Below are positions 1 through 64,000 of a DNA stretch of 64,000 nt, one piece after another. Each line of letters begins with the position of its first letter. Positions within the stretch are counted from its first letter, which is position 1. Below the pieces are notes generated by a model. That model was not told the origin of the DNA. It ran no database searches and saw nothing but the letters and a program-made list of their open reading frames with translations. Source of the DNA: Methylophaga sp. (GTDB taxonomy: Bacteria; Pseudomonadota; Gammaproteobacteria; Nitrosococcales; Methylophagaceae); NCBI GenBank assembly GCA_002706095.1, contig PAJP01000025.1, positions 186,001 through 250,000 on the forward strand. The letters run 5' to 3'. A program made the translations under genes and the position numbers.

Positions 1-553
1 GCCCATTATAGTAACGCCATGATGGGCGTAAGCCTGGCCCGTAATACGGGCCATAGGCGAACGGGTCATAATAATAAGGATGACTCCGCCAATAAGGATC
101 ACGCGAATAGTCAGCTTGCGTCCAGCGGTACAATTCAGAAGAGATCACAACCGGTAAGCTCATTGATTTCTTATCGATTGTGACGGTCTCTTTATTCTCA
201 ACCGTGCCGGCAACAGTGATTAATGTACCCGCTTTATAGATATAAGGATCGATAAAACTTTCAGAATGAATTAAAAACCGTCCTTGGCTGACACCATCAC
301 TATCCGGTCTTCCAAAACTATTCAGTGGAAACTGTACAACATGAATCGTTGAGCCATTATCATCATTTTCCACTTTAACGACTTGTCCCCCCCAACGTAT
401 CACTTCACCTTTGTGCTGTTCAGCTTCAACAGCGACCTGACTTAACTGCCAGTCAGGGCTTGGGGCTTCTTTAATCGCCATTGGCAAATTACTACATGCG
501 CTCAGCAGTAACATTAATAGAGGAAATAAAGCACGCATTGCTTGTACCTTCAT
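1..553 (-). CDS. Slp-family outer membrane lipoprotein (3' end beyond window)
   Basis: The reading frame is open from the left edge to an ATG at 553 (a second in-frame ATG lies at 538), so the C-terminus is missing. The N-terminus is a short hydrophobic signal ending in a lipobox (LLSAC), so the protein should be lipid-anchored. The body contains the Slp/YeaY hallmarks: a GEVIRWGG segment, a GRFLI segment and a beta-rich region with TVAGTV. The visible C-terminal part is rich in Tyr, Pro and Gly. Slp proteins are starvation or stationary-phase outer membrane lipoproteins whose biochemical role is unclear. The gene is co-directional with, and downstream of, the large GGDEF/EAL gene. Confidence 0.8.
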   Translation of the reverse strand, partial: MKVQAMRALFPLLMLLLSACSNLPMAIKEAPSPDWQLSQVAVEAEQHKGEVIRWGGQVVKVENDDNGSTIHVVQFPLNSFGRPDSDGVSQGRFLIHSESFIDPYIYKAGTLITVAGTVENKETVTIDKKSMSLPVVISSELYRWTQADYSRDPYWRSHPYYYDPFAYGPYYGPGLRPSWRYYNG

Positions 554-611
554 TTGTTCAATAGCTGTGTGACCAGAGCGGTATTCTGTTAGTTCAGTTC
601 AACAGCGTCTT

Positions 612-3600
612 TCATTGCAGGGATTTTCCAGTCTCTAAAGTAGCGATGAGCGACAGTAACTCCTGATAGAGTTTATCGAACTCATCTAGAAACGCTCTGG
701 CTTCCCCCATCTTGTCAGCAAGTGCATATTCCCGCATTGTTATCGCCAAGTTATGCCATTTCAGATGCGTTGCAACCAACTCATCTAACCATTCGTGCTC
801 GAACAGGTTCTGATTCTTTACGCGTTCAACCCACGTGCCACAATGACAGTAATGCACATCCATAATTGGCCATTGTGGTGATTGAGCCGTATCACTGCTC
901 TCATCAAAGTTACTCAAAAACACTTGTCGCCAGCGTTCAAGCGTTAGCATGAAAAACCGTAATGCCTTCTGTCTTGGTGTAAGTGATAAACGAGATGCTG
1001 ATACCCAGCCTAATTCAGCATGATAATGTCTGAGCCACGACATCACTTCATCGCTTGGCATGGGTCTGGCTATGCCATAGCCCTGAGCGTTTTCGCAGCC
1101 AATCAACAACAACATTAATCCATGCTCGACCGTCTCAACACCTTCTGCAATGACTTGTCTGTCGAACGCTTCAGCCAGACCGGTCACACCATCAACAATC
1201 GTATAGTCCTGTGGATCATCAAGCATGTCACGAATAAAGCTTTGGTCGATTTTAATCGTATCGGCACTCAAGTGACGTAAATGTGTCAGTGAGGAGTAGC
1301 CAGTACCAAAATCATCCAATGCCACTGATACACCAATGGAATCCTTGCATTGCCTTATGACCTTGGTGATGGCCCCAATATCACCTAGAGCGGTGGTTTC
1401 GACTATTTCCAGTTGTAGGTATTCCGGCCCAATATCGGGATACTCGGCCAGTAACGTCTCCATGTCACTTACAAAGGCATCAGATTGTAAATGGTAAGAG
1501 GCAATGTTGACACTGATGGAGATCATATACCCTTGCTGGTGTAGGAACTGGAGTTGCTTGAGTGCTTGCTGCAAAACCCACCGTCCGATCTCAATTTCTA
1601 GTTCGCTGTCAGCAATCACAGGCAAGAACTTGAGCGGTGTTAATAATCCCCTCGTTGGATGCTGCCAACGTATCAGTGCTTCCATGCCAAAAACTTCACC
1701 ATTTGTCATGTTCACTTTTGGTTGATAGAACAAACAGAACTCATCGGTTTTTAAGGCCTGACGGATATCATGCAACAGCTGTTGTTTTTCTATAGTCAGC
1801 TGATTATCGGCTGGGTTGAATAGCTGGTAATGATTCCGACCAGATAATTTTGCCTGGTACATACTTTGATCAGCATGGCGGAGTAGCGTGTCCAGATCAT
1901 CGCTTTCCTGTGTATAAAAACTAACCCCACTGGAAGCACTGATAGTCAGGCGTAAATCATCTACGTAGTATGGCTGAGCAATAGAGTGGTGTATCCGTTT
2001 CAACATGTCTTCACATTCCTGTAAAGACTCCACATCACGAAAGATGATGGCAAACTCATCACCACCAAACCTTGAGATGGTATCTTCTTCCCGAACATTG
2101 TTTCGTAAGCGATTAGCCACCTCAATTAGCAGCTGATCGCCAACATCATGTCCATAGGTATCATTGACCGGCTTAAAATCATCGAGATCCAGAAAGCAAA
2201 TTGCCAGCATCGTTTTTGCACGTTTACAATGCGCCACTGCCTGTAAGAAACGATCAGCCAGCAAGGCACGATTGGGAAGCTTAGTCAGCACGTCATAATG
2301 GGCCATCAATTCCAAGGTATCTTGCTGCTGTTTGGCATTGGTAATATCTGAAAACAATCCGACAAAATGACGTGTTGCACCGTCGTCATCAGTCAATGAT
2401 GAGACCGTTAACAACTCTGCATAAAGCTCACCATTTTTCCTGCAGTTCCATACCTCTCCCTGCCAATAGCCATGGTCGCTGATGGATTTCCACATGTTCT
2501 GAAAGAACTCAGGCGAGTGCTTTCCGGAACTCAATAAGTGAGGTGTCTGACCTATCGCCTCTTCACGACTATAGCCTGTGATATGACTAAAGGCGGGGTT
2601 CACATCGGTGATCACGCCTTTGGTATCCGTGATCATGATGGCTTCATGAGCCTGATTAAAGACCCGTGAAGAAAAACGTAGCTGCTCTTCAGCCTCTTTA
2701 CGCACAGTGATGTCATAAATCACCAGCAAGGTCTCATCTCCAAGCGTATTCTCAACTACGGATGAGCTGACCAGGGCTACTCGAGGTTTGCCTTTTTTCG
2801 TCTCAATATCAATCTCGAAAGCATGACTCATACTACTGATATGAGCATTCTCTTGAGAGAAATCATGTTTTGATTTTTCCCTTTGTTGCTGTACCAGAAA
2901 CATGAGCCTTTTCCAGTTAGGTAAGGTTTCAATGTTATCCAGATCGTAACCAAAGGTTTCTTTAAATGACTGATTGATAAACATCACTCGCTGCTGCTTA
3001 TCCAACAAAATGTAAGGAACAGGTGAAGATTGAATCAGACTGCGGTATTTGTAATTTGCGATTGATGCCATCAAAACAAAACGAATAATGATGGCTGCCA
3101 ATAAAAAGATAAAAACGGTCACACCATAAACCGTCAGTACCTCATGCCAGTATGCTTTGGGTAAAGTCGACCAGCCACCTTTTGGTTCAGCCGCCAGTAT
3201 CCACTCTCCCTCAGGCAGCTTAAGTGTTTGGCTCAATGTGGGCTGTTGGAATAAAGCAGGGTCACCATAAAACACAGCGCCTTGTCGCCCTAAGCCATCC
3301 TTCCCCCTGATAGCTAATTCAAAAGGCAGGTCCTGGTTCAAGCCGACTTTATTAAAAAATGCTTTGATATCAATGACAGCAGAAATCAGACCCCAGAAAT
3401 ATTCCTCACCGGTTTTATCATTCTGTAAAAAAACAGGCACACGGGTAATCAGGCCTGTACCACCTTGTTTTAATTCTAGTGGACCGGCCAACACCAGTTC
3501 ACGTGTTCGCCTTGCTCGGTCAGCTGCTTCAAACTGCTCAGGTTCTTCACGGTAGTTCAGCCCTAACGCATCTTCATTACCCTTTATCGGATAGATGTAT

Positions 3601-3932
3601 GAAATCACCATATCTGGTGCCGCGGCGATATTCCGAATCTCCAGGTCGTCATTGACCAGATAACTCACTGCTGAAGCAAACTGTGCTTGCGACAGCTCCT
3701 GGTTCACAGCAAATAGGCTGGGAAGGCCTCGAACAAGTTGTATATGCCCCTGTAACTCGGAACTGATACGGTTGTTATATTCGGAGAGTAACTCCTGAGT
3801 ATTGGCGTATAGCTGAGATTTGTAGTTTTCGGTGACACCTTGACTGATAAACGTCGCGACTGAGATGCAGATCACAGCCAGTACAGCCAATATGCTATAG
3901 AATGCCATTTTTGTGTAACTGCTAATATGCAT
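612..3932 (-). CDS. CHASE-PAS-PAS-GGDEF-EAL cyclic-di-GMP signalling protein
   Basis: A 1106-residue inner membrane protein. A transmembrane helix (about residues 9-31) precedes a periplasmic CHASE-type sensor (about 45-240), a second helix (about 268-290), two PAS/PAC domains (about 300-535), a GGDEF domain and an EAL domain. The cyclase site reads SRFGGDEF and is preceded at the right distance by an RxxD inhibitory site (REED), so product inhibition is plausible. The EAL domain keeps EALIRW, the DDFGTGYSS loop, IKID and AEGVET, so both cyclase and phosphodiesterase look intact. About 120 C-terminal residues contain HYCHCGTW followed by HLKWH, reminiscent of a zinc-binding CZB domain; this last assignment is tentative. 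The ligand is unknown. Confidence 0.92.
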   Translation of the reverse strand: MHISSYTKMAFYSILAVLAVICISVATFISQGVTENYKSQLYANTQELLSEYNNRISSELQGHIQLVRGLPSLFAVNQELSQAQFASAVSYLVNDDLEIRNIAAAPDMVISYIYPIKGNEDALGLNYREEPEQFEAADRARRTRELVLAGPLELKQGGTGLITRVPVFLQNDKTGEEYFWGLISAVIDIKAFFNKVGLNQDLPFELAIRGKDGLGRQGAVFYGDPALFQQPTLSQTLKLPEGEWILAAEPKGGWSTLPKAYWHEVLTVYGVTVFIFLLAAIIIRFVLMASIANYKYRSLIQSSPVPYILLDKQQRVMFINQSFKETFGYDLDNIETLPNWKRLMFLVQQQREKSKHDFSQENAHISSMSHAFEIDIETKKGKPRVALVSSSVVENTLGDETLLVIYDITVRKEAEEQLRFSSRVFNQAHEAIMITDTKGVITDVNPAFSHITGYSREEAIGQTPHLLSSGKHSPEFFQNMWKSISDHGYWQGEVWNCRKNGELYAELLTVSSLTDDDGATRHFVGLFSDITNAKQQQDTLELMAHYDVLTKLPNRALLADRFLQAVAHCKRAKTMLAICFLDLDDFKPVNDTYGHDVGDQLLIEVANRLRNNVREEDTISRFGGDEFAIIFRDVESLQECEDMLKRIHHSIAQPYYVDDLRLTISASSGVSFYTQESDDLDTLLRHADQSMYQAKLSGRNHYQLFNPADNQLTIEKQQLLHDIRQALKTDEFCLFYQPKVNMTNGEVFGMEALIRWQHPTRGLLTPLKFLPVIADSELEIEIGRWVLQQALKQLQFLHQQGYMISISVNIASYHLQSDAFVSDMETLLAEYPDIGPEYLQLEIVETTALGDIGAITKVIRQCKDSIGVSVALDDFGTGYSSLTHLRHLSADTIKIDQSFIRDMLDDPQDYTIVDGVTGLAEAFDRQVIAEGVETVEHGLMLLLIGCENAQGYGIARPMPSDEVMSWLRHYHAELGWVSASRLSLTPRQKALRFFMLTLERWRQVFLSNFDESSDTAQSPQWPIMDVHYCHCGTWVERVKNQNLFEHEWLDELVATHLKWHNLAITMREYALADKMGEARAFLDEFDKLYQELLSLIATLETGKSLQ

Positions 3933-4191
3933 AAACGACTATCATCTTAACCAACTGAAATATAACCCCTTTTATGAAGATAGCTCTCGCAAATCATGCA
4001 CAAAAACAATACGCATTCGCTGTGCTACTGCATTGATACGACACAAGCTCTCCCTACAATGCTTGCAACAGATGCATTAATACCACATATTAACGTGTAT
4101 ACGATTGATTAGCATAGCAATATCTACACATCAAATGGTAATTCAAAGATAGTGTTTTCCTGAATGAATCGGTGACCCAAAGCGAACAGAA

Positions 4192-4992
4192 TTGAACAAC
4201 CAGAATCAGTATCGACCTAATATGAAAAAACAAAGCGGTGGCATACCTCGGTATCTAGCTACTTTCGCAGACTTGATGACGCTATTGCTTTGCTTCTTTG
4301 TATTACTGTTGAGCATGGCCGAAATAGATGCGCTGAAATATAAAGTTGTTGTACGCTCCATGGAAAATGCCTTTGGCGTCAAAAAAGAAACGCCAGATCA
4401 GATCATCAAAGCCACCAGCATCATTAAACAAACCTTTTCGCCCGCTCCTACTGATACACCCTCGCCCCTCTCAAAGATTTTTCAGGAAAGTGTCAATGAC
4501 GAGCACGCCATAAAAATTCATGATGCCAATTTGTACCAACGGGCAAAATTGAATAGTCTGATGGCTACACTGCAGAAAAAATTTGTTAAAGCGATCACAG
4601 CAGGGCAGCTGAGTCTTGAAACCATTGAAGACAGAGTCATTATTCGTATTAATGAAAATGCGTCTTTTCCTTCTGGACAGGCAACGCTAAAACAAGGCAT
4701 ATTGCCAGTTCTGGCTCACATTTCTGATGTACTCACGGAACTGAATACGACATTTGTAGTCGCAGGACATACAGACAATGTGCCACTCAGTAACCTGAAT
4801 TATCGGTCAAACTGGGAGTTATCTGCCGCCAGAGCGACATCAGTCGTACACGCACTGCTGCGTAATAGCGAGTTGACTCCCGAACAGTTTAGAGTGGAAG
4901 CGTATGCAGATACCAGACCCATTCGCTCAAATCTGACATCGCAAGGGCGCGCTATGAATCGTCGGGTTGAAATTGGCATCATTACCCCATAG
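4192..4992 (+). CDS. MotB/PomB-like flagellar stator protein with OmpA domain (orphan)
   Basis: A 266-residue protein from a TTG start; an ATG ten codons later (4222) is the alternative, and neither has a convincing Shine-Dalgarno sequence. The N-terminus has the MotB signature: a short cytosolic lead, then one membrane helix starting ATFADLMTLLLCFFVLLLS, whose Asp corresponds to the ion-carrying residue of stators. The C-terminal half is an OmpA-like peptidoglycan-binding domain (VAGHTDNVPL, ELSAARA, NRRVEIGI). Stator B subunits work with a MotA/PomA partner, but no such gene is next to it here and no flagellar gene occurs in the window. It could be a second stator subunit whose partner is elsewhere, or a gliding or anchoring protein. 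Confidence 0.85.
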   Translation: MNNQNQYRPNMKKQSGGIPRYLATFADLMTLLLCFFVLLLSMAEIDALKYKVVVRSMENAFGVKKETPDQIIKATSIIKQTFSPAPTDTPSPLSKIFQESVNDEHAIKIHDANLYQRAKLNSLMATLQKKFVKAITAGQLSLETIEDRVIIRINENASFPSGQATLKQGILPVLAHISDVLTELNTTFVVAGHTDNVPLSNLNYRSNWELSAARATSVVHALLRNSELTPEQFRVEAYADTRPIRSNLTSQGRAMNRRVEIGIITP

Positions 4993-5073
4993 CGGTAGAC
5001 TGAATTATCACTATATAATCGAAAACAACAGAACACAGATCGGCCCCCTGAAACCAACGGATAAGGACGCATC

Positions 5074-6714
5074 ATGAAAACATCAGACCTACTCGTCAAA
5101 GCACTCGAAAACGAAGGGGTCGAATATATCTTCGGCATCCCCGGCGAAGAAAATCTGGATTTTCTTGATTCTTTAAAACATTCCTCTATCAGGCTGATTA
5201 TTACCCGTCATGAACAAGGGGCGGGCTTTATGGCCGCCAACTACGGACGATTAACAGGCAAACCCGGTGTCTGTTTATCCACTCTCGGGCCCGGAGCCAC
5301 CAATCTGGTCACCCCGGCCGCCTACGCACAACTAGGTGGCATGCCTATGTTGATCATTACCGGTCAGAAACCCATTAAAGAGAGTAAACAAGCCCTGTTT
5401 CAGATTGTGGACGTCGTAAATATGATGCGTCCTATTACCAAGTTCACTAAACAAGTCGTGCATGGCAGCACCATCGCTGCAACTGTTCGAGAAGCTTTCC
5501 GGATTGCCGTTGAAGAAAGACCAGGCGCGGTTCATATTGAACTGCCAGAAGACATTGCCGCAGAAGAAGCCCATCAGCGCATCTATACGGTGGAAACTAT
5601 CCGTCGCCCTGATGCGGATAACCGCACGATTCAGCACGCATTGAAAATGATAGAAGAGGCGTCAATGCCTCTGCTACTGATTGGTGCCGGCGCCAACCGG
5701 AAACGTGCCAGTGCCGCACTGACAAAATTTGTCGAACATACCGGTATTCCTTTTTTCAACACGCAACTGGGTAAAGGCGTGATTGATGAGCGACATGACA
5801 GCTACCTGGGTACTGCTGCTTTATCTGAATCTGACTTTCTACATTGTGCTATCGAGCGCGCTGACCTCATTATCAATGTGGGTCACGATGAAGTAGAAAA
5901 GCCGCCTTTCTTTATGAAAGATGGCGGGGCTCAAGTCATCCACATTAATTTCCATGCAGCAGAGATTGATCCGGTCTATTTCCCTCAGCTCGATGTGGTT
6001 GGTGATATTGCTACCTCGATTAACCGCCTTCGTGCCGGGCTTGAAGTGCAACCGCACTGGGACTTTTCTTACTATTACAGAGTCAAACAGGAAGTCAACG
6101 AGCGGCTATCTAAATACAGTGACGATGAGCGCTTCCCTATTCTGCCGCAAAGTGCTGTTCGCATTATCCGAGAGGCGATGGGAGAGGAAGATATTCTCGC
6201 GCTGGATAACGGTGTATATAAAATCTGGTTTGCACGCAATTATCCAAGCTATTACTACAACTCTCTGTTACTCGACAATGCCCTCGCCACCATGGGCGCA
6301 GGCTTGCCCACCGCAATGATGGCAAAAATGCTGAATCCGGATCAAAAAGTCATGGCTGTCTGTGGTGATGGCGGCTTTATGATGAACTCACAAGAAATGG
6401 AAACAGCCGTAAGATTAGGCTTAGATTTAGTGGTGCTGATTTTCAATGATAATGCCTATGGCATGATCAAATGGAAACAAGAAGGCATGGGCTTTGACGA
6501 TTATGGCCTCAATTTTAATAACCCGGATTTTGTGAAATATGCTGACAGTTATGGCGCTTTTGGCCACAGACCCACCAGTCATGCTGAGTTCATTAAAACG
6601 CTGGATTACGCCCTCAATGCTAAAGGGGTGCATCTGATTGATCTGGCTGTTGATTATTCATTGAACTATTCCATCCTCAGTGAGGGTCTGAAACAAAAAA
6701 TCTGTATTTTATAA
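5074..6714 (+). CDS. Acetolactate synthase-like thiamine diphosphate enzyme
   Basis: A 546-residue ThDP enzyme with the three usual domains: PYR with the activating Glu in TRHEQGAGFMA, a central domain, and PP with the GDGGFM...NDNAYG cofactor motif (about residues 425-460). Overall layout matches catabolic (AlsS-type) acetolactate synthases and related carboligases, which condense two pyruvates or use other 2-oxoacids. No small regulatory subunit follows, which fits the catabolic or an altered-substrate type. The start is preceded by AAGGA. An aldehyde dehydrogenase follows after 12 nt, so the two are surely one transcript; no acetolactate decarboxylase is present. The substrate is uncertain. 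Confidence 0.85.
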   Translation: MKTSDLLVKALENEGVEYIFGIPGEENLDFLDSLKHSSIRLIITRHEQGAGFMAANYGRLTGKPGVCLSTLGPGATNLVTPAAYAQLGGMPMLIITGQKPIKESKQALFQIVDVVNMMRPITKFTKQVVHGSTIAATVREAFRIAVEERPGAVHIELPEDIAAEEAHQRIYTVETIRRPDADNRTIQHALKMIEEASMPLLLIGAGANRKRASAALTKFVEHTGIPFFNTQLGKGVIDERHDSYLGTAALSESDFLHCAIERADLIINVGHDEVEKPPFFMKDGGAQVIHINFHAAEIDPVYFPQLDVVGDIATSINRLRAGLEVQPHWDFSYYYRVKQEVNERLSKYSDDERFPILPQSAVRIIREAMGEEDILALDNGVYKIWFARNYPSYYYNSLLLDNALATMGAGLPTAMMAKMLNPDQKVMAVCGDGGFMMNSQEMETAVRLGLDLVVLIFNDNAYGMIKWKQEGMGFDDYGLNFNNPDFVKYADSYGAFGHRPTSHAEFIKTLDYALNAKGVHLIDLAVDYSLNYSILSEGLKQKICIL

Positions 6715-6726
6715 GGAGCTTATATA

Positions 6727-8178
6727 ATGACCACGCCCCATTTTCCGTTGAAGATCGCTGGTTTATCCAAAACGGATGCTTCCAGGGCCGAAGTCTTCTC
6801 GCCCTTCAATGAACAATTACTCGGTACTGTCGAACAAGCAGATAAAGCGGATATTGAAACGGCATTAAGTACGGCTCATGATCTTTACAAAGATCGCTCA
6901 CAATGGCTCCCCGTTGTTAAACGCATTGCTATTCTGGAAAAAGCCGTTGAGCTCATGAAGGCGGATGCTGAGAGCCTGGCTATCGGTGCCGCTGAAGAAG
7001 GTGGTAAACCACTTATCGACTCGCAGGTTGAAATGGCACGCTGTATTGATAGCATTCGAGCCTGCATCGATGGATTGCGTAATGATGCCCCTCATACTAT
7101 TCCCATGGGTATCAACCCGGCTTCGCAACATCGTTTAACAACCATACGTAAAGAGCCAATTGGTGTGGTGGTTGCTATCAGTGCCTTTAACCACCCACTT
7201 AACCTTATAGCCCACCAGGTGGGTCCAGCGATTGCGACGGGTTGTCCAGTCATTGTAAAACCTGCTGAAAAAACACCTTTATCCTGTTTTCGCTTAGTGG
7301 AGATATTCCACAAAGCCGGTTTACCGGAAGGTTGGTGCCAGGCGTTACTTACAGAAAGTCACGAAGATACCGAATCTCTGGTCACAGATGACCGTGTGGC
7401 ATTTCTGAGTTTTATCGGCAGCGCCAAAGTGGGTTGGTATTTACGCTCTAAACTCGCACCAGGCACACGTTGTGCGCTGGAACACGGTGGTGTCGCCCCG
7501 GTTATTGTGACTGAAGACGCTGATATTGACGCGGCTGTTCCCGGTCTCAGTAAAGGCAGTTTTTATCATGCAGGACAAGTGTGTGTATCAGTACAACGAA
7601 TCTATGCGCATCGTTCTATAGCCAGACAGCTGGCAGAAAAATTGGCAGCAGCGGCTAAACAGCTCAAGGTAGGTGACCCGGTATCTGCTGATACCGAAGT
7701 GGGTCCTATCATCAAAAAAAGTGAATTAACCCGGATAGATAACTGGGTCAAAGAAGCGATCGATGCCGGTGCGGAATGTCTGTGTGGTGCCAAGGCACTG
7801 GATGATAACTGCTATGCACCAACCGTGTTATTTAACCCACCCGCTGATGCAAAAGTGACCACGTCGGAGGTCTTCGGCCCGGTGGTAAATGTGTATCCAT
7901 TTGACGAGGTTGATGATGCGTTGGCCGCGGCGAACAGCCTACCCTTTGCATTTCAGGCCTCGGTCTACAGTCGTGAATTAAACGCAGCCATGTATGTGGC
8001 TGATAAACTCGACGCATCTGCTGTGATGATCAATGAACATACCGCGTTTCGTGTCGACTGGATGCCGTTTGCCGGCTTGAAACATTCAGGCTTGGGAACG
8101 GGGGGTATTCCTTACACCATGGAAGATATGCAAGTGGAAAAAATGGTTGTCATCACCTCTAAAGGTATTTCTGCCTAG
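6727..8178 (+). CDS. NAD(P)-dependent aldehyde dehydrogenase
   Basis: A 483-residue ALDH superfamily protein. The nucleophilic Cys lies in HAGQVCVSVQR, the general-base Glu in ALEHGG, and the cofactor segment around ISAFNHPLNLIAHQVGPA and FIGSAKVG is intact. These features resemble the lactaldehyde/phosphonoacetaldehyde/non-phosphorylating glyceraldehyde-3-phosphate group. A strong AAGGAG Shine-Dalgarno sits 8 nt before the ATG. It is second in an operon with the acetolactate synthase-like gene, which suggests it oxidises an aldehyde made or used by that enzyme. A terminator-like hairpin follows at once, inside the start of the next reading frame. Confidence 0.88.
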   Translation: MTTPHFPLKIAGLSKTDASRAEVFSPFNEQLLGTVEQADKADIETALSTAHDLYKDRSQWLPVVKRIAILEKAVELMKADAESLAIGAAEEGGKPLIDSQVEMARCIDSIRACIDGLRNDAPHTIPMGINPASQHRLTTIRKEPIGVVVAISAFNHPLNLIAHQVGPAIATGCPVIVKPAEKTPLSCFRLVEIFHKAGLPEGWCQALLTESHEDTESLVTDDRVAFLSFIGSAKVGWYLRSKLAPGTRCALEHGGVAPVIVTEDADIDAAVPGLSKGSFYHAGQVCVSVQRIYAHRSIARQLAEKLAAAAKQLKVGDPVSADTEVGPIIKKSELTRIDNWVKEAIDAGAECLCGAKALDDNCYAPTVLFNPPADAKVTTSEVFGPVVNVYPFDEVDDALAAANSLPFAFQASVYSRELNAAMYVADKLDASAVMINEHTAFRVDWMPFAGLKHSGLGTGGIPYTMEDMQVEKMVVITSKGISA

Positions 8179-8179
8179 C

Positions 8180-8644
8180 ATGTTCACGCCATCACTTAAG
8201 GCACTATCGACGATAGTGCCTTATTTTCTTGTGTTTGTGAGTCTCTTAGCAGCAGAAAGTCATGCCCAGACCGATGTGCGAGCCGTCACTAAACCTAACG
8301 TAAAAGAATTTGCTCCACTGACTACCAGCAAGTTATCGTCTCTAACGCTTAAGCCAGCGGGTTGTATCCAGAAAACTGAAACGGTGAGCTTGTTAGGTAA
8401 GCTGAGCGAAGCGCCTACAGGGTGGGCACTGAAATCGGGAGACAAGTGGTTCACCCTGGACAATACAAAAGTCAGTGATAATCAGTATTTACTCGAGCTT
8501 CCCGAAGCCGGTCTCACAGCCGGACAGAGTTATCCCCTGTATGTCGTTAACGCGAATAATAAAAAAGACTCGGGATTAAAAATCACTATCTGCCCCGCCT
8601 TCACACTTTTACCATTAATCCCAGCCGACACTAAAACTGATTAA
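8180..8644 (+). CDS. Small exported protein of unknown function
   Basis: A 154-residue frame beginning with ATG one base after the aldehyde dehydrogenase stop; an in-frame start at 8147 lies inside that gene and is less likely. Residues 1-30 form a credible signal peptide ending SHAQ. The mature part is about 125 residues with two Cys (GCIQK and TICPAF) that may form a disulfide, and a Lys/Ser/Thr-rich, beta-looking composition. I do not recognise a family. A 10-bp hairpin with a T-rich tail lies inside the signal-peptide codons, so expression may depend on readthrough. The 3' end overlaps the convergent hydrolase gene by 14 nt. Confidence 0.6.
   Translation: MFTPSLKALSTIVPYFLVFVSLLAAESHAQTDVRAVTKPNVKEFAPLTTSKLSSLTLKPAGCIQKTETVSLLGKLSEAPTGWALKSGDKWFTLDNTKVSDNQYLLELPEAGLTAGQSYPLYVVNANNKKDSGLKITICPAFTLLPLIPADTKTD
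8198..8230 (+). terminator. Intrinsic terminator-like hairpin within coding sequence
   Basis: AAGGCACTAT (8198-8207) and ATAGTGCCTT (8213-8222) form a perfect 10-bp stem with a 5-nt loop, followed by ATTTTCTT. It sits 20 nt after the aldehyde dehydrogenase stop, where an operon terminator would be expected, but is within the first codons of the next reading frame. Confidence 0.65.
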
Positions 8645-9515
8645 TAAACGCGATTATCGTTTGTCTCAATTCATCGCTGCCTCTCAGAGGTTTAGCCAAA
8701 TGTGACACCATGGCAACGTGATTTAAATCGTCAAACTCAACCAGTTCAACAGCACCGTTTTTCTGCTTAATTTTCGTTGCCAGATTGACACTGTTTTTAG
8801 GTAAGACCGTGCGGTCCTTATTGCCAACCATCAAGAGCATCGGAGGATTATTTCCTTCCACAAAATGAATAGGTTGGCTTTGCCAACGTTGTTTTTCCGG
8901 ACCAAATATCTGCTTTAGACGGTCACTTTGCAATGGTAAGAAGTCATAAGGGCCTGCCAACCCGATCATGGCTGTGACGTCTGTCGGCTGATGATCATAT
9001 TTCGCTAAATAGGTGGCATCCAGACTGAGTAATGCAGCGATATGCGCACCGGCGGAATGCCCAGCGATAGTCACATGTCCCGCCTCTCCACCATATTCAT
9101 TAATATGCTTCAATACCCAGGTCACAGCACGGGCACCATCATCCACAAACGCGGGAAAGACGACTTCTGGGTATAAGCGATAGTCAGGAATCACGACAAT
9201 ATAACCGGCAGAGGTGAGCGCCTCGGCAACAAACTTATAATCAGCTTTGCTGCCAGAATCCCAGCTACCGCCATAAAAGAAGACGACAGTCTTCAATGGA
9301 TGATCTGATCTCGTGTGGGCAGGTAAATAAATGTCTAATTTTTGCCTGCTCTCATCACCATAGGCTTTATCCGCTAGTTTCTGATAGCCATTGTCTGGTA
9401 CAAGCGCATTCAATACAGTCACTGGCGAACAGGCCTGACATATTGAGACCAGGACCGCTGTCACTGTGCTTCGAAGCACATGTCGACACGTTTTACTCAT
9501 GCAATTTTCACTCAT
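8631..9515 (-). CDS. Exported alpha/beta-hydrolase (esterase/lipase family)
   Basis: A 294-residue alpha/beta-hydrolase of the carboxylesterase/BD-FAE type. It shows the oxyanion segment FYGGSW, the nucleophile elbow GHSAGAH, a likely acid Asp in VGNKDRTV and the catalytic His in LNHVAM. The N-terminus is hydrophobic with a Cys (CQAC) where a lipidation site could lie, though the lipobox is not canonical, so export is likely and lipidation uncertain. An alternative ATG lies five codons downstream of the chosen start. The natural ester substrate cannot be told from sequence. It stands alone, convergent with the small exported protein. Confidence 0.85.
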   Translation of the reverse strand: MSENCMSKTCRHVLRSTVTAVLVSICQACSPVTVLNALVPDNGYQKLADKAYGDESRQKLDIYLPAHTRSDHPLKTVVFFYGGSWDSGSKADYKFVAEALTSAGYIVVIPDYRLYPEVVFPAFVDDGARAVTWVLKHINEYGGEAGHVTIAGHSAGAHIAALLSLDATYLAKYDHQPTDVTAMIGLAGPYDFLPLQSDRLKQIFGPEKQRWQSQPIHFVEGNNPPMLLMVGNKDRTVLPKNSVNLATKIKQKNGAVELVEFDDLNHVAMVSHLAKPLRGSDELRQTIIAFINQF

Positions 9516-9630
9516 TTAACAGCCTATCAGAAAGAAGATAAGCTTTTGATTTATATTGTTATTAGGTTCACGTGAAATTCACGTTAAGCGGCAGAGACTG
9601 AATCTAACAATCAAGTCAAAGGTGACGACG

Positions 9631-10737
9631 ATGAAACAGTTTCTACTCACAGCGGCGATACTACTTCTGCTTAGTTCTATCTCACCTGCCAGCGCCAATA
9701 AAGTGGCCATTCAATATGATTTTGATGCTGTCAGTCCTTTTTATGGTGACACAGCGATCGTGGTCCAAAATAAACAAGGCATCCCACATGTGGGTCTGAT
9801 TAATAAAGCGGGCGAATTTATTCTCCCTCCTCAAAAACAGACTGAGATTACCGCCTTTCATGAGGGACTTGCTCCCATCCGTATTGATCAACATTGGGGA
9901 ATGATCAACACCCAGGGTCAGATGATTATCCCCGCACTGTATAAGAAGCTGGGCCCATTCAACGACGGCCTGGCGGCTGCTTTGGAAAATGATAAATGGG
10001 GCTATATCAACACAGAGGGTAATTGGTCTATCTCACCACGCTTTGATAAAGCAGAATCATTCAGCGAAGGTAAAGCGGCTGTGAAGCAATATGGTTCTTG
10101 GGGATTTATCGATACACAGGGAAAGTGGGTTGTTCAGACACAGTTTCGTGAGTCAAAACCCTATAGCGAGGGTTTCGCCGCTGTAAAAACTAAAGATGGC
10201 TGGGGTTATCTGAACGCGAAAGGACAAATGCACATCACACCTCAATTCGAGACGGTGTTTTCTTTCAGTGAACAGCTGGCTTTGGTGAGTTCTAACGCAA
10301 AATGGTGGTTTATTTCTTCTGATGGGCATCCCATAAGCGATACAAAATACGACCGTGCCATGCCTTTCAGTGAAGCAAAAGCCGTGATTATGCTGGATGG
10401 CAAATATGGTTATATTGATAAGCAAGGCAAAACAATCATCCCACCACACTTTGACAATGCCTGGTCATATAAAAACGGCTTAGCCAGAGTGGAGAACGCG
10501 GGTAAAGTGGGATATGTGGATGACACTGGACACGTCGTTATAGCGCCTCAATTCAAATGGGGGCAGTCTTTTCAGGAAGGCTTGGCGGCGGTGACACTGG
10601 ATTACTGGGATTATGGCTACATCAACCAATATGGTGAGCTGGTCATTCCAGCACAGTATGATGACGCCAGACCCTTCAGTGATGGTCTGGCGCCAGTCAA
10701 ACATCAGGGAAAGTGGGGTTATGTATCCTTGGACTGA
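9631..10737 (+). CDS. Exported WG-repeat protein
   Basis: The reading frame extends upstream to 9556, but the ATG at 9631 has an AAGGTGA ribosome site and opens a clean signal peptide (about 22 residues, ending ASA), so I chose it (368 residues). The rest is eight or nine degenerate repeats of about 35-45 residues with the core KWGYIN..G...I.P.FD.A..FS.GLA.V, the WG (KWG) repeat, which folds as beta-rich units. WG proteins are common in surface or periplasmic proteins but have no general biochemical role. The last codons overlap the convergent mscS-like gene by 19 nt. Confidence 0.85.
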   Translation: MKQFLLTAAILLLLSSISPASANKVAIQYDFDAVSPFYGDTAIVVQNKQGIPHVGLINKAGEFILPPQKQTEITAFHEGLAPIRIDQHWGMINTQGQMIIPALYKKLGPFNDGLAAALENDKWGYINTEGNWSISPRFDKAESFSEGKAAVKQYGSWGFIDTQGKWVVQTQFRESKPYSEGFAAVKTKDGWGYLNAKGQMHITPQFETVFSFSEQLALVSSNAKWWFISSDGHPISDTKYDRAMPFSEAKAVIMLDGKYGYIDKQGKTIIPPHFDNAWSYKNGLARVENAGKVGYVDDTGHVVIAPQFKWGQSFQEGLAAVTLDYWDYGYINQYGELVIPAQYDDARPFSDGLAPVKHQGKWGYVSLD

Positions 10738-11639
10738 TTGGCTGCCGCTTCCATTAGCTTAACATCAAAAGGTTTACTATCCTCGCCAAAATACAGTGTG
10801 CTGTGTGGGAATGGAATTTCGATATTTTTCTCGTCAAAGCTCAGCTTGATACGTCTTAAAAACTCCCGTCCCACCGTCCACTGTTGAATCGGTAACGTTT
10901 TAATTCTGCCTTTGATAACGACAGCTGAATTATCTAGTTTATCCACACCAAAAATTTCTGGTGGTTCAATAATCAGATGTTTCATATCCTCATCAGCCAT
11001 CATACTGTCAGCAACTTCTCGGATGACTTTGGTCACCTCGTCGGTGTTCTCTTTGTAAGCAACACCAATATCAAAAACATACGCTGACCACTCTGTCGTC
11101 ATATTACTCAACGTCGTGATGGTGCCATTGGGGAAAAAATGTACGATCCCCGCCAAGTCACGTAGCACCGTTGTCCGGAAGTTGATAGCTTCGACCAGCC
11201 CACCCGTGCCATTAATGACAGCTACATCCCCTACTCGGATCTGATTTTCCAAAATAATAAAAAAGCCTGAAATAACATCACGCACCAGATTCTGAGCACC
11301 AAACCCAATTGCTAAACCCACAATCCCCGCACTAGCAAGCAATGGCCCAACTTCTACACCAATCTCTCTCAGAATTATCAGGAAGAAAGTAATCCAGATC
11401 GCGAGTAAACCTGCTTGCTTTAGGAGCCTGACAATGGTTTCGATACGTTTTCTGGACTCGAGTGATGATTCACCTCGTGCTGTCGCTTTGCCGACCAGTC
11501 TTAGTTCAAACCGCTGTAATGCTGATTTGAGTAACCATGTTGTCACCCAGGCCACAATAAAGATAATCACCATTCGAAAACTGGTGGTGATAATAGTAGA
11601 CCAGCTGATTTGCTCAATAAATGTCTTTATGGGTTCCAT
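10719..11639 (-). CDS. Small-conductance mechanosensitive channel (MscS family)
   Basis: A 306-residue inner membrane protein with a first hydrophobic helix (about residues 14-36), a second (about 75-95) and the pore-lining MscS helix rich in Gly and Ala (ASAGIVGLAIGFGAQNLVRDVISG), followed by the conserved beta domain (RVGDVAVINGTGGLVEAINFRTTVLRD) and a C-terminal alpha/beta region. MscS channels open under membrane tension to release solutes on hypo-osmotic shock, which matters for a marine or halophilic bacterium. It is divergent from the Anbu gene across a 218-nt intergenic region and convergent with the WG-repeat gene. Confidence 0.92.
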   Translation of the reverse strand: MEPIKTFIEQISWSTIITTSFRMVIIFIVAWVTTWLLKSALQRFELRLVGKATARGESSLESRKRIETIVRLLKQAGLLAIWITFFLIILREIGVEVGPLLASAGIVGLAIGFGAQNLVRDVISGFFIILENQIRVGDVAVINGTGGLVEAINFRTTVLRDLAGIVHFFPNGTITTLSNMTTEWSAYVFDIGVAYKENTDEVTKVIREVADSMMADEDMKHLIIEPPEIFGVDKLDNSAVVIKGRIKTLPIQQWTVGREFLRRIKLSFDEKNIEIPFPHSTLYFGEDSKPFDVKLMEAAANQSKDT

Positions 11640-11707
11640 CGTATACTCCGATAAAGGGGGTGAATTCAGACGTCATATCCGAGATAATAATTAACTTGAT
11701 TATGTTC

Positions 11708-11725
11708 GTTAACAACGCTGTTAAC
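11708..11725. promoter_or_regulatory. Inverted repeat GTTAAC-N6-GTTAAC
   Basis: Two copies of the palindrome GTTAAC separated by six bases lie in the region between the divergent mscS-like and Anbu genes. The geometry is that of a dimeric regulator site, but no regulator is identified and chance is possible. Confidence 0.3.
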
Positions 11726-11857
11726 TCATCCTGTCTTTAGTATTAACGACTCAAAGCCCGCCCGTGGGTTCCATCCATTGTCGTGAGCGAGTAAACGATG
11801 ATTGCTCAATCTCAACTTTTTGACTATCTTTAAACACAGCGATTCCTGGAACAATTT

Positions 11858-12610
11858 ATGACGTATTGTATTGCCATATCATTAGATAAAGGACTGGTTC
11901 TAACTTCAGACTCAAGAACCAATGCCGGTATTGATCAAGTCAGTACATACAGCAAAATGTTTCGTTTCAATACGCATGCTGACCGCTGTATTGCCATATT
12001 AAGTGCCGGTAATCTGGCCACCACGCAATGTGTTATTGAACAGATAAACCGGGATCTACGGGAAAATAGTGAGACCAGCCTCAATAGCACACACTATCTT
12101 TCTGATACCGCTGACTATGTAGGTGATGTGTTAAATCAACGCATCAAGCGTTATAGCGAAGATCAGCAATCCGGCTTTTCACCTGATGCGACCTTATTAC
12201 TGGCTGGCCAAATAAAAGGGCAACCACCCCAAGTCTTTCTGATTTATCCACAAGGAAACCACATTACCACCAGCCGTGAAACACCCTACTTACAGATAGG
12301 TGAGAGTAAATATGGTAAACCGGTATTAGATCGTTTTCTCACCATGCAAACGTCACTCACCGATGCCGCTACCTGTGCATTAATTTCTATGGATTCCACC
12401 ATGAAAAGTAATGTCAGTGTTGGCCCGCCGATTGAGGTGCTGGTATACGAGACAGATAGCCTGGTCTTTAAGCATCATTATCGTTTCGATGCAGAAGATA
12501 CTTTTTTGATTAACTTACGGCGGGAATGGGGTAATAAATTAAATCAGGCATTTAAGGAAATGCCGCGGATTCCCGAGGCTTTCTCAACGACTTCAACAAC
12601 TGATGAATAA
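11858..12610 (+). CDS. Anbu-type proteasome-like peptidase
   Basis: A 250-residue Ntn-hydrolase of the Anbu family (COG3484, ancestral beta subunit). After removal of Met the chain would begin with Thr, the expected nucleophile, followed by YCIAISLDKGLVLTSDSRTNAG; the Asp and Lys expected around the proteasomal active site are visible in SDSRTNAG and STYSKM. Anbu proteins form open rings and typically co-occur with a circularly permuted ATP-grasp ligase, an alpha-E protein and a transglutaminase. Here the first two are on the opposite strand just downstream, and a zinc metallopeptidase is present instead of a transglutaminase. The 3' end overlaps that metallopeptidase by 59 nt, tail to tail. 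The substrate is unknown. Confidence 0.9.
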   Translation: MTYCIAISLDKGLVLTSDSRTNAGIDQVSTYSKMFRFNTHADRCIAILSAGNLATTQCVIEQINRDLRENSETSLNSTHYLSDTADYVGDVLNQRIKRYSEDQQSGFSPDATLLLAGQIKGQPPQVFLIYPQGNHITTSRETPYLQIGESKYGKPVLDRFLTMQTSLTDAATCALISMDSTMKSNVSVGPPIEVLVYETDSLVFKHHYRFDAEDTFLINLRREWGNKLNQAFKEMPRIPEAFSTTSTTDE

Positions 12611-13601
12611 AAAGTAATTTTTTTCTGACCGGCGCTGAAACGACAAAGGGGTAAGCATCTGTATTGCCAACACTTCGATTCAGTGCATTCATTTTCACCA
12701 CCAGCGATAACCAGTCGTTCATCATTACATCAAAATCGCTAGCATAATCAAAATGCTCAATCAGTTCATAGGTCATCGCCGTCTCCATGGTCTCATTCAT
12801 CATCAAATAATGTGACCAGGTCTCGGCCCAGTCTTCAAGAGGGTGCGCACTGGCATAGGCTGACAAGTAGGAGGCTGGCCAGTCTGCTGCTGGTCCGTTT
12901 TCATAATACGCTTCTAGACTGCTTTGATAATCTTGCTGCTGATATTCAAACACCTCACAAAACATGGCGTAGTGCTCGGTATCTTTTATCAGCATATCCC
13001 AATAATAATGGCCGATTTCATGACGAAAATGTCCCAGTAGGGTTCGATAGGACTCGTTCATAGCTTCACGCGTTGCTTCTCTGAAGCTACCATCTGCCTC
13101 AGCAGCATTCAGCGTTATCACCCCCTGACTGTGTCCACTTAACACATGCTCAAGTGCCAGCATCGGATTGGTTCTCTGATCTTCAAGGAAGTCAAAAACC
13201 AAGCCATTTGGATAGCCTTGATAGGCGCCCTTTATCGGCAGGTTTAACCTCAGAATGCCATAGAGCATGCGGCGTTTTGCCGCTTCCAGGGTTCGCCAGC
13301 GCCGCCAGTTATCAGGTTGACTCAATATGGGTATAGTGCGTGTTAATGCACATGAAATGCATTGAGTATTAGATGATTCAGCCGGAATCAGCCAATTACA
13401 GGCAATCTCATCATCACGGTGCTCACAACTTCGATAGCGCTGCAGTGGAAAAAGATCGGTCATCAACCAAGCGTTATCATCTTCTTGCAGGCTGGTTAAC
13501 TGTTGTAGTTCTGGAATAAACCCCAACTGACTGCCACAAACACCACAGTGGGTATTGTCGAAGAAAATTTCCTGCCCACATTGGCAAAAGAACCGTTTCA
13601 T
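12552..13601 (-). CDS. Zinc-ribbon putative zinc metallopeptidase (COG4307 type)
   Basis: A 349-residue cytosolic protein. The N-terminus is a zinc ribbon (CQCG near residue 7, then CGVCG), with two further Cys (CISC) around residue 110. The centre carries HEIGHYYW, the HExxH zincin motif, and about 55 residues later HPLEDWAETWSHY, which can supply the third ligand. This matches the putative zinc-binding peptidase family often found beside ATP-grasp/alpha-E genes. Its start overlaps the alpha-E stop in an ATGA arrangement, so translation is coupled. It is the last gene of the operon and runs tail to tail into the Anbu gene. Peptidase activity has not been shown here; it is inferred from the motif. 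Confidence 0.85.
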   Translation of the reverse strand: MKRFFCQCGQEIFFDNTHCGVCGSQLGFIPELQQLTSLQEDDNAWLMTDLFPLQRYRSCEHRDDEIACNWLIPAESSNTQCISCALTRTIPILSQPDNWRRWRTLEAAKRRMLYGILRLNLPIKGAYQGYPNGLVFDFLEDQRTNPMLALEHVLSGHSQGVITLNAAEADGSFREATREAMNESYRTLLGHFRHEIGHYYWDMLIKDTEHYAMFCEVFEYQQQDYQSSLEAYYENGPAADWPASYLSAYASAHPLEDWAETWSHYLMMNETMETAMTYELIEHFDYASDFDVMMNDWLSLVVKMNALNRSVGNTDAYPFVVSAPVRKKLLFIHQLLKSLRKPRESAAFP

Positions 13602-14539
13602 GAAACGGAGTAGTCCGGATAAAACCAGTTAGTGGTAATGCTGGTATTCAGACGATTTAAGGCGATTTGTAACTCATCCATCATCAATCGAATGGTTTCC
13701 GGCGGATTTCTCTCAGCACTATATGCCTGCAAATCATTCAGAATTTCAGCCTGCTGAGCCAACATGTGTTTATCCCCAGGTAAATACTCTAAGTAACTTC
13801 CTACCGATTTGACAGAAAAGCTCAAAGAACGCGGAAAAGCCGTATCTTGAATTAAAAATGCCAACACACTTTCCCCTTTTAACGAGGAATTATGAGCTTG
13901 AATATACATTTGCTGGGCATTCAGGACTCTCAATAGTGTTGCCCACAGAATACCTTCATGTTGCTTTAGGGCTTCACTTCGATTATCTGACATCAGCAAC
14001 GCCGACAACTCCAATATTCGGCTGGTCATATCTGCCCGTTCCAGATGTTTACCCGCCTGTAAAAAGTCATAAGCAAAGTTACGACTCATGTGATTAGCAA
14101 TCATACCCCAGATACACTGACATGACTCCATGATAGTGAGTAATAACTTCTGCCTACGGCGCCGATTACCAATGGACGACAATTCACTTTTTACTAATAA
14201 GTGTAGCTCATTCACCTGCTCCCAGATTTCTTCTGGTAATACATCCAATGAGGTTCGGGCATTTTCTCTCACAGCCGCCAGATTATTAATCAGTGAACCA
14301 CCATAGCCAGGATCCGCTAATAGAAAATGCATAATGTCATATTCATTTTCACGCGGATGTTTTCTGTAATAAATCTGCTCGGCATCAAAAATGGTCACTA
14401 AGGTAAACCAGTTCACCTCCATATGTTCCGGCAAATCCATTAATAATGCGGTATGCACATTAACCAAACGCGCCGTGTTTTCCACGCGCTCTAAATAACG
14501 AGCCAACCAATACACTCTCTCAGCAACACGGGATAACAT
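13598..14539 (-). CDS. Alpha-E domain protein
   Basis: A 313-residue, almost all-helical protein opening with LSRVAERVYWLARYLERVENTARL, the alpha-E (COG2307) signature. The family is found nearly always beside a circularly permuted ATP-grasp protein and is thought, from comparative genomics, to act with it in forming a peptide or amide product or tag; the biochemistry is not settled. It overlaps the ATP-grasp gene by one base and the metallopeptidase gene by four bases, so all three are translationally coupled. Confidence 0.92.
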   Translation of the reverse strand: MLSRVAERVYWLARYLERVENTARLVNVHTALLMDLPEHMEVNWFTLVTIFDAEQIYYRKHPRENEYDIMHFLLADPGYGGSLINNLAAVRENARTSLDVLPEEIWEQVNELHLLVKSELSSIGNRRRRQKLLLTIMESCQCIWGMIANHMSRNFAYDFLQAGKHLERADMTSRILELSALLMSDNRSEALKQHEGILWATLLRVLNAQQMYIQAHNSSLKGESVLAFLIQDTAFPRSLSFSVKSVGSYLEYLPGDKHMLAQQAEILNDLQAYSAERNPPETIRLMMDELQIALNRLNTSITTNWFYPDYSVS

Positions 14540-16002
14540 TAGTCTTCCTCCATGAAATGGCGACTATCATCAACAATCCAGGTATCTTTACTACCGCCCC
14601 CTTGTGACGAGTTAACCACTAAAGAACCTTCGACCATCGCTACACGTGTCAATCCACCGGGGGTGACATAAATATCATCTCCAGACAGAATAAATGGCCT
14701 TAAATCGACATGTCGTGGTGCAATCGTGTCATCACAACAGGTGGGGGAAACAGATAAACTCAAGGTCGGTTGAGCAATGTAGTTTTTTGGATCATTGATC
14801 AGTAACTCACGAAATTCTTCCACTTTCTCTGCCGAGGAATGCGGTCCCACCAACATGCCATAGCCACCTGACTCATTGGCGGGTTTGACCACCAGCTCTG
14901 GCAGATGTGCTAATACATGGGTCAAATCTTCCTCATTGCGACACAACCAGGTAGGCACATTGCCCAAAATCGGTTCTTCATTCAGGTAATAACGGATCAT
15001 GTCAGGCACATAGGCATAAATGACTTTATCGTCAGCGACACCGCATCCTGGCGCATTGGCTATCGCGACTTTACCCGCACGCCAAGCACGCATAATCCCT
15101 GGCACGCCTAGCATTGAATCAGGACGAAAAACTTCTGGATCAATAAAATCATCATCAATACGGCGGTATATGACATCAACACGCTCAAGGCCATGAATCG
15201 TTTTCATGTAGACATAATCATCATCCCTTACCAGTAGATCGGCGCCTTCCAGCAAGATCAAACCGGCTTGTTGCGCCAGGAACGCATGTTCAAAATAGGC
15301 TGAGTTATAGATACCGGGCGTCAATAACGCCATCGTTGGATTGGTTAAATCAGGACGTAATGAGGCGAGCATTTCTGCTAAGTGTTCAGGGTAGGCATCA
15401 ACAGGGCTAATATTTAAGAGTTTGAATAGCTCAGGCAAGACTCGCTTGGTGGTTTTTCTATTTTCGAGCATATATGCCACGCCAGATGGTACACGTAAAT
15501 TATCCTCTAACACGTATAGCGTGCCATCATGATCGCGTACTAAATCTGAACCACAGATATTGGCCCAAACGCCATGAGCAGGGGTCATACCATGACATTC
15601 TTTACGATAACCTTTGGATTGATAAACCACGTCGGCGGGTATGATGCCATCGTTAATGATATTTCCATCGTTATAAATGTCTTGAATGAACTGATTTAAG
15701 GCATGAATGCGTTGTTTTAGCCCTTTTTCGGTGCGTTCCCACTCACTCTTTGGAATAGCCCTTGGGATAATATCGAATGGCCAAGCCCTATCAATATTGC
15801 CCGCATCACTATAAATGGTGAAGGTGATGCCACGCTCCAGCATTTCTACTTCTGACTCTTGCACCCGCTGCGTAAACGCTTCTTTTTCCATGCAACGCAA
15901 GTATTCAAGCAGTTTAAAACTGAATGCTCTGGGCTGATGTTTTGCAAACATGAGCTCATCAAAAAACGAACCCGGTTCATAGTCCTTCCAAATGTCCTTC
16001 AT
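14539..16002 (-). CDS. Circularly permuted ATP-grasp ligase (COG2308)
   Basis: A 487-residue protein of the circularly permuted type-2 ATP-grasp family. Characteristic blocks are visible: HGMTPAHGVWANICGSDLVRD-like, YVLEDNLRVPSGVAYMLENR, VVKPANESGGYGM for nucleotide binding, and near the end YVTPGGLTRVA and NSSQGGGSKDTW. ATP-grasp enzymes join a carboxylate and an amine or thiol through an acyl phosphate; the substrates of this family are unknown. It precedes the alpha-E and metallopeptidase genes. An unrecognised gene lies 96 nt upstream on the same strand and may open the operon. Confidence 0.92.
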   Translation of the reverse strand: MKDIWKDYEPGSFFDELMFAKHQPRAFSFKLLEYLRCMEKEAFTQRVQESEVEMLERGITFTIYSDAGNIDRAWPFDIIPRAIPKSEWERTEKGLKQRIHALNQFIQDIYNDGNIINDGIIPADVVYQSKGYRKECHGMTPAHGVWANICGSDLVRDHDGTLYVLEDNLRVPSGVAYMLENRKTTKRVLPELFKLLNISPVDAYPEHLAEMLASLRPDLTNPTMALLTPGIYNSAYFEHAFLAQQAGLILLEGADLLVRDDDYVYMKTIHGLERVDVIYRRIDDDFIDPEVFRPDSMLGVPGIMRAWRAGKVAIANAPGCGVADDKVIYAYVPDMIRYYLNEEPILGNVPTWLCRNEEDLTHVLAHLPELVVKPANESGGYGMLVGPHSSAEKVEEFRELLINDPKNYIAQPTLSLSVSPTCCDDTIAPRHVDLRPFILSGDDIYVTPGGLTRVAMVEGSLVVNSSQGGGSKDTWIVDDSRHFMEED

Positions 16003-16098
16003 CAGTCCCCCTATCAGGTTTTAGTTCAAAAGAACGATATACAGAAGAAGAGAGCAAAAGTTATACCCGACTTAGATGGCAGGTTACTTTTTTTGGTT

Positions 16099-16743
16099 TT
16101 ATTTTGTCAGTGCGGCATTAACCATACTGTTAATCCGTTCTGCAGCATTATCTTCATGTGTGCCACGATAGGCTGACACCAACTGTTTTGCCTCACTGAA
16201 CTCCTGATCAATTTCATGCCTGAAAAGCTGTTTGTAACGTTCAACACCCACCAGATAGACTCCGCCTGATAACGACAGTACCTGTTGAATATCATCTTTT
16301 TTATCACTTGCTTCCGAGGCGATGCGTTGAGCCACAATCTGACTATACAAAGGAATCCCCATCACGAAACTTAAGAGCTTATTCACCTCTTGGGGATTTC
16401 TATCTTTCCAGTACTGGGCATAAATGGAGATCCGTCTTAAACGGAGCCAGTCAATATCCGTTAAAGCCGCAACAGGACCCGATGGCTGTGCACCATAAAA
16501 GATCAACTCAATATCACTGCAGAATTGATAATAATCCGGCAACGAGGCTTTACTTAATTGATCACCCGCCATCGCGATATCCACTTCCAGAGCTTGCATC
16601 GCTGTGGGTTCAGTGGAAAAAAGCAGCACTTTACTATGTGCCTGACCTGCCTTGTCTGACCAGAATTGAATCGCCTTTGCCAGAGGATGGAATTCAGCCA
16701 AAACCGACACGGATGAAAATAAATCTGTCTCAAGCGCGATCAT
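16099..16743 (-). CDS. Protein of unknown function at head of ATP-grasp/alpha-E operon
   Basis: A 214-residue soluble protein. The ATG at 16743 has a good GGAGGAGG ribosome site 5 nt away; a GTG two codons upstream is less likely. No signal peptide or membrane helix is evident. The sequence is mixed alpha/beta with helix-rich C-terminal parts (YKQLFRHEIDQEFSEAKQLV) and no motif I recognise. It lies between the tpx terminator and the ATP-grasp gene on the same strand, and the 96-nt gap to that gene shows no strong hairpin, so cotranscription is possible. It might be an accessory factor for the Anbu-linked system, but that is only guilt by association. Confidence 0.7.
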   Translation of the reverse strand: MIALETDLFSSVSVLAEFHPLAKAIQFWSDKAGQAHSKVLLFSTEPTAMQALEVDIAMAGDQLSKASLPDYYQFCSDIELIFYGAQPSGPVAALTDIDWLRLRRISIYAQYWKDRNPQEVNKLLSFVMGIPLYSQIVAQRIASEASDKKDDIQQVLSLSGGVYLVGVERYKQLFRHEIDQEFSEAKQLVSAYRGTHEDNAAERINSMVNAALTK

Positions 16744-16790
16744 CGACACCTCCTCCGCTAAACCATCTCTGAGCGTTTTTTAAACAAAAA

Positions 16791-16824
16791 AAAGCCCTGT
16801 TCAACAGCTGTTGAACAGGGCTTT
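16791..16824 (-). terminator. Bidirectional-looking intrinsic terminator after tpx
   Basis: A perfect 34-nt palindrome (17-bp arms around AACAGCTGTT) flanked by A-rich and T-rich runs. On the minus strand it follows tpx directly and is succeeded by a T run, and so isolates tpx from the ATP-grasp operon. Confidence 0.9.
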
Positions 16825-16841
16825 TGCAACGATAAGCTCGT

Positions 16842-17336
16842 TTAGCTGAGTGCTGACAAGGCTTTTTCATAATCAGGTTCATCAGCAATTTCACTGACTT
16901 GTTCGGTATAAATGACTTTGCCAGTTTCATCAATGACGACAACTGCACGCGAACACAAACCAGCTAGAGGTCCGTTTTTCATTAATAAACCGTAATCTTC
17001 AGCAAATGAAGAGCGAAACGCCGAACCAGTGACGACATTATCAATACCTTCTGCACCACAAAAACGTGCCATGGCAAAAGGTAAATCTTTTGATACACAG
17101 ACAACCGTGGTGTTATCCAAGGCAGCCGCTTTTGTGTTGAATTGTCTGACAGACATCGCACAGGTAGGCGTATCTACAGATGGAAAAATATTGAGCACAA
17201 CACGACCAGATAAATCTGCCAGAGTCAGCTCAGACAAGTCATCTTTTGTCAGGCTAAATTCTGGTGCTTTTTGTCCAACTGCAGGCAACTCACCCACTGT
17301 CTCAAAAGGGGTTCCTTTTAATGTCACTGTAGTCAT
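16842..17336 (-). CDS. tpx: Thiol peroxidase (Tpx)
   Basis: A 164-residue atypical 2-Cys peroxiredoxin. The peroxidatic Cys lies in [15 protein letters not shown] and the resolving Cys in ARFCGAEG, the spacing typical of Tpx. The length equals the family norm. It reduces hydroperoxides with thioredoxin. It is a single-gene unit: a palindromic terminator follows, and the neighbouring gene upstream is a separate small membrane protein. Confidence 0.97.
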
Positions 17337-17410
17337 AAAATCTCCTTTAATTTAATTTGCGAAACATGTCAACATCCGCCTTGAAGAACTGGCTAGATAG
17401 CATGCTGACA

Positions 17411-17833
17411 TTACCGTTGTCTGTCTTGTTTTAATGTTTGTAGTGTTCTGTAGACTTCGCGAGCATCAGCTAAATTTCGTTTAGCGACACTGACCCGCTT
17501 ATCTTCAATCATGGCAATCATGGCGATCACACCGACTATACTGATCAGCGTACCAGCAATCCCCCCTGATACCCAAGCCACATAAATGGCTAATAAGATA
17601 AGAATGAATATCTGTATGACCATCCATTGAGAAGCGAGTTTCTCTTTTTGGCAGGTCACATACTTTTCGTGCCATAAACGAACTAATAAACCCAACTCAT
17701 CATCACTCAACACAGCCAAATTTGAATAGTACTCGAGTCCGATTAATTCATCATTGTGGTTACGTGAGACCAACTGCGCATCTTCAGCCATTTCCTTTAA
17801 CGCACTAAAGGTATCTTCATCACGCTCAATCAT
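17411..17833 (-). CDS. Small membrane protein of unknown function
   Basis: A 140-residue protein. I chose the ATG at 17833 because AAGGAG lies 5 nt upstream; a GTG two codons earlier is the alternative. The N-terminal 70 residues are acidic and cytosolic-looking, then two adjacent hydrophobic helices (about residues 70-88 and 92-110), then a short basic, helical tail. No family is recognised. It is alone between tpx and the divergent glycan cluster. Confidence 0.7.
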   Translation of the reverse strand: MIERDEDTFSALKEMAEDAQLVSRNHNDELIGLEYYSNLAVLSDDELGLLVRLWHEKYVTCQKEKLASQWMVIQIFILILLAIYVAWVSGGIAGTLISIVGVIAMIAMIEDKRVSVAKRNLADAREVYRTLQTLKQDRQR

Positions 17834-18024
17834 GTGCACTCCTTTTGACTGTCGTCGCTTGACTATGGCTTAGCTCGCCATAGGCCTCCAGAGAAAATAT
17901 TCCTAATTTATTTTTTGTGAACCCGCTCTCATTTCATAAAACTTTAATACGGCTGCCCTATAGTCCACAGCACATCGCCTTTTCAGCTAGAGGCTACATT
18001 ACTTTATATTTAGGTGCTGTCTGC

Positions 18025-18993
18025 ATGAATATCAAGAAAGACGAAGACCCCATCATCATCTGGCGACTCACTGATGGAAAACCTGGCCATCAAAGTCAAT
18101 CTCAAGGTTTGGTGAATGCCTTAAAGCGCAAAATGGCCTGTCAAAGTTTTGATATTCCGGTGAGTGGTCGACTTCAACCTGTGTTCGATTTATTGAGTAC
18201 AACCTGGCCTGCAGGTCATGGGCTACCTTTACCTGATCTCATCATCGGGGCAGGTCATCGCACGCATCTTCACATGCTGGCAGCAAAAAAGGTGTATGGC
18301 GGGCAAACCATCGTCTTGATGCAGCCCAGTTTACCGGTGTCTTTTTTTGATCTTAGCTTAATACCGGAGCATGACTATTATCAAGGTCGTGGCAATGTAT
18401 TGGAAACACGAGGCGTTCTTAACCCTATTCACGCGACAGGTGCTCATCAGACCGATAAGGGACTAATCATGATTGGCGGCCCTTCCAAACACTGTGACTG
18501 GAATGAAAACCATATAACATCACAAATAACTCAGCTTTGTAAGCAAAACCCGCGTATTCACTATACGCTCACGACCTCTCCACGTACACCTGCCAACTTC
18601 GCCACTCACATGCTCAGCTTCAAATTGGCCAACCTTACTATCGTACCTTTTGAAGAAACCGATGGTAACTGGGTTTCCCGCCAATTAGCAGCAAGTTATA
18701 GTGCATGGATTAGCGAAGACTCGGTGTCTATGGTGTATGAAGCACTCACAGCACACACCGCGGTCGGTATTCTTAACATGCCCATCAAACGTGATAACCG
18801 TGTCTCACGGGGACTGAGTAAATTAGTGGGTGAAGGCTATGCTGTTCGCTTTGACAGCCTGGGCCATTATAAAAACCGTCTACAAGCTGTTCCGGGGTTC
18901 ATGGAATCAGAACGCTGTGCAGACTGGATAGCAAAACATTGGTTAGATGGCGTGCCACAAGTACAACCACAACCAATACCTCAACTCAGCTAA
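18025..18993 (+). CDS. ELM1/GtrOC1-family protein (DUF1022), probable glycosyltransferase-like
   Basis: A 322-residue protein from the ATG at 18025 (an upstream GTG at 17917 would add 36 atypical residues). It opens with the family signature WRLTDGKPGHQSQSQGL and contains LIIGAGHRTHL, and later ISEDSVSMVYEALTAHTAVGIL, reminiscent of a GT-B donor-binding region. The family is named after the plant mitochondrial fission protein ELM1, but in bacteria its members sit in LPS or glycan clusters and are likely glycosyltransferases. It is directly followed by two GT4 genes and a GT9 gene, which supports a role in LPS core or surface glycan synthesis. Confidence 0.85.
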   Translation: MNIKKDEDPIIIWRLTDGKPGHQSQSQGLVNALKRKMACQSFDIPVSGRLQPVFDLLSTTWPAGHGLPLPDLIIGAGHRTHLHMLAAKKVYGGQTIVLMQPSLPVSFFDLSLIPEHDYYQGRGNVLETRGVLNPIHATGAHQTDKGLIMIGGPSKHCDWNENHITSQITQLCKQNPRIHYTLTTSPRTPANFATHMLSFKLANLTIVPFEETDGNWVSRQLAASYSAWISEDSVSMVYEALTAHTAVGILNMPIKRDNRVSRGLSKLVGEGYAVRFDSLGHYKNRLQAVPGFMESERCADWIAKHWLDGVPQVQPQPIPQLS

Positions 18994-18999
18994 TTGCTC

Positions 19000-20121
19000 A
19001 TGACAGATCAGTTAACCGTTGTTCAGGTGTTACCTGCACTTGAATCAGGAGGTGTTGAACGAGGCACATTGGAAGTCGGCCGCTATCTGGCAAGCCTGGG
19101 GCATCGCTCGTTTGTTATTTCTTCTGGTGGCCGCTTAGTCGATACCTTACGTCAGCAAGGCAGCGAGCATATCAACTGGAACATAGGCCGTAAGTCGCTG
19201 GTGACATTCCGTCTTATCCCGAGACTACGACGCTTTCTGGTGAATAACCGTGTTGATATTTTACATGTGCGTTCACGTATGCCGGCCTGGGTATGCTATT
19301 TGACGTGGAAATCCTTACCAAAGGCATCACGACCAAAATTCATTACTACCGTTCACGGCACATACTCTGTCAACGGCTATAGCCGAATCATGACCAAAGG
19401 CGAACAGGTATTTGTTGTGTCGGAGAAAATCCGTGAATACGTTACGACTCAATACGGTGTTAAAGAAAACCTCACCCTGAATTACCGTGGTATTGACCGA
19501 CGAGAGTTTCCGTATGGATATCAGCCAGATAACGCATGGTTATCTCATTGGTATCAATGCTTCCCTCAAACACGAGGTAAGTTGTTAATTACTCTGCCAG
19601 GACGCATTACACGCTGGAAAGGACAGGCTGACTTTATAGAGATTATTGCTGAGCTAAAAAAATATTATTCTGATGTGCACGGTTTGATTGTTGGTGAAAC
19701 TAAAAAAGGAAAATCGGCTTTTTTAGGTGAATTACAACAACGTGCAACTGAACTTGGCGTTTTAAGTGATGTAAGTTTTATCGGCCACCGGAGTGATCTG
19801 AGAGAAATTATGTCAATTTCCAACATCGTCATGTCATTATCATTGCAGCCGGAAGCGTTTGGGCGAGTCAGTATAGAAGCCCTGAGTTTAGGGGTGCCGG
19901 TTATTGCTTATGCTCATGGCGGTGTGGAAGAACAACTAACGGCCGTACTGCCGGAAGGCAAAGTAAGCACGGGTGATAGAGCCGCTGTCGTCAGCTTAAG
20001 CACAAAATGGTTACTTGCACCGCCTGTTGTTCCAGAATCACATCCTTTTGTACTGGAGTCTATGTTAGAAACCACGCTATCTGTTTATAAACGCGCATTA
20101 AAACAACATTCGCCCACATGA
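19000..20121 (+). CDS. Glycosyltransferase family 4
   Basis: A 373-residue GT-B fold enzyme. The N-terminal acceptor domain starts VVQVLPALESGGVERGTLEV; the C-terminal donor domain has PGRITRWKGQADFIE and PEAFGRVSIEALSLGVPVIAYAHGGVEE, the E-x7-E region of retaining GT4 enzymes. I prefer the ATG at 19000 to the TTG at 18994. The stop overlaps the next GT start (ATGA). It likely transfers a sugar from a nucleotide donor onto LPS core or a related glycan; sugar and linkage are unknown. Confidence 0.92.
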   Translation: MTDQLTVVQVLPALESGGVERGTLEVGRYLASLGHRSFVISSGGRLVDTLRQQGSEHINWNIGRKSLVTFRLIPRLRRFLVNNRVDILHVRSRMPAWVCYLTWKSLPKASRPKFITTVHGTYSVNGYSRIMTKGEQVFVVSEKIREYVTTQYGVKENLTLNYRGIDRREFPYGYQPDNAWLSHWYQCFPQTRGKLLITLPGRITRWKGQADFIEIIAELKKYYSDVHGLIVGETKKGKSAFLGELQQRATELGVLSDVSFIGHRSDLREIMSISNIVMSLSLQPEAFGRVSIEALSLGVPVIAYAHGGVEEQLTAVLPEGKVSTGDRAAVVSLSTKWLLAPPVVPESHPFVLESMLETTLSVYKRALKQHSPT

Positions 20122-21128
20122 ACATCTGCCAATTGTTATTAAGCACAGGCGGTGGTGGGCTTGAAAAACATGTCAGAGAACTGTCTATCAGCCTCCACAA
20201 AGCCGGTCATTCTGTCAGTGTTATTGCCGACCCTCAATTTCTAGAGACCTTACCTGCACATATCCAAGGTTTTCCAGTTAATACTGAGCAAAGCCGGCGT
20301 AACCCACTTTTGTGGTTCAGCGTGCTTTATTATCTGCATAAGTCCAACGCAGATATAGTGCATGCTCAGGCTAATAAAGCGACGGCTGTACTAAATAAGT
20401 GTCGCTATTTTCATCGCGCAAAAACCGTAGGTACATTACATAACATCAAAAGCCGAGTGAAAGATTTTGCCAAGCTCGATCAGGCGATTGCGGTTAGTCA
20501 TAGTCTTCGCTCACATCTGAACATAGCGAATGCCACAACAATATATAACGGTATTTCTACCCCAAAAGTTGCACCTATTGATATCCATCAAGAGTTTGGA
20601 CTCAACCCTGAGTTACCAACATTTTGTGCCGTTGGTCGACTAGTAAAGGCAAAAGGCTTTGATTTGTTATTGGATGCCGCAGACGGCCTGGCTTTGAATT
20701 TACTGATTATCGGTGAAGGAGAAGAACGCCAATGGTTACATAGCCGAATTCAACAGATGTCAACACAGACACACTATCGTTTGGTCGGTTATCGTCCAGA
20801 TGTCAGTTCACTGATGCACGCTTGTGACGGCGTATTAATCAGCTCGAGAAGAGAAGGCTTTTCTTATGTAGTCAGTGAAGCATTATTATTAGGCAAACCC
20901 ATTTTATCTACGAATGTACCTGTCGCTAACGAAGTCCTTGATAAGGCATTAATCACACCTATCGCTGATACCCAGGCTTTTCGTCAACAGCTGGCCACAC
21001 TTAGCAAAGACATAGTGGGCTGGCAAGGTATGATGCAGAAAGCGATGCTGCTGGCTCAGCAATCAATGACACTGGAAGCCATGACGGACAATACCCTTTC
21101 TGTTTACCAGGGTTTGCTGGAACCATAA
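20118..21128 (+). CDS. Glycosyltransferase family 4
   Basis: A 336-residue GT-B enzyme beginning LLLSTGGGGLEKHVRELS, with GRLVKAKGFDLLLDA and SSRREGFSYVVSEALLLGKPILSTNVPVANE in the donor domain, the EGF...SEA signature of GT4. It overlaps the preceding GT4 gene by 4 nt and is followed 3 nt later by the GT9 gene. Like its neighbours it should add a sugar to a lipid-linked surface glycan. Confidence 0.92.
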   Translation: MNICQLLLSTGGGGLEKHVRELSISLHKAGHSVSVIADPQFLETLPAHIQGFPVNTEQSRRNPLLWFSVLYYLHKSNADIVHAQANKATAVLNKCRYFHRAKTVGTLHNIKSRVKDFAKLDQAIAVSHSLRSHLNIANATTIYNGISTPKVAPIDIHQEFGLNPELPTFCAVGRLVKAKGFDLLLDAADGLALNLLIIGEGEERQWLHSRIQQMSTQTHYRLVGYRPDVSSLMHACDGVLISSRREGFSYVVSEALLLGKPILSTNVPVANEVLDKALITPIADTQAFRQQLATLSKDIVGWQGMMQKAMLLAQQSMTLEAMTDNTLSVYQGLLEP

Positions 21129-21131
21129 TTC

Positions 21132-22028
21132 ATGACACAAGCAAATAAGATTTTGCTTATCAAGCATGGGGCATTTGGTGATCTAATTCAGGCAGACGGT
21201 ATTTTCAAAGATATCCGCCAGCACTTCCTTGATGCTGAGATTATCTTGTTGACCATGTCCCGCTATGAATCCTTAATGGTGCGTTCACCTTATATCGATA
21301 GCATCATGATAGATGATCGCCAGCCACTGAGAAGGCTGAAACACCAATTCAGGCTAAGCAGACAACTTATTCAACACCAGTTTGATCTGGTTATTGATTT
21401 ACAAAACTCGGATAGAACAGCCTTATATCAGCGCTTTTTTTTACCTGATGTTGACTGGATTAGTCGGCGTGGAGCAAAGGCGCCTGAGTCAGGTTTGAAA
21501 GGATTGAAAACCTTACTCACTCAGGCCGATATACCCACTCATCATGCTTTTTTTCCAGATGTGAAGTGGATGACGGAAAGTCACGCTATCAAATTTCTTT
21601 GGCGCCATGTTAAACAACCTTATATTGCCCTTATACCTGGTAGCTCTGCACAACATAAAGAAAAACGCTGGCCGTATTATGCCGAGCTCTCTTTTAAACT
21701 CATTGAGCTTGGATATGATGTGGTGAATATTTTGGGGCCAGATGAGCAAGATATGGCAGCAAGACTGGCAGGTTACACACCGGCAAAAGACTATGGAATG
21801 CTTAACTGGTTTGAGTTGGCAACCATTCTCAATCATGCACAGTTTGTGGTTGGTAATGATACCGGCCCCAGTCATATCGCCTCATGTTTGGGCAAACCGG
21901 GTCTTGCTCTATTCGGACCAACAACTTCTGTTGAACGATCCGAACTTCAACGTGGGGACTTTCGCGCGCTTCAGGTTAATGATTTGTATGACTTAGATGT
22001 TCATGAGGTGTTACAGCACTTGCCCTAG
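21132..22028 (+). CDS. Glycosyltransferase family 9 (heptosyltransferase-like)
   Basis: A 298-residue protein with the GT9 pattern: LLIKHGAFGDLIQADGIFKDI at the start, ALIPGSSAQHKEKRWPYYAEL in the middle and VVGNDTGPSHIASCLGKPGLALFGPT near the C-terminus, the conserved donor-binding region for ADP-heptose type transferases. It is the last gene of the plus-strand glycan operon. Its final 53 nt overlap, tail to tail, the O-antigen ligase-like gene. The specific sugar cannot be fixed from sequence. Confidence 0.92.
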   Translation: MTQANKILLIKHGAFGDLIQADGIFKDIRQHFLDAEIILLTMSRYESLMVRSPYIDSIMIDDRQPLRRLKHQFRLSRQLIQHQFDLVIDLQNSDRTALYQRFFLPDVDWISRRGAKAPESGLKGLKTLLTQADIPTHHAFFPDVKWMTESHAIKFLWRHVKQPYIALIPGSSAQHKEKRWPYYAELSFKLIELGYDVVNILGPDEQDMAARLAGYTPAKDYGMLNWFELATILNHAQFVVGNDTGPSHIASCLGKPGLALFGPTTSVERSELQRGDFRALQVNDLYDLDVHEVLQHLP

Positions 22029-23253
22029 ATATCGCCAACGCCCAGCCTACACCTAACCAAACTAAAGCTGCCACCCAGTTGCTCAGCACACTAATCCCTC
22101 CGGACAATGGCCAAAAACTGACCGTTAGTAATGCAAAGCATAATGCTGTTTGTAAGCCATTCTTAGCTTTAATACATGGCAGCAATACCTGCTTGTACAA
22201 TAAACACAGCATTACCAGAAATAAAACTAATCCAACCAGGCCTGTTTCAGCCCCCAGTTGCAGGTAGAGATTATGCGGATGGCTGCACACCATGCCTGCA
22301 CTAGCTAATAATTGCTGTTGTTCACAGACGCTTTGATAAGTATGCAAGCCACTGCCAAACCACCAATTATCCTGCCATACTTGCCAAGCGGTTTTAAAAA
22401 CCAGCCCATAATCGGATTCGGCAAATGACGATAATTTAGTACCGATACTCATGATGCTCCGATCGAGCATATCTGGAGAGATCAGTATGATCATACCCAG
22501 TGATAATGCAAAAATTACCACCATACTTAACAAGCGTCGCTGATAGTCTCGGTAGATAAACAGCATAGTTATAAACACAACAGCAGCCCCGGCACAATAA
22601 AGAATTAATGCCATTCTCTCGCCTGTAAGATAGGTGAAAACAAACCCGACACTCATAATGGTCATTAATGATGTTATTTGTCGGACGGTCGTATATTTGA
22701 ACCATGGCATAAGACAAGCGATGAATAGCACGATGAACCACAGTCGTAATAACATCGTTCCGGGAATAGGGCTTCTGAATGGCCCTGTTAAGCGTGTTTC
22801 AGTGAGACGTTCAATGCCAAACCAATCCACACCAAATAAATACTGCCATAAAGTATCAGCTACAACGAATGCCATAATAAGTGAGAGGCTGATAATAAAA
22901 TGACGTCTAATGTCACTATTATCAAAAATCCAATACGCCAATGCCATTGCAAATAAAGGCCATCTTATAAAAGTAAGCACATACTTCAAACTTTCTGATG
23001 GTTCACTACTTTGGGGTAAATTAAGTAAAATTAGATAGGCGTTAAATACTAAAAAAGCAACAAACCATGACTGCTTTAGCCATGGCCAATACTGATTTTT
23101 ATAGCTGATAAACAAAAAGGTGAATGCCACCAGAACGACTGTAATATCCGCTATTGCTCTCGAGAATAATAATAAGGCCGGTAGAAGATAAACAAAGACC
23201 TTTAAGGCAGGTGAGGGTGCGGTCAGCCTGATGGGATGCATAACGATATTCAA
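21976..23253 (-). CDS. O-antigen ligase / polymerase-like membrane protein
   Basis: A 425-residue polytopic membrane protein with about ten to twelve hydrophobic helices and a periplasmic loop of the Wzy_C/WaaL type, including GSGLHTYQSVCEQ and SHPHNLYLQLGAETGLVGL, the latter containing the His characteristic of this family. WaaL ligases move O-antigen from undecaprenyl carrier to lipid A-core in the periplasm. The convergent location beside core glycosyltransferases fits. It could instead be a Wzy-type polymerase; sequence alone does not separate them. Confidence 0.87.
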   Translation of the reverse strand: MNIVMHPIRLTAPSPALKVFVYLLPALLLFSRAIADITVVLVAFTFLFISYKNQYWPWLKQSWFVAFLVFNAYLILLNLPQSSEPSESLKYVLTFIRWPLFAMALAYWIFDNSDIRRHFIISLSLIMAFVVADTLWQYLFGVDWFGIERLTETRLTGPFRSPIPGTMLLRLWFIVLFIACLMPWFKYTTVRQITSLMTIMSVGFVFTYLTGERMALILYCAGAAVVFITMLFIYRDYQRRLLSMVVIFALSLGMIILISPDMLDRSIMSIGTKLSSFAESDYGLVFKTAWQVWQDNWWFGSGLHTYQSVCEQQQLLASAGMVCSHPHNLYLQLGAETGLVGLVLFLVMLCLLYKQVLLPCIKAKNGLQTALCFALLTVSFWPLSGGISVLSNWVAALVWLGVGWALAISRASAVTPHEHLSHTNH

Positions 23254-23340
23254 TCAAAATGGATATCGTATCCGTAATATGTGACAGTTTAGTGGCAGAC
23301 GAGTCAGCCAGACTTCAAGACTGGTTACATTAGCAGGGAA

Positions 23341-24675
23341 TTATTCAGCAGTTTGAGGTTGCGCGACGATGATGGCTGCTTCCGGTGCCTCAATAGACAA
23401 ACTTTCCATTAACCGCCCCATTGTTTCGGATAACCAGTAACAGGCGTAAATATGATCATAATAGGCATTGGCATAATCATTTCTGGCTGTTAGCAATTCA
23501 TTTTCTGTATCGAGCAAGTCCAGTAAGGTCCGTCTGCCTACATTGAACTGTTCAAAATAGGCATCACGCGTTTTCTCAGCAGCCAGCATACGTTGCTCAA
23601 GAATAGGTAAACGTCTCGACAAGGTTTCAACATTACTCCATGCCAGCCGCACATCTCTATCAACGTCACGTTTGATAATTTCGGCGTTTTGTTTGGCTTG
23701 TTCACTGAGATACTTGGTTTCTTCAATACGTGCTTTGTCAGCGCCGCCATTCAAGAGGTTGTAGTCCATGCGAATCATCGCTTGAACTTCTTTCTCATGC
23801 CCACGTGTTCCGTCGAGATTATTATCTGCTCTGGCGCTCAAATCAGCTCGCACTTGTGGATGAAATGGCGCTTTAGCTCCCTCTTGCTGGGCCAATGATG
23901 CTTCGTGATCAGACATAGCTGCCCATAGTGCTGGATGCTGTCTGTAGGCAATTTGTATGGCATCTTCAACCTTAGCCGGTGCACTGTCACAACATGACAT
24001 ACCTGGATCGGTTAGCGCTTCAGGGGCTTGCCCTACTAATCGCTCATAACGTGTTTCCGCATCTTTTAAATTACCTTCGGTAGAGCGTAAATTCGCTTCC
24101 GCTAACGCCACACGACCAGTGGTTTGATCAAGGTCTGAGCGATTGCCTACACCCGCATCTGTTCGTAACTTGATTTTATCGAAGATCTTTTCATGTTGAA
24201 TCAAGTTAGCTTGAGTGTTTTCAAGTAATTGCTGACGCTTCATTACATCAAGGTAGCTTTGTACAGTGTTCAGACCAATACTCTCCGATAAATCTGTCAC
24301 ACTGTAACCAGCAGAATTAGCTTGTGCCTGAGTTTGTTCAACTGCACTTTTTGTGGCAAAACCGTCATACAGCATTTGAGTTGCTTCAATCTCAGCCTCG
24401 CCACGAGAAAGAGATTCATGACCGGGTCTTGTTGCCGGATTTTTAGTTCGCTCAAAGCCGATCCCCAGAGTCAGATCGACTCTTGGATAGTAACCGGCTC
24501 TAGCCTGATCAACCGTTTTATCAACGCTATAACGGCGGTTTGCTTCAGCCAGAACTTCAGGATTTTGTTTTAGTGTTTTATCTACTGCTCCCTGCAGAGT
24601 TTCAGAAAAAACGGGACTGCTGGCGATAGCCGTCATAAATGCAGCAATGAGAGTAAAGCGTTGCGATGTAACCAT
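23341..24675 (-). CDS. TolC-family outer membrane efflux/secretion protein
   Basis: A 444-residue protein with a signal peptide (about 24 residues, ending VFSE) and the two-repeat outer membrane factor architecture: long heptad-rich helices, GYYPRVDLTLGIGFER in the first half and FHPQVRADLSARADNN plus ...GRRTLLDLLDTENELLTARNDY near the end. TolC/AggA-type proteins form the outer channel for type I secretion or drug efflux. It follows an OmpA-family lipoprotein gene by 20 nt, an arrangement seen in type I adhesin-export loci, but no ABC transporter or membrane fusion protein is present here. Confidence 0.92.
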   Translation of the reverse strand: MVTSQRFTLIAAFMTAIASSPVFSETLQGAVDKTLKQNPEVLAEANRRYSVDKTVDQARAGYYPRVDLTLGIGFERTKNPATRPGHESLSRGEAEIEATQMLYDGFATKSAVEQTQAQANSAGYSVTDLSESIGLNTVQSYLDVMKRQQLLENTQANLIQHEKIFDKIKLRTDAGVGNRSDLDQTTGRVALAEANLRSTEGNLKDAETRYERLVGQAPEALTDPGMSCCDSAPAKVEDAIQIAYRQHPALWAAMSDHEASLAQQEGAKAPFHPQVRADLSARADNNLDGTRGHEKEVQAMIRMDYNLLNGGADKARIEETKYLSEQAKQNAEIIKRDVDRDVRLAWSNVETLSRRLPILEQRMLAAEKTRDAYFEQFNVGRRTLLDLLDTENELLTARNDYANAYYDHIYACYWLSETMGRLMESLSIEAPEAAIIVAQPQTAE

Positions 24676-24695
24676 ATGTCTAAATGCTCCAGATA

Positions 24696-25238
24696 TTAAC
24701 GCAGATCAATCTCAACCCGGCGGTTACGTACTTCTTCAGTGCCATTTGCCGTGGGTACTTTCAGATCCGTTTCCCCTTTCCCTGACACAGAAATCTGATT
24801 GGCTTCAACACCGGCATTGATCAAATCCTGCGCTACCTTGTTAGCGCGACGCTCTGAGAGCTTTTCATTGTATGCGCTGGCGCCAAGCGTGTCTGTATGA
24901 CCGACAATTTCAACATGACGATTTTTTCTTTCCAGAATCGCTTTGTATACATCAACAGAATCACGGAGAGAGGCTGGTGTAAACGTCGTTTTGTCTAACT
25001 CAAAATAAAGCGTTGCGTGATAACGCTCTGGAACACGCACCACTTTTGGCGTGACTGCAACCACCGTTGCTTCCTGACAAAAAGGCGAACCACTATCAGA
25101 AACAGTCAGCGGCGCCTGCAAAGATTCTCGTAACTCAGACTGAGGAGTGTCTGGACCAATGGTATTGTGAATACTGCTACATGCAGATAAGGCCAAACCT
25201 ATTAAACTGGCAAATACCAGTCGATAAACAATACACAT
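24696..25238 (-). CDS. OmpA-family lipoprotein
   Basis: A 180-residue protein with a lipobox (ALSAC at about residue 19) and a C-terminal OmpA-like peptidoglycan-binding domain: FELDKTTFTP, VEIVGHTDTLGASAYNEKLSERRA and NRRVEIDL. It should tether the outer membrane to peptidoglycan. A Cys (FCQEA) lies in the linker. It is the first gene of an apparent operon with the TolC-like gene downstream. Confidence 0.9.
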   Translation of the reverse strand: MCIVYRLVFASLIGLALSACSSIHNTIGPDTPQSELRESLQAPLTVSDSGSPFCQEATVVAVTPKVVRVPERYHATLYFELDKTTFTPASLRDSVDVYKAILERKNRHVEIVGHTDTLGASAYNEKLSERRANKVAQDLINAGVEANQISVSGKGETDLKVPTANGTEEVRNRRVEIDLR

Positions 25239-25363
25239 CCTTTACTCCAGCATTCCTTTTGTGTGCTAATAGACTTTGTTAATGATAACAACAAAGTATC
25301 AATAACAGTAGAGTATTGACCTTGCTGGGTATATAGTCAACAAGCTATGCGTATCTCTTGAGC

Positions 25364-25918
25364 TTAGGGATTATCTTCATTCTTACTCAGAGTGGAATCA
25401 ATAGTGTTTAACAATTCAGGATCATCTGGCTCAACTGAACTGGCAAAGTGTTTTACCACCTGCCCATCAGCATCAACGATGTATTTATTGAAGTTCCAAT
25501 CTGGCGCTTGGCTTTGTTGATTAATTTCCCTGAAAACTGGGTTAGCACGCGAACCTGTTACATAACTTGGCGCAACCATGGTGAATGACACACCAAAGTT
25601 TTCTTTACAAATTCTCGCTGCTTCCGCTTCTGTTTTGGCTTCTTGATCAAAGTCATTGCTCGCAAAACCAATTACCACTAAACCTTTATCTTGGTATTGC
25701 TGATGTAATGACTCCAAACCACCAAATTGGCGCGTATAGCCACAGTGACTTGCGGTATTAACGACTAATAAGGTTTTATCTTTGGCTATTTCACATAAAT
25801 TCACCGTGTCATTCGAGTGAAGTTTGGGCAAGTCATAATCCATATATTGTGGGCAATCTTTTGCTTGGACAGTAGAAGCTACCATCATAAGTAAGCCAGC
25901 TTTGAACGAATTATTCAT
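25364..25918 (-). CDS. Exported glutathione peroxidase-family protein
   Basis: A 184-residue thiol peroxidase. I chose the ATG at 25918, which has GGAG upstream and begins an 18-residue signal peptide ending VQA; the frame extends upstream to 26011 without a good start. The active-site region reads NTASHCGYT, so it uses Cys, not selenocysteine, and later the conserved WNFNKYIVD (Trp) and FASNDF (Gln-equivalent region varied) are visible. Such proteins reduce hydroperoxides, usually with thioredoxin-like donors, here in the periplasm. Confidence 0.85.
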   Translation of the reverse strand: MNNSFKAGLLMMVASTVQAKDCPQYMDYDLPKLHSNDTVNLCEIAKDKTLLVVNTASHCGYTRQFGGLESLHQQYQDKGLVVIGFASNDFDQEAKTEAEAARICKENFGVSFTMVAPSYVTGSRANPVFREINQQSQAPDWNFNKYIVDADGQVVKHFASSVEPDDPELLNTIDSTLSKNEDNP

Positions 25919-26089
25919 ATTCTTTCTCCATGTATGTTTGTCTGATTTTGTCGACAGATCGATGAAAAAAATGTGATGACCGTATCCATACGGCTTATCG
26001 AAAATTGGCATCCGTAAAGCATTGTTATAAGAGAATTAAACTGCTAAATTAATGAGCACTGTTTCACAAATTTACACAAGGATCGTGTT

Positions 26090-26443
26090 TTGGAAGCCAG
26101 ATCATTATCAGAGTGCGGCGTCATATCAAATTGGGGCTTGGTAGAAGTCCAAGAAACCCAAGAACAACATATTTTTGGCCACTCCAGCCATTACGATTTT
26201 TTTATCATCACGCAAAAAGTGACTGACTTTCACTATGATTTCAAAACACGGCAAGGCTCAGCCATTACCGATTCTGGCATTCTCTACTCGCTGACGGGCA
26301 AGCCCGTCCTCTACAAGCCGAACAAACAGTTACAACTGCGTGAGTTTATGGAAAAAAACAACTGTGTGCTTGTGCCGGTGAAGATCGGTCGATTTCATTT
26401 TTTTCACCTGAATGCTTTGGCGAAAAAACTTATCCCTGAATAA
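26090..26443 (+). CDS. Small protein of unknown function
   Basis: A 117-residue frame with a TTG start preceded by AAGGAT; no in-frame ATG exists nearby. The protein is rich in His, Phe and Tyr and has two Cys (ECGV and NNCVL). It lacks a signal peptide and membrane helix. I do not recognise a domain. It is divergent from the exported glutathione peroxidase and convergent with the molybdenum cofactor gene cluster. The non-ATG start and short length keep confidence moderate. Confidence 0.5.
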   Translation: MEARSLSECGVISNWGLVEVQETQEQHIFGHSSHYDFFIITQKVTDFHYDFKTRQGSAITDSGILYSLTGKPVLYKPNKQLQLREFMEKNNCVLVPVKIGRFHFFHLNALAKKLIPE

Positions 26444-26470
26444 GTAATAAAGCCTGTATTAGTTCAGGAT

Positions 26471-27067
26471 TCATGACAGCACTGAAAGGTCCGACTTTAG
26501 ATCAATATCGGTCAAAACTGAAGACGATTTCACATTCACTTTTTCAATCAGCTTCTCGTTCTCGAGCAGAATACTTTTAGCCCCTACATCACCTGATAAT
26601 GCCAGTAATGCATCACGATAAATTTGAGAAAAAGCAACTGGATGACCACGTCTACCCTCAAAATAGGGAGCAGCGATAGGAAAGCCTTGCTCAAGCTTAT
26701 TGACCAGATTTTCAAGTATTTCTGGCTCAATCATTGGCATATCTGCCAAGCCTATCAAATAACCTTGTGATGAATGACAAGCTTCCACACCGGCAGCAAG
26801 CGAATGCCCCATACCCAACTCACTCTGTTCTGCTTTGATAAACTCAATGCTGTGATCAATAGAATGACAGGCTTCTTCAATAAGCTGATTCTCTTTGGGC
26901 GTCACCAGATAAACGCGCTCAAACACATCCAACCAGGGTGATAAAGTATGCAGTAGCAACGCTTGTGTGATGCCTTTAAATTCGACTTCTGCCAGTAACT
27001 TGTTCGATCCAAAGCGTGTTGACTTACCAGCAGCGAGAATAATCGGCGCTACCTTTTCAAGCGCCAT
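26471..27067 (-). CDS. Molybdenum cofactor nucleotidyltransferase (MocA-like)
   Basis: A 198-residue NTP-transferase opening PIILAAGKSTRFGSNKLLAEV, the G-rich nucleotide-binding loop with Lys of the MobA/MocA family, followed by IGLADMPMIEPE (metal-binding Asp) and GRRGHPVAFS. Members attach CMP (or GMP) to molybdopterin for insertion into xanthine-dehydrogenase-type enzymes. It is the last gene of a four-gene operon with XdhC and the two hydroxylase subunits, 2 nt after XdhC, so it most likely serves that enzyme. Confidence 0.9.
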   Translation of the reverse strand: MALEKVAPIILAAGKSTRFGSNKLLAEVEFKGITQALLLHTLSPWLDVFERVYLVTPKENQLIEEACHSIDHSIEFIKAEQSELGMGHSLAAGVEACHSSQGYLIGLADMPMIEPEILENLVNKLEQGFPIAAPYFEGRRGHPVAFSQIYRDALLALSGDVGAKSILLENEKLIEKVNVKSSSVLTDIDLKSDLSVLS

Positions 27068-27069
27068 GT

Positions 27070-28059
27070 TTAGGTGAGCACCTTATCCAATGAAGCTGAA
27101 GTCTGTTGTGCTCGAATACGTTGACGATAAATAGCGACTAACTCGGCCGCTATCGCCACCGCAATTTCTGCAGGCGTTTTACTACCTATGGACATACCAA
27201 CCGGACCATGCAGCCGATCAATCTCTTGTTGAGTCAGATCAAATAATTTGAGTCTTTCCCGACGCTTATTGTTATTCGATTTGGCCCCCAAAGCCCCCAC
27301 ATAAAAAGCCGCTGATTTGAGCGCCTCAAGTAATGCCATATCGTCTAACTTCGGATCATGCGTTAAAGCCACCACTGCCGTATTTAGATCGGGCTGCAGT
27401 GAGGTCACAGCATCATCGGGCATCATTGTCAGTAATGTACTTTCTTGATGTGTCCATGTCTGCTGCATCTCAACTCTTGGATCACAAACATAGACTTGAT
27501 AATCGAGCGCAGTGGCTATATTGGCCAGATAATATGACGTTTCTACAGCGCCAATAATGAGTAAGCGTAAACGCGGTCCGTAGACGAATGAGATGGACTC
27601 TGGCCGTTCGCAGACCAGAGGCTCATGACTTAGTGCTAAGGAGCAGGTTACCTGTAAAGACCTCAGAGAAACGTCTCTTTTGATCAGCTTTTGGGAGGAA
27701 ATGGCGGTGATAACATCATCAAGCCATTGGTCATCAATGACTGGCTCTATCAGTAATTTTAATTGCCCCCCACAAGGTAGCTTGAAACGTGCTTGCTCTT
27801 CCTGATTAGCGCCGTAGGTTTTTATTTGAGCTGAAGCTGACGAAAGTGCACCATCATGTAAAAGTGTCACTAAATCATCTTCTACACAGCCGCCGGAAAC
27901 GGAGCCAGTGAACAGCCCGTCATCACGTAATACACACATAGAGCCAGGCTGGCGAGGGCTGGAACCGTAAGTGCTAAGTACCGTCACCAACCAGACTTTA
28001 TGCCCTTGCTGATACCAGCTTTGCAGCTGTTTTAGCACGTTTGTATCATGCCCCGTCAT
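27070..28059 (-). CDS. XdhC-family molybdenum cofactor insertion factor
   Basis: A 329-residue protein with the XdhC N-terminal block (VTVLSTYGSSPRQPGSMCVLRDDG, then GSVSGGCVEDDLV) and the C-terminal Rossmann domain (LLIIGAVETSYYLA; later YVGALGAKSNN and HGPVGMSIGSKTPAEIAVAIAAEL). XdhC binds molybdenum cofactor and delivers it, sulfurated, to the apoenzyme. It lies 4 nt downstream of the large hydroxylase subunit and just upstream of the MocA-like gene. Confidence 0.93.
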   Translation of the reverse strand: MTGHDTNVLKQLQSWYQQGHKVWLVTVLSTYGSSPRQPGSMCVLRDDGLFTGSVSGGCVEDDLVTLLHDGALSSASAQIKTYGANQEEQARFKLPCGGQLKLLIEPVIDDQWLDDVITAISSQKLIKRDVSLRSLQVTCSLALSHEPLVCERPESISFVYGPRLRLLIIGAVETSYYLANIATALDYQVYVCDPRVEMQQTWTHQESTLLTMMPDDAVTSLQPDLNTAVVALTHDPKLDDMALLEALKSAAFYVGALGAKSNNNKRRERLKLFDLTQQEIDRLHGPVGMSIGSKTPAEIAVAIAAELVAIYRQRIRAQQTSASLDKVLT

Positions 28060-28063
28060 AACA

Positions 28064-30364
28064 TTACGACTCTAGTTGATAACGTATTGGCAGTTCACGG
28101 ATACGTTTGCCTGTTGCATTAAAAATGGCGTTACACAGAGCCGGTGCAATCGGTGGCATACCTGGCTCACCAACACCACCTAGCGGCTCGCTAAAATCAT
28201 TGGCTGGCATCAGGTGCACATTAATTTCCTTAGGTGCAGCATCCATACGAGCAACCTGATACCCATCAAAGTTATCCTGAACGGTTACGCCGTCTTTAAA
28301 GGTAATCTCGCTAGACAGAGCAAGGCTCATGCCCATAATACATGCCCCTTCAATCTGTGAACGAATGCGTTCTGGATTCACTTGAGGACCGCAATCTACA
28401 GCAACATCCACTCTGGGCACGCTGACTTCTCCATCGTCATTCACCGTCACTTCAACGACAACCGCGACGTATGTCACGAAGCTATAATGAGCAGCCATTC
28501 CCTGACCAGAACCTGTCGGTAGTGATTTCCCCCACTCAGCTTTGTCCGTCACCATGTTAATCACGCCTTTCATACGTTTTGTATTCAATGGGTAAAGCTC
28601 GGGGGACTCGCCATAGTTCCACTCATCTTTTAATGAGGTCGGGTCTATTTCTCGATCGGGCCCAATCAGAGACAATAAGAAGTCTTTATGGTCTTTTTGC
28701 TGTTGGTGAGCCATCTCAGCAATAAATGATTGAATAGCAAAAGCATGTGGAATATTCGCTACCGAACGATACCAACCAATACGTGTATGAGCTGGTGCTT
28801 CTGGGTTTTCGATTTGAATATTCTTTATATCAAAAGGAATATTCACCACCCCCATGCTCAACTCCATCGGCATTTCATGTTTGGCACCTTCCGAAAAGGT
28901 TGAAGCAATGGTTGGAGCGACTGTACGGTGCAACCAAGCGATGGTATCGCCCTGCTCATCAAACGCGGCTTCCATATGTTCAGCAGACACAGTATGAAAA
29001 TAGGAATGCTGAATATCATCTTCACGTGTCCATACTGTTTTCACAGCGCGCCCATCCAATGCTTTGGAAATCAGCGCGGCTTCAACCAAGTAGTCTGGTT
29101 TCGACTTCCGCCCAAAACCGCCGCCCAATAGGGTCACGTAGACCTTAACCTGCTCAGGTTTTACTTCCAGCCATTTCGCAACGGTATCAACACCAGCCTG
29201 TGGGTTCTGGGTTGCAGTCCAAATCTCACATATACCATCAACAAACCGTGCCGTCGCAGCAGGAGGTTCCATTGGCGCTTGTGCTAGGTGAGGAATGTAG
29301 TAGTCAGCAGAAATTGTTGAGCTGGCATTGGCCATTGCTTCATACGCTTGACCTTTGCTTCTGATGACCTTGCCCCCTTTTTGCTGTGAGGAACGCTCTA
29401 AAGTCTTACGAAAGGCTTCTGAATCATACTGACGGTTAGGGCCCGCGTTCCATTCGATAGATAATTTCTCTCTACCTTGAATTGCCGCCCAAGTGTTGGT
29501 CGCGACAACAACCACCCCACCTAGTGGATTAAATACAGCTGGAGGCGGGCTACTGGGCAAGGTCAGAACTTTGAGTACGCCAGGTACTTTTAAGGTCTCC
29601 GTATCATCGTAGGATTTGAGTGTATCGCCATAAGCTGGAGGATGCGCGATAACAGCATAGACCATATCATCAAGGCGTACATCCATACCATACGTTGTTT
29701 GGCCAGTAGCGATATCGGCCCCATCAACGAGCCTATTGTCACTTTTGCCGATGTAATTGAATTCATCTGCAGTTTTATAAATCAGGTTTTGGCTTTCGGG
29801 CACATCCATTTCGGCCGCTTTCTGAGCAAGCTCACCATAACCTAGTGATTGTCCACTAGCCGCATGAACGACCTGATGATTCGCAGCTTTTACTTCACTG
29901 ACAGGCACCGACCATATCGCCGCGGCGGCAGCTTCTAACATCATTCTTGCCGCTGCCCCGACGTTACGCATAGGCATGAAAAAATGGCGCATACTTCTCG
30001 AGCCATCGGTATTCTGGTTGCCATAGCGCTTCTCATTACCATCTGCCTGAACAACTTTTACTTTTGCCCAGTCAGCAGACATTTCATCGGCAACCACCAT
30101 AGGTAAACTTGTTTTAACGCCTTGGCCCATTTCAGAACGATGAGCGACAATCGTGACAGTGCCATCTTCAGCAATTGAGACAAACACGAGTGGATCATCA
30201 ACCCAGCCATTAGGCATCCCGTCACGTCCATATTTTGGGTTTTCATCCGCAGCAAATAATTGTGACGGCATACCAACAGCTAGTACGAGTCCGCTTAATG
30301 CGAAGCCCTTAAGAAGTTTACGTCGACTCACATTGGCTATTTCAGGAAGATCAGAATGATTCAT
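28064..30364 (-). CDS. Molybdopterin-binding subunit of periplasmic aldehyde/isoquinoline oxidoreductase-type enzyme
   Basis: A 766-residue IorB-type subunit. The N-terminus carries a twin-arginine signal (SRRKLLKGF followed by a hydrophobic stretch), so the folded holoenzyme should be exported to the periplasm. Molybdopterin-binding blocks include [24 protein letters not shown] and, near the C-terminus, [15 protein letters not shown] with the catalytic Glu. The family hydroxylates aldehydes or N-heterocycles with water as oxygen source. The small 2Fe-2S subunit gene overlaps its start by one base. Many relatives have a third, cytochrome c subunit; none is adjacent here. Substrate unknown. 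Confidence 0.92.
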
Positions 30365-30822
30365 TATTTACCCCCCTGTTGCGCTGCTTGCTTAATTGCT
30401 TCGCGTATCCGCGTATAGGTACCACAACGACAAATATTGCCTCTCATGGCAGTGTCGATATCTTCATCTGTCGGGTTTGGGTTGTCACGAAGCAAGGCCG
30501 TTGCAGCAACAATTTGTCCTGATTGGCAATAACCACACTGAGGCACATTTATCGATTGCCAAGCCGTCTGAACAGCTTGCCCAACTTTGTCCTCTGATAC
30601 CGCTTCGATAGTGGTAATTTTTTTATCTTTTGCCGCACTGATTGGTGTGACACATGAACGGATTGGTTTACCATCAAGCATAACTGTACAGGCACCACAA
30701 AGCGCTTTACCGCATCCAAACTTTGTGCCTGTCATACCGAGTATGTCTCTGAGTGTCCATAGAATTGGTGTATCTTCAGGTGCGTCTACCTGACGGCTTT
30801 TACCGTTAATCATGAGCTTCAT
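30364..30822 (-). CDS. 2Fe-2S subunit of the molybdenum hydroxylase
   Basis: A 152-residue IorA-type protein. The plant-ferredoxin cluster is [16 protein letters not shown] with the fourth Cys in IRSC; the second, helical-domain cluster is CGYCQSGQ and [10 protein letters not shown] chose the ATG at 30822, for which AGGA lies 8 nt upstream; further in-frame ATGs at 30831 and 30813 are possible. It passes electrons from the molybdenum site. It has no signal of its own and would be co-exported with the Tat-bearing large subunit, whose gene starts on its last base. Confidence 0.93.
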
Positions 30823-31032
30823 TTGATTCATCCTAATTCTGATTCGAGTAATCTTTTTTTTTGCGCCTGACAATCACACTTAGTTAGCCAGCTAATTATT
30901 ATTCAATTATACATGACCAGTATTGAAAAATTTAGTTCCTAGACAAAAAGCCATGGTGTAAAAAAAGATAAAGGTTTCTCTATCTTTTATCAGTTATGGT
31001 AATTTTATGCCTGTCTTAAAATAGGAGTGTTT

Positions 31033-31173
31033 ATGAAACCATTGGCTTTGTTACTATCTGTTTGTTTCATCTTATTTCTAGCTGGCTGTAATACGATGGA
31101 GGGCATCGGTAAAGATGTGGGTGCGGCAGGAGATGCTCTAGAAAAGAGTGCCAGCGAGAATAAAGGTTATTAA
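31033..31173 (+). CDS. Entericidin-like small lipoprotein (copy 1)
   Basis: A 46-residue protein: hydrophobic signal ending in the lipobox LAGC, then NTMEGIGKDVGAAGDALEKSASENKGY. This is the entericidin A/B (EcnAB) pattern of tiny stress-regulated outer membrane lipoproteins. AGGAG precedes the ATG by 7 nt. A close paralogue lies 2.5 kb away at 33563. An intrinsic terminator follows at once. Confidence 0.9.
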   Translation: MKPLALLLSVCFILFLAGCNTMEGIGKDVGAAGDALEKSASENKGY

Positions 31174-31174
31174 T

Positions 31175-31205
31175 AAAAAAGCCTCAATTCATTGAGGCTT
31201 TTTTT
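31175..31205. terminator. Bidirectional intrinsic terminator
   Basis: GCCTCAAT and ATTGAGGC form an 8-bp GC-containing stem with a 2-nt tip, extended by A/T arms, flanked by A and T runs on both sides. It can stop the entericidin-like gene on the plus strand and the holin-like gene on the minus strand. Confidence 0.9.
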
Positions 31206-31228
31206 ATTTTTATATATGTTAAGTGACA

Positions 31229-31672
31229 TTAACTTTCGTCAAAGTATTGCTTAAATGCAGACTTAACAACAGACCTAGCTTCCTGACTATAACCAAATAA
31301 AACACCAGCAGCTAAAGTTGTTGCTAGAGACTTGCCTGGGTGTTTTTTGATCACATCAACCAGCACAGGGTCAGAAAGTTTTTCCAAAAGTGCGGTTAAC
31401 TCCTCAGCTTGTTGAGTATTGTACTCGCGCCCCTCTCTATTACGAGAGGGTGCTTTATCAGAAGTACGGTTCAGTACTTTTACAACGGCTAAAATAATTA
31501 ACGCCACCAGAAGGTACGCGATGGCTGTTAACAAAGCTGCTAGAGGCATATCAAAATATGCCTGAAGAGCTATATAGCCAGCAATCCCGGCAAAACCAAT
31601 AGCAAATAATCCGAGAATGATTGCCAATGCAAACGCTAAGGTTGTTACTTGTATTCTTGAAAACAAACTCAT
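31229..31672 (-). CDS. YqjE/holin-superfamily-like membrane protein
   Basis: A 147-residue protein with two long hydrophobic helices (about residues 12-35 and 43-65) and a cytosolic C-terminal half ending with another weakly hydrophobic segment (KSLATTLAAGVLFGYS). Size, topology and position next to a DUF883 (YqjD/ElaB-type) gene match the YqjE/holin-superfamily membrane proteins. YqjD-type proteins have been linked to membrane-bound ribosomes in stationary phase; the role of YqjE is not established. Probably cotranscribed with the DUF883 gene 33 nt upstream. Confidence 0.7.
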   Translation of the reverse strand: MSLFSRIQVTTLAFALAIILGLFAIGFAGIAGYIALQAYFDMPLAALLTAIAYLLVALIILAVVKVLNRTSDKAPSRNREGREYNTQQAEELTALLEKLSDPVLVDVIKKHPGKSLATTLAAGVLFGYSQEARSVVKSAFKQYFDES

Positions 31673-31705
31673 CGTAACCTTCTTATTTAGTTAGGGTGAA
31701 TAGAG

Positions 31706-31978
31706 TTATTTTCTATCGAGCGCTTTACCAATCACCAAGCCAATACCAAAAGCAACGGCCATACTTGTATATGGGTGTGCTTCAACTTCGCCTTGTGCTC
31801 TAGCAATACTCTCTTTTGCCTGTTGTTGTGCCTGCTGTGCAGTCGCTTTGACTTTATCTTGTCCTTGTTGTGCATATTCTGTAGTTAGATTTTTTAAAGT
31901 ACTGGTAACTTCGGCAAAATCTTTACGTAATGCATCTAACTGTTCTTGTAATTCTTGATTTGTCGTTTGTGTAGCCAT
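31706..31978 (-). CDS. YqjD/ElaB-family (DUF883) membrane-anchored protein
   Basis: A 90-residue protein with an amphipathic, Gln/Ala-rich coiled-coil N-terminal part and the family's C-terminal glycine-containing anchor HPYTSMAVAFGIGLVIGKAL. E. coli relatives are stationary-phase, RpoS-controlled and associate with ribosomes at the membrane. It is likely the first gene of a pair with the holin-like gene. Confidence 0.9.
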   Translation of the reverse strand: MATQTTNQELQEQLDALRKDFAEVTSTLKNLTTEYAQQGQDKVKATAQQAQQQAKESIARAQGEVEAHPYTSMAVAFGIGLVIGKALDRK

Positions 31979-32034
31979 TTTTATCTCCTATTGATCTGTT
32001 ATAAACGTATCTTCGAGACTATTATCCGTGGCAA

Positions 32035-32277
32035 CTATTTATCCATTGCATCTTCAGCTTCATCTGCTGAATCTTCAATAGCATCACCAGCGTCATCTGC
32101 AGCATCGTCAATTGCATCTCCAGCATCTTCAACCGTGTTGTCGATTTTTTCACCCATTTCTTCTGCTGGACCATCGTTATCACAAGCTGAAAGCATACCA
32201 ACGCCTGCAAAAGCAAACATAATTAGCAATGCTTTACAGATCATTGAAAAAGGCTTTGATTCACTCATTGATTTCAT
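32035..32277 (-). CDS. Small acidic lipoprotein with Asp/Ala repeats
   Basis: An 80-residue protein. I chose the ATG at 32277 because GGAG lies upstream at good spacing; earlier in-frame starts are weaker. A signal with lipobox (GMLSAC) precedes an acidic mature part made of imperfect 11-residue units (GDAIDDAADDA, GDAIEDSADEA, EDAMDK), predicted to be an acidic amphipathic helix. It resembles other tiny stress lipoproteins in this block, though I do not recognise a named family. Confidence 0.75.
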   Translation of the reverse strand: MKSMSESKPFSMICKALLIMFAFAGVGMLSACDNDGPAEEMGEKIDNTVEDAGDAIDDAADDAGDAIEDSADEAEDAMDK

Positions 32278-32536
32278 ACATACATCTCCATTTAGAATTG
32301 GGCTGAATAAAAACATTATTCAACTAGACTGACAAACTTATTAATGCGTTTGTTCATCAATACTGACATTAAAAGAGCTTTCATAGCAAAAAGTATTTAT
32401 CGGAAATACTTATTGTTCGGCTCTTCTTAATCTAACCTATCGCTGATTAATGACTACTGCCTTAACCTATGTTAAAGACGAGGTAATCAAATACACATAT
32501 CGTATTCATTCCCATTCACTATAAAGGAAGATAGAT

Positions 32537-32701
32537 ATGTTAAGTTGGGCATTGACGTTTTTAATCATCGGTATCATTGCTGGTGCGCTTGGTTTAAGTG
32601 GTGTTGCTGGTACAGCGACCAACATTGCTTGGATTTTATTTGTTATTGGTTTAGTTCTCGCCCTCATTTTCTTCATTACTGGTAGACGTCCACCTATGTA
32701 G
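32537..32701 (+). CDS. DUF1328 small membrane protein (YtjA type)
   Basis: A 54-residue protein with two hydrophobic helices: [19 protein letters not shown] and [18 protein letters not shown], then a short basic end. This is the DUF1328/YtjA family, small inner membrane proteins frequently induced by stress. AAGGAAG lies upstream of the ATG. It sits among other stress-associated small genes and upstream of a Crp-type regulator. Confidence 0.92.
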
Positions 32702-32794
32702 ACGTATATTCTCACGAAAAATATAGACATTCTTAATCGATGATGGCGTATTCAAGAAGGTCTCTTTTGAACTACATTATTTGAGCGAGTCTTC

Positions 32795-33547
32795 ATGGAA
32801 TCTGTTATCAGCGATACAGAAAGTTGTATTGTTCGTCAGTTTGAAAAAATGGTCGAGTTGTCAGAGTCAGAAGTAAACCTTCTTGCCGCTCTAGAAAGAG
32901 ATGCTCGTAAGTTTGGCTCTGGTGAACGTCTAGCGTTCGCTGGTGAATACAGTGATCGTTTTTACACCCTAAAATCTGGCTGGGCCTGTGCGATAAAGAC
33001 CATGGCAGATGGCCAAAGGCAAATTCTGGATATCTTTTTGCCAGGTCAGATTATAGGATTAAGGGAAATTGGACTGAGTCATTCACTCACAGAGTTTAGG
33101 GCGCTGACACCAATAGAAGCCTGTCCATTCCCTAAACTAAGATTGACTGAGATTTTTGAAAAATCACCAAGATTAACCGATTTATTCTTTTTGATCATGG
33201 CCAGAGAACAGGCCATGCTGATTGAGAGAATCGTCAATATAGGCAGACGAAACGCTGCTGAACGTCTTGCACATTTCATTGTTGAAATGAAAGTGAGATT
33301 ACATCAGCGGGCATGTGAGTTTCACCTACCTATGAATCAGGCGATTATCGGTGATACCCTTGGTATTTCTTCAGTTCATGTAAGTCGTACGTTTAAACAC
33401 TTACGTGATTTAGGTCTAATTGACAATAAAAATGGTCAAATAGAAATAAACGATTTAGACGGATTAATTGATCTATCTGGTTTTGATCGGAGTTATCTTG
33501 ATACGTATCCGGACTGGACCAGACTTAATAAACCCTCTCAACAATAA
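32795..33547 (+). CDS. Crp/Fnr-family transcription regulator
   Basis: A 250-residue regulator: N-terminal cyclic-nucleotide-binding-like beta roll (FGSGERLAFAGEYSDRFYTLKSGWACA, LDIFLPGQIIGL), a dimer helix, and a C-terminal winged helix with the recognition segment IGDTLGISSVHVSRTFKHLRD. The N-terminal Cys cluster of Fnr is absent, so an iron-sulfur sensor is unlikely; the Arg/Ser pair that binds cAMP is not obvious either, so the ligand is unknown. It lies 15 nt upstream of the second entericidin-like gene and is likely cotranscribed with it, suggesting control of envelope-stress genes. Confidence 0.9.
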   Translation: MESVISDTESCIVRQFEKMVELSESEVNLLAALERDARKFGSGERLAFAGEYSDRFYTLKSGWACAIKTMADGQRQILDIFLPGQIIGLREIGLSHSLTEFRALTPIEACPFPKLRLTEIFEKSPRLTDLFFLIMAREQAMLIERIVNIGRRNAAERLAHFIVEMKVRLHQRACEFHLPMNQAIIGDTLGISSVHVSRTFKHLRDLGLIDNKNGQIEINDLDGLIDLSGFDRSYLDTYPDWTRLNKPSQQ

Positions 33548-33562
33548 TTGGAGGAGCAAATT

Positions 33563-33703
33563 ATGAAACTTACTACCTTATTAATTCCATTATCTTTGGC
33601 ACTTTTCTTATCCGCTTGTAACACGATGGAAGGTGTTGGCAAGGATGTTGAATCAGCAGGCGATGCGATTGAAGATTCCGCCTCTGAAAATAAAAACTAT
33701 TAA
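33563..33703 (+). CDS. Entericidin-like small lipoprotein (copy 2)
   Basis: A 46-residue protein with lipobox LSAC and mature part NTMEGVGKDVESAGDAIEDSAS plus ENKNY, clearly a paralogue of the copy at 31033 (identical length and near-identical core NTMEG-GKDV--AGDA-E-SASENK-Y). GGAGG lies upstream. It follows the Crp-type regulator by 15 nt. Confidence 0.92.
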   Translation: MKLTTLLIPLSLALFLSACNTMEGVGKDVESAGDAIEDSASENKNY

Positions 33704-33722
33704 AACCTACCGGTTTACTCTC

Positions 33723-33747
33723 AGCCCCTTAATTGGGGCTTTTTTTT
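33723..33747 (+). terminator. Intrinsic terminator of the crp-like/entericidin unit
   Basis: AGCCCC and GGGGCT form a 6-bp stem with a TTAATT loop, followed by seven T. A second, purely palindromic element (AAGCTAGGTAT and its complement, 33758-33779) follows with no clear role. Confidence 0.9.
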
Positions 33748-33909
33748 ACCCAAAAAAAAGCTAGGTATATACCTAGCTTAATCAATTAGAAGGAGCAATA
33801 ATTGTGAGAACTGAAACCCATCACCTCACAATAAGTGTAGCGTCGTACAGATAAAAAAATTGAATATAAAGACACTAAATTATGAGCAAGATCACATTTT
33901 CTATCAGTT

Positions 33910-34557
33910 TTATGGCGCCAATCGTTGTTTTATCCATTGACCATCTGTTTTTAAGCTATAAGCAATGCGATCATGTAGCCTACTAGATCGTCCCTGCCAG
34001 AACTCCCAATACTGAGGCATGAGTCTATACCCTCCCCATGACTCAGGTCTTGGTGGTGTTAGTCCAAACTTCAATGCGTATTTAGCGGCGTCTTCAACAA
34101 TCACTTTCCGACTTTTAATAACTTGGCTTTGTGGTGATGCCCAAGCACCGATACGGTGGGTTAATGGCCTCGAAGCATAATACTCATCTGACAATGATGT
34201 AGCGAGTTTCTCAACTTTCCCTTCAATTCGGATAACACGCTCTAACTCTGGCCAAAAGAATTGTAATGAGGCGTAAGGATTAACGTCTAGATTTTGCCCT
34301 TTTCTACTTTGGTAATTAGTAAACCAGACAATGCCATCTTCATCGAACCCTTTTATCAAGACTGGTCTAGTTGATGGTCTACCCTGTTCATCTGCTGTGG
34401 CTAAGGTCATTGCATTAGCTTCACACACACTTTTTTCCAGCGCGTCTGATAACCACACCTTAAACTGCTCAAGTGGTGATGCTGCACTCATACTCTCGTC
34501 AAGAGAGTCTTTTTCGTAGCTTTTTCTTAAACCAGACAAATCCAGATCATCACTCAT
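33910..34557 (-). CDS. pdxH: Pyridoxamine 5'-phosphate oxidase
   Basis: A 215-residue PNPOx of normal length. Visible blocks are [35 protein letters not shown] (FMN/PLP binding), the SPQSQVI segment and the C-terminal [14 protein letters not shown] with substrate-binding Arg and His. It oxidises pyridoxine or pyridoxamine phosphate to PLP using FMN. It stands alone between the entericidin unit and the tRNA/rpoD operon terminator. Confidence 0.96.
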
Positions 34558-34679
34558 AACTACTCACATATTAATCAATTAATAACACCATGCCTGTCGT
34601 ATTTTTTTATCACAACAGGGATATGTTGATGCTATGACTATAATCAATCTTTTGTGAATTATTTATCAATGTCAGGCAT

Positions 34680-34715
34680 AAAAAAAGCCTTGGCAAAACT
34701 TAATACCAAGGCTTT
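34680..34715 (-). terminator. Terminator after tRNA-Ile2 / rpoD operon
   Basis: On the minus strand AAAGCCTTGG and CCAAGGCTTT form a 10-bp stem with a 12-nt loop followed by a T run, 9 nt after the tRNA CCA end. Confidence 0.9.
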
Positions 34716-34723
34716 GATTATAA

Positions 34724-34800
34724 TGGTGGGCCCACTAGGACTTGAACCTAGGACCAATGGATTATGAGTCCACTGCTCTAACCAACTGAGCTATAGGCCC
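34724..34800 (-). tRNA. tRNA-Ile2 (CAT anticodon, lysidine type)
   Basis: A 77-nt cloverleaf with a 7-bp acceptor stem (GGGCCTA/TGGGCCC), D loop AGCTCAGTTGGTTAGAGC, anticodon loop CTCATAA, T loop GGTTCAAGTCC and encoded CCA. The CAT anticodon fits elongator Met or Ile2; the variable and T-arm sequence (TTGGTC, GTTCAAGTCC) and the position beside rpoD, as for E. coli ileX, favour Ile2, whose C34 is modified to lysidine by TilS. It starts 11 nt after the rpoD stop and precedes a terminator. Confidence 0.88.
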
Positions 34801-34811
34801 TTTTGACTAGC

Positions 34812-36656
34812 TTACGAACCTTCTGAATCTAGGAAGCTTCGTAATTGATCAGAACGTGAAGGATGGCGCAGTTTACGTAATGCTTTCGCTTCAATCTGAC
34901 GTATACGTTCACGTGTGACGTCAAATTGTTTGCCTACTTCTTCAAGCGTATGATCGGTATTCATATCGATACCAAAACGCATACGTAAAACTTTTGCTTC
35001 TCTCTCTGTCAGGCCGTTTAATACGCCTTGAGTCGCTTCACGCAAGCCTTCTATTATCGCAGAATCTGAAGGTGAAATCACGTTCACATCTTCAACAAAA
35101 TCACCTAAATGTGAATCTTCATCATCACCGATCGGTGTTTCCATCGAAATTGGCTCTTTAGATATCTTCAGTACTTTACGTACTTTATCTTCAGGCATAT
35201 CGACACGTTCAGCTAACTCATCCGGTGTCGGCTCACGCCCCATCTCTTGTAGCATTTGGCGGGCAACACGGTTCAGTTTATTGATTGTCTCAATCATATG
35301 CACAGGAATACGAATAGTGCGTGCCTGGTCGGCAATTGAGCGGGTGATCGCCTGACGGATCCACCAGGTTGCATAGGTTGAGAACTTATAACCACGTTGA
35401 TATTCAAATTTATCAACGGCTTTCATCAAACCAATATTACCTTCCTGAATCAAGTCCAAGAACTGCAAGCCACGGTTTGTATATTTTTTCGCAATAGAAA
35501 TAACCAGACGTAAGTTCGCCTCAACCATTTCTTTTTTCGCGCGGCGGGCTTTAGCCTCTGCAATCGACATTTGGCGTGAAATTTCTTTTATTTCAGAAAT
35601 TGACATGCCACGACTTTCTGCAATCTCAGCTAAAACTGATTGTGCAGCAATGATTTCGTCGTGATGCTTCTTAATGGTAGAAGAGTAATGTTTTTTGGCT
35701 CTGATATGCTTGTCAGCCCAGTTAACATTGCTCTCATTACCTTGAAATGAATCAATAAAATCACGACGATTCATGCGAGCTTGCTCTACTACGATATCCA
35801 TAATAATTCTTTCTTGATTACGGATTTCGTTGACCGTATCGCTCATTAAGACATTGAGATAAGCCAATGTTTTTGGAGTGAGTTTAAACTCCATAAATTG
35901 AGTACTTGCCTGTTCGCGTAACGTCTCAGCTTCTTTATCTTCAGCTTTCAGATAGGCGTTAAAGCTGTCTTTTAATGCTTCAAACCGAACCCGCGCTTCT
36001 TCAGGATCGATTTCACCTGAATCATCATCATCACTGACGTTGTCTACACTATCGTCATCATCGTCATCATCTGAATCGCTGTCAGAATCATCGTCTGAGT
36101 CGTCATCTGTATCGCTGAGATCATCCTGCTCTTCTACCAGCTCTTCTGCTGAAACAAAGCCTTTTATTAGCTCATTCAGACGCATTTCCCCTGCTTCTAC
36201 AGCGTCATACAGCTCTAAAAATGATGAAATACATGCAGGATATGTTGAGAGCATCATCAGGCTTTCACGCAAGCCCGCTTCAATGCGTTTGGCAATGACA
36301 ATTTCGCCTTCACGTGTCAGCAGTTCGACCGAGCCCATTTCACGCATATACATACGCACTGGATCAGTAGTTCGACCAAATTCGCCATCAGAGCTTGCTA
36401 GGACAGCAGCAGCTTCTTCATCGGAGACTTCGTCGTTCGACGAAACCGCTTCAGCAAGACGCTCCATTTCATCGGTATCCATGCCATCTTCGTGGACCAT
36501 AATACCGAGGTCACTAAACATGCTGACAATATCTTCGACCTGATCAGCATCTACCAAATCTTCTGGAAGATGATCATTAATCTCACCATAGGTGAGATAA
36601 CCACGTTCTTTACCTAAGGCGATCAGTTCCTTAACGCGTGATTGTTGATCTTTCAT
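34812..36656 (-). CDS. rpoD: RNA polymerase primary sigma factor (sigma-70)
   Basis: A 614-residue RpoD with region 1.1, a conserved 1.2 ([12 protein letters not shown]), a highly acidic Asp/Ser tract in the non-conserved region (about residues 185-218), regions 2.1-2.4 ([40 protein letters not shown]..., [10 protein letters not shown]), region 3 and the 4.2 helix-turn-helix ([26 protein letters not shown]). It directs housekeeping transcription. It is the distal gene of the rpsU-yqeY-dnaG-rpoD macromolecular synthesis cluster. Confidence 0.98.
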
Positions 36657-36745
36657 GCAGCCCCTTTAACCCTGTGACGCTTATAGACGTGAACACTTCA
36701 TTATACTGAAATGACAAATTTATTGCATCAAATTAACATAAACAT

Positions 36746-38467
36746 TTATTTCTGCGATAACCTTAACTCAGCTTTTTCTGCTTCGGTTAACTCACTGAGC
36801 GGTTTTGACTCGAGATAAATTCGTCGTTGTTCCTTAGCTTGTTTTTGTAGTTGCGAAAATATACCGAGCAACTCGTGTTTGAGCTCATCAGCTGACAAAC
36901 TCAAACTTTGCAGCGCTAACTTCTCAAGATGCGCACCATTTTCCCTGTCGCGCCAACGTTCTAGAAGTGCCGCAGTAGTAAGATGGGGATACTGATGAAG
37001 AGTTTCAAGCAATTCTTTAAGAATATTCACACCTGGTAACTGAAGAGAACTAATCGATGCTGTGTCATCAATCTCTCTCGCCAATATGGGATATTGCAGA
37101 AGAATGCTAATAGCTAGCCTTAATGGCGTCATGGTCGCTAATGTTTGCTTCTTTGGTGCTCTCTGCAGTCTCGATGCGGGCTTCTCTATATGCCTGTTTA
37201 ATGTAGCGAGATTAGTTTGGCTTAACTCCGCTAAACGTTGTTCTAACATATCCCTATAGACCCCCGCTGGAACATGTTTCAGGTATGGCTTTGTGATTTC
37301 TACCAGACGAGCGCGTCCATCCATTGAACTGAGGTCAACCTTCTCGGTTAACCATGTGAAGAAAAAATCTGAATAATTTTGGGCATGTAGCACTTCTGAC
37401 TCGAATGCATTTGCACCATGCCTTCTCACCATACTATCGGGGTCTTCACCATCGGGCAAAAACATAAACTTCAGCTGCTGATTACCACCCAACATAGGTA
37501 ATGCATTTTCCGCCGCTCTCCAGGCAGCTTCTCTACCTGCACGATCGCCATCGAAGCAAAAAACCACCTCAGGACTGGCCCTTAATAACTGTTTTAAATG
37601 ATCCGGTGTGGTTGAAGTACCTAATGTGGCAACAGCATTTGTAATACCGTGTTCGGCCAAAGCAATAACATCCATATAACCTTCAACAATGAGTACTCGT
37701 TCAAGCTTACGGTTCTGTTTTTTTGCCTGATAGAGGCCGTACAGTTCTGTTCCTTTATGAAAAATCGGTGTTTCAGGCGAGTTAAGGTATTTTGGTGTTG
37801 AATCATCTAATACTCGACCGCCAAAACCAATAACTCGGCCTCTGCGATCACGAATTGGAAACATAAGGCGATGTCGAAAGCGATCGTAGGTCCGTCCGGC
37901 ATCATTTTTGATCAACAAACCGGCATCCAGAAGCTGCTTAACTTGTGCTTGAGAAGAACCAAAGGTTTTTAAAACATTATCCCAACCATCTGGCGCCATA
38001 CCGATGCCAAACATTTCAACTGTGTTTTTGGATAGCCCCCGGGTCTTTAAATAATCCACAAAAAGCTGTCTGTCGGGGTGAGTTTGTAACTGATGGACGT
38101 AAAATTGGCTGACTTTATCCATCAAGTCATAGAGGTTTTTCTGTTGCGGCGATTGCGAGACATTTTGTGTGGTCGGCACAGTCATCCCCACATGATCAGC
38201 TAGTTCCTGAATAGCTTCAGGAAAACTAAGTTGATCGTATTCCATGAGAAATCCTATTGCTGTGCCATGTGCACCACAGCCAAAGCAATGATAAAACTGC
38301 TTTTCCGGACTCACTGTAAACGAAGGAGTTTTTTCATTATGAAAAGGACAGCAGGCATGCAAATTCTTGCCTGCTTTTTTCAAAGCAACCCGGGCATCTA
38401 TGATATCTACGATATCAACCCGGGCTAGCAGTTCATCAATGAATTGTGGGGGTATTTGACCAGCCAT
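36746..38467 (-). CDS. dnaG: DNA primase
   Basis: A 573-residue primase with the N-terminal CHC2 zinc finger (ACCPFHNEKTPSF, YHCFGCGAHG), the RNA polymerase/Toprim core (FGGRVLDDSTPKYLNSPET, LIVEGYMDVIALAEHG, FCFDGDRAGREAA) and a C-terminal helical helicase-binding domain. It synthesises Okazaki primers at the replication fork with DnaB. It lies between rpoD and yqeY, as in other gammaproteobacteria. Confidence 0.98.
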   Translation of the reverse strand: MAGQIPPQFIDELLARVDIVDIIDARVALKKAGKNLHACCPFHNEKTPSFTVSPEKQFYHCFGCGAHGTAIGFLMEYDQLSFPEAIQELADHVGMTVPTTQNVSQSPQQKNLYDLMDKVSQFYVHQLQTHPDRQLFVDYLKTRGLSKNTVEMFGIGMAPDGWDNVLKTFGSSQAQVKQLLDAGLLIKNDAGRTYDRFRHRLMFPIRDRRGRVIGFGGRVLDDSTPKYLNSPETPIFHKGTELYGLYQAKKQNRKLERVLIVEGYMDVIALAEHGITNAVATLGTSTTPDHLKQLLRASPEVVFCFDGDRAGREAAWRAAENALPMLGGNQQLKFMFLPDGEDPDSMVRRHGANAFESEVLHAQNYSDFFFTWLTEKVDLSSMDGRARLVEITKPYLKHVPAGVYRDMLEQRLAELSQTNLATLNRHIEKPASRLQRAPKKQTLATMTPLRLAISILLQYPILAREIDDTASISSLQLPGVNILKELLETLHQYPHLTTAALLERWRDRENGAHLEKLALQSLSLSADELKHELLGIFSQLQKQAKEQRRIYLESKPLSELTEAEKAELRLSQK

Positions 38468-38537
38468 ATCTGGTATTATGGCTGAATTTTATTGAAAATA
38501 TTAACCATACCTTATGAGATACGGCAGCGTTGCTGTT

Positions 38538-38999
38538 TTAATTGCTCAACGCTGATTTTACTTTTCCACTGACTGCGGCCATATCAGCACGGCCTTGAAT
38601 TTTTGGTCGCAACACATTCATAACTGCGCCCATGTCTTTAATACTGCTTGCATCAGCTTCTTCAATGGCTGTTTGAATTTCTTGAGCAATCTCTTCTTCA
38701 GATAACTGCTCAGGCATGAACTCTTCAATAACGGCAAGTTCAGCTTTTTCGATATCCGCCAAATCTGCACGAGAGGCATTTTCATACTGTTCTAATGCTT
38801 CACGACGTTGTTTGCTCATCTTAGTCAGGATGACAACAATATCGTCATCAGAAAGGTCAACCCGGTTATCTACTTCAACTTGCTTAATCGCTGCTGAAAT
38901 TTGACGAAGCACGGCAAGACGTTCTTTGTCTTTCGCACGCATAGCGTCTTTTATGCTGTCTTGAATAGTAACTTTTAACGGGCTGGCTTCTGCAGGCAT
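38538..38999 (-). CDS. yqeY: GatB/YqeY domain protein
   Basis: A 153-residue YqeY protein (KVTIQDSIKDAMRAKDKERLAVLRQISAAIK..., YENASRADLADIEKAELAVIEEFMPEQLSE). It resembles the tRNA-binding tail domain of GatB but occurs alone; its function is not settled. It is inserted between rpsU and dnaG, a frequent arrangement. Confidence 0.93.
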   Translation of the reverse strand: MPAEASPLKVTIQDSIKDAMRAKDKERLAVLRQISAAIKQVEVDNRVDLSDDDIVVILTKMSKQRREALEQYENASRADLADIEKAELAVIEEFMPEQLSEEEIAQEIQTAIEEADASSIKDMGAVMNVLRPKIQGRADMAAVSGKVKSALSN

Positions 39000-39028
39000 G
39001 GTATTGGACTTGTCTCTGAATAACGATT

Positions 39029-39244
39029 TTAGTAAAGACGGATACGGCTTGCGTTTTCGCGAGACAGTTTCTTCTGGTGACGTTTTACGGCTGCTGCTGC
39101 GGCACGTTTACGTACAGTTGTTGGTTTTTCATAAGCTTCACGAGCACGGGCTTCGGCAACAGTGCCAGCTTTTTCACATGCACGTTTAAAACGACGTAGA
39201 GCGACGTCAAATGGTTCGTTCTCTTTAACTCTTACTGCAGGCAT
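39029..39244 (-). CDS. rpsU: 30S ribosomal protein S21
   Basis: A 71-residue basic protein beginning [20 protein letters not shown] and ending [14 protein letters not shown], full family length. S21 helps mRNA pairing at the 30S platform. First gene of the macromolecular synthesis cluster; its promoter lies in the 141-nt gap shared with divergent tsaD. Confidence 0.98.
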
Positions 39245-39385
39245 TCAAAAAACTCCCTAAACAATTCTTGTATGGAAACCCCTAATTGTACGAAATATTT
39301 ACCGGAAAGCAAACAGTTAAATCACTTTATTTATAAAAAAGGGCATAATACTCACGTTTACTCACAATATAGTTTAGGTAAAAAA

Positions 39386-40393
39386 ATGCGTGTTTTAGGT
39401 ATTGAATCTTCCTGTGACGAGACAGGTATCGCCATTTACGACACTGAAAAAGGTTTATTAGCTCATCGCTTATTTAGCCAAATAGCTATGCATGCCGAAT
39501 ATGGTGGTGTCGTCCCAGAGCTGGCTTCGAGAGATCATATTCGTAAAACCTTACCTTTAATCGAAGAAGTATTATCCGAGGCAGGATTATCCAGAAGTGA
39601 TATTGATGGCATTGCATACACGGCTGGACCAGGTTTAGCCGGTGCATTACTGGTTGGCGCCGCGATAGGTCGCAGCCTTGCCTGGGCTCTCAATATTCCT
39701 GCCTTAGCGATAAATCACATGGAAGGGCATTTATTATCTCCTTTACTCGAAACACCATCTCCAGCCTTTCCTTTTGTCTCATTACTCGTGTCAGGTGGTC
39801 ATACTTTGCTAGTGGATGTAAAAGGGGTTGGCCAATACGAGCTACTGGGTGAATCCATTGACGATGCCGTTGGCGAGGCTTTTGATAAAACAGCCAAACT
39901 ACTTGGGATGGATTATCCTGGTGGCCCCTATCTGGCTGCCAAGGCCGAACAAGGTATTGCCGATCGCTTTGTTTTTCCTCGTCCGATGACCAATCGACCT
40001 GGCCTCGATTTTAGCTTCAGTGGCTTAAAAACATTTGCTATGAATACCTGGCTGGACACAAAACAAACGGAACAGGATAAAGCGGATATTGCTTTAGCTT
40101 TTCAGACAGCCGTTGTCGAAACCCTCGCTATCAAATGTAAAAGAGCCCTCAAACAAACAGGGCATAAACGTTTAGTGGTGGCCGGAGGCGTGAGTGCCAA
40201 TAAAGCGCTTCGTCATAAACTAGACTCGATGAAGGGCGTTGAAGTGTTTTATCCGCGACAAGCATTTTGCAGTGATAATGGCGCTATGATTGCTTTTGCA
40301 GGCGCCATGCGCCATGAGGCAATGAAACATCAAGATGTGCCAAGTTTTACTGTCAGACCTCGCTGGCCGCTGAATGAACTCAGCCCACCATAA
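39386..40393 (+). CDS. tsaD: tRNA N6-threonylcarbamoyladenosine transferase TsaD
   Basis: A 335-residue Kae1/TsaD protein from the ATG at 39386 ([13 protein letters not shown]); a longer frame from 39272 adds non-conserved residues. The metal-binding INHMEGH motif and nucleotide-binding [11 protein letters not shown] and [12 protein letters not shown] are present. With TsaB, TsaC and TsaE it forms t6A37 in ANN-decoding tRNAs, among them the tRNA-Ile2 encoded nearby. It is divergent from rpsU, the classic arrangement. Confidence 0.97.
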
Positions 40394-40394
40394 A

Positions 40395-40991
40395 CTAACC
40401 AGATTTAGATTCTTCTTTAGCGAGCAAACGGCGTATATTGCCATGATGTCGGGCAATCAATAGCAGTGCTGTCAGCAAGATAATCCAACGTGCATTAACA
40501 CTGTCAATCAGCCACAAGCTGTAGACGGGTGTTAAGCCAGCAGCCACGAGGGCAGATAGCGATGATATTCGTGTCGCAGCAAAGATGATTAACCACGTCG
40601 CTAAGCCTGCAGCAGCCAGAGCAGGGGACAAAGCAATAAAACCGCCCAACGCTGTCGCGACTCCCTTACCCCCCTTAAACTCAAAGAAAACGGGGAATAA
40701 ATGTCCTAAAAAGGCTGCGAATGCCGTACCCGCTACCCATACCATTTCAAGACCGACTGCATGTGCCACTGCAACAGGAATGACACCTTTTAGAACATCA
40801 AACAGCAATACGGTAGCGGCAAGCTTCTTTCCTCCAAAACGCAGCACATTAGTGGCTCCAGGGTTGCCAGATCCCTGCGTTCTCGGGTCAGGTAAGCCTG
40901 CCAGTTTACAGAGAATGATGGCACTGGATAATGAACCAAAAAGATAAGCGACCACCAATAAGATGACGGGTAAGGTATAAGTCTCAAGCAT
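40395..40991 (-). CDS. plsY: Glycerol-3-phosphate acyltransferase PlsY
   Basis: A 198-residue inner membrane protein with about five helices and the three conserved PlsY motifs: SGNPGATNVLRFGGKK, FKGGKGVATALGG and a C-terminal RHHGNIRRLL. It transfers acyl from acyl phosphate to glycerol-3-phosphate. The stop lies 1 nt from the tsaD stop (convergent), and it is divergent from folB, as in many gammaproteobacteria. Confidence 0.97.
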   Translation of the reverse strand: MLETYTLPVILLVVAYLFGSLSSAIILCKLAGLPDPRTQGSGNPGATNVLRFGGKKLAATVLLFDVLKGVIPVAVAHAVGLEMVWVAGTAFAAFLGHLFPVFFEFKGGKGVATALGGFIALSPALAAAGLATWLIIFAATRISSLSALVAAGLTPVYSLWLIDSVNARWIILLTALLLIARHHGNIRRLLAKEESKSG

Positions 40992-41070
40992 GATATGATG
41001 CTACCTTTTAAAAACGTTGCGACATTATAGGTCGCGAATCAGTGATTGCCACCCTTTAACAGATCGAGAT

Positions 41071-41421
41071 ATGGATAAAATTTTTCTTAACGACCTTAAA
41101 ATCGATACCATTATTGGTATTTACGACTGGGAAAGACACACCCAACAGACCCTGACTTTTGATCTCGAAATGGACTGGGATATTCGTAAAGCTGCGGAAA
41201 CAGACGATATCAGTAACACTCTCGATTATGGTGCGATCGCCCAAAAAATTGTTAACTTTGTTAAAGCCAGTGACTATCAGCTCATTGAGACACTCGCTGA
41301 AGATCTTACGCAGATGCTACTCACTGAATTTTCAATTCCAAAACTCAAGCTGACACTGAGCAAACCTGTCGCTCTTCATGGGCAAAACACCGCGCGGATT
41401 GTGATTGAACGAAGCAAATAA
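41071..41421 (+). CDS. folB: Dihydroneopterin aldolase
   Basis: A 116-residue FolB from the ATG at 41071; the frame's earlier start at 41017 is not conserved. It shows DKIFLNDLKIDTIIGIYDWER with the active-site Glu, LDYGAIAQKI, and the catalytic Lys region TLSKPVAL. It makes 6-hydroxymethyl-dihydropterin for folate (and methanopterin-type pterins). Stop and folK start overlap (TAATG). Confidence 0.95.
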   Translation: MDKIFLNDLKIDTIIGIYDWERHTQQTLTFDLEMDWDIRKAAETDDISNTLDYGAIAQKIVNFVKASDYQLIETLAEDLTQMLLTEFSIPKLKLTLSKPVALHGQNTARIVIERSK

Positions 41422-41927
41422 TGCACAAGAAAAGAAACGGCTACCTGCTTGGATTAGGCTGCAATATTGCGCCTTTTGAGAATTTTTCTCAGATTATTGC
41501 CCAGCTCTTGGCACATTTTGCGAGTTTTGATATCAGTCGGGTATTACACATTCCTCCAGTAGGAATGAACAGTCAGCATGACTTCCTTAATGCTGTAATT
41601 TTCATTGAGACTGATATATCGAAAGAAAGTCTGAAAGATATCTGTAACGACATAGAAACGACACTTGGACGAGATCGAGCAGATCCTGATCGCAAACATA
41701 AAGATCGACCTGCCGACTTAGATATTCTTTGCTCACTGACTGTACCGGATGACCTGAATACTCCTGCCAGACAAGTGACAGATGAGTATTTTCTCTATCC
41801 ATTAATCGACGAGTTGTTTTTATTCTTAGCTGACAAGCCCATTACGAAGAGCATTCAAAGTGGCACCGCTATCCAAGTGGGTCATTTATCGTTTGGAGAG
41901 TCGGCGACCACCATCCACCGCGATTGA
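41421..41927 (+). CDS. folK: Hydroxymethyl-dihydropterin pyrophosphokinase (HPPK)
   Basis: A 168-residue HPPK: LLGLGCNIAPFENF at the start, HDFLNAVIFIET in the centre and RPADLDILCSL carrying the two Mg-binding Asp. The usual GRxRxxxxGPRxxDLDIL signature is altered to GRDRADPDRKHKDRPADLDIL-like, so the enzyme is divergent from E. coli FolK. It pyrophosphorylates the FolB product. The 3' end overlaps the convergent folM-like gene by 42 nt. Confidence 0.85.
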   Translation: MHKKRNGYLLGLGCNIAPFENFSQIIAQLLAHFASFDISRVLHIPPVGMNSQHDFLNAVIFIETDISKESLKDICNDIETTLGRDRADPDRKHKDRPADLDILCSLTVPDDLNTPARQVTDEYFLYPLIDELFLFLADKPITKSIQSGTAIQVGHLSFGESATTIHRD

Positions 41928-42605
41928 TACACCGGTCAGAAAAGGGTTATCTAACAAACTTCTTACCGCCAAAAAGACTGGTTCGGCGCCACCTTCACAG
42001 CCTAATGGGGTTTCAGACATCATCTGTTGCCTCACCTCATCAGAGTGTGACTCGGTGAATAGCACAGGCCCGGGAGCAACGGCATTGACTTTTATCGTTG
42101 GCGCGTATTTTTTAGCCAACACCAGCATCATATTATGAAGTCCAGCTTTAGTCGTGCCATAAGTATCAAAACGAGTGGTCGGATTTTCCACGTTGATATC
42201 GGTAATATGCACGATATCAGCAGGTTTGTTGTCATCTCCCTGAAACTTATTCTTCAAGCCTTCGTTGATAAGAAAAGGTGCCATCATGTGCACATAAAAA
42301 AACTGTTCATACTGCTCAGCAGCTTTTGCTAAATCATCTGGTGTGGGTGAAAAAGAAGACGCATTATGGATAACGGCTCTTATAGACTCACAACGTTGTT
42401 GGCAATCCTCAATAAAGGTCATTATTGTTTCCGTCGACGAAAAATCGGCCTGCACTGTTTCGATACCCAAGTCACGCATTTCTTGGACACCCGACGTCTC
42501 AGTACGATAATGTGCTAATACATTACAACCTTGTTCATGGAATCGTTTGGCCATATGCAAACCCACTCGACGACTCGTACCTGTCACCAATACAACCTGT
42601 TGCAA
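41886..42605 (-). CDS. folM: FolM-type pteridine reductase (short-chain dehydrogenase)
   Basis: A 239-residue SDR from a TTG at 42605, chosen because AAGGAG lies 6 nt upstream and the Rossmann strand follows at once (QQVVLVTGTSRRVG); the frame's longer start at 42695 lies within the divergent gene. TGTSRRVG is the pteridine-reductase variant of the SDR motif, and YGTTKAGL holds the catalytic Tyr and Lys. FolM reduces dihydromonapterin or dihydrofolate. Tail-to-tail with folK, with which it shares pathway context. Confidence 0.85.
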   Translation of the reverse strand: MQQVVLVTGTSRRVGLHMAKRFHEQGCNVLAHYRTETSGVQEMRDLGIETVQADFSSTETIMTFIEDCQQRCESIRAVIHNASSFSPTPDDLAKAAEQYEQFFYVHMMAPFLINEGLKNKFQGDDNKPADIVHITDINVENPTTRFDTYGTTKAGLHNMMLVLAKKYAPTIKVNAVAPGPVLFTESHSDEVRQQMMSETPLGCEGGAEPVFLAVRSLLDNPFLTGVSIAVDGGRRLSKR

Positions 42606-42618
42606 TTGCTGCTCCTTA

Positions 42619-43794
42619 ATGATGAATAATCCAGATACATTATCGACTGTTTCTCCCGAAGCGCAACAGCACAGTGATGCGTTAAAAGAAATCATAAAGA
42701 CACAGATCTATTCTCAAGCTGGTTCAATTCCTTTTTCTGATTATATGCAAGCTTGTCTGTATACCCCAGGCTATGGATACTACAGTGCAGGCAGTCATAA
42801 ACTGGGCAAGTATGGTGACTTCACTACAGCTCCAGAGATCAGTCATTTCTTTGGTTATAGTATTGCCACACATATACATGACGTGTTGGTACAGTTAACA
42901 AAAAAGCAGATACTCGAATTTGGGGCAGGATCGGGACAGCTGGCCGCCGATATCATGACTTATCTCAAAAGCCAGCACCAGTTACCTGAGTATTATTTCA
43001 TTCTAGAAATCAGCGCAGATTTACGACAACGGCAACGGGCCTATCTGCAGCAACATATCCCTGAACTTATGGATCACTTTATTTGGTTGGATAGCCTGCC
43101 AGAAAAGTTTGAAGGGGTTATTGTGGCCAATGAAGTATGTGATGCCATGCCAGTTAACCTTATAAAAATAAAAGATAATGAATTATTTGAACGTCATGTT
43201 GGCTGGAATAATAACGCGTTCGCATGGCAAGACAGGGCCATCACGAAAGCTGATCTTCAAAAACAAGCTGAGCGTATTCAATCCTTTATTTCAACTGAAT
43301 ATTACGAGACTGAAATCAACTTAACAGCACAGCAATGGCTACACACTACGGCTCAATCACTAAAAGCCGGCGCCATCTTTATTATTGACTATGGTTATAG
43401 CTTTACAGAGTTCTACCGCGAAGAAAGAGAGCAGGGGACCTTATGTTGCTATTTTCGTCATCAAATCAATGATGACCCGTTCTTTTTACCTGGGCTGCAA
43501 GACATCACGACACAAACTGAGTTCTCAACTCTTGCTGACATTGCTTTGGAACAAGATCTGGATGTCGCCGGATTCCATGAACAAAGTGATTTTCTAATAG
43601 CAGGCGATATCACCTCAATTGCGGCGAAGTGCCACAGTGAAATGACATCAGCTGACTGGCTACAACAAAGTGCGGCTTTAAAGCAGTTATTGATGCCAGG
43701 TCAAATGGGACAGCAATTTAAAGTCTTGAGTCTGATAAAGAACATTAATTCACTGCCACGACTTTCAGTAAGTGACAGGCGCTATCAACTCTAA
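42619..43794 (+). CDS. MidA/NDUFAF7-family SAM-dependent methyltransferase
   Basis: A 391-residue COG1565 protein from paired ATGs at 42619/42622. Characteristic blocks are GSIPFSDYMQACLYTPGYGYYSAG, GDFTTAPEISHFFG, the SAM site EFGAGSGQLAADIM, and VIVANEVCDAMPV. Mitochondrial homologue NDUFAF7 methylates an arginine of a complex I subunit; the bacterial substrate is not established. Its start is only 13 nt from that of divergent folM, so each promoter must lie within the other gene. Confidence 0.9.
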   Translation: MMNNPDTLSTVSPEAQQHSDALKEIIKTQIYSQAGSIPFSDYMQACLYTPGYGYYSAGSHKLGKYGDFTTAPEISHFFGYSIATHIHDVLVQLTKKQILEFGAGSGQLAADIMTYLKSQHQLPEYYFILEISADLRQRQRAYLQQHIPELMDHFIWLDSLPEKFEGVIVANEVCDAMPVNLIKIKDNELFERHVGWNNNAFAWQDRAITKADLQKQAERIQSFISTEYYETEINLTAQQWLHTTAQSLKAGAIFIIDYGYSFTEFYREEREQGTLCCYFRHQINDDPFFLPGLQDITTQTEFSTLADIALEQDLDVAGFHEQSDFLIAGDITSIAAKCHSEMTSADWLQQSAALKQLLMPGQMGQQFKVLSLIKNINSLPRLSVSDRRYQL

Positions 43795-43808
43795 AAAACA
43801 GGCACAAA

Positions 43809-43831
43809 AAAAGGGGCACAAGGCCCCTTTT
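43809..43831. terminator. Bidirectional intrinsic terminator
   Basis: AAAAGGGGC and GCCCCTTTT form a 9-bp stem with an ACAAG loop between two convergent genes. The minus strand continues into a longer T run, so it best serves the lipoprotein/gpsA side. Confidence 0.9.
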
Positions 43832-43855
43832 AAAGTAGAAAATAAACCGCTGGAA

Positions 43856-44725
43856 TTATTTCTTCAGCGCTTCCAGTTCTTTTTGTAACTTATCCATTTT
43901 TTCACTCATATCAAATAACACTTCTTTGATATTAGCCATATCATCGCGAAGATTGCTGGTTTCTTGCTTATTACGCGCAATATCTTCTTTCAACTCTGGG
44001 CTGATGAGTGCATCTTTTGAATCAGCTTGACGTTCTGCAACGGTTTGTAAGACTGTAGGAATATCAATCTCAATCCAGTCTGTTCTTTCTTTACCCGTCT
44101 CATGATCAATGTGATATGACATACCATTATCAAGAGCAACTCTTACAGCAGGTTCTGAGTCAAACTTTCTTGTACCAGGCAGCAAAGGATTAACACGGCG
44201 GTCAATTTCCTGACCTGTGTATTGATCTTTGTCACGATAATCTTCATGCAACAAACCGAAGATGATGTTTAAACGTCCACCACTCATGAAAACACGACCA
44301 CTATCACTTTGACGCTCTTTCGCAATCATGCCCTGATGCACACCAAGCGTCACGAAAGTCACATCTTCATTTGGCTGCGCACGGCTCAATCCATTCGCTA
44401 AGCCATTACTCAGAATTTGTAACTCTGCAGGTGAAAACAAGGGGTTTTGGCGTTGGTTGAACAGTACTTTTTCATTTACATAAAGAGACTCTAAAACCGT
44501 ACGCATTGTATCTGGAGATATTGAGTAAGGATGGTCGTTAGCCACACCCGGCACATCACGATCGACAATTTTAACGTACTGCAAACCTGTTTCAAATAAG
44601 GTTTTTCCCTCTGTAGAAATTTCTACTTCATCAGATTTTTTCAGTGGGTTACCACAACCACTCAGCCCCAGGCTCAGGGCTAAAGCAACGGTCACTGCCG
44701 TGCTGTACTTCACAATGCCTCGCAT
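43856..44725 (-). CDS. Lipoprotein of unknown function with C-terminal coiled coil
   Basis: A 289-residue protein with a signal and lipobox (LGLSGC) and a mature part with no family I recognise. Residues about 60-220 look globular; residues about 235-289 form a heptad-rich Lys/Glu coiled coil (NLRDDMANIKEVLFDMSEKMDKLQKEL). It follows gpsA by 15 nt on the same strand and ends the operon before a terminator. Lipid anchoring plus coiled coil suggests an envelope scaffold, but function is open. Confidence 0.75.
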   Translation of the reverse strand: MRGIVKYSTAVTVALALSLGLSGCGNPLKKSDEVEISTEGKTLFETGLQYVKIVDRDVPGVANDHPYSISPDTMRTVLESLYVNEKVLFNQRQNPLFSPAELQILSNGLANGLSRAQPNEDVTFVTLGVHQGMIAKERQSDSGRVFMSGGRLNIIFGLLHEDYRDKDQYTGQEIDRRVNPLLPGTRKFDSEPAVRVALDNGMSYHIDHETGKERTDWIEIDIPTVLQTVAERQADSKDALISPELKEDIARNKQETSNLRDDMANIKEVLFDMSEKMDKLQKELEALKK

Positions 44726-44740
44726 AGATTCTTCCTCGTT

Positions 44741-45781
44741 TTAGTTAACCCGTTTATTAGCGGGAGGTGTGAGTTCTGCTTTTTGTTCTCTGCATAACAA
44801 CGTCTGAACGGATTCTCGTGGATCGTACCCTTCAAACAAAATTTTGCATACTTGTTCCACTATCGGCATTTCAACTTTAGCTTGTCGAGCTCTTATCATG
44901 ACCTCTTTGGCAGCATGCATGCCTTCTACCGTTTTACCTACAGCTTGAACAGCATCTTCAACACTGAGTCCTCTTCCTATCGCCAAACCTAATTGGCGGT
45001 TACGACTTTGGTCATCCGTACAGGTTAAAATTAAATCACCAATTCCAGACAAGCCAAACAGTGTTTCAGTTTCAGCCCCTAGTGCTGCGGCTAAACGTCT
45101 TATCTCCGCCATACCTCGTGTAATCAATGCTGCTCGGGCATTGGCCCCAAAGCCTAAACCATCAGAAATACCTGCGCTGATCGCTAATACATTTTTCACT
45201 GTGCCGCCAATCTGTACTCCCAACACATCATAAGTTGTGTACACACGTAGTGTTGAAGAGTGAAATAGTCCCGCCAATTGCTCAGCAAAATGCCCCTCTT
45301 CCGACGCAACAGTAAAGGCAGTAGGAAGATTAGCGGCAACTTCTGCAGCAAAGGATGGACCGGATATGACAGCCAAAGGATGACTTTCACCTAATACCGA
45401 ACGAGCAACATCATAGAGCAACTCACCCGTATCTGGAGCCAACCCTTTGGTCGCCCAACTAACTGGCGTTGTCTCTCCAAGCCTTGGCTTGATCATATAC
45501 AAGCTTTCAACAAACGCTTTACTGGGAACAGAAACTAGTACATGTCGACAATCACGTATGGCTGTATCGAGATCATCAACAATGGATAAGGCCTCAGGAA
45601 AAGCTTGACCTGGTAAATAACGCGTATTCTCACGCGACGACGTCATCTCCGAACGATGTTGTTTATCACGTCCCCATAACCAGGTCTGATGACCATTTCT
45701 GGCCATCGCCATCGCCAATGCCGTTCCCCAGGCACCGGCACCTATAACTAATGTTGGTGTTAAATTGGCCTGTTCTGCCAC
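44741..45781 (-). CDS. gpsA: Glycerol-3-phosphate dehydrogenase [NAD(P)+]
   Basis: A 346-residue GpsA with Rossmann motif VIGAGAWGTALA, the substrate-binding Lys regions (SWATKGLA, GTVKNVLAISAGISDGLGFGANARAAL) and GDLILTCTDDQSRNR. It makes glycerol-3-phosphate for phospholipids, upstream in function of PlsY. In the order rhodanese-grxC-secB-gpsA, as in E. coli. Confidence 0.97.
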   Translation of the reverse strand: MAEQANLTPTLVIGAGAWGTALAMAMARNGHQTWLWGRDKQHRSEMTSSRENTRYLPGQAFPEALSIVDDLDTAIRDCRHVLVSVPSKAFVESLYMIKPRLGETTPVSWATKGLAPDTGELLYDVARSVLGESHPLAVISGPSFAAEVAANLPTAFTVASEEGHFAEQLAGLFHSSTLRVYTTYDVLGVQIGGTVKNVLAISAGISDGLGFGANARAALITRGMAEIRRLAAALGAETETLFGLSGIGDLILTCTDDQSRNRQLGLAIGRGLSVEDAVQAVGKTVEGMHAAKEVMIRARQAKVEMPIVEQVCKILFEGYDPRESVQTLLCREQKAELTPPANKRVN

Positions 45782-45797
45782 AGCCGCTACCCAAGTC

Positions 45798-46289
45798 TTA
45801 GTGAGTGGTGTTTGATTTTGCTTCGCGGGCTTGTCTTTCTACCTGTTCTTTCTGGTGCAAGTACATCGCATCAAAATTTACTGGCGCTAAGACAAGTTGT
45901 GGGAAGCCACCTTTGGTCACCAGATCAGAAACGACTTCTCTGACGAAAGGGAAAAGGGTATTCGGACAATAGCTGCCGACTAATGGTCCCATTTCTTCTG
46001 TGGTGTAGCCCGTTAAAGTAAAAATACCAGCTTGTTTGACTTCAACAAGAAATGCCGTCTTATCACCTACTTTTGCTGTGACAGTAACTGACAAAATAAT
46101 TTCATGTGTATCATCGTCGATACGGTTGTATTCATTACCTAGCTGCAAATCCAATTGCGGACGCCATTCCTCACGGAAAATTTCTGGTGAATTAGGTGAC
46201 TCAAAAGACACATCTTTTGTGTAAATTTTTTGAATCACAAAACGTGGTTTTTGCTGCTCTTCACCTGCTGCTGTATTTTCTTCAGCCAT
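45798..46289 (-). CDS. secB: Protein-export chaperone SecB
   Basis: A 163-residue SecB (RFVIQKIYTKDVSFESPNSP, LVGSYCPNTLFPFVREVVSDLVTKGGFPQLVLAPVNF). The tetramer holds unfolded preproteins for SecA. It lies between grxC and gpsA, the conserved order. Confidence 0.98.
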   Translation of the reverse strand: MAEENTAAGEEQQKPRFVIQKIYTKDVSFESPNSPEIFREEWRPQLDLQLGNEYNRIDDDTHEIILSVTVTAKVGDKTAFLVEVKQAGIFTLTGYTTEEMGPLVGSYCPNTLFPFVREVVSDLVTKGGFPQLVLAPVNFDAMYLHQKEQVERQAREAKSNTTH

Positions 46290-46306
46290 CTCTATTCCTT
46301 CTTGTT

Positions 46307-46564
46307 TTAAGATTGCGCCAGGAGGCTATCTAACTCTTTGCTGCGATCAATCGCAACTAAATCAGTGTAGCCGCCTATGGCTTTATTATTGATAAATATC
46401 TGTGGCACGGTTCTTTGTTGGCTCTTTTTCATCATCTCTTCTCTTTTAGAGGGATCAAGATCCACACGAATTTCGTCGTACTTAACGCCTTTACGCTCCA
46501 GCAGTTGCTTTGCCATCACACAGTAGGGACAGTGAGCGGAAGAATAAACGATTACTTTTGCCAC
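46307..46564 (-). CDS. grxC: Glutaredoxin 3
   Basis: An 85-residue class I glutaredoxin with the dithiol active site CPYC (SSAHCPYCVMAKQLL), the cis-Pro TVPQIFIN and GGYTDL glutathione site. It reduces disulfides and glutathionylated proteins. It lies 17 nt before secB. Confidence 0.97.
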   Translation of the reverse strand: MAKVIVYSSAHCPYCVMAKQLLERKGVKYDEIRVDLDPSKREEMMKKSQQRTVPQIFINNKAIGGYTDLVAIDRSKELDSLLAQS

Positions 46565-46590
46565 AATAAAAATCCTGCCATTTTGTTTAA

Positions 46591-47010
46591 TTAACTAAAG
46601 AGGGGTAATTTTGCCTCTTTCCACCCATTAATGCCGCCAGTCATCACATAGACTTCTTCGAAGTCATTCGATTTGAACTTTTTAGCAGCATTTTTTGCAC
46701 GTTGACCACTGGCACATACAATGACTAATGGTTGCGACTTATTTTTTAGCTTACTGATTTCTTCATCCAACTTGGAGAGCGGGAGGTTTACTGAGTCAGC
46801 GATATGCCCTTTTTCAAACTCTTCCGGTTCTCGCACATCAACAAACTTACCTTTGTACTGATTGACTAGTCGGACTGACTGGTTCACATCAAGCGGATGT
46901 AATCCTGTCAGTTTACGATTAATTGCATCGGAAAAAACTAACCAAGCTAATACAATCCATGCCGTGCTTAAAATCCAATGATTAACAATAAACTCGCCCA
47001 AATTTTCCAT
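46591..47010 (-). CDS. Membrane-anchored rhodanese domain protein (YibN type)
   Basis: A 139-residue protein with one N-terminal helix (WILSTAWIVLAWLVF) and a cytosolic rhodanese domain: FVDVREPEEFEKGHI and the active-site loop VIVCASGQRAKNAA, where the Cys carries persulfide. Corresponds to E. coli YibN. The adjacent upstream ArsR gene encodes a possible persulfide-responsive repressor, which would give this sulfurtransferase a matching regulator. Confidence 0.93.
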   Translation of the reverse strand: MENLGEFIVNHWILSTAWIVLAWLVFSDAINRKLTGLHPLDVNQSVRLVNQYKGKFVDVREPEEFEKGHIADSVNLPLSKLDEEISKLKNKSQPLVIVCASGQRAKNAAKKFKSNDFEEVYVMTGGINGWKEAKLPLFS

Positions 47011-47040
47011 ATCAACCCTTAAAGCTGTCTTAAAATTAGA

Positions 47041-47343
47041 TTAATTTTTTGCAGAACAGAATACTTCACGCATCATCTCAATCAAACGAAGCGTTCGTTC
47101 ATCGTTTACACGATAATAAATGCGATTAGCGTCGCGACGAGACATGAGAATCTCTTTTTCACGCAATTTTGCCAAATGCTGTGAGACGTTACTTTGTGTC
47201 GTGCCAACATGCTCTACGATATCCTGAACAGATAATTCATTTTCTCCAATCGCGCAGAGAATCTTCAAACGAAGAGGATGAGACATCGCTTTCAGTGCAA
47301 ATGCAGCACGCTCGATATCATTATCAATCGCGATAGAATCCAT
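47041..47343 (-). CDS. ArsR-family repressor with paired cysteines
   Basis: A 100-residue winged-helix protein from the ATG at 47343; the frame extends to 47478 but those residues are not family-like. The DNA-binding helix is TTQSNVSQHLAKLREKEI. Cys30 (RLKILC) and Cys96 (MREVFC) sit where the two sensor cysteines of BigR/SqrR/YgaV-type persulfide sensors lie; the arsenic-type CxC motif is absent. It lies 30 nt upstream of the rhodanese gene, heading the rhodanese-grxC-secB-gpsA group, opposite gpmI. Ligand and targets are inferred. Confidence 0.85.
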   Translation of the reverse strand: MDSIAIDNDIERAAFALKAMSHPLRLKILCAIGENELSVQDIVEHVGTTQSNVSQHLAKLREKEILMSRRDANRIYYRVNDERTLRLIEMMREVFCSAKN

Positions 47344-47497
47344 GTTTAAAGCTTGTGCCACAATTTTGCCCGTCAGTACCCGTGACTGTATTTCATCACA
47401 AAACACCATATAATACACGGCATCAATTCTTAATGACATACAAGACAACGGTGAGTCAGCAGAGAGCCAGACCACCATTCGCTTTAAGGACTAATCA

Positions 47498-49030
47498 ATG
47501 ACTCAAACACACAGACCTCTGGCGCTCATCATCTTCGATGGATGGGGCTACAGCGAATCCGCAGAAAACAATGCTATTCTCGCAGCAGATACCCCAAACT
47601 GGGATGATATGTGGAAAAACTATCCACACACATTAATCAATGCCTCAGGGGAGGGTGTGGGGCTGCCAGGCGATCAAATGGGTAATTCTGAAGTCGGTCA
47701 TTTAAACTTGGGCGCGGGGCGCGTGGTTTATCAGGAATTTACCCGTATTAGTCTGGCAATCAAGAATGGTGAGTTTTTTAACAATCGTGTTTTGATTGGT
47801 GCCGTAGAAAAAGCAAAAAAAACGGATAACGCGATACATATCTTTGGCTTACTGTCTGACGGTGGTGTTCACAGTCACGAACAACATCTTCATGCGATGG
47901 TCGAACTAGCCGCGAAGCAGGGTGCTAAAAACATTTACGTCCATGCCTTCCTCGATGGACGCGATACACCGCCGAAAAGCGCTCACACGGCTATTGAAAA
48001 ACTTGAGGACAGTTTTAAAACATCAGGCGCCGGAAGACTTGCTACAGTTATCGGTCGATTCTACGCCATGGACAGGGATAATCGCTGGAATCGTGTCGAA
48101 GAAGCTTATCAACTCATCACTGAAGGTAAGGGTCAGTATCAGGCAGCAACAGGCATCGAAGCCCTGCAGGCGGCTTATGAACGAGAAGAGACCGATGAGT
48201 TTGTTAAAGCCACTACCATTGGCGATCCAGTGAAAGTGAATGATGGTGACAGCATCATCTTTATGAACTTCCGTTCAGATCGTGCCCGCGAATTAACAGA
48301 ATGTTTCATCAATCCTGAATTTTCAGGTTTTACACGACCACGACACATCGAATTAGCAGATTTTGTCACGCTAACAGAATACAAAAAAGACTTTACCGCA
48401 CCTATCGCCTTCCCCACAGAAAAGTTACATAACATCTTGGGGGAATATTTATCGGCTCAGGGTAAAACTCAACTACGTATTGCCGAAACAGAAAAATACG
48501 CACATGTGACATTTTTCTTCAACGGTGGTCAGGATGCACCTTATGAGGGTGAGGACCGTATACTCATCCCATCACCTAAAGTGGATACCTATGATCAACA
48601 ACCTGAAATGAATGCACCCGAAGTCACTGAAAAACTGGTCGAAGCCATTAACAGCGAAAAATACGATGTCATCATCTGTAACTTCGCCAACGCTGACATG
48701 GTAGGCCATACCGGTAATTTTGATGCAGCGGTAAAGGCCATCGAAACACTGGATGGCAGTTTGGGTAAAATCTGGTCAGCAATAGAAAAAGTCGGCGGTG
48801 AAATGCTGGTAACCGCTGACCATGGAAACGCCGAGCGCATGGTCAATCATGAGACGGGGCAGCCTCACACCGCCCATACAAACAACGTTGTTCCGTTATT
48901 ATTCGCGGGTCGTGAAGCCGACTGTGTTGATGGGGGCACCTTGTCTGATATCGCGCCAACGATGTTGTCTTTGATGGGACTGACAATCCCTGATGAAATG
49001 AATAAAAAACGATTAGTTGTGCCCAAGTAA
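47498..49030 (+). CDS. gpmI: Cofactor-independent phosphoglycerate mutase
   Basis: A 510-residue iPGM of standard length. [10 protein letters not shown] holds a Mn-binding Asp, [15 protein letters not shown] the nucleophilic Ser, DGRDTPP and TADHGNAE further ligands. It interconverts 2- and 3-phosphoglycerate. Followed by envC and ctpA as in E. coli and other gammaproteobacteria, and divergent from the ArsR-rhodanese group. Confidence 0.98.
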
Positions 49031-49038
49031 ACAAAAAC

Positions 49039-50205
49039 GTGACATTAAAGATCTTACTGGCGAGCTTAAGCCTGCTGATCTGTTTCAGTGTTCATGCTGA
49101 GACAGATTCAGCGTCACGCTTAGATGACGTTCGTGATGAAATAAAATCCCTAAATAGCGATCTCTCGGCAAAGAAGGCTGACAGGGAAGCTCTGTTCGAG
49201 AAATTAAAAAAACAGAGCCGACAAGTTTCTGAACTGAACAAACAGCTGCGAAATATCGAAACCCAAATAGACAATAAACATAAAGAGGTTGAGGCCTTAC
49301 GTCAGGAAATGGGCATTAAAGAAAAAGAACAAAAACAACAACTAGATGCCCTTTATAGTCAGATACGCACCGCTTTTATTCATGCCGAACCCAGTTATCT
49401 TGAACTCTTACTTAATCAGAAAGATATTTCTACTCTGAGTCGAGGCAGTACGTATTTTCGCTATTTCCATCAGGCCAGACAGCAAGAGCTACATAATATT
49501 CACCAACTGCTAACCAAGCTTAACAATGAGCAACGTGAAGTATTGCTTGCTCAACAGTCACTGGAAAACATGCTAACGCAACAGCGTTCTAAGCAAACTG
49601 AGCTTCAGCAACAAACCGAACAAAGAAAAGCGACATTGGTCGCGCTAGATAAAAGCATCTCCAGCCAAGATAGTCGTTTAGCCTCTTTAAAAGAAGAAGA
49701 AAAAAACCTACAACAGCTACTCAATTCACTGAGTAAAAAGTCTACACCAACACCACCGGCACCCAAGCCAGGCAAGAAACTCACGGCTGTGAAACCAAAC
49801 ACACCTTTTTCACGTCTGACAGGTAAACTAGATTGGCCAGTGAGTGGAAAAATACTTGCCCGCTATGGTAGCTCGAGAAATCTTGGTAAACTCAAGTGGC
49901 AAGGTATCGTCATTGCGTCACCAACTGGAAATGATGTCAAAGCCACAGCAGCCGGCACCATTGTCTTTGCTGACTGGTTGAGAGGGTTTGGTCTGTTAAT
50001 CATCATTGATCACGGTGATAAATACATGACCCTCTATGGCAACAATGAATCACTACTGAGAGATGTCGGTGAATATGTTAAGGCCGGCGATGTTATAGCA
50101 CAGTCAGGCGAACAAGGAATTCGCGGCCTTTCCGGCCTATATTTTGAAATTCGTCACCGAGGCAGCCCAACAAATCCATTAAAATGGTTGGGAAAACAAG
50201 GCTGA
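49039..50205 (+). CDS. envC: Murein hydrolase activator EnvC
   Basis: A 388-residue exported protein with a GTG start 8 nt after gpmI. A signal peptide (ending VHAE) is followed by a long coiled coil (about residues 22-235), a Pro/Lys linker and a C-terminal LytM domain (GIVIASPTGNDVKATAAGTIVFADWLRGFG; DHGDKYMTLYGNNE). Zinc ligands of active LytM peptidases are missing (for example YGNNE in place of Y-H), the known degenerate state of EnvC, which activates division amidases through FtsEX. Confidence 0.93.
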   Translation: MTLKILLASLSLLICFSVHAETDSASRLDDVRDEIKSLNSDLSAKKADREALFEKLKKQSRQVSELNKQLRNIETQIDNKHKEVEALRQEMGIKEKEQKQQLDALYSQIRTAFIHAEPSYLELLLNQKDISTLSRGSTYFRYFHQARQQELHNIHQLLTKLNNEQREVLLAQQSLENMLTQQRSKQTELQQQTEQRKATLVALDKSISSQDSRLASLKEEEKNLQQLLNSLSKKSTPTPPAPKPGKKLTAVKPNTPFSRLTGKLDWPVSGKILARYGSSRNLGKLKWQGIVIASPTGNDVKATAAGTIVFADWLRGFGLLIIIDHGDKYMTLYGNNESLLRDVGEYVKAGDVIAQSGEQGIRGLSGLYFEIRHRGSPTNPLKWLGKQG

Positions 50206-50231
50206 CAAGTCTTATCGATTAAGGAAGGAAT

Positions 50232-51545
50232 ATGAGTTTGTTTAAACGTGATTTCGGCTTAATTACCAGCGGCGTAATTTTAGGTGCCACCCTCGTATTT
50301 GGCCAAATGGTTTTTGCTGACAGGGAAGCCACTAAACCCGATCTACCTCTTGAAGACTTGCGAACTTTTTCTGAGATTTTTGGCAGAATAAAAAGCAGTT
50401 ATGTAGAGCCAGTAGAAGATAAACAATTATTAGAAAATGCCATTCGCGGCATGCTTTCTGGTCTGGATCCACACTCGACATACCTGGATAAAGATCAGTT
50501 CAAAGAGTTACGTGAAGGCACCTCTGGCGAGTTCGGTGGTTTAGGTATCGAAGTCAGTATGGAAGATGGCTTTGTCAAAGTAGTGACACCTATTGATGAT
50601 ACCCCTGCAGCTAAAGCCGGTATCAAGCCAGGTGATTTAATTATTCGTCTTGATGATACGCCAGTTAAAGGAATGACACTGAACGATGCCGTTGACATCA
50701 TGCGCGGCAAACCTGGTACGGATCTGATGCTAACCGTCATTCGTGAAGGCGAAGATACACCGCTAAAAATTAATATCACTCGTGCCATTATCAAAGTGGA
50801 GAGTGTTAAGAAAAGAATGTTGGAACCCGGTTATGCATATGTTCGGATTTCTACCTTCCAGTCTCGAACGGGTGAAAGCTTAAGAGAAGCTATTTCTGAC
50901 CTGAAAAAAGAAAATAATGGCACCTTAAACGGACTGGTTCTGGATTTACGTAACAATCCAGGTGGCGTATTAGATGCCGCCGTTGAAGTTTCTGATGCTT
51001 TCATAGAAAAAGGCCTTATTGTTTATACCGAAGGTCGTATTGCAGACTCAGATCAGAAATTCCATGCGACACCAGACGATATGTTGAAAAGCGCGCCACT
51101 CGTTGTCTTAGTCAACGGCGGCTCTGCTTCCGCTTCTGAGATTGTGGCTGGTGCCTTACAGGATCATGACCGTGCCGTCATTATGGGAACAAAAACCTTC
51201 GGTAAAGGCTCTGTCCAAACAGTGATGCCTCTTACCAATGACACAGCCGTGAAGATGACGACTGCTCGCTATTACACGCCATCAGGTCGCTCTATTCAAG
51301 CAGAAGGTATTGTGCCTGATATTGAACTTAAACCCGTACATATTTCAGCCATCGAAGATGCAGAGTTTACGCCTCTTCGTGAGCGTGATTTAGCACATCA
51401 TCTGATGAATGGTGATGAAGAAGAAGAGACCGATGCGAAACAGAACCCGGCTGATAACGAGAAAGAACAGCCGCTAGAAGTCTCTGATTATGCTTTATCT
51501 CAAGCACTTAATTTGTTGAAGGGAATGACCATCCTTAAAAAATAA
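50232..51545 (+). CDS. C-terminal processing peptidase (S41 family)
   Basis: A 437-residue CtpA-type protease. A signal/anchor helix (about residues 9-30) precedes the helical N-domain, a PDZ domain (FGGLGIEVSMEDGFVKVVTPIDDTPAAKAGIKPGD) and the catalytic core with Ser in NGGSASASEIVAGAL and Lys in TFGKGSVQTV. The last 40 residues are acidic. It cleaves exposed C-termini in the periplasm; partnering with EnvC upstream points to cell-wall enzyme turnover. Confidence 0.95.
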   Translation: MSLFKRDFGLITSGVILGATLVFGQMVFADREATKPDLPLEDLRTFSEIFGRIKSSYVEPVEDKQLLENAIRGMLSGLDPHSTYLDKDQFKELREGTSGEFGGLGIEVSMEDGFVKVVTPIDDTPAAKAGIKPGDLIIRLDDTPVKGMTLNDAVDIMRGKPGTDLMLTVIREGEDTPLKINITRAIIKVESVKKRMLEPGYAYVRISTFQSRTGESLREAISDLKKENNGTLNGLVLDLRNNPGGVLDAAVEVSDAFIEKGLIVYTEGRIADSDQKFHATPDDMLKSAPLVVLVNGGSASASEIVAGALQDHDRAVIMGTKTFGKGSVQTVMPLTNDTAVKMTTARYYTPSGRSIQAEGIVPDIELKPVHISAIEDAEFTPLRERDLAHHLMNGDEEEETDAKQNPADNEKEQPLEVSDYALSQALNLLKGMTILKK

Positions 51546-51555
51546 AGGATAGCTT

Positions 51556-52110
51556 ATGTCTACTGTATTGGTACCTCTCGCCGAGGGTTTTGAAGAGATT
51601 GAAGCGGTTACCGTTATCGATCTACTGAGAAGAGCAGAGATCAATGTAGTAACGGCTAGCCTTAGCCAGCGACATCAGGTTACAGGCAGTAGACAGATTG
51701 TTCTGTTTGCTGACCATTTACTTGAGGATATGGTTAACGCTGATTTTGACATGATTGTTTTGCCGGGCGGACAGCCCGGCACAAACAATCTTAATCAAGA
51801 CTCCCGTATTTCAGTGTTATTACAAAAGCAGTTAAATGCTAATAAACACATCGCTGCCATTTGTGCTGCTCCGCTGGTACTAGCTCATGCTAAAATCCTC
51901 AATCAGCATAAAGCCACTTGCTATCCGGGAGCAATAAAGCAAGAAGAGTGGCCTGAAATATCACTTTCCGATGAGTCTGTTATCGTCGATGACAGAATAA
52001 TTACTTCAAAAGGACCTGGTACAGCGATGGATTTTGCCTTAACCCTTATTGAAGTTATGACAAACCATCAAACTCGACATACCGTTGAACAAGATTTGGT
52101 AAGAAAGTAA
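51556..52110 (+). CDS. DJ-1/PfpI family protein (YajL type)
   Basis: A 184-residue DJ-1 superfamily protein: VLVPLAEGFEEIEAVTVIDLLRRA with the conserved Glu, IVLPGGQPGTNNL and the nucleophile-elbow Cys in AAICAAPLVLA, then KGPGTAMDFAL. Such proteins protect against oxidative or carbonyl stress; YajL itself acts as chaperone or deglycase, an assignment under debate. Located 10 nt after ctpA, so probably cotranscribed. Confidence 0.92.
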   Translation: MSTVLVPLAEGFEEIEAVTVIDLLRRAEINVVTASLSQRHQVTGSRQIVLFADHLLEDMVNADFDMIVLPGGQPGTNNLNQDSRISVLLQKQLNANKHIAAICAAPLVLAHAKILNQHKATCYPGAIKQEEWPEISLSDESVIVDDRIITSKGPGTAMDFALTLIEVMTNHQTRHTVEQDLVRK

Positions 52111-52115
52111 AACCT

Positions 52116-52913
52116 ATGGCCTTACTTACAGCTAACGATTTGTCTATTCTTCTGGTTGAACCATCAGCCATGCAGCTCAAACTGATTATGCGTCATCTGC
52201 ATGAAGAGGGTGTGCATAAAATTGATGGTGTCAGCAGCGGTAAAGAAGCATTAGACTTTATTGATAAATATCCGCCAGATCTGGTCATTACCGCCATGTA
52301 TTTACCGGATATGACTGCCAATGAGCTTATAGAGACCGTTATACACAAACACCCTCAACTGAATATGTCCTATATGCTGATCTCAAGTGAAAAAGGGCAT
52401 GCGGCACTTGAACCCGTTAGGCAAGCTGGTGTGATTGCCATTCTACCTAAACCCTTCGATCATAAAGATCTACAACGTGCTATCAGAGCCACACTCGATA
52501 TCATTGATCCGGAAGAGATTACTCTTGAAAGCTATGATGTGAGTGAACTCAGTTTGTTGGTGGTAGATGACAGCCTGACATCGCGTAATCACATTATGCG
52601 TATTTTTAGTACGATGGGGATCTTACATATTGATGATGCCGAAAATGGCCGCAAAGCATTAGATAAGATCAATGAAAACCATTATGACCTCATTGTGACT
52701 GATTTGAATATGCCGGAAATGGATGGGCATGAATTAGTACAATACATCAGAAATGATATGGGTAATGACGCTATCCCCATCATGATACTCACCACCGAAA
52801 ATAATGAAGCACGATTAGGGCAGGTCGAGCAGGCCGGAGTCTCAGCCATTCTCAACAAACCTTTCGAGCCGCATACCATTCGCGAAATGTTATTCCGTTT
52901 ACTTGACTCATAA
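52116..52913 (+). CDS. Double receiver-domain response regulator
   Basis: A 265-residue protein made of two CheY-like domains and no output domain. The first (residues about 8-130) is degenerate: the acidic pocket reads VEP and the phosphoacceptor position in LVITAMYLPDM is Ala. The second (about 143-265) is complete: VVDDS, phosphoacceptor Asp in LIVTDLNMPEMDG, Thr in ILTTE and Lys in NKPF. It starts 5 nt after the DJ-1 gene. The likely role is as a phosphorylated adaptor; partner kinase unknown. Confidence 0.9.
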   Translation: MALLTANDLSILLVEPSAMQLKLIMRHLHEEGVHKIDGVSSGKEALDFIDKYPPDLVITAMYLPDMTANELIETVIHKHPQLNMSYMLISSEKGHAALEPVRQAGVIAILPKPFDHKDLQRAIRATLDIIDPEEITLESYDVSELSLLVVDDSLTSRNHIMRIFSTMGILHIDDAENGRKALDKINENHYDLIVTDLNMPEMDGHELVQYIRNDMGNDAIPIMILTTENNEARLGQVEQAGVSAILNKPFEPHTIREMLFRLLDS

Positions 52914-53029
52914 AAGAATTTTGTCGCTACATTGCTTGATATCAAGCCTATCATCATAGTTCGTTTTTTTAGCTGATTACACTGTTCAGCTCTGTCTGAT
53001 AAGAGGAATAACTTATTCGCACCCACCTA

Positions 53030-53950
53030 TTATAGCCAGTTGGTCGGTAAATTCTGATGCAAAAACTCCTGCAGAACCCTCACTTTTAATGTTTTAGCAA
53101 AACCATCAGCGACACAAAAATAATAGTCTAATGGCTCAGGCTCACCATGAAGCTCTGTATGACTTCCCTCCTCAAATAAAGAAATAAGCCTGCCTTCCGC
53201 CACATGTTGAGTCACAACAAAAGCGGCGATTCTAGCAATACCGCCTCCAGCGAGTGTGATATTAGCCAACATATCGATATCATCACAAACCATGGCTGTT
53301 CTCACTTCAGGCTGAAAGCGTTGCCCATGCCGTAAAAATGACCAGCCTACAATTTTCTCATCAACAGGTATCTTAAATAACAAACATCTATGCTGACGTA
53401 ATTCAGCGATGGAATCCGGTATACCGTTTTTATTCAGATACTCTGGCGACGCACAATAAACTAACGGAACCGTGGTGAGTCTGTTCGCCACCAGACTGTC
53501 ATCTAACTGCTCACGTATTCTGATGCTGACATCAATACCTTCCTGTCGATGATCGACATGTCTGTCACTGGCAATCAGCTCTATACTCAAATCCGGATAT
53601 TGTTCATAAAATATGGGGAGGAGGGGAGCGAGAACATGTCGTGCAAATGCAGCTGAGCAGGCTATTTTTAGTCTTCCAGACACCTTGCCTTCTACGTATG
53701 AAACGGCCTCAGCTGCCAACTCCATTTCCTGCAATAAACCCTTAACACGCTGGTAATACACCTCACCAGTATCGGTCAATGCCAGACTTCTTGTTGTTCT
53801 GGTCAATAAACGTGTACCAAGAGATGACTCTAAGCGTGCAATATTTTGGCTGACCGCTGCGGCACTTATGCCAAGTCTTCTTGATGCCGCGGCAAGACTA
53901 CCTAACTCGACCGATCTGACAAAACTCTCAACGCCACGCATTGTGTCCAT
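53030..53950 (-). CDS. LysR-family transcription regulator
   Basis: A 306-residue LTTR with N-terminal winged helix (VRSVELGSLAAASRRLGISAAAVSQNIARLE...) and a type-2 periplasmic-binding-like effector domain. Close to the CrgA/DsdC-like group of single-domain aromatic or efflux regulators by pattern. It is divergent from a DUF2798 gene across 128 nt, which is the probable target. Confidence 0.93.
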   Translation of the reverse strand: MDTMRGVESFVRSVELGSLAAASRRLGISAAAVSQNIARLESSLGTRLLTRTTRSLALTDTGEVYYQRVKGLLQEMELAAEAVSYVEGKVSGRLKIACSAAFARHVLAPLLPIFYEQYPDLSIELIASDRHVDHRQEGIDVSIRIREQLDDSLVANRLTTVPLVYCASPEYLNKNGIPDSIAELRQHRCLLFKIPVDEKIVGWSFLRHGQRFQPEVRTAMVCDDIDMLANITLAGGGIARIAAFVVTQHVAEGRLISLFEEGSHTELHGEPEPLDYYFCVADGFAKTLKVRVLQEFLHQNLPTNWL

Positions 53951-54078
53951 TTGTACTTTACCAACAATAATAATGAAAAATTAATAAGCTTAGCTTAACA
54001 GTACAATTAGTTTATATGCACTACAAACTTAACAATAGCAAGACTAAACTGCTCACATTGCTTAAGAGGAGTTAATTA

Positions 54079-54318
54079 ATGAATACAAAAAAATTACCCG
54101 TTAAACTCACGTCGTATGTTTTTGCACTTTATATGGCAGGTATTATGGCCTTCTTAATGTGCTTAATTATTACTGGCGTTAATCAGGGCCTATCCTCACA
54201 CTACATCAGTGATGCCCTAAACGCATACAAAGTTGCCATGCCCGCCGCCTTTATTTGTATTCTTATTGTTAGACCTTTTGTGGCTCTTCTGGTGAAAAAA
54301 ACCGTGCATATGGCCTAA
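54079..54318 (+). CDS. DUF2798 small membrane protein
   Basis: A 79-residue protein with two hydrophobic helices (about residues 12-36 and 50-70) and the DUF2798 pattern (NAYKVAMPAAFICILIVRPFVALLVKK). AGGAG precedes the ATG. The family's function is unknown; members often lie next to LysR regulators as here. Confidence 0.88.
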   Translation: MNTKKLPVKLTSYVFALYMAGIMAFLMCLIITGVNQGLSSHYISDALNAYKVAMPAAFICILIVRPFVALLVKKTVHMA

Positions 54319-54338
54319 GTGTTCTCATACAGTGATAT

Positions 54339-54368
54339 CAAGCTCAACCATGTCTCTGGTTGAGCTTG
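54339..54368. terminator. Strong hairpin between convergent genes
   Basis: CAAGCTCAACCA and TGGTTGAGCTTG make a perfect 12-bp stem with a 6-nt loop between the ends of the DUF2798 and DNA ligase genes. Neither side has a T run, so it may end transcripts inefficiently or protect 3' ends. Confidence 0.55.
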
Positions 54369-54403
54369 TACTGCACTGAAAAAACTAAAAAAGTGAAACA
54401 GAT

Positions 54404-55270
54404 TTAATCCAGATCGGTCTCGCGAATACGCAAAAAGCGGGCAAACCGAGGCAATCCAGTTTTAGTAAACCCCTGATAACGATAGGTAATGACACTGCCG
54501 ATGGGAGGTGGGTTAATACGGTCTTGATCTGATAAGCCGCTACCGATCGAAAAGACCCGGCCTTGCTTATTTTTAACACGTAATGCGCCTAACTGATTAG
54601 TGTATTTACCTTTGCCTGGCAAATGCGCAATAACGGTGGCTTCAGCATCATCATATGGCTTGAGTTTTAATAAAGCCTGCGTTCTCCCACCGTGATGTTT
54701 AGCTGACGCCAGATGTAAAATCAGACCTTCTGCACCGTGTTCTATCTTATCTTGTAACAGGTCTTGTAAAGCCGTTTTGTTTATCAGCCGATATTGTTTA
54801 ACAGGTTTAATATGTGGCAGATTTAGTTTTGTGATTAAACTTGTGTAGTTTTGATAACGTTGTTCAAAAGGCAGTTCACGATCGGGCATATCAAACACCC
54901 GATAACTCACTTTTCGCCAAGCTTCATCATCCGGTATTTGTGTTCTTATGATGCCACTGAGCCGTGCAAAGTCTTGATGTTTAGTCCACAACTCACCATC
55001 CAGCCATACATCGGGTAGGGAAGCAGTAAACCAGTCTGGGGGGTTGATAATATTGCCGCTACGGGTCAGAAGTTGTTGACCTGTCCAGATAGCCCGTACA
55101 CCATCGAATTTTTCACTGACGAGATAGGCTGATACTGGCTCAGCCCTGTCTGGCTTATAGACACTCGCCAGTTGCACGGGTGGCATAGTCTGAGCAGCAT
55201 GAACTAGCCCATTAAGACTAAGCAGGGTGAAAATGAAAACAACAGTGATAGCACGCTGTATACGTGGCAT
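54404..55270 (-). CDS. Exported minimal ATP-dependent DNA ligase
   Basis: A 288-residue ligase with a signal peptide (about 25 residues, ending VHA) and the two-domain core of minimal bacterial ATP ligases: the AMP-accepting Lys in SEKFDGVRAIW, GELWTK, FRVFDMP-like motif III (YRVFDMPDRELPF), EGLILH and LLKLKPYDDAEA (motif V), then an OB domain. It lacks other domains. Periplasmic Lig E-type enzymes are associated with extracellular DNA or uptake; the cell's own replication uses LigA. It is 70 nt downstream of the C1-cofactor operon. Confidence 0.9.
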   Translation of the reverse strand: MPRIQRAITVVFIFTLLSLNGLVHAAQTMPPVQLASVYKPDRAEPVSAYLVSEKFDGVRAIWTGQQLLTRSGNIINPPDWFTASLPDVWLDGELWTKHQDFARLSGIIRTQIPDDEAWRKVSYRVFDMPDRELPFEQRYQNYTSLITKLNLPHIKPVKQYRLINKTALQDLLQDKIEHGAEGLILHLASAKHHGGRTQALLKLKPYDDAEATVIAHLPGKGKYTNQLGALRVKNKQGRVFSIGSGLSDQDRINPPPIGSVITYRYQGFTKTGLPRFARFLRIRETDLD

Positions 55271-55340
55271 ATTTGCCTCCTTGCAAATTAATTAATAGTA
55301 ATTGCCTCTGGCATCCTGCCAATAGACATCTTGACTCGGT

Positions 55341-56027
55341 TTACTCTAACTCTGATGCAATTGTTTGAGCTAATGTCGCTGACAGTGATGCGTTTCTTCT
55401 GCGCTCAGGACACAGAGCACTACGAAATCCCAGATAGTCGGGTTTTAATGCGCGTAGGGTAGCAATATCCTCAATGCGTAAAGCACCTGCCAAGCCACAT
55501 AAACTTTCTGCGTTTTTCACTGTGTTTACAAACGCTGTCAACGCATCAATTGACCATAAATCCAATAAAGAGCGAGCATTTTTTTCTGCGGTATCAACCA
55601 TCACACCGCTAAAACCTGCTTTTAGAACCTGTTCTATTACATCAGTTTCATAATTACGATCAGCAAATATCACAGCAATTACCGGCGTGGTGAGTTGTTT
55701 GATAACTGGCGTTAATGCTTGTAAACAGTCCGTTTGTTCTTCACCTCCGAATAAGCCAATTTTGACATAATCCACTCCTGTTCCAGCCATATTCATGATT
55801 GCCGGCTCAATGACATCAAACTGCATTGGCAAATCACCAATTGTCGCACTGGTTAGACAACGTCCCGATACCCACTTAACAATGTCTTCCACTATATCTA
55901 CAGGCAAAGCGCCTAAGGCCCCTTTTGCCGGCTGTTTCATATCAAGAATATCTGGCAGACAACCATTGAGGCTCTGAGCTTCTTCCAATGACTGTACACT
56001 GGCTAGCCATTTTGTATTATTCGACAT
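55341..56027 (-). CDS. MfnB-like (5-formylfuran-3-yl)methyl phosphate synthase
   Basis: A 228-residue TIM-barrel protein of the MfnB/DUF556 family: LASVQSLEEAQ and ILDMKQPAKGALGA with the Schiff-base-type Lys, GVDYVKIGLFG, and CGLAGALRIEDI near the end. Archaeal MfnB condenses two glyceraldehyde-3-phosphates into the furan of methanofuran. In methylotrophs a related furan cofactor (methylofuran) serves the formyltransferase/hydrolase complex. It overlaps the DUF447 gene by 11 nt at the end of the cofactor operon. Confidence 0.88.
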   Translation of the reverse strand: MSNNTKWLASVQSLEEAQSLNGCLPDILDMKQPAKGALGALPVDIVEDIVKWVSGRCLTSATIGDLPMQFDVIEPAIMNMAGTGVDYVKIGLFGGEEQTDCLQALTPVIKQLTTPVIAVIFADRNYETDVIEQVLKAGFSGVMVDTAEKNARSLLDLWSIDALTAFVNTVKNAESLCGLAGALRIEDIATLRALKPDYLGFRSALCPERRRNASLSATLAQTIASELE

Positions 56028-56595
56028 TGATACCTGCTTCTCTCACCTTTTTCATTAACCAGCCCCACGCTTCCCACTCGCGTTCACCCGCTGTTTTTTC
56101 CATACCGATGGTCAAATAGTTAATTTCATCGCGAATTTTTTGTTCTGGCAACATCGACAAACGGCTAACCAGTATGGCGGCTTCAATGACGGCACTTTGT
56201 GCACGGTTATATCCACGAAATAAGCCATGTTGCTGTTCATGTACAACATCGCCATAAAAACAGGCGCGAGGATCATCGTCATCAACATTCTGGATAGCTA
56301 TTTCTGTGTGGCTAAGTGCATTTGTTAAATAGAGACTATCTATCTTTTCACATGCTGAAGATGGCCATTGTCGGTGCCCTGTTAATGCTCCTGCAAACAC
56401 GCGTACATCATCCGTGTAGTTAATACTACATGAGCGATGACGCATTAAGTTATTGTAAGTTGTCGATGGTTTAAATGGTTTTATTTGAAAGTAACCATTT
56501 ACTTCACTAACACCCATAGGCGCATGATGTGCTGTATCATCTGCATTTTTTGTCGTCACAATAACTTCATGAATTTTTGCGGTCAGCCGTACCAC
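56017..56595 (-). CDS. DUF447 flavin-binding-like protein
   Basis: A 192-residue protein of the DUF447 family, found in methanogens and H4MPT-using methylotrophs. It opens IHEVIVTTKNADDTAHHAPMG, resembling the flavin-reductase split barrel, and has GYNRAQSAVIEAAILVSRL near the centre. It starts with GTG overlapping the upstream stop (TAGTG) with AAGGAG 7 nt before it. Function unproven; context indicates C1-cofactor synthesis. Confidence 0.88.
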   Translation of the reverse strand: MVRLTAKIHEVIVTTKNADDTAHHAPMGVSEVNGYFQIKPFKPSTTYNNLMRHRSCSINYTDDVRVFAGALTGHRQWPSSACEKIDSLYLTNALSHTEIAIQNVDDDDPRACFYGDVVHEQQHGLFRGYNRAQSAVIEAAILVSRLSMLPEQKIRDEINYLTIGMEKTAGEREWEAWGWLMKKVREAGINVE

Positions 56596-56738
56596 TAGGA
56601 TGCTCCTTTTTTATTTTTCTTAGGTTCAGCCGTACCACACGCCGTGCGAGTTTTTTTGACTTTTGGTGCATGCTCGTCACGGACGACTTTTTTCATATTC
56701 TCTCTTGGCGTATCGGTTTTATCTGCTGTACCGCAGGC
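56583..56738. repeat. Short repeats in the 3' end of the dihydropteroate synthase-like gene
   Basis: The 13-mer TCAGCCGTACCAC occurs at 56583-56595 (spanning the DUF447 start) and at 56626-56638; a degenerate copy (TCTGCTGTACCGCAGGC) is at 56722-56738. In the gene's frame the last two encode the repeated peptide ACGTA. Confidence 0.6.
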
Positions 56739-58139
56739 TCGTTCTTTCTTGGTCTTTTTCATGGTGGTACCTTCCACCTTTTGCTCTGTTAAATCTTCTT
56801 CTGCCTGATCAACGGCACACCCCCATTGTAAATCTTCATCTTGGGTATAACGCTTACCTAGTTGCCAAGCTACTTCGGCCCGGGCCAGTTCAACACCGAG
56901 ATAAAATGCATGGCCGGGATCATTTTCTACATCTAGATGGGGATAGAATTCAAATGGATCAATATCTTGCACAAGACCATCACGATTGAACATAAAAATG
57001 CCTTCTTTTGCGACTTTTATCCGGTAGTTTGGGTCTCGAATCGTGTCGGCCAAAGCCTGAATTTCATCAGCAGTATCCGTAAACGGGTGTCGTTCGTGTG
57101 ACACCAACAAGTCACCTGTAAAATCTCTTGGTAGACTATTATCCTGCTTGGCGGCAAACATCATTCGTCTCGCCACATCGGCTTCACGTATGGCCCGTCG
57201 TGCATGCGAGCTAACTTCTGTGGCTAATACACAGTTAATATTTAACTCAGAAATCATGCCAAATAACATGGCATTGATTCCGGTAGTATCCGCGTCAGTT
57301 AACTCTGTCAGATTACCTACTCCCATCATGATGGGTGCATCAGGGTATTTCCGCCGTAATTCATGGTAACGAACAATTGAGTCCGTTAAACCAAAATGAA
57401 TCGGATCTAAAATCGGATCTGCCACCCACGGTTTACCAATTTTATCCATGGCTTCCATAGCTCGCTCCAGTGAGGCAAGGGAACCTGGCTCAGCAGGAAC
57501 TAAAATTGGGACGGCGTCTGTTTCTTTTGCCAGATCAATCGTTTTTTCAGTCAAACTTAATAAATAGTCAGCACCTGCTTTGGACGCACGCTGCAGGTCA
57601 TGAATCGAAAGTGAGTCTACACTCACTTTAAAACCATTATCATGTAATGCTGCAATGGCTTCTTCCATTAATGGAAATTTTTCTTCAGGTAAACAGCCAA
57701 TATCAATAACATCCGCCCCTTGGCTAGCATAATACCGGGCACGTTCTAACAGACTTTCAATAGAGCGTTCAGGAGCATCGACGATTTCGGCAAATATTTC
57801 GACAGCGTGTTGAGATAAATCTGGTTTTTTACGGGCTTTACCAAACTGCATTGGTAGATCTTTGATTTCATCTGGGCCACGCGTAATTTTAATACCCAGA
57901 TCTTGGCTTAGTAGCTCGAGGTCTCCTCGACAGCGGCCTGGGACTATGATTTCATCAAACCCTTCAAAATCTTCAGGCTTGAGTCGTCTACCTATCATTT
58001 TATCTGTCATCAATGCTGCGACAGACACGCCTATCTGATGAACTCGATACTCAAAGGGGAGTGGCGCCATTTCTTCCAACACTTTATGCACACTGGGCTC
58101 AGCCAGTTTGCCTGTAAGAAATAATATCTTCCTCGCCAT
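56595..58139 (-). CDS. Methanopterin-type dihydropteroate synthase homologue (DUF6513)
   Basis: A 514-residue protein. An N-terminal domain (about 1-130, ILFLTGKLAEPSVHKVLEEM) precedes a dihydropteroate-synthase-like TIM barrel (about 140-460: GADVIDIGCLPEEKFP, SVDSLSIHDLQRA, PIMMGVGNLTELTDADT). Archaeal relatives of this type couple hydroxymethyl-dihydropterin to the ribofuranosylaminobenzene phosphate of methanopterin. The last 70 residues are a Lys-rich tail with two ACGTA units, apparently unordered. It is 8 nt after the flavoprotein gene. Confidence 0.88.
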   Translation of the reverse strand: MARKILFLTGKLAEPSVHKVLEEMAPLPFEYRVHQIGVSVAALMTDKMIGRRLKPEDFEGFDEIIVPGRCRGDLELLSQDLGIKITRGPDEIKDLPMQFGKARKKPDLSQHAVEIFAEIVDAPERSIESLLERARYYASQGADVIDIGCLPEEKFPLMEEAIAALHDNGFKVSVDSLSIHDLQRASKAGADYLLSLTEKTIDLAKETDAVPILVPAEPGSLASLERAMEAMDKIGKPWVADPILDPIHFGLTDSIVRYHELRRKYPDAPIMMGVGNLTELTDADTTGINAMLFGMISELNINCVLATEVSSHARRAIREADVARRMMFAAKQDNSLPRDFTGDLLVSHERHPFTDTADEIQALADTIRDPNYRIKVAKEGIFMFNRDGLVQDIDPFEFYPHLDVENDPGHAFYLGVELARAEVAWQLGKRYTQDEDLQWGCAVDQAEEDLTEQKVEGTTMKKTKKERACGTADKTDTPRENMKKVVRDEHAPKVKKTRTACGTAEPKKNKKGAS

Positions 58140-58147
58140 CAGAGGTA

Positions 58148-58696
58148 CTAACCGACCTCAGCCAGACGTTGCTTCAGTACATTGAATAATTCATCAGCAT
58201 TATCTACCACGGTTGTTGCCTCGAACTGTTTTAATGTAGCCGTATGTTGTAGATCTATCGCTCTGGGTGAAACATGCACAATTCTGTCTGGTGCAGGGGT
58301 ATCTATTTCTGGTTCAGAATCACAGGCGAGCACAATGCTTGGTATACGACATTTTCCTGCTTGGGCATATATATTCGTTACCAAAGTATCAGATAAGCCC
58401 ATGACCATCTTAGCAACGGTGTTAGACGTAGCTGGAGCTACAACAAGACTATGATAATCACCTCGATAAAATAAACCGACTGGCGGTGAGCTCGCCGCTC
58501 TATCACGGTAGACTCGTCCCTCTGGTACGAATGATTTTGGATCATAGCCATACATCCTTACAACTTCTTCACCAGCTCGGCTGTAAAACAAGTCCACGTT
58601 ATCTAACTCATGGACAATTTCCAAACATTCTTTCAGATAATGTCCTGAGCCTGTAATAGCCCAAGCCAGACGTGGTTTTTCAGGCCTTGCTTGCAT
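58148..58696 (-). CDS. Archaeal-type flavoprotein (DmrB/AfpA-like)
   Basis: A 182-residue flavoprotein of the Lot6/DFP-like fold: WAITGSGHYLKECLEIV at the start, PPVGLFYRGDYHSLVVAPATSNTVAKMVMGLSDTLVTN (FMN-binding) and two Cys (GKCRIP, LACDSE). Related proteins reduce dihydromethanopterin to H4MPT or act in its biosynthesis. It is the first gene of the four-gene cofactor operon. The exact step is uncertain. Confidence 0.85.
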   Translation of the reverse strand: MQARPEKPRLAWAITGSGHYLKECLEIVHELDNVDLFYSRAGEEVVRMYGYDPKSFVPEGRVYRDRAASSPPVGLFYRGDYHSLVVAPATSNTVAKMVMGLSDTLVTNIYAQAGKCRIPSIVLACDSEPEIDTPAPDRIVHVSPRAIDLQHTATLKQFEATTVVDNADELFNVLKQRLAEVG

Positions 58697-58836
58697 TTTG
58701 TTTCTCTGTGAATAAGTTAAGACGTAAATTTTGCCAGACTAAGTACACTTAGTAAAAATAAGATAGGTTTTATAGGGTTTTTTACGTTAAAATCGATAAC
58801 TCATTGTAATTTTGCGTCAGATTGGAGTCTTTGCGA

Positions 58837-60150
58837 ATGTCTAACAGTATTCCAAAAATTGTGGTTGTCGGAGGCGGGGCAGGTGGTCTTGAATTAGTCA
58901 CTAAACTCGGCAAGAAGTTGGGTAAAAAAGGCAAAGCTGAAATTACGCTTGTCGATAATACACATACACACATATGGAAACCGCTTCTTCATGAGGTTGC
59001 TGCTGGTACACTCGATTCGCATGAAGATGAAATTGAGTACTTGAGTCAAGCCAATGCCAGTGGATTTCGTTTCCGTTTGGGTAAAATGGATGGCTTAGAC
59101 AGAGACCGTAAGACTATCTCTCTGGCCCCCACGCTTAATCAAGACGGGGTGGAAATTATTCCACGCCGTGAGTTTGAATACGACTACCTTGTTATATCTG
59201 TAGGTAGCGTTAGTCATGATTTTGGTATCAAAGGTGTTCGTGATCACTGCTTATTCCTTGATACAACCAAGCAAGCCGAATCTTTCCAAAACAAATTACT
59301 TGAGGCCTATCTTCGCGCGCACACTCAAGGTAAGCCTTTGCACGAAGGTCAGTTGAACATTGCTATTGTTGGTGCAGGCGCCACAGGTATTGAGCTTAGT
59401 GCTCAACTTCACGAAGTTTCTCACTTACTCACAGCTTATGGGCTTGATGAAGTACAGCCACAAGACGTCAAGATTAGCATTATTGAAGCAGCCAATCGTG
59501 TTTTACCTGGCTTACCAGAAAATCTCTCTGCGGCTACAACGGATGAATTGACGAAGTTAGGCGTTGATGTTCTCACTGGAGAACGCGTTGTTGAGGTCAA
59601 TGACAAGGCTATATTCACAGAAAGTGGAAAAACCATTCCGGCTGCCATTAAAGTATGGGCGGCAGGTATCAAAGCGCCAGAGTTCTTAAAAGATATCGCT
59701 GGACTTGAAACCAATTGGATGAACCAATTGGTTGTAAGACAAACATTACAAACGACCTTAGATGATGATATCTATGCCATCGGTGATTGTTGTGCATGTA
59801 AGTGGCAGGGACATGATGAGAACGTACCACCACGTGCTCAAGCAGCTCATCAAATGGCATCTGTTGTGTATAAATCTATTCGTAATCGCATGGCAGGTAA
59901 GGTTGCCCCTGAATTTGAATACCATGACTATGGCTCACTAGTATCGTTAGGTAAATACAGTACTGTTGGTAATTTGATGGGTAACCTAAGTAAAGGTAGC
60001 ATGATGATTGAGGGTTTCATGGCGCGCCTGATGTATCTTTCTTTATATAAGATGCACCAAGTTGCACTGTTTGGTCCTTTCCGGGTTGCTATGCTCTCTC
60101 TGTCGCATATCTTCAGACGTAGTGTTCACCCTAAAATCAAACTACACTAA
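58837..60150 (+). CDS. Type II NADH dehydrogenase
   Basis: A 437-residue FAD enzyme from the ATG at 58837 (GGAG 11 nt upstream). FAD motif VVVGGGAGGLELVTKLGKKL, NAD motif IAIVGAGATGIELSAQL, and YAIGDCCACKW; the C-terminal amphipathic region (MARLMYLSLYKMHQVALFG) is the membrane anchor. It passes electrons from NADH to quinone without proton pumping. Confidence 0.92.
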   Translation: MSNSIPKIVVVGGGAGGLELVTKLGKKLGKKGKAEITLVDNTHTHIWKPLLHEVAAGTLDSHEDEIEYLSQANASGFRFRLGKMDGLDRDRKTISLAPTLNQDGVEIIPRREFEYDYLVISVGSVSHDFGIKGVRDHCLFLDTTKQAESFQNKLLEAYLRAHTQGKPLHEGQLNIAIVGAGATGIELSAQLHEVSHLLTAYGLDEVQPQDVKISIIEAANRVLPGLPENLSAATTDELTKLGVDVLTGERVVEVNDKAIFTESGKTIPAAIKVWAAGIKAPEFLKDIAGLETNWMNQLVVRQTLQTTLDDDIYAIGDCCACKWQGHDENVPPRAQAAHQMASVVYKSIRNRMAGKVAPEFEYHDYGSLVSLGKYSTVGNLMGNLSKGSMMIEGFMARLMYLSLYKMHQVALFGPFRVAMLSLSHIFRRSVHPKIKLH

Positions 60151-60174
60151 ACACTTGCTACATCTCATAAAAAT

Positions 60175-60197
60175 GGCCCTTTATAGGGCCTTTTTTT
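60175..60197 (+). terminator. Intrinsic terminator after NADH dehydrogenase
   Basis: GGCCCTTTATAGGGCC, a stem of five to six GC-rich pairs, followed by seven T. Confidence 0.92.
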
Positions 60198-60210
60198 ATA
60201 TTCTCTACAT

Positions 60211-60774
60211 CTACTTTTTGGAAAACAATGACATGCGTTGAGTAATACCATTATTATTTATTCGGTGTTTTACTGCTGCACCTATATGCAAAATTAATAA
60301 TGCAATTAACGTAAATGCCAACACTTCATGTATTTCACTGAAGTACTCCCTCATATCTGGATCTGCCTCCGCCAGGCGCGGTAAAACTATTCCCCACAGT
60401 TTCGTATCGTATTTACTGTACATTGATTGTAGATAGCCCGTTAGTGGCATAGCAATCATTAACACATACAATAGCCCGTGGACGCCGCCAGAGAGCTTCT
60501 GTTGCCATAATGGGATAGAAGAGGGAAGAGAGGGTGCTGGATGAAATATACGCCACGCTACACGCATTAAAATCAGTACAGCGATACTGATCCCCAAGGA
60601 TTTATGTAATAAAAACCAAAATGCCCGAACACTTTCTTGACCTTCAGGCAACTCCCATTCTTTCGGAAGCTGAACCATGTATAGTCCGATTGCGATCATG
60701 GCTAGAATGGCGAACGCAATTAACCAATGTAACCATCGCTGTACCAAGTCGTACTGTTTTATCTGTTCGGGCAT
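60211..60774 (-). CDS. Cytochrome b561 family protein
   Basis: A 187-residue inner membrane protein with four helices and His ligands at the usual places (RWLHWLIA in helix 1, LLHKSLG in helix 2, GVHGLLY in helix 3, and EIHEVLAF/LLILHIG in helix 4). YodB/CybB-type proteins shuttle electrons with quinone or superoxide. It lies downstream of gyrB with a weak terminator between. Confidence 0.93.
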   Translation of the reverse strand: MPEQIKQYDLVQRWLHWLIAFAILAMIAIGLYMVQLPKEWELPEGQESVRAFWFLLHKSLGISIAVLILMRVAWRIFHPAPSLPSSIPLWQQKLSGGVHGLLYVLMIAMPLTGYLQSMYSKYDTKLWGIVLPRLAEADPDMREYFSEIHEVLAFTLIALLILHIGAAVKHRINNNGITQRMSLFSKK

Positions 60775-60803
60775 ATAATTTCCTTCACTTTCTTTTTATG
60801 CAT

Positions 60804-60828
60804 AAAAAAGCCACACAACCTTGCGGCT
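60804..60828 (-). terminator. Intrinsic terminator after gyrB
   Basis: On the minus strand AGCCGCA and TGTGGCT pair (one G-T) over a short loop, then five or six T. Confidence 0.65.
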
Positions 60829-60862
60829 GTATGACTTATTTTACTCAGGAAAGATTCCTATA

Positions 60863-63328
<2,466 letters not shown>

Positions 63329-63340
63329 CTATTCTACTAC

Positions 63341-64000
63341 TTATATAGAAGTGTTGACAGTCTCATTATCCTCTCTGATTTCTCCATGTTCCACGTGAAA
63401 CACTTTCTCTTTTTCATTACTTATTAAACTAGCTAATTCAGTATTGGTACTTGTAATAAAAGTTTGTACGGGCAAACTTCTGAGTGTTTCCATTACTGTT
63501 TTTTGATGTTGCCAGTCTAATTCTGAGCTTAGGTCATCAAGCAATAAAATTGTATTTTTAACCTCTTTAATCTCCATCAGTAGTGTTATCTGTGAGAGAC
63601 ACAATGACAAATAAAAGAGTTTTTGTTGACCACGGGATAACATTTCTTCAGGTGAATCATTGTTAATTCTTACCATCCAGTCTGCAGAGTGTGGTCCAGC
63701 TCGACTGTAACCTAAAAAACGATCACGCTCATAGTTTTCAGCAAGTGTTTCGGGAAGTGATTTATCTTTGTTCCACCCTTTACTGTAGCGAATTGTAAAT
63801 TCACATTGATCAAAGGTAGGGCAAATTTTGCTAAATATAGGTTTGAATATATCAATAAGCCTATTGAGATAAGTGGTTCGTAGTTCGGTAATTTGCTCAC
63901 CGTGTTTTACCAGATACTGATCCCATAGTTCTATTTCAGCTTTGGTTTTCTTATTTTTCAGTGCTGCATTCTTTTGTATTAGTGCTTTTTTATATGTTTG
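63341..64000 (-). CDS. recF: DNA repair protein RecF (5' end beyond window)
   Basis: The C-terminal 219 codons or so of RecF, in one uninterrupted frame to the right edge. The signature SRGQQKLFYLSLCLSQ and Walker B LLLDDLSSELDWQHQ are present, with YSRAGPHSADW preceding. RecF loads RecA on gapped DNA with RecO and RecR. A parS-like site lies within its 3' coding sequence. Confidence 0.95.
   Translation of the reverse strand, partial: QTYKKALIQKNAALKNKKTKAEIELWDQYLVKHGEQITELRTTYLNRLIDIFKPIFSKICPTFDQCEFTIRYSKGWNKDKSLPETLAENYERDRFLGYSRAGPHSADWMVRINNDSPEEMLSRGQQKLFYLSLCLSQITLLMEIKEVKNTILLLDDLSSELDWQHQKTVMETLRSLPVQTFITSTNTELASLISNEKEKVFHVEHGEIREDNETVNTSI
63387..63402. promoter_or_regulatory. parS centromere site (ParB binding)
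   Basis: TGTTCCACGTGAAACA matches the bacterial parS consensus TGTTNCACGTGAAACA at every specified base. It lies inside recF near the origin region, where chromosomal parS sites cluster. ParB would nucleate here for origin segregation. Confidence 0.9.

Follow-up and report, generated by a model that had tools for sequence, protein, structure and literature searches.

The question raised by this locus is what a protein of the DUF447 family contributes to a bacterial cluster of C1-cofactor genes. The window, a stretch of 64,000 nucleotides from a Methylophaga sp. genome, carries at 55341-58696 four ORFs, all on the minus strand, which are real, tightly packed and conserved and follow one another in the order afpA-orf19-orf20-orf22. 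We propose that DUF447, the product of orf20, is a pterin-branch enzyme that uses FMN, acts after MptG and before the CitG-like orf7 product, and reduces a ribofuranose ring to deoxyribitol, a reading that we consider about evenly balanced when taken as a whole. Its placement in the methanopterin branch is well supported and the reduction of ribofuranose to deoxyribitol is probably its step, the chemistry, substrate and order of which we infer. The role builds on four observations, namely the fold, the kinship to FMN-bound structures, the co-occurrence with pathway genes and the gene order.

The genes are spaced as expected of an operon. The afpA gene (58148..58696) is separated from orf19 (56595..58139) by 8 bases, orf19 and orf20 (56017..56595) share one base at a TAG/GTG junction, and orf20 overlaps orf22/mfnB (55341..56027) by 11 bases, which agrees with the preliminary description of genes that overlap or nearly so. 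An AAGGAG resembling a ribosome-binding site lies 7 bases 5' of the orf20 GTG, at 56608-56603 (56603..56608, minus strand). Compared with three Methylophaga loci, divergence is greatest at third codon positions in 4/4 genes, indicating that all four are coding. From their spacing we suggest that the four genes, which a ligase gene follows downstream, form a single transcript. A scan of 54200-59200 found six terminator-like sites, all of them plus-strand and none minus-strand, and no excess of promoter-like sites over shuffles (9 vs. a mean of 10.7). Among 29 other bacterial loci, each chosen for holding DUF447 and counted by the best tblastn piece only per query and locus, orf20 and orf22 are adjacent in all 29 and orf19 and orf20 in 27, indicating that the grouping is not due to chance. 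In 13 of these loci afpA is directly 5' of orf19; the other 16, several of which are truncated, showed no afpA in that place.

The four identities given in the preliminary description were borne out at the family level. The afpA product matches PF02441 (66 bits) and, by phmmer, 3wis_A, "Putative dihydromethanopterin reductase (AfpA)" (E 2.8e-51), to which it is alike over nearly the full length, residues 8-179 of 182; the likeness to this solved DmrB/AfpA is one of sequence and the activity is putative. As its scores fall under the curated cut-offs of the archaeal models TIGR02699 (archaeo_AfpA, 94 vs. 192 bits) and TIGR02700 (110 vs. 251 bits), it is not classed in either. AfpA/DmrB would catalyse the final step of H4MPT synthesis, the reduction of dihydromethanopterin to its tetrahydro form. 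The orf19 product carries DUF6513 (PF20123, 126 bits) and a PF00809 match below its cut-off (20 bits); it resembles the dihydropteroate synthase-like model TIGR00284 and is not filed as a member, since its 220 bits do not reach the cut-off of 257. A sequence search of the PDB with orf19 gave no match up to E 0.1. The best PDB folds for its AlphaFold model, the confidence of which is moderate (pTM 0.59), are those of DHPS, the top one with a TM score by target of 0.65 at 15% identity. The protein is thus modelled as a pterin-binding TIM barrel of the dihydropteroate-synthase fold with putative catalysis, and may couple the pterin to the ribosylated aniline that is made by MptG.

The orf22 product belongs to the family of (5-formylfuran-3-yl)methyl phosphate synthase (PF04476, 239 bits vs. 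a cut-off of 22) and matches MfnB of Methanocaldococcus jannaschii (MJ1099, 4rc1) by phmmer at E 4.1e-22 over residues 10-213 of 228. K31 and K149 of the orf22 product align with the two active-site lysines of MJ1099, K27 and K155, which we take to be the catalytic ones (by our own reading the native number is the chain number minus 7). On sequence score it is not filed under the NCBIfam models of the MfnB type, all of whose cut-offs it misses (NF002576, 262/297 bits; NF002574, 180/286; NF002575, 117/304; NF002573, 108/341). In excerpts of PMC8141765 orf22 is called an MfnB homologue. The window's MfnB is expected to supply the furan precursor of methylofuran, the bacterial cofactor, and not that of methanofuran.

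Three of the four genes thus point to the pterin side and only mfnB to the furan side. The preliminary description saw in this a union of the two branches in one transcript; the mixture is real and co-transcription is likely from the spacing, but the union is not new. As far as the available parts of these accounts go, pterin and furan genes of the same families lie together in one island of Methylosinus trichosporium OB3b, published in the order orf19-orf20-afpA-orf21-orf22 (PMC3615186), and in the "archaeal-like" C1 cluster of Methylorubrum extorquens (PMC8141765). The cluster is therefore a conserved part of the known "archaeal-like" C1-cofactor island of methylotrophs and as an operon it is ordinary. 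Unlike the OB3b island, the genome of the window has its orf21-like gene, which encodes an amino acid kinase, on another contig, alongside genes resembling fae, mch, orf5, orf7, orfY, orf9 and pabB. Presumably the window's orf19 and orf20 correspond in family to the genes published under these names; Kalyuzhnaya et al. 2005 is said to be the key paper on these islands.

The orf20 product passes both Pfam domains of the DUF447 family (PF04289, 77 vs. 24 bits; PF20766, 61 vs. 25 bits) and its structure model is of high quality (pLDDT 94). The model adopts the split-barrel fold of the solved FMN-bound DUF447 members, which it matches ahead of flavin reductases, and the protein is predicted to bind FMN as well. 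The fold is shared over nearly the whole chain with 3b5m of Rhodopirellula baltica (Z 24.7) and with the FMN-bound 2nr4 (MM1853 of Methanosarcina mazei, Z 21.8) and 2iml (Archaeoglobus fulgidus, Z 20.5), and over the first two thirds with the FMN-bound 2ptf (MTH_863, Z 15.4). Identity to these four is 18-29%, and none of their titles assigns a reaction. The open-licence literature that we searched yielded no paper giving DUF447 a step or reporting a CitG-DUF447 pairing, in line with the preliminary description of a family with no defined step. Excerpts of PMC13140500 guess that DUF58/DUF447 proteins help to form cannulae in Pyrodictiaceae; a text search of the paper for methanopterin found nothing, and we rejected a cannula role as a misfit with the wide distribution of the family and with its link to CitG.

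Across the window's class, where 114 genomes were compared, a pathway set of 14 holds every match to DUF447, MptG, MfnB, Mch and the orf7/CitG-like protein except for three weak ones, which were set aside as spurious (DUF447 in G100, 19.9 bits with two stops; MptG in G054 and G057, 25 and 19 bits). Within the set DUF447 exceeds its cut-off in 13 genomes, while the last (G070) has a C-terminal fragment of it, located at the end of a contig; MfnB is found in all 14, MptG likewise (14 of its 16 matches), and the orf7/CitG-like protein in 13. The suggested co-occurrence of DUF447 with mch also holds, as Mch is present in 13 of the 14 and the exception, G008, is 75% complete. Among 14 named control genomes, DUF447 and MptG are each found in four archaea, the same for both; CitG occurs in these and in E. 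coli, and MfnB only in the two methanogens. One (G115, Archaeoglobales, locus L040) of the 12 genomes of the named DUF447 loci gave no match to MptG.

It is the archaea that separate the two branches. Across 146 archaeal genomes from the phylum of an Archaeoglobus, DUF447 was found in 141, MptG in 142 (134 over the cut-off), CitG in 140 and MfnB in 114, and all four are jointly absent from three. The association of DUF447 with MptG has a Fisher p of 8e-5 with all MptG matches and of 0.004 with those over the cut-off, values that ignore kinship and rest on few absences (5 genomes without DUF447, 4 without MptG); G206 has DUF447 without MptG, and G141 and G218 the reverse. Of the 138 genomes with both a CitG-family gene and DUF447, 125 have the former immediately upstream of the latter and in the same orientation, again with kinship ignored, with multi-piece matches taken as one piece per genome (CitG in G169, G179, G184, G208 and G214) and with weak second DUF447 matches excluded. 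A second protein, Dus-like and of a flavoenzyme-like family (TIGR00736/TIGR03277), is often part of the same archaeal gene run as DUF447.

That DUF447 is instead a methylofuran enzyme, the partner of the adjacent MfnB, is suggested by the constant adjacency of orf20 and orf22 in the 29 bacterial loci and by the single distribution that the two families share across the 114 genomes. In bacteria DUF447 adjoins MfnB at every locus read and the distribution there cannot tell the branches apart. Yet of the 32 archaeal genomes in which MfnB is absent, 29 retain DUF447 and 29 retain MptG, indicating that DUF447 can occur independently of the furan branch, and the Haloferax and Sulfolobus controls likewise have DUF447 and no MfnB. 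On this archaeal distribution we rejected the furan role as the main reading and regard it as highly improbable. A reductase acting at the end of the pterin branch, whether on the dihydropterin itself or as a flavin reductase that feeds electrons to AfpA/DmrB for the last H4MPT step, is unlikely but deserves more weight. Beyond DUF447 the folds nearest to the orf20 model belong for the most part to flavin reductases and proteins that bind FMN, and DUF447 runs with afpA here and in the 13 loci with afpA directly before orf19, although this order was not found in the other 16. The final reductase is described in excerpts of PMC6193120 as differing by lineage (DmrA, AfpA/DmrB, DmrX), so that unrelated enzymes already fill that place and a constant flavoprotein would better suit a different, shared step. 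Since the nearest folds outside the family are general flavin reductases, DUF447 may merely supply reduced flavin, which counts against a reductase role of its own.

The Dus-like barrel of archaea (the MJ0144 / methanogenesis marker 9 family) could itself reduce the sugar and leave DUF447 as, for example, a partner in ribosyl transfer by the CitG-like enzyme. The component with the TIGR00736 and TIGR03277 proteins is indeed the best upstream neighbour of 55 of the 93 CitG-component ORFs, but a scan of 15 proteins of the window's own genome, all encoded in its two other cofactor clusters, found none that is Dus-like, whereas DUF447 is common to bacteria and archaea, and we think this arrangement quite improbable. 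Also very doubtful is a reading in which MptG, the CitG-like protein and DUF447 jointly produce a compound that is not a C1 carrier and that was borrowed by the pathway of methylotrophs and methanogens. The three are retained in haloarchaea-like genomes, which lack MfnB and TIGR00284, and the Sulfolobus control has all three with no match to Mch or MfnB; against this, DUF447 and MptG over the cut-off occur in the 114 genomes only alongside MfnB and, save in the incomplete G008, Mch.

Reportedly, White's work on the pathway established that the ribofuranosyl ring is reduced to deoxyribitol, and we know of no gene assigned to this reduction. As a pterin-branch enzyme DUF447 would act on the arm of the cofactor that derives from MptG, opening and reducing the ribofuranosyl-aniline ring with FMNH2 to give 1-deoxyribitol. 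The para-amino group would drive the opening of the benzylic C1'-O bond, and the resulting aza-quinone methide could accept a hydride from the reduced FMN. The ribitol released in this way may then receive the second ribose through the CitG-like enzyme encoded by orf7.

The haloarchaea are held, in excerpts of PMC8305020, to use tetrahydrofolate, and given this use the presence of DUF447 in haloarchaea-like genomes is a surprise that counts against a role in the methanopterin branch. One haloarchaeal MptG protein (L184) passes TIGR00144 (162 vs. 113.5 bits) and fails the stricter NF040726 (170 vs. 328), and no pterin genes were found among the four neighbours scanned. The position of D19 of MTH0830, described in part of PMC6787355 as the pABA-site Asp, is occupied by Asn in all 9 haloarchaea-like MptG rows and by Asp in the remaining 8 of the 17 aligned, whereas the Arg (R26) is kept in 17/17, both columns having been located by motif matching. 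According to the abstract of that paper the Asn variant retains some activity. It is conceivable, if on balance unlikely, that MptG, DUF447 and the CitG-like protein are the three enzymes of an ancient core for making a carrier's deoxyribitol-ribose arm, in which DUF447 would supply the missing FMN-dependent reductase that opens the ring and the CitG-like protein would use the alpha-ribosyl chemistry of citrate lyase cofactor synthesis, and that haloarchaea still run this core to make an undescribed methanopterin-like compound. What use haloarchaea make of these three proteins is a question that our analysis raises. With the role proposed here, a conserved family of flavoproteins gains a testable place in a cofactor pathway that is central to both methanogenesis and methylotrophy.

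The four genes lie on the minus strand in the order afpA (58148-58696; Flavoprotein in Pfam), orf19 (56595-58139; DUF6513 with a pterin-binding match under the cut-off), orf20 (56017-56595; DUF447 N and DUF447 C) and orf22, or mfnB (55341-56027; 4-HFC-P synthase), so that Pfam agrees with the flavoprotein, dihydropteroate synthase-type, DUF447 and MfnB-like identities of the preliminary description. The genes do overlap or nearly so, with an 8-base gap followed by overlaps of 1 and 11 bases, and AAGGAG stands 7 bases upstream of the GTG start of orf20. Codon-position differences relative to three Methylophaga loci indicate coding constraint in all four genes; DNA identity is 84% between window positions 54002-60196 and Methylophaga sulfidovorans DSM 11578 (L109) and 77% between the window and M. 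aminisulfidivorans (L112), which places the genome in Methylophaga or near that genus. As a DNA-ligase-like gene with its own AAGGAGG (54404-55270, minus strand) follows 70 bases downstream of mfnB, and a scan of the operon region found no terminator-like site on the minus strand, the transcript may extend past mfnB into this gene. By eye, the start of the ligase-like gene resembles a signal peptide.

The joining of pterin and furan genes noted initially is an arrangement already known, as the island orf19-orf20-afpA-orf21-orf22 has been described in Methylosinus trichosporium (PMC3615186). Among 29 bacterial loci, all chosen for holding DUF447, some partial and drawn from two sources with possible duplicates between them, orf20 and orf22 are neighbours in every one, orf19 immediately precedes orf20 in 27 and afpA immediately precedes orf19 in 13. 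The two exceptions are L020, where orf19 and orf20 are ~3 kb apart, and L029, where orf19 was not found near orf20 within the locus. At L025, orf19-orf20-orf22 come immediately after a gene for canonical dihydropteroate synthase (15878-16705; PF00809, 299 bits), which places both kinds of pterin-binding enzyme next to each other.

Elsewhere in the same genome, one stretch of a different contig (L032) carries mch, fae, a pabB-like gene, a PLP decarboxylase, a RimK-type glutamate ligase (orf5-like), a CitG-family gene (orf7-like), an MfnD/OrfY-like ATP-grasp gene, a hydantoinase_A gene (orf9/MfnF-like) and an amino acid kinase (orf21/MfnE-like). The mptG gene is on the same contig as the window, close to its beginning (L031), and is flanked by two Mpt_N dehydrogenase genes. 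The orf names are those of the published scheme, assigned by family, and mark putative counterparts. The two dehydrogenase genes are mtdB-like (L031:4167-7022).

In a panel of 114 genomes of the window's class, taken as that of the gammaproteobacterium Methylophaga, the pathway is present in 14 (G000, G002, G008, G011, G028, G039, G044, G055, G066, G070, G084, G085, G091 and G096). All 14 contain MfnB and MptG, the latter over the cut-off in 13; DUF447 is over the cut-off in 13, and in G070 its C-terminal end lies beside MfnB at a contig end. The co-occurrence of DUF447 with mch, suggested earlier as a check, holds in 13 of the 14, with Mch and orf7 each absent only from G008, a genome 75% complete. 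Outside these genomes only three weak matches were detected, to DUF447 in G100 and to MptG in G054 and G057. Since DUF447, MfnB, MptG, Mch and orf7 fall within the same set of 14 genomes, bacterial distributions cannot tell the two branches apart.

Archaea, unlike bacteria, can separate the branches. Across 146 genomes from the phylum that includes the Archaeoglobus genome G114 (Halobacteriota), DUF447 occurs in 141, CitG in 140, MptG in 142 (134 over the cut-off), TIGR00284 in 125 (111 over the cut-off) and MfnB in only 114. DUF447 is kept in 29 of the 32 genomes without MfnB, as are MptG (27 over the cut-off) and the adjacent CitG-DUF447 pair, and G133, G174 and G229 are devoid of DUF447, MptG, CitG and MfnB alike. 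By Fisher tests uncorrected for phylogeny, DUF447 is associated with any MptG match (p 8e-5), with MptG over the cut-off (0.004) and with CitG (4e-4), as compared to 0.07 for MfnB. There are exceptions: DUF447 is missing from G141 and G218, which contain MptG and CitG, G206 is without MptG, and G193, G203 and G213 are without CitG. Twelve genomes from which named DUF447 loci derive were profiled separately; 11 contain MptG and G115 gave no match. The controls Haloferax volcanii and Sulfolobus acidocaldarius both contain DUF447, MptG and CitG and are without MfnB; the profile search gave no Mch match in S. acidocaldarius. We therefore consider it likely that DUF447 belongs to the methanopterin branch. 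For Pyrodictiaceae, a 2026 paper connects DUF58/DUF447 proteins with cannulae (PMC13140500); the distribution seen here argues against a structural role of DUF447.

Of the 138 archaeal genomes having both genes, 125 carry DUF447 immediately downstream of a CitG-family gene, in the same orientation; in 11 of the remaining 13 the genes are on different contigs, and in G148 and G178 they are far apart on one contig. Of 91 archaeal loci, 63 being named ones found via DUF447 and 28 coming from genomes that have no MfnB, 90 contain the CitG component and 88 the DUF447 component. Three CitG-component members were confirmed as PF01874 (200-220 bits); the two that were scanned with NCBIfam scored <30 bits against CitG and MdcB equivalog cut-offs of >270, and the orf7-like protein of the window's genome is likewise far under them. 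These proteins thus make up a CitG-like family, which need not use dephospho-CoA as its substrate. At many archaeal loci a Dus-like barrel protein (MJ0144 family/methanogenesis marker 9; e.g., L156:10249-11025 and L043:8112-9098) immediately precedes the pair. CofD, of F420 synthesis, is encoded within the same 19-kb loci (e.g., L156:10980-11990) in 24 of the 91, among them 22 of 22 haloarchaea-like loci.

The DUF447 protein was modelled (pLDDT 94), and the model matches 3b5m, 2nr4 and 2iml across nearly its whole length and 2ptf across the first two thirds, followed mostly by flavin reductases; the titles of 2nr4, 2iml and 2ptf state binding of FMN (riboflavin 5'-phosphate). MfnB aligns with MJ1099, and both catalytic lysines are matched. 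AfpA matches 3wis, a solved putative dihydromethanopterin reductase, across residues 8-179, and AfpA/DmrB is described as an FMN-containing dihydromethanopterin reductase (PMC6193120). Orf19 has no PDB sequence match up to E 0.1; its model (pLDDT 78, low over the last 78 residues) finds dihydropteroate synthases as best folds. As methyltetrahydrofolate-binding methyltransferase domains appear in the same list, the predicted fold says pterin-binding and names no single reaction. The C-terminal tail of Orf19 (56595-56830; ~78 residues, very low model confidence) is lysine-rich and holds two cysteine-containing copies of ACGTA(D/E).

In the finished cofactor an open 1-deoxyribitol replaces the ribofuranosyl group of the MptG product and bears a further ribose, so that two more steps must follow MptG, a reduction and the transfer of a ribosyl group; CitG makes an alpha-ribosyl bond in the synthesis of the citrate lyase cofactor. 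MptG itself is reported to convert p-aminobenzoate and PRPP to ribofuranosyl-aniline phosphate (PMC6787355). We propose that DUF447, as a member of an FMN family, would carry out the reduction and the CitG-like protein the ribosyl transfer, as the two are paired in archaea and both are found in nearly every pathway genome examined. That DUF447 performs exactly this reduction is a tentative assignment, somewhat less probable than its opposite; the proposal as a whole, branch and reaction taken jointly, we regard as evenly balanced.

Genomes that are without MfnB and TIGR00284 and contain MptG, the CitG-like gene and DUF447 look like haloarchaea, as the Haloferax control has the same pattern; the loci L156-L177 and L184-L192 come from haloarchaea-like genomes that are without MfnB and keep these three genes, TIGR00284 being absent in most. 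All 9 of the aligned rows of their MptG have Asn in place of the pABA-site Asp and retain the Arg. Enzymes specific for methanopterin synthesis are described as absent from haloarchaea, and the MptG homologue HVO_2628 as likely not catalysing the MptG reaction (PMC8305020); tetrahydrofolates have been demonstrated in some haloarchaea (PMC3261824). The joint retention of MptG, the CitG-like protein and DUF447 in haloarchaea-like genomes makes the question of methanopterin there worth testing.
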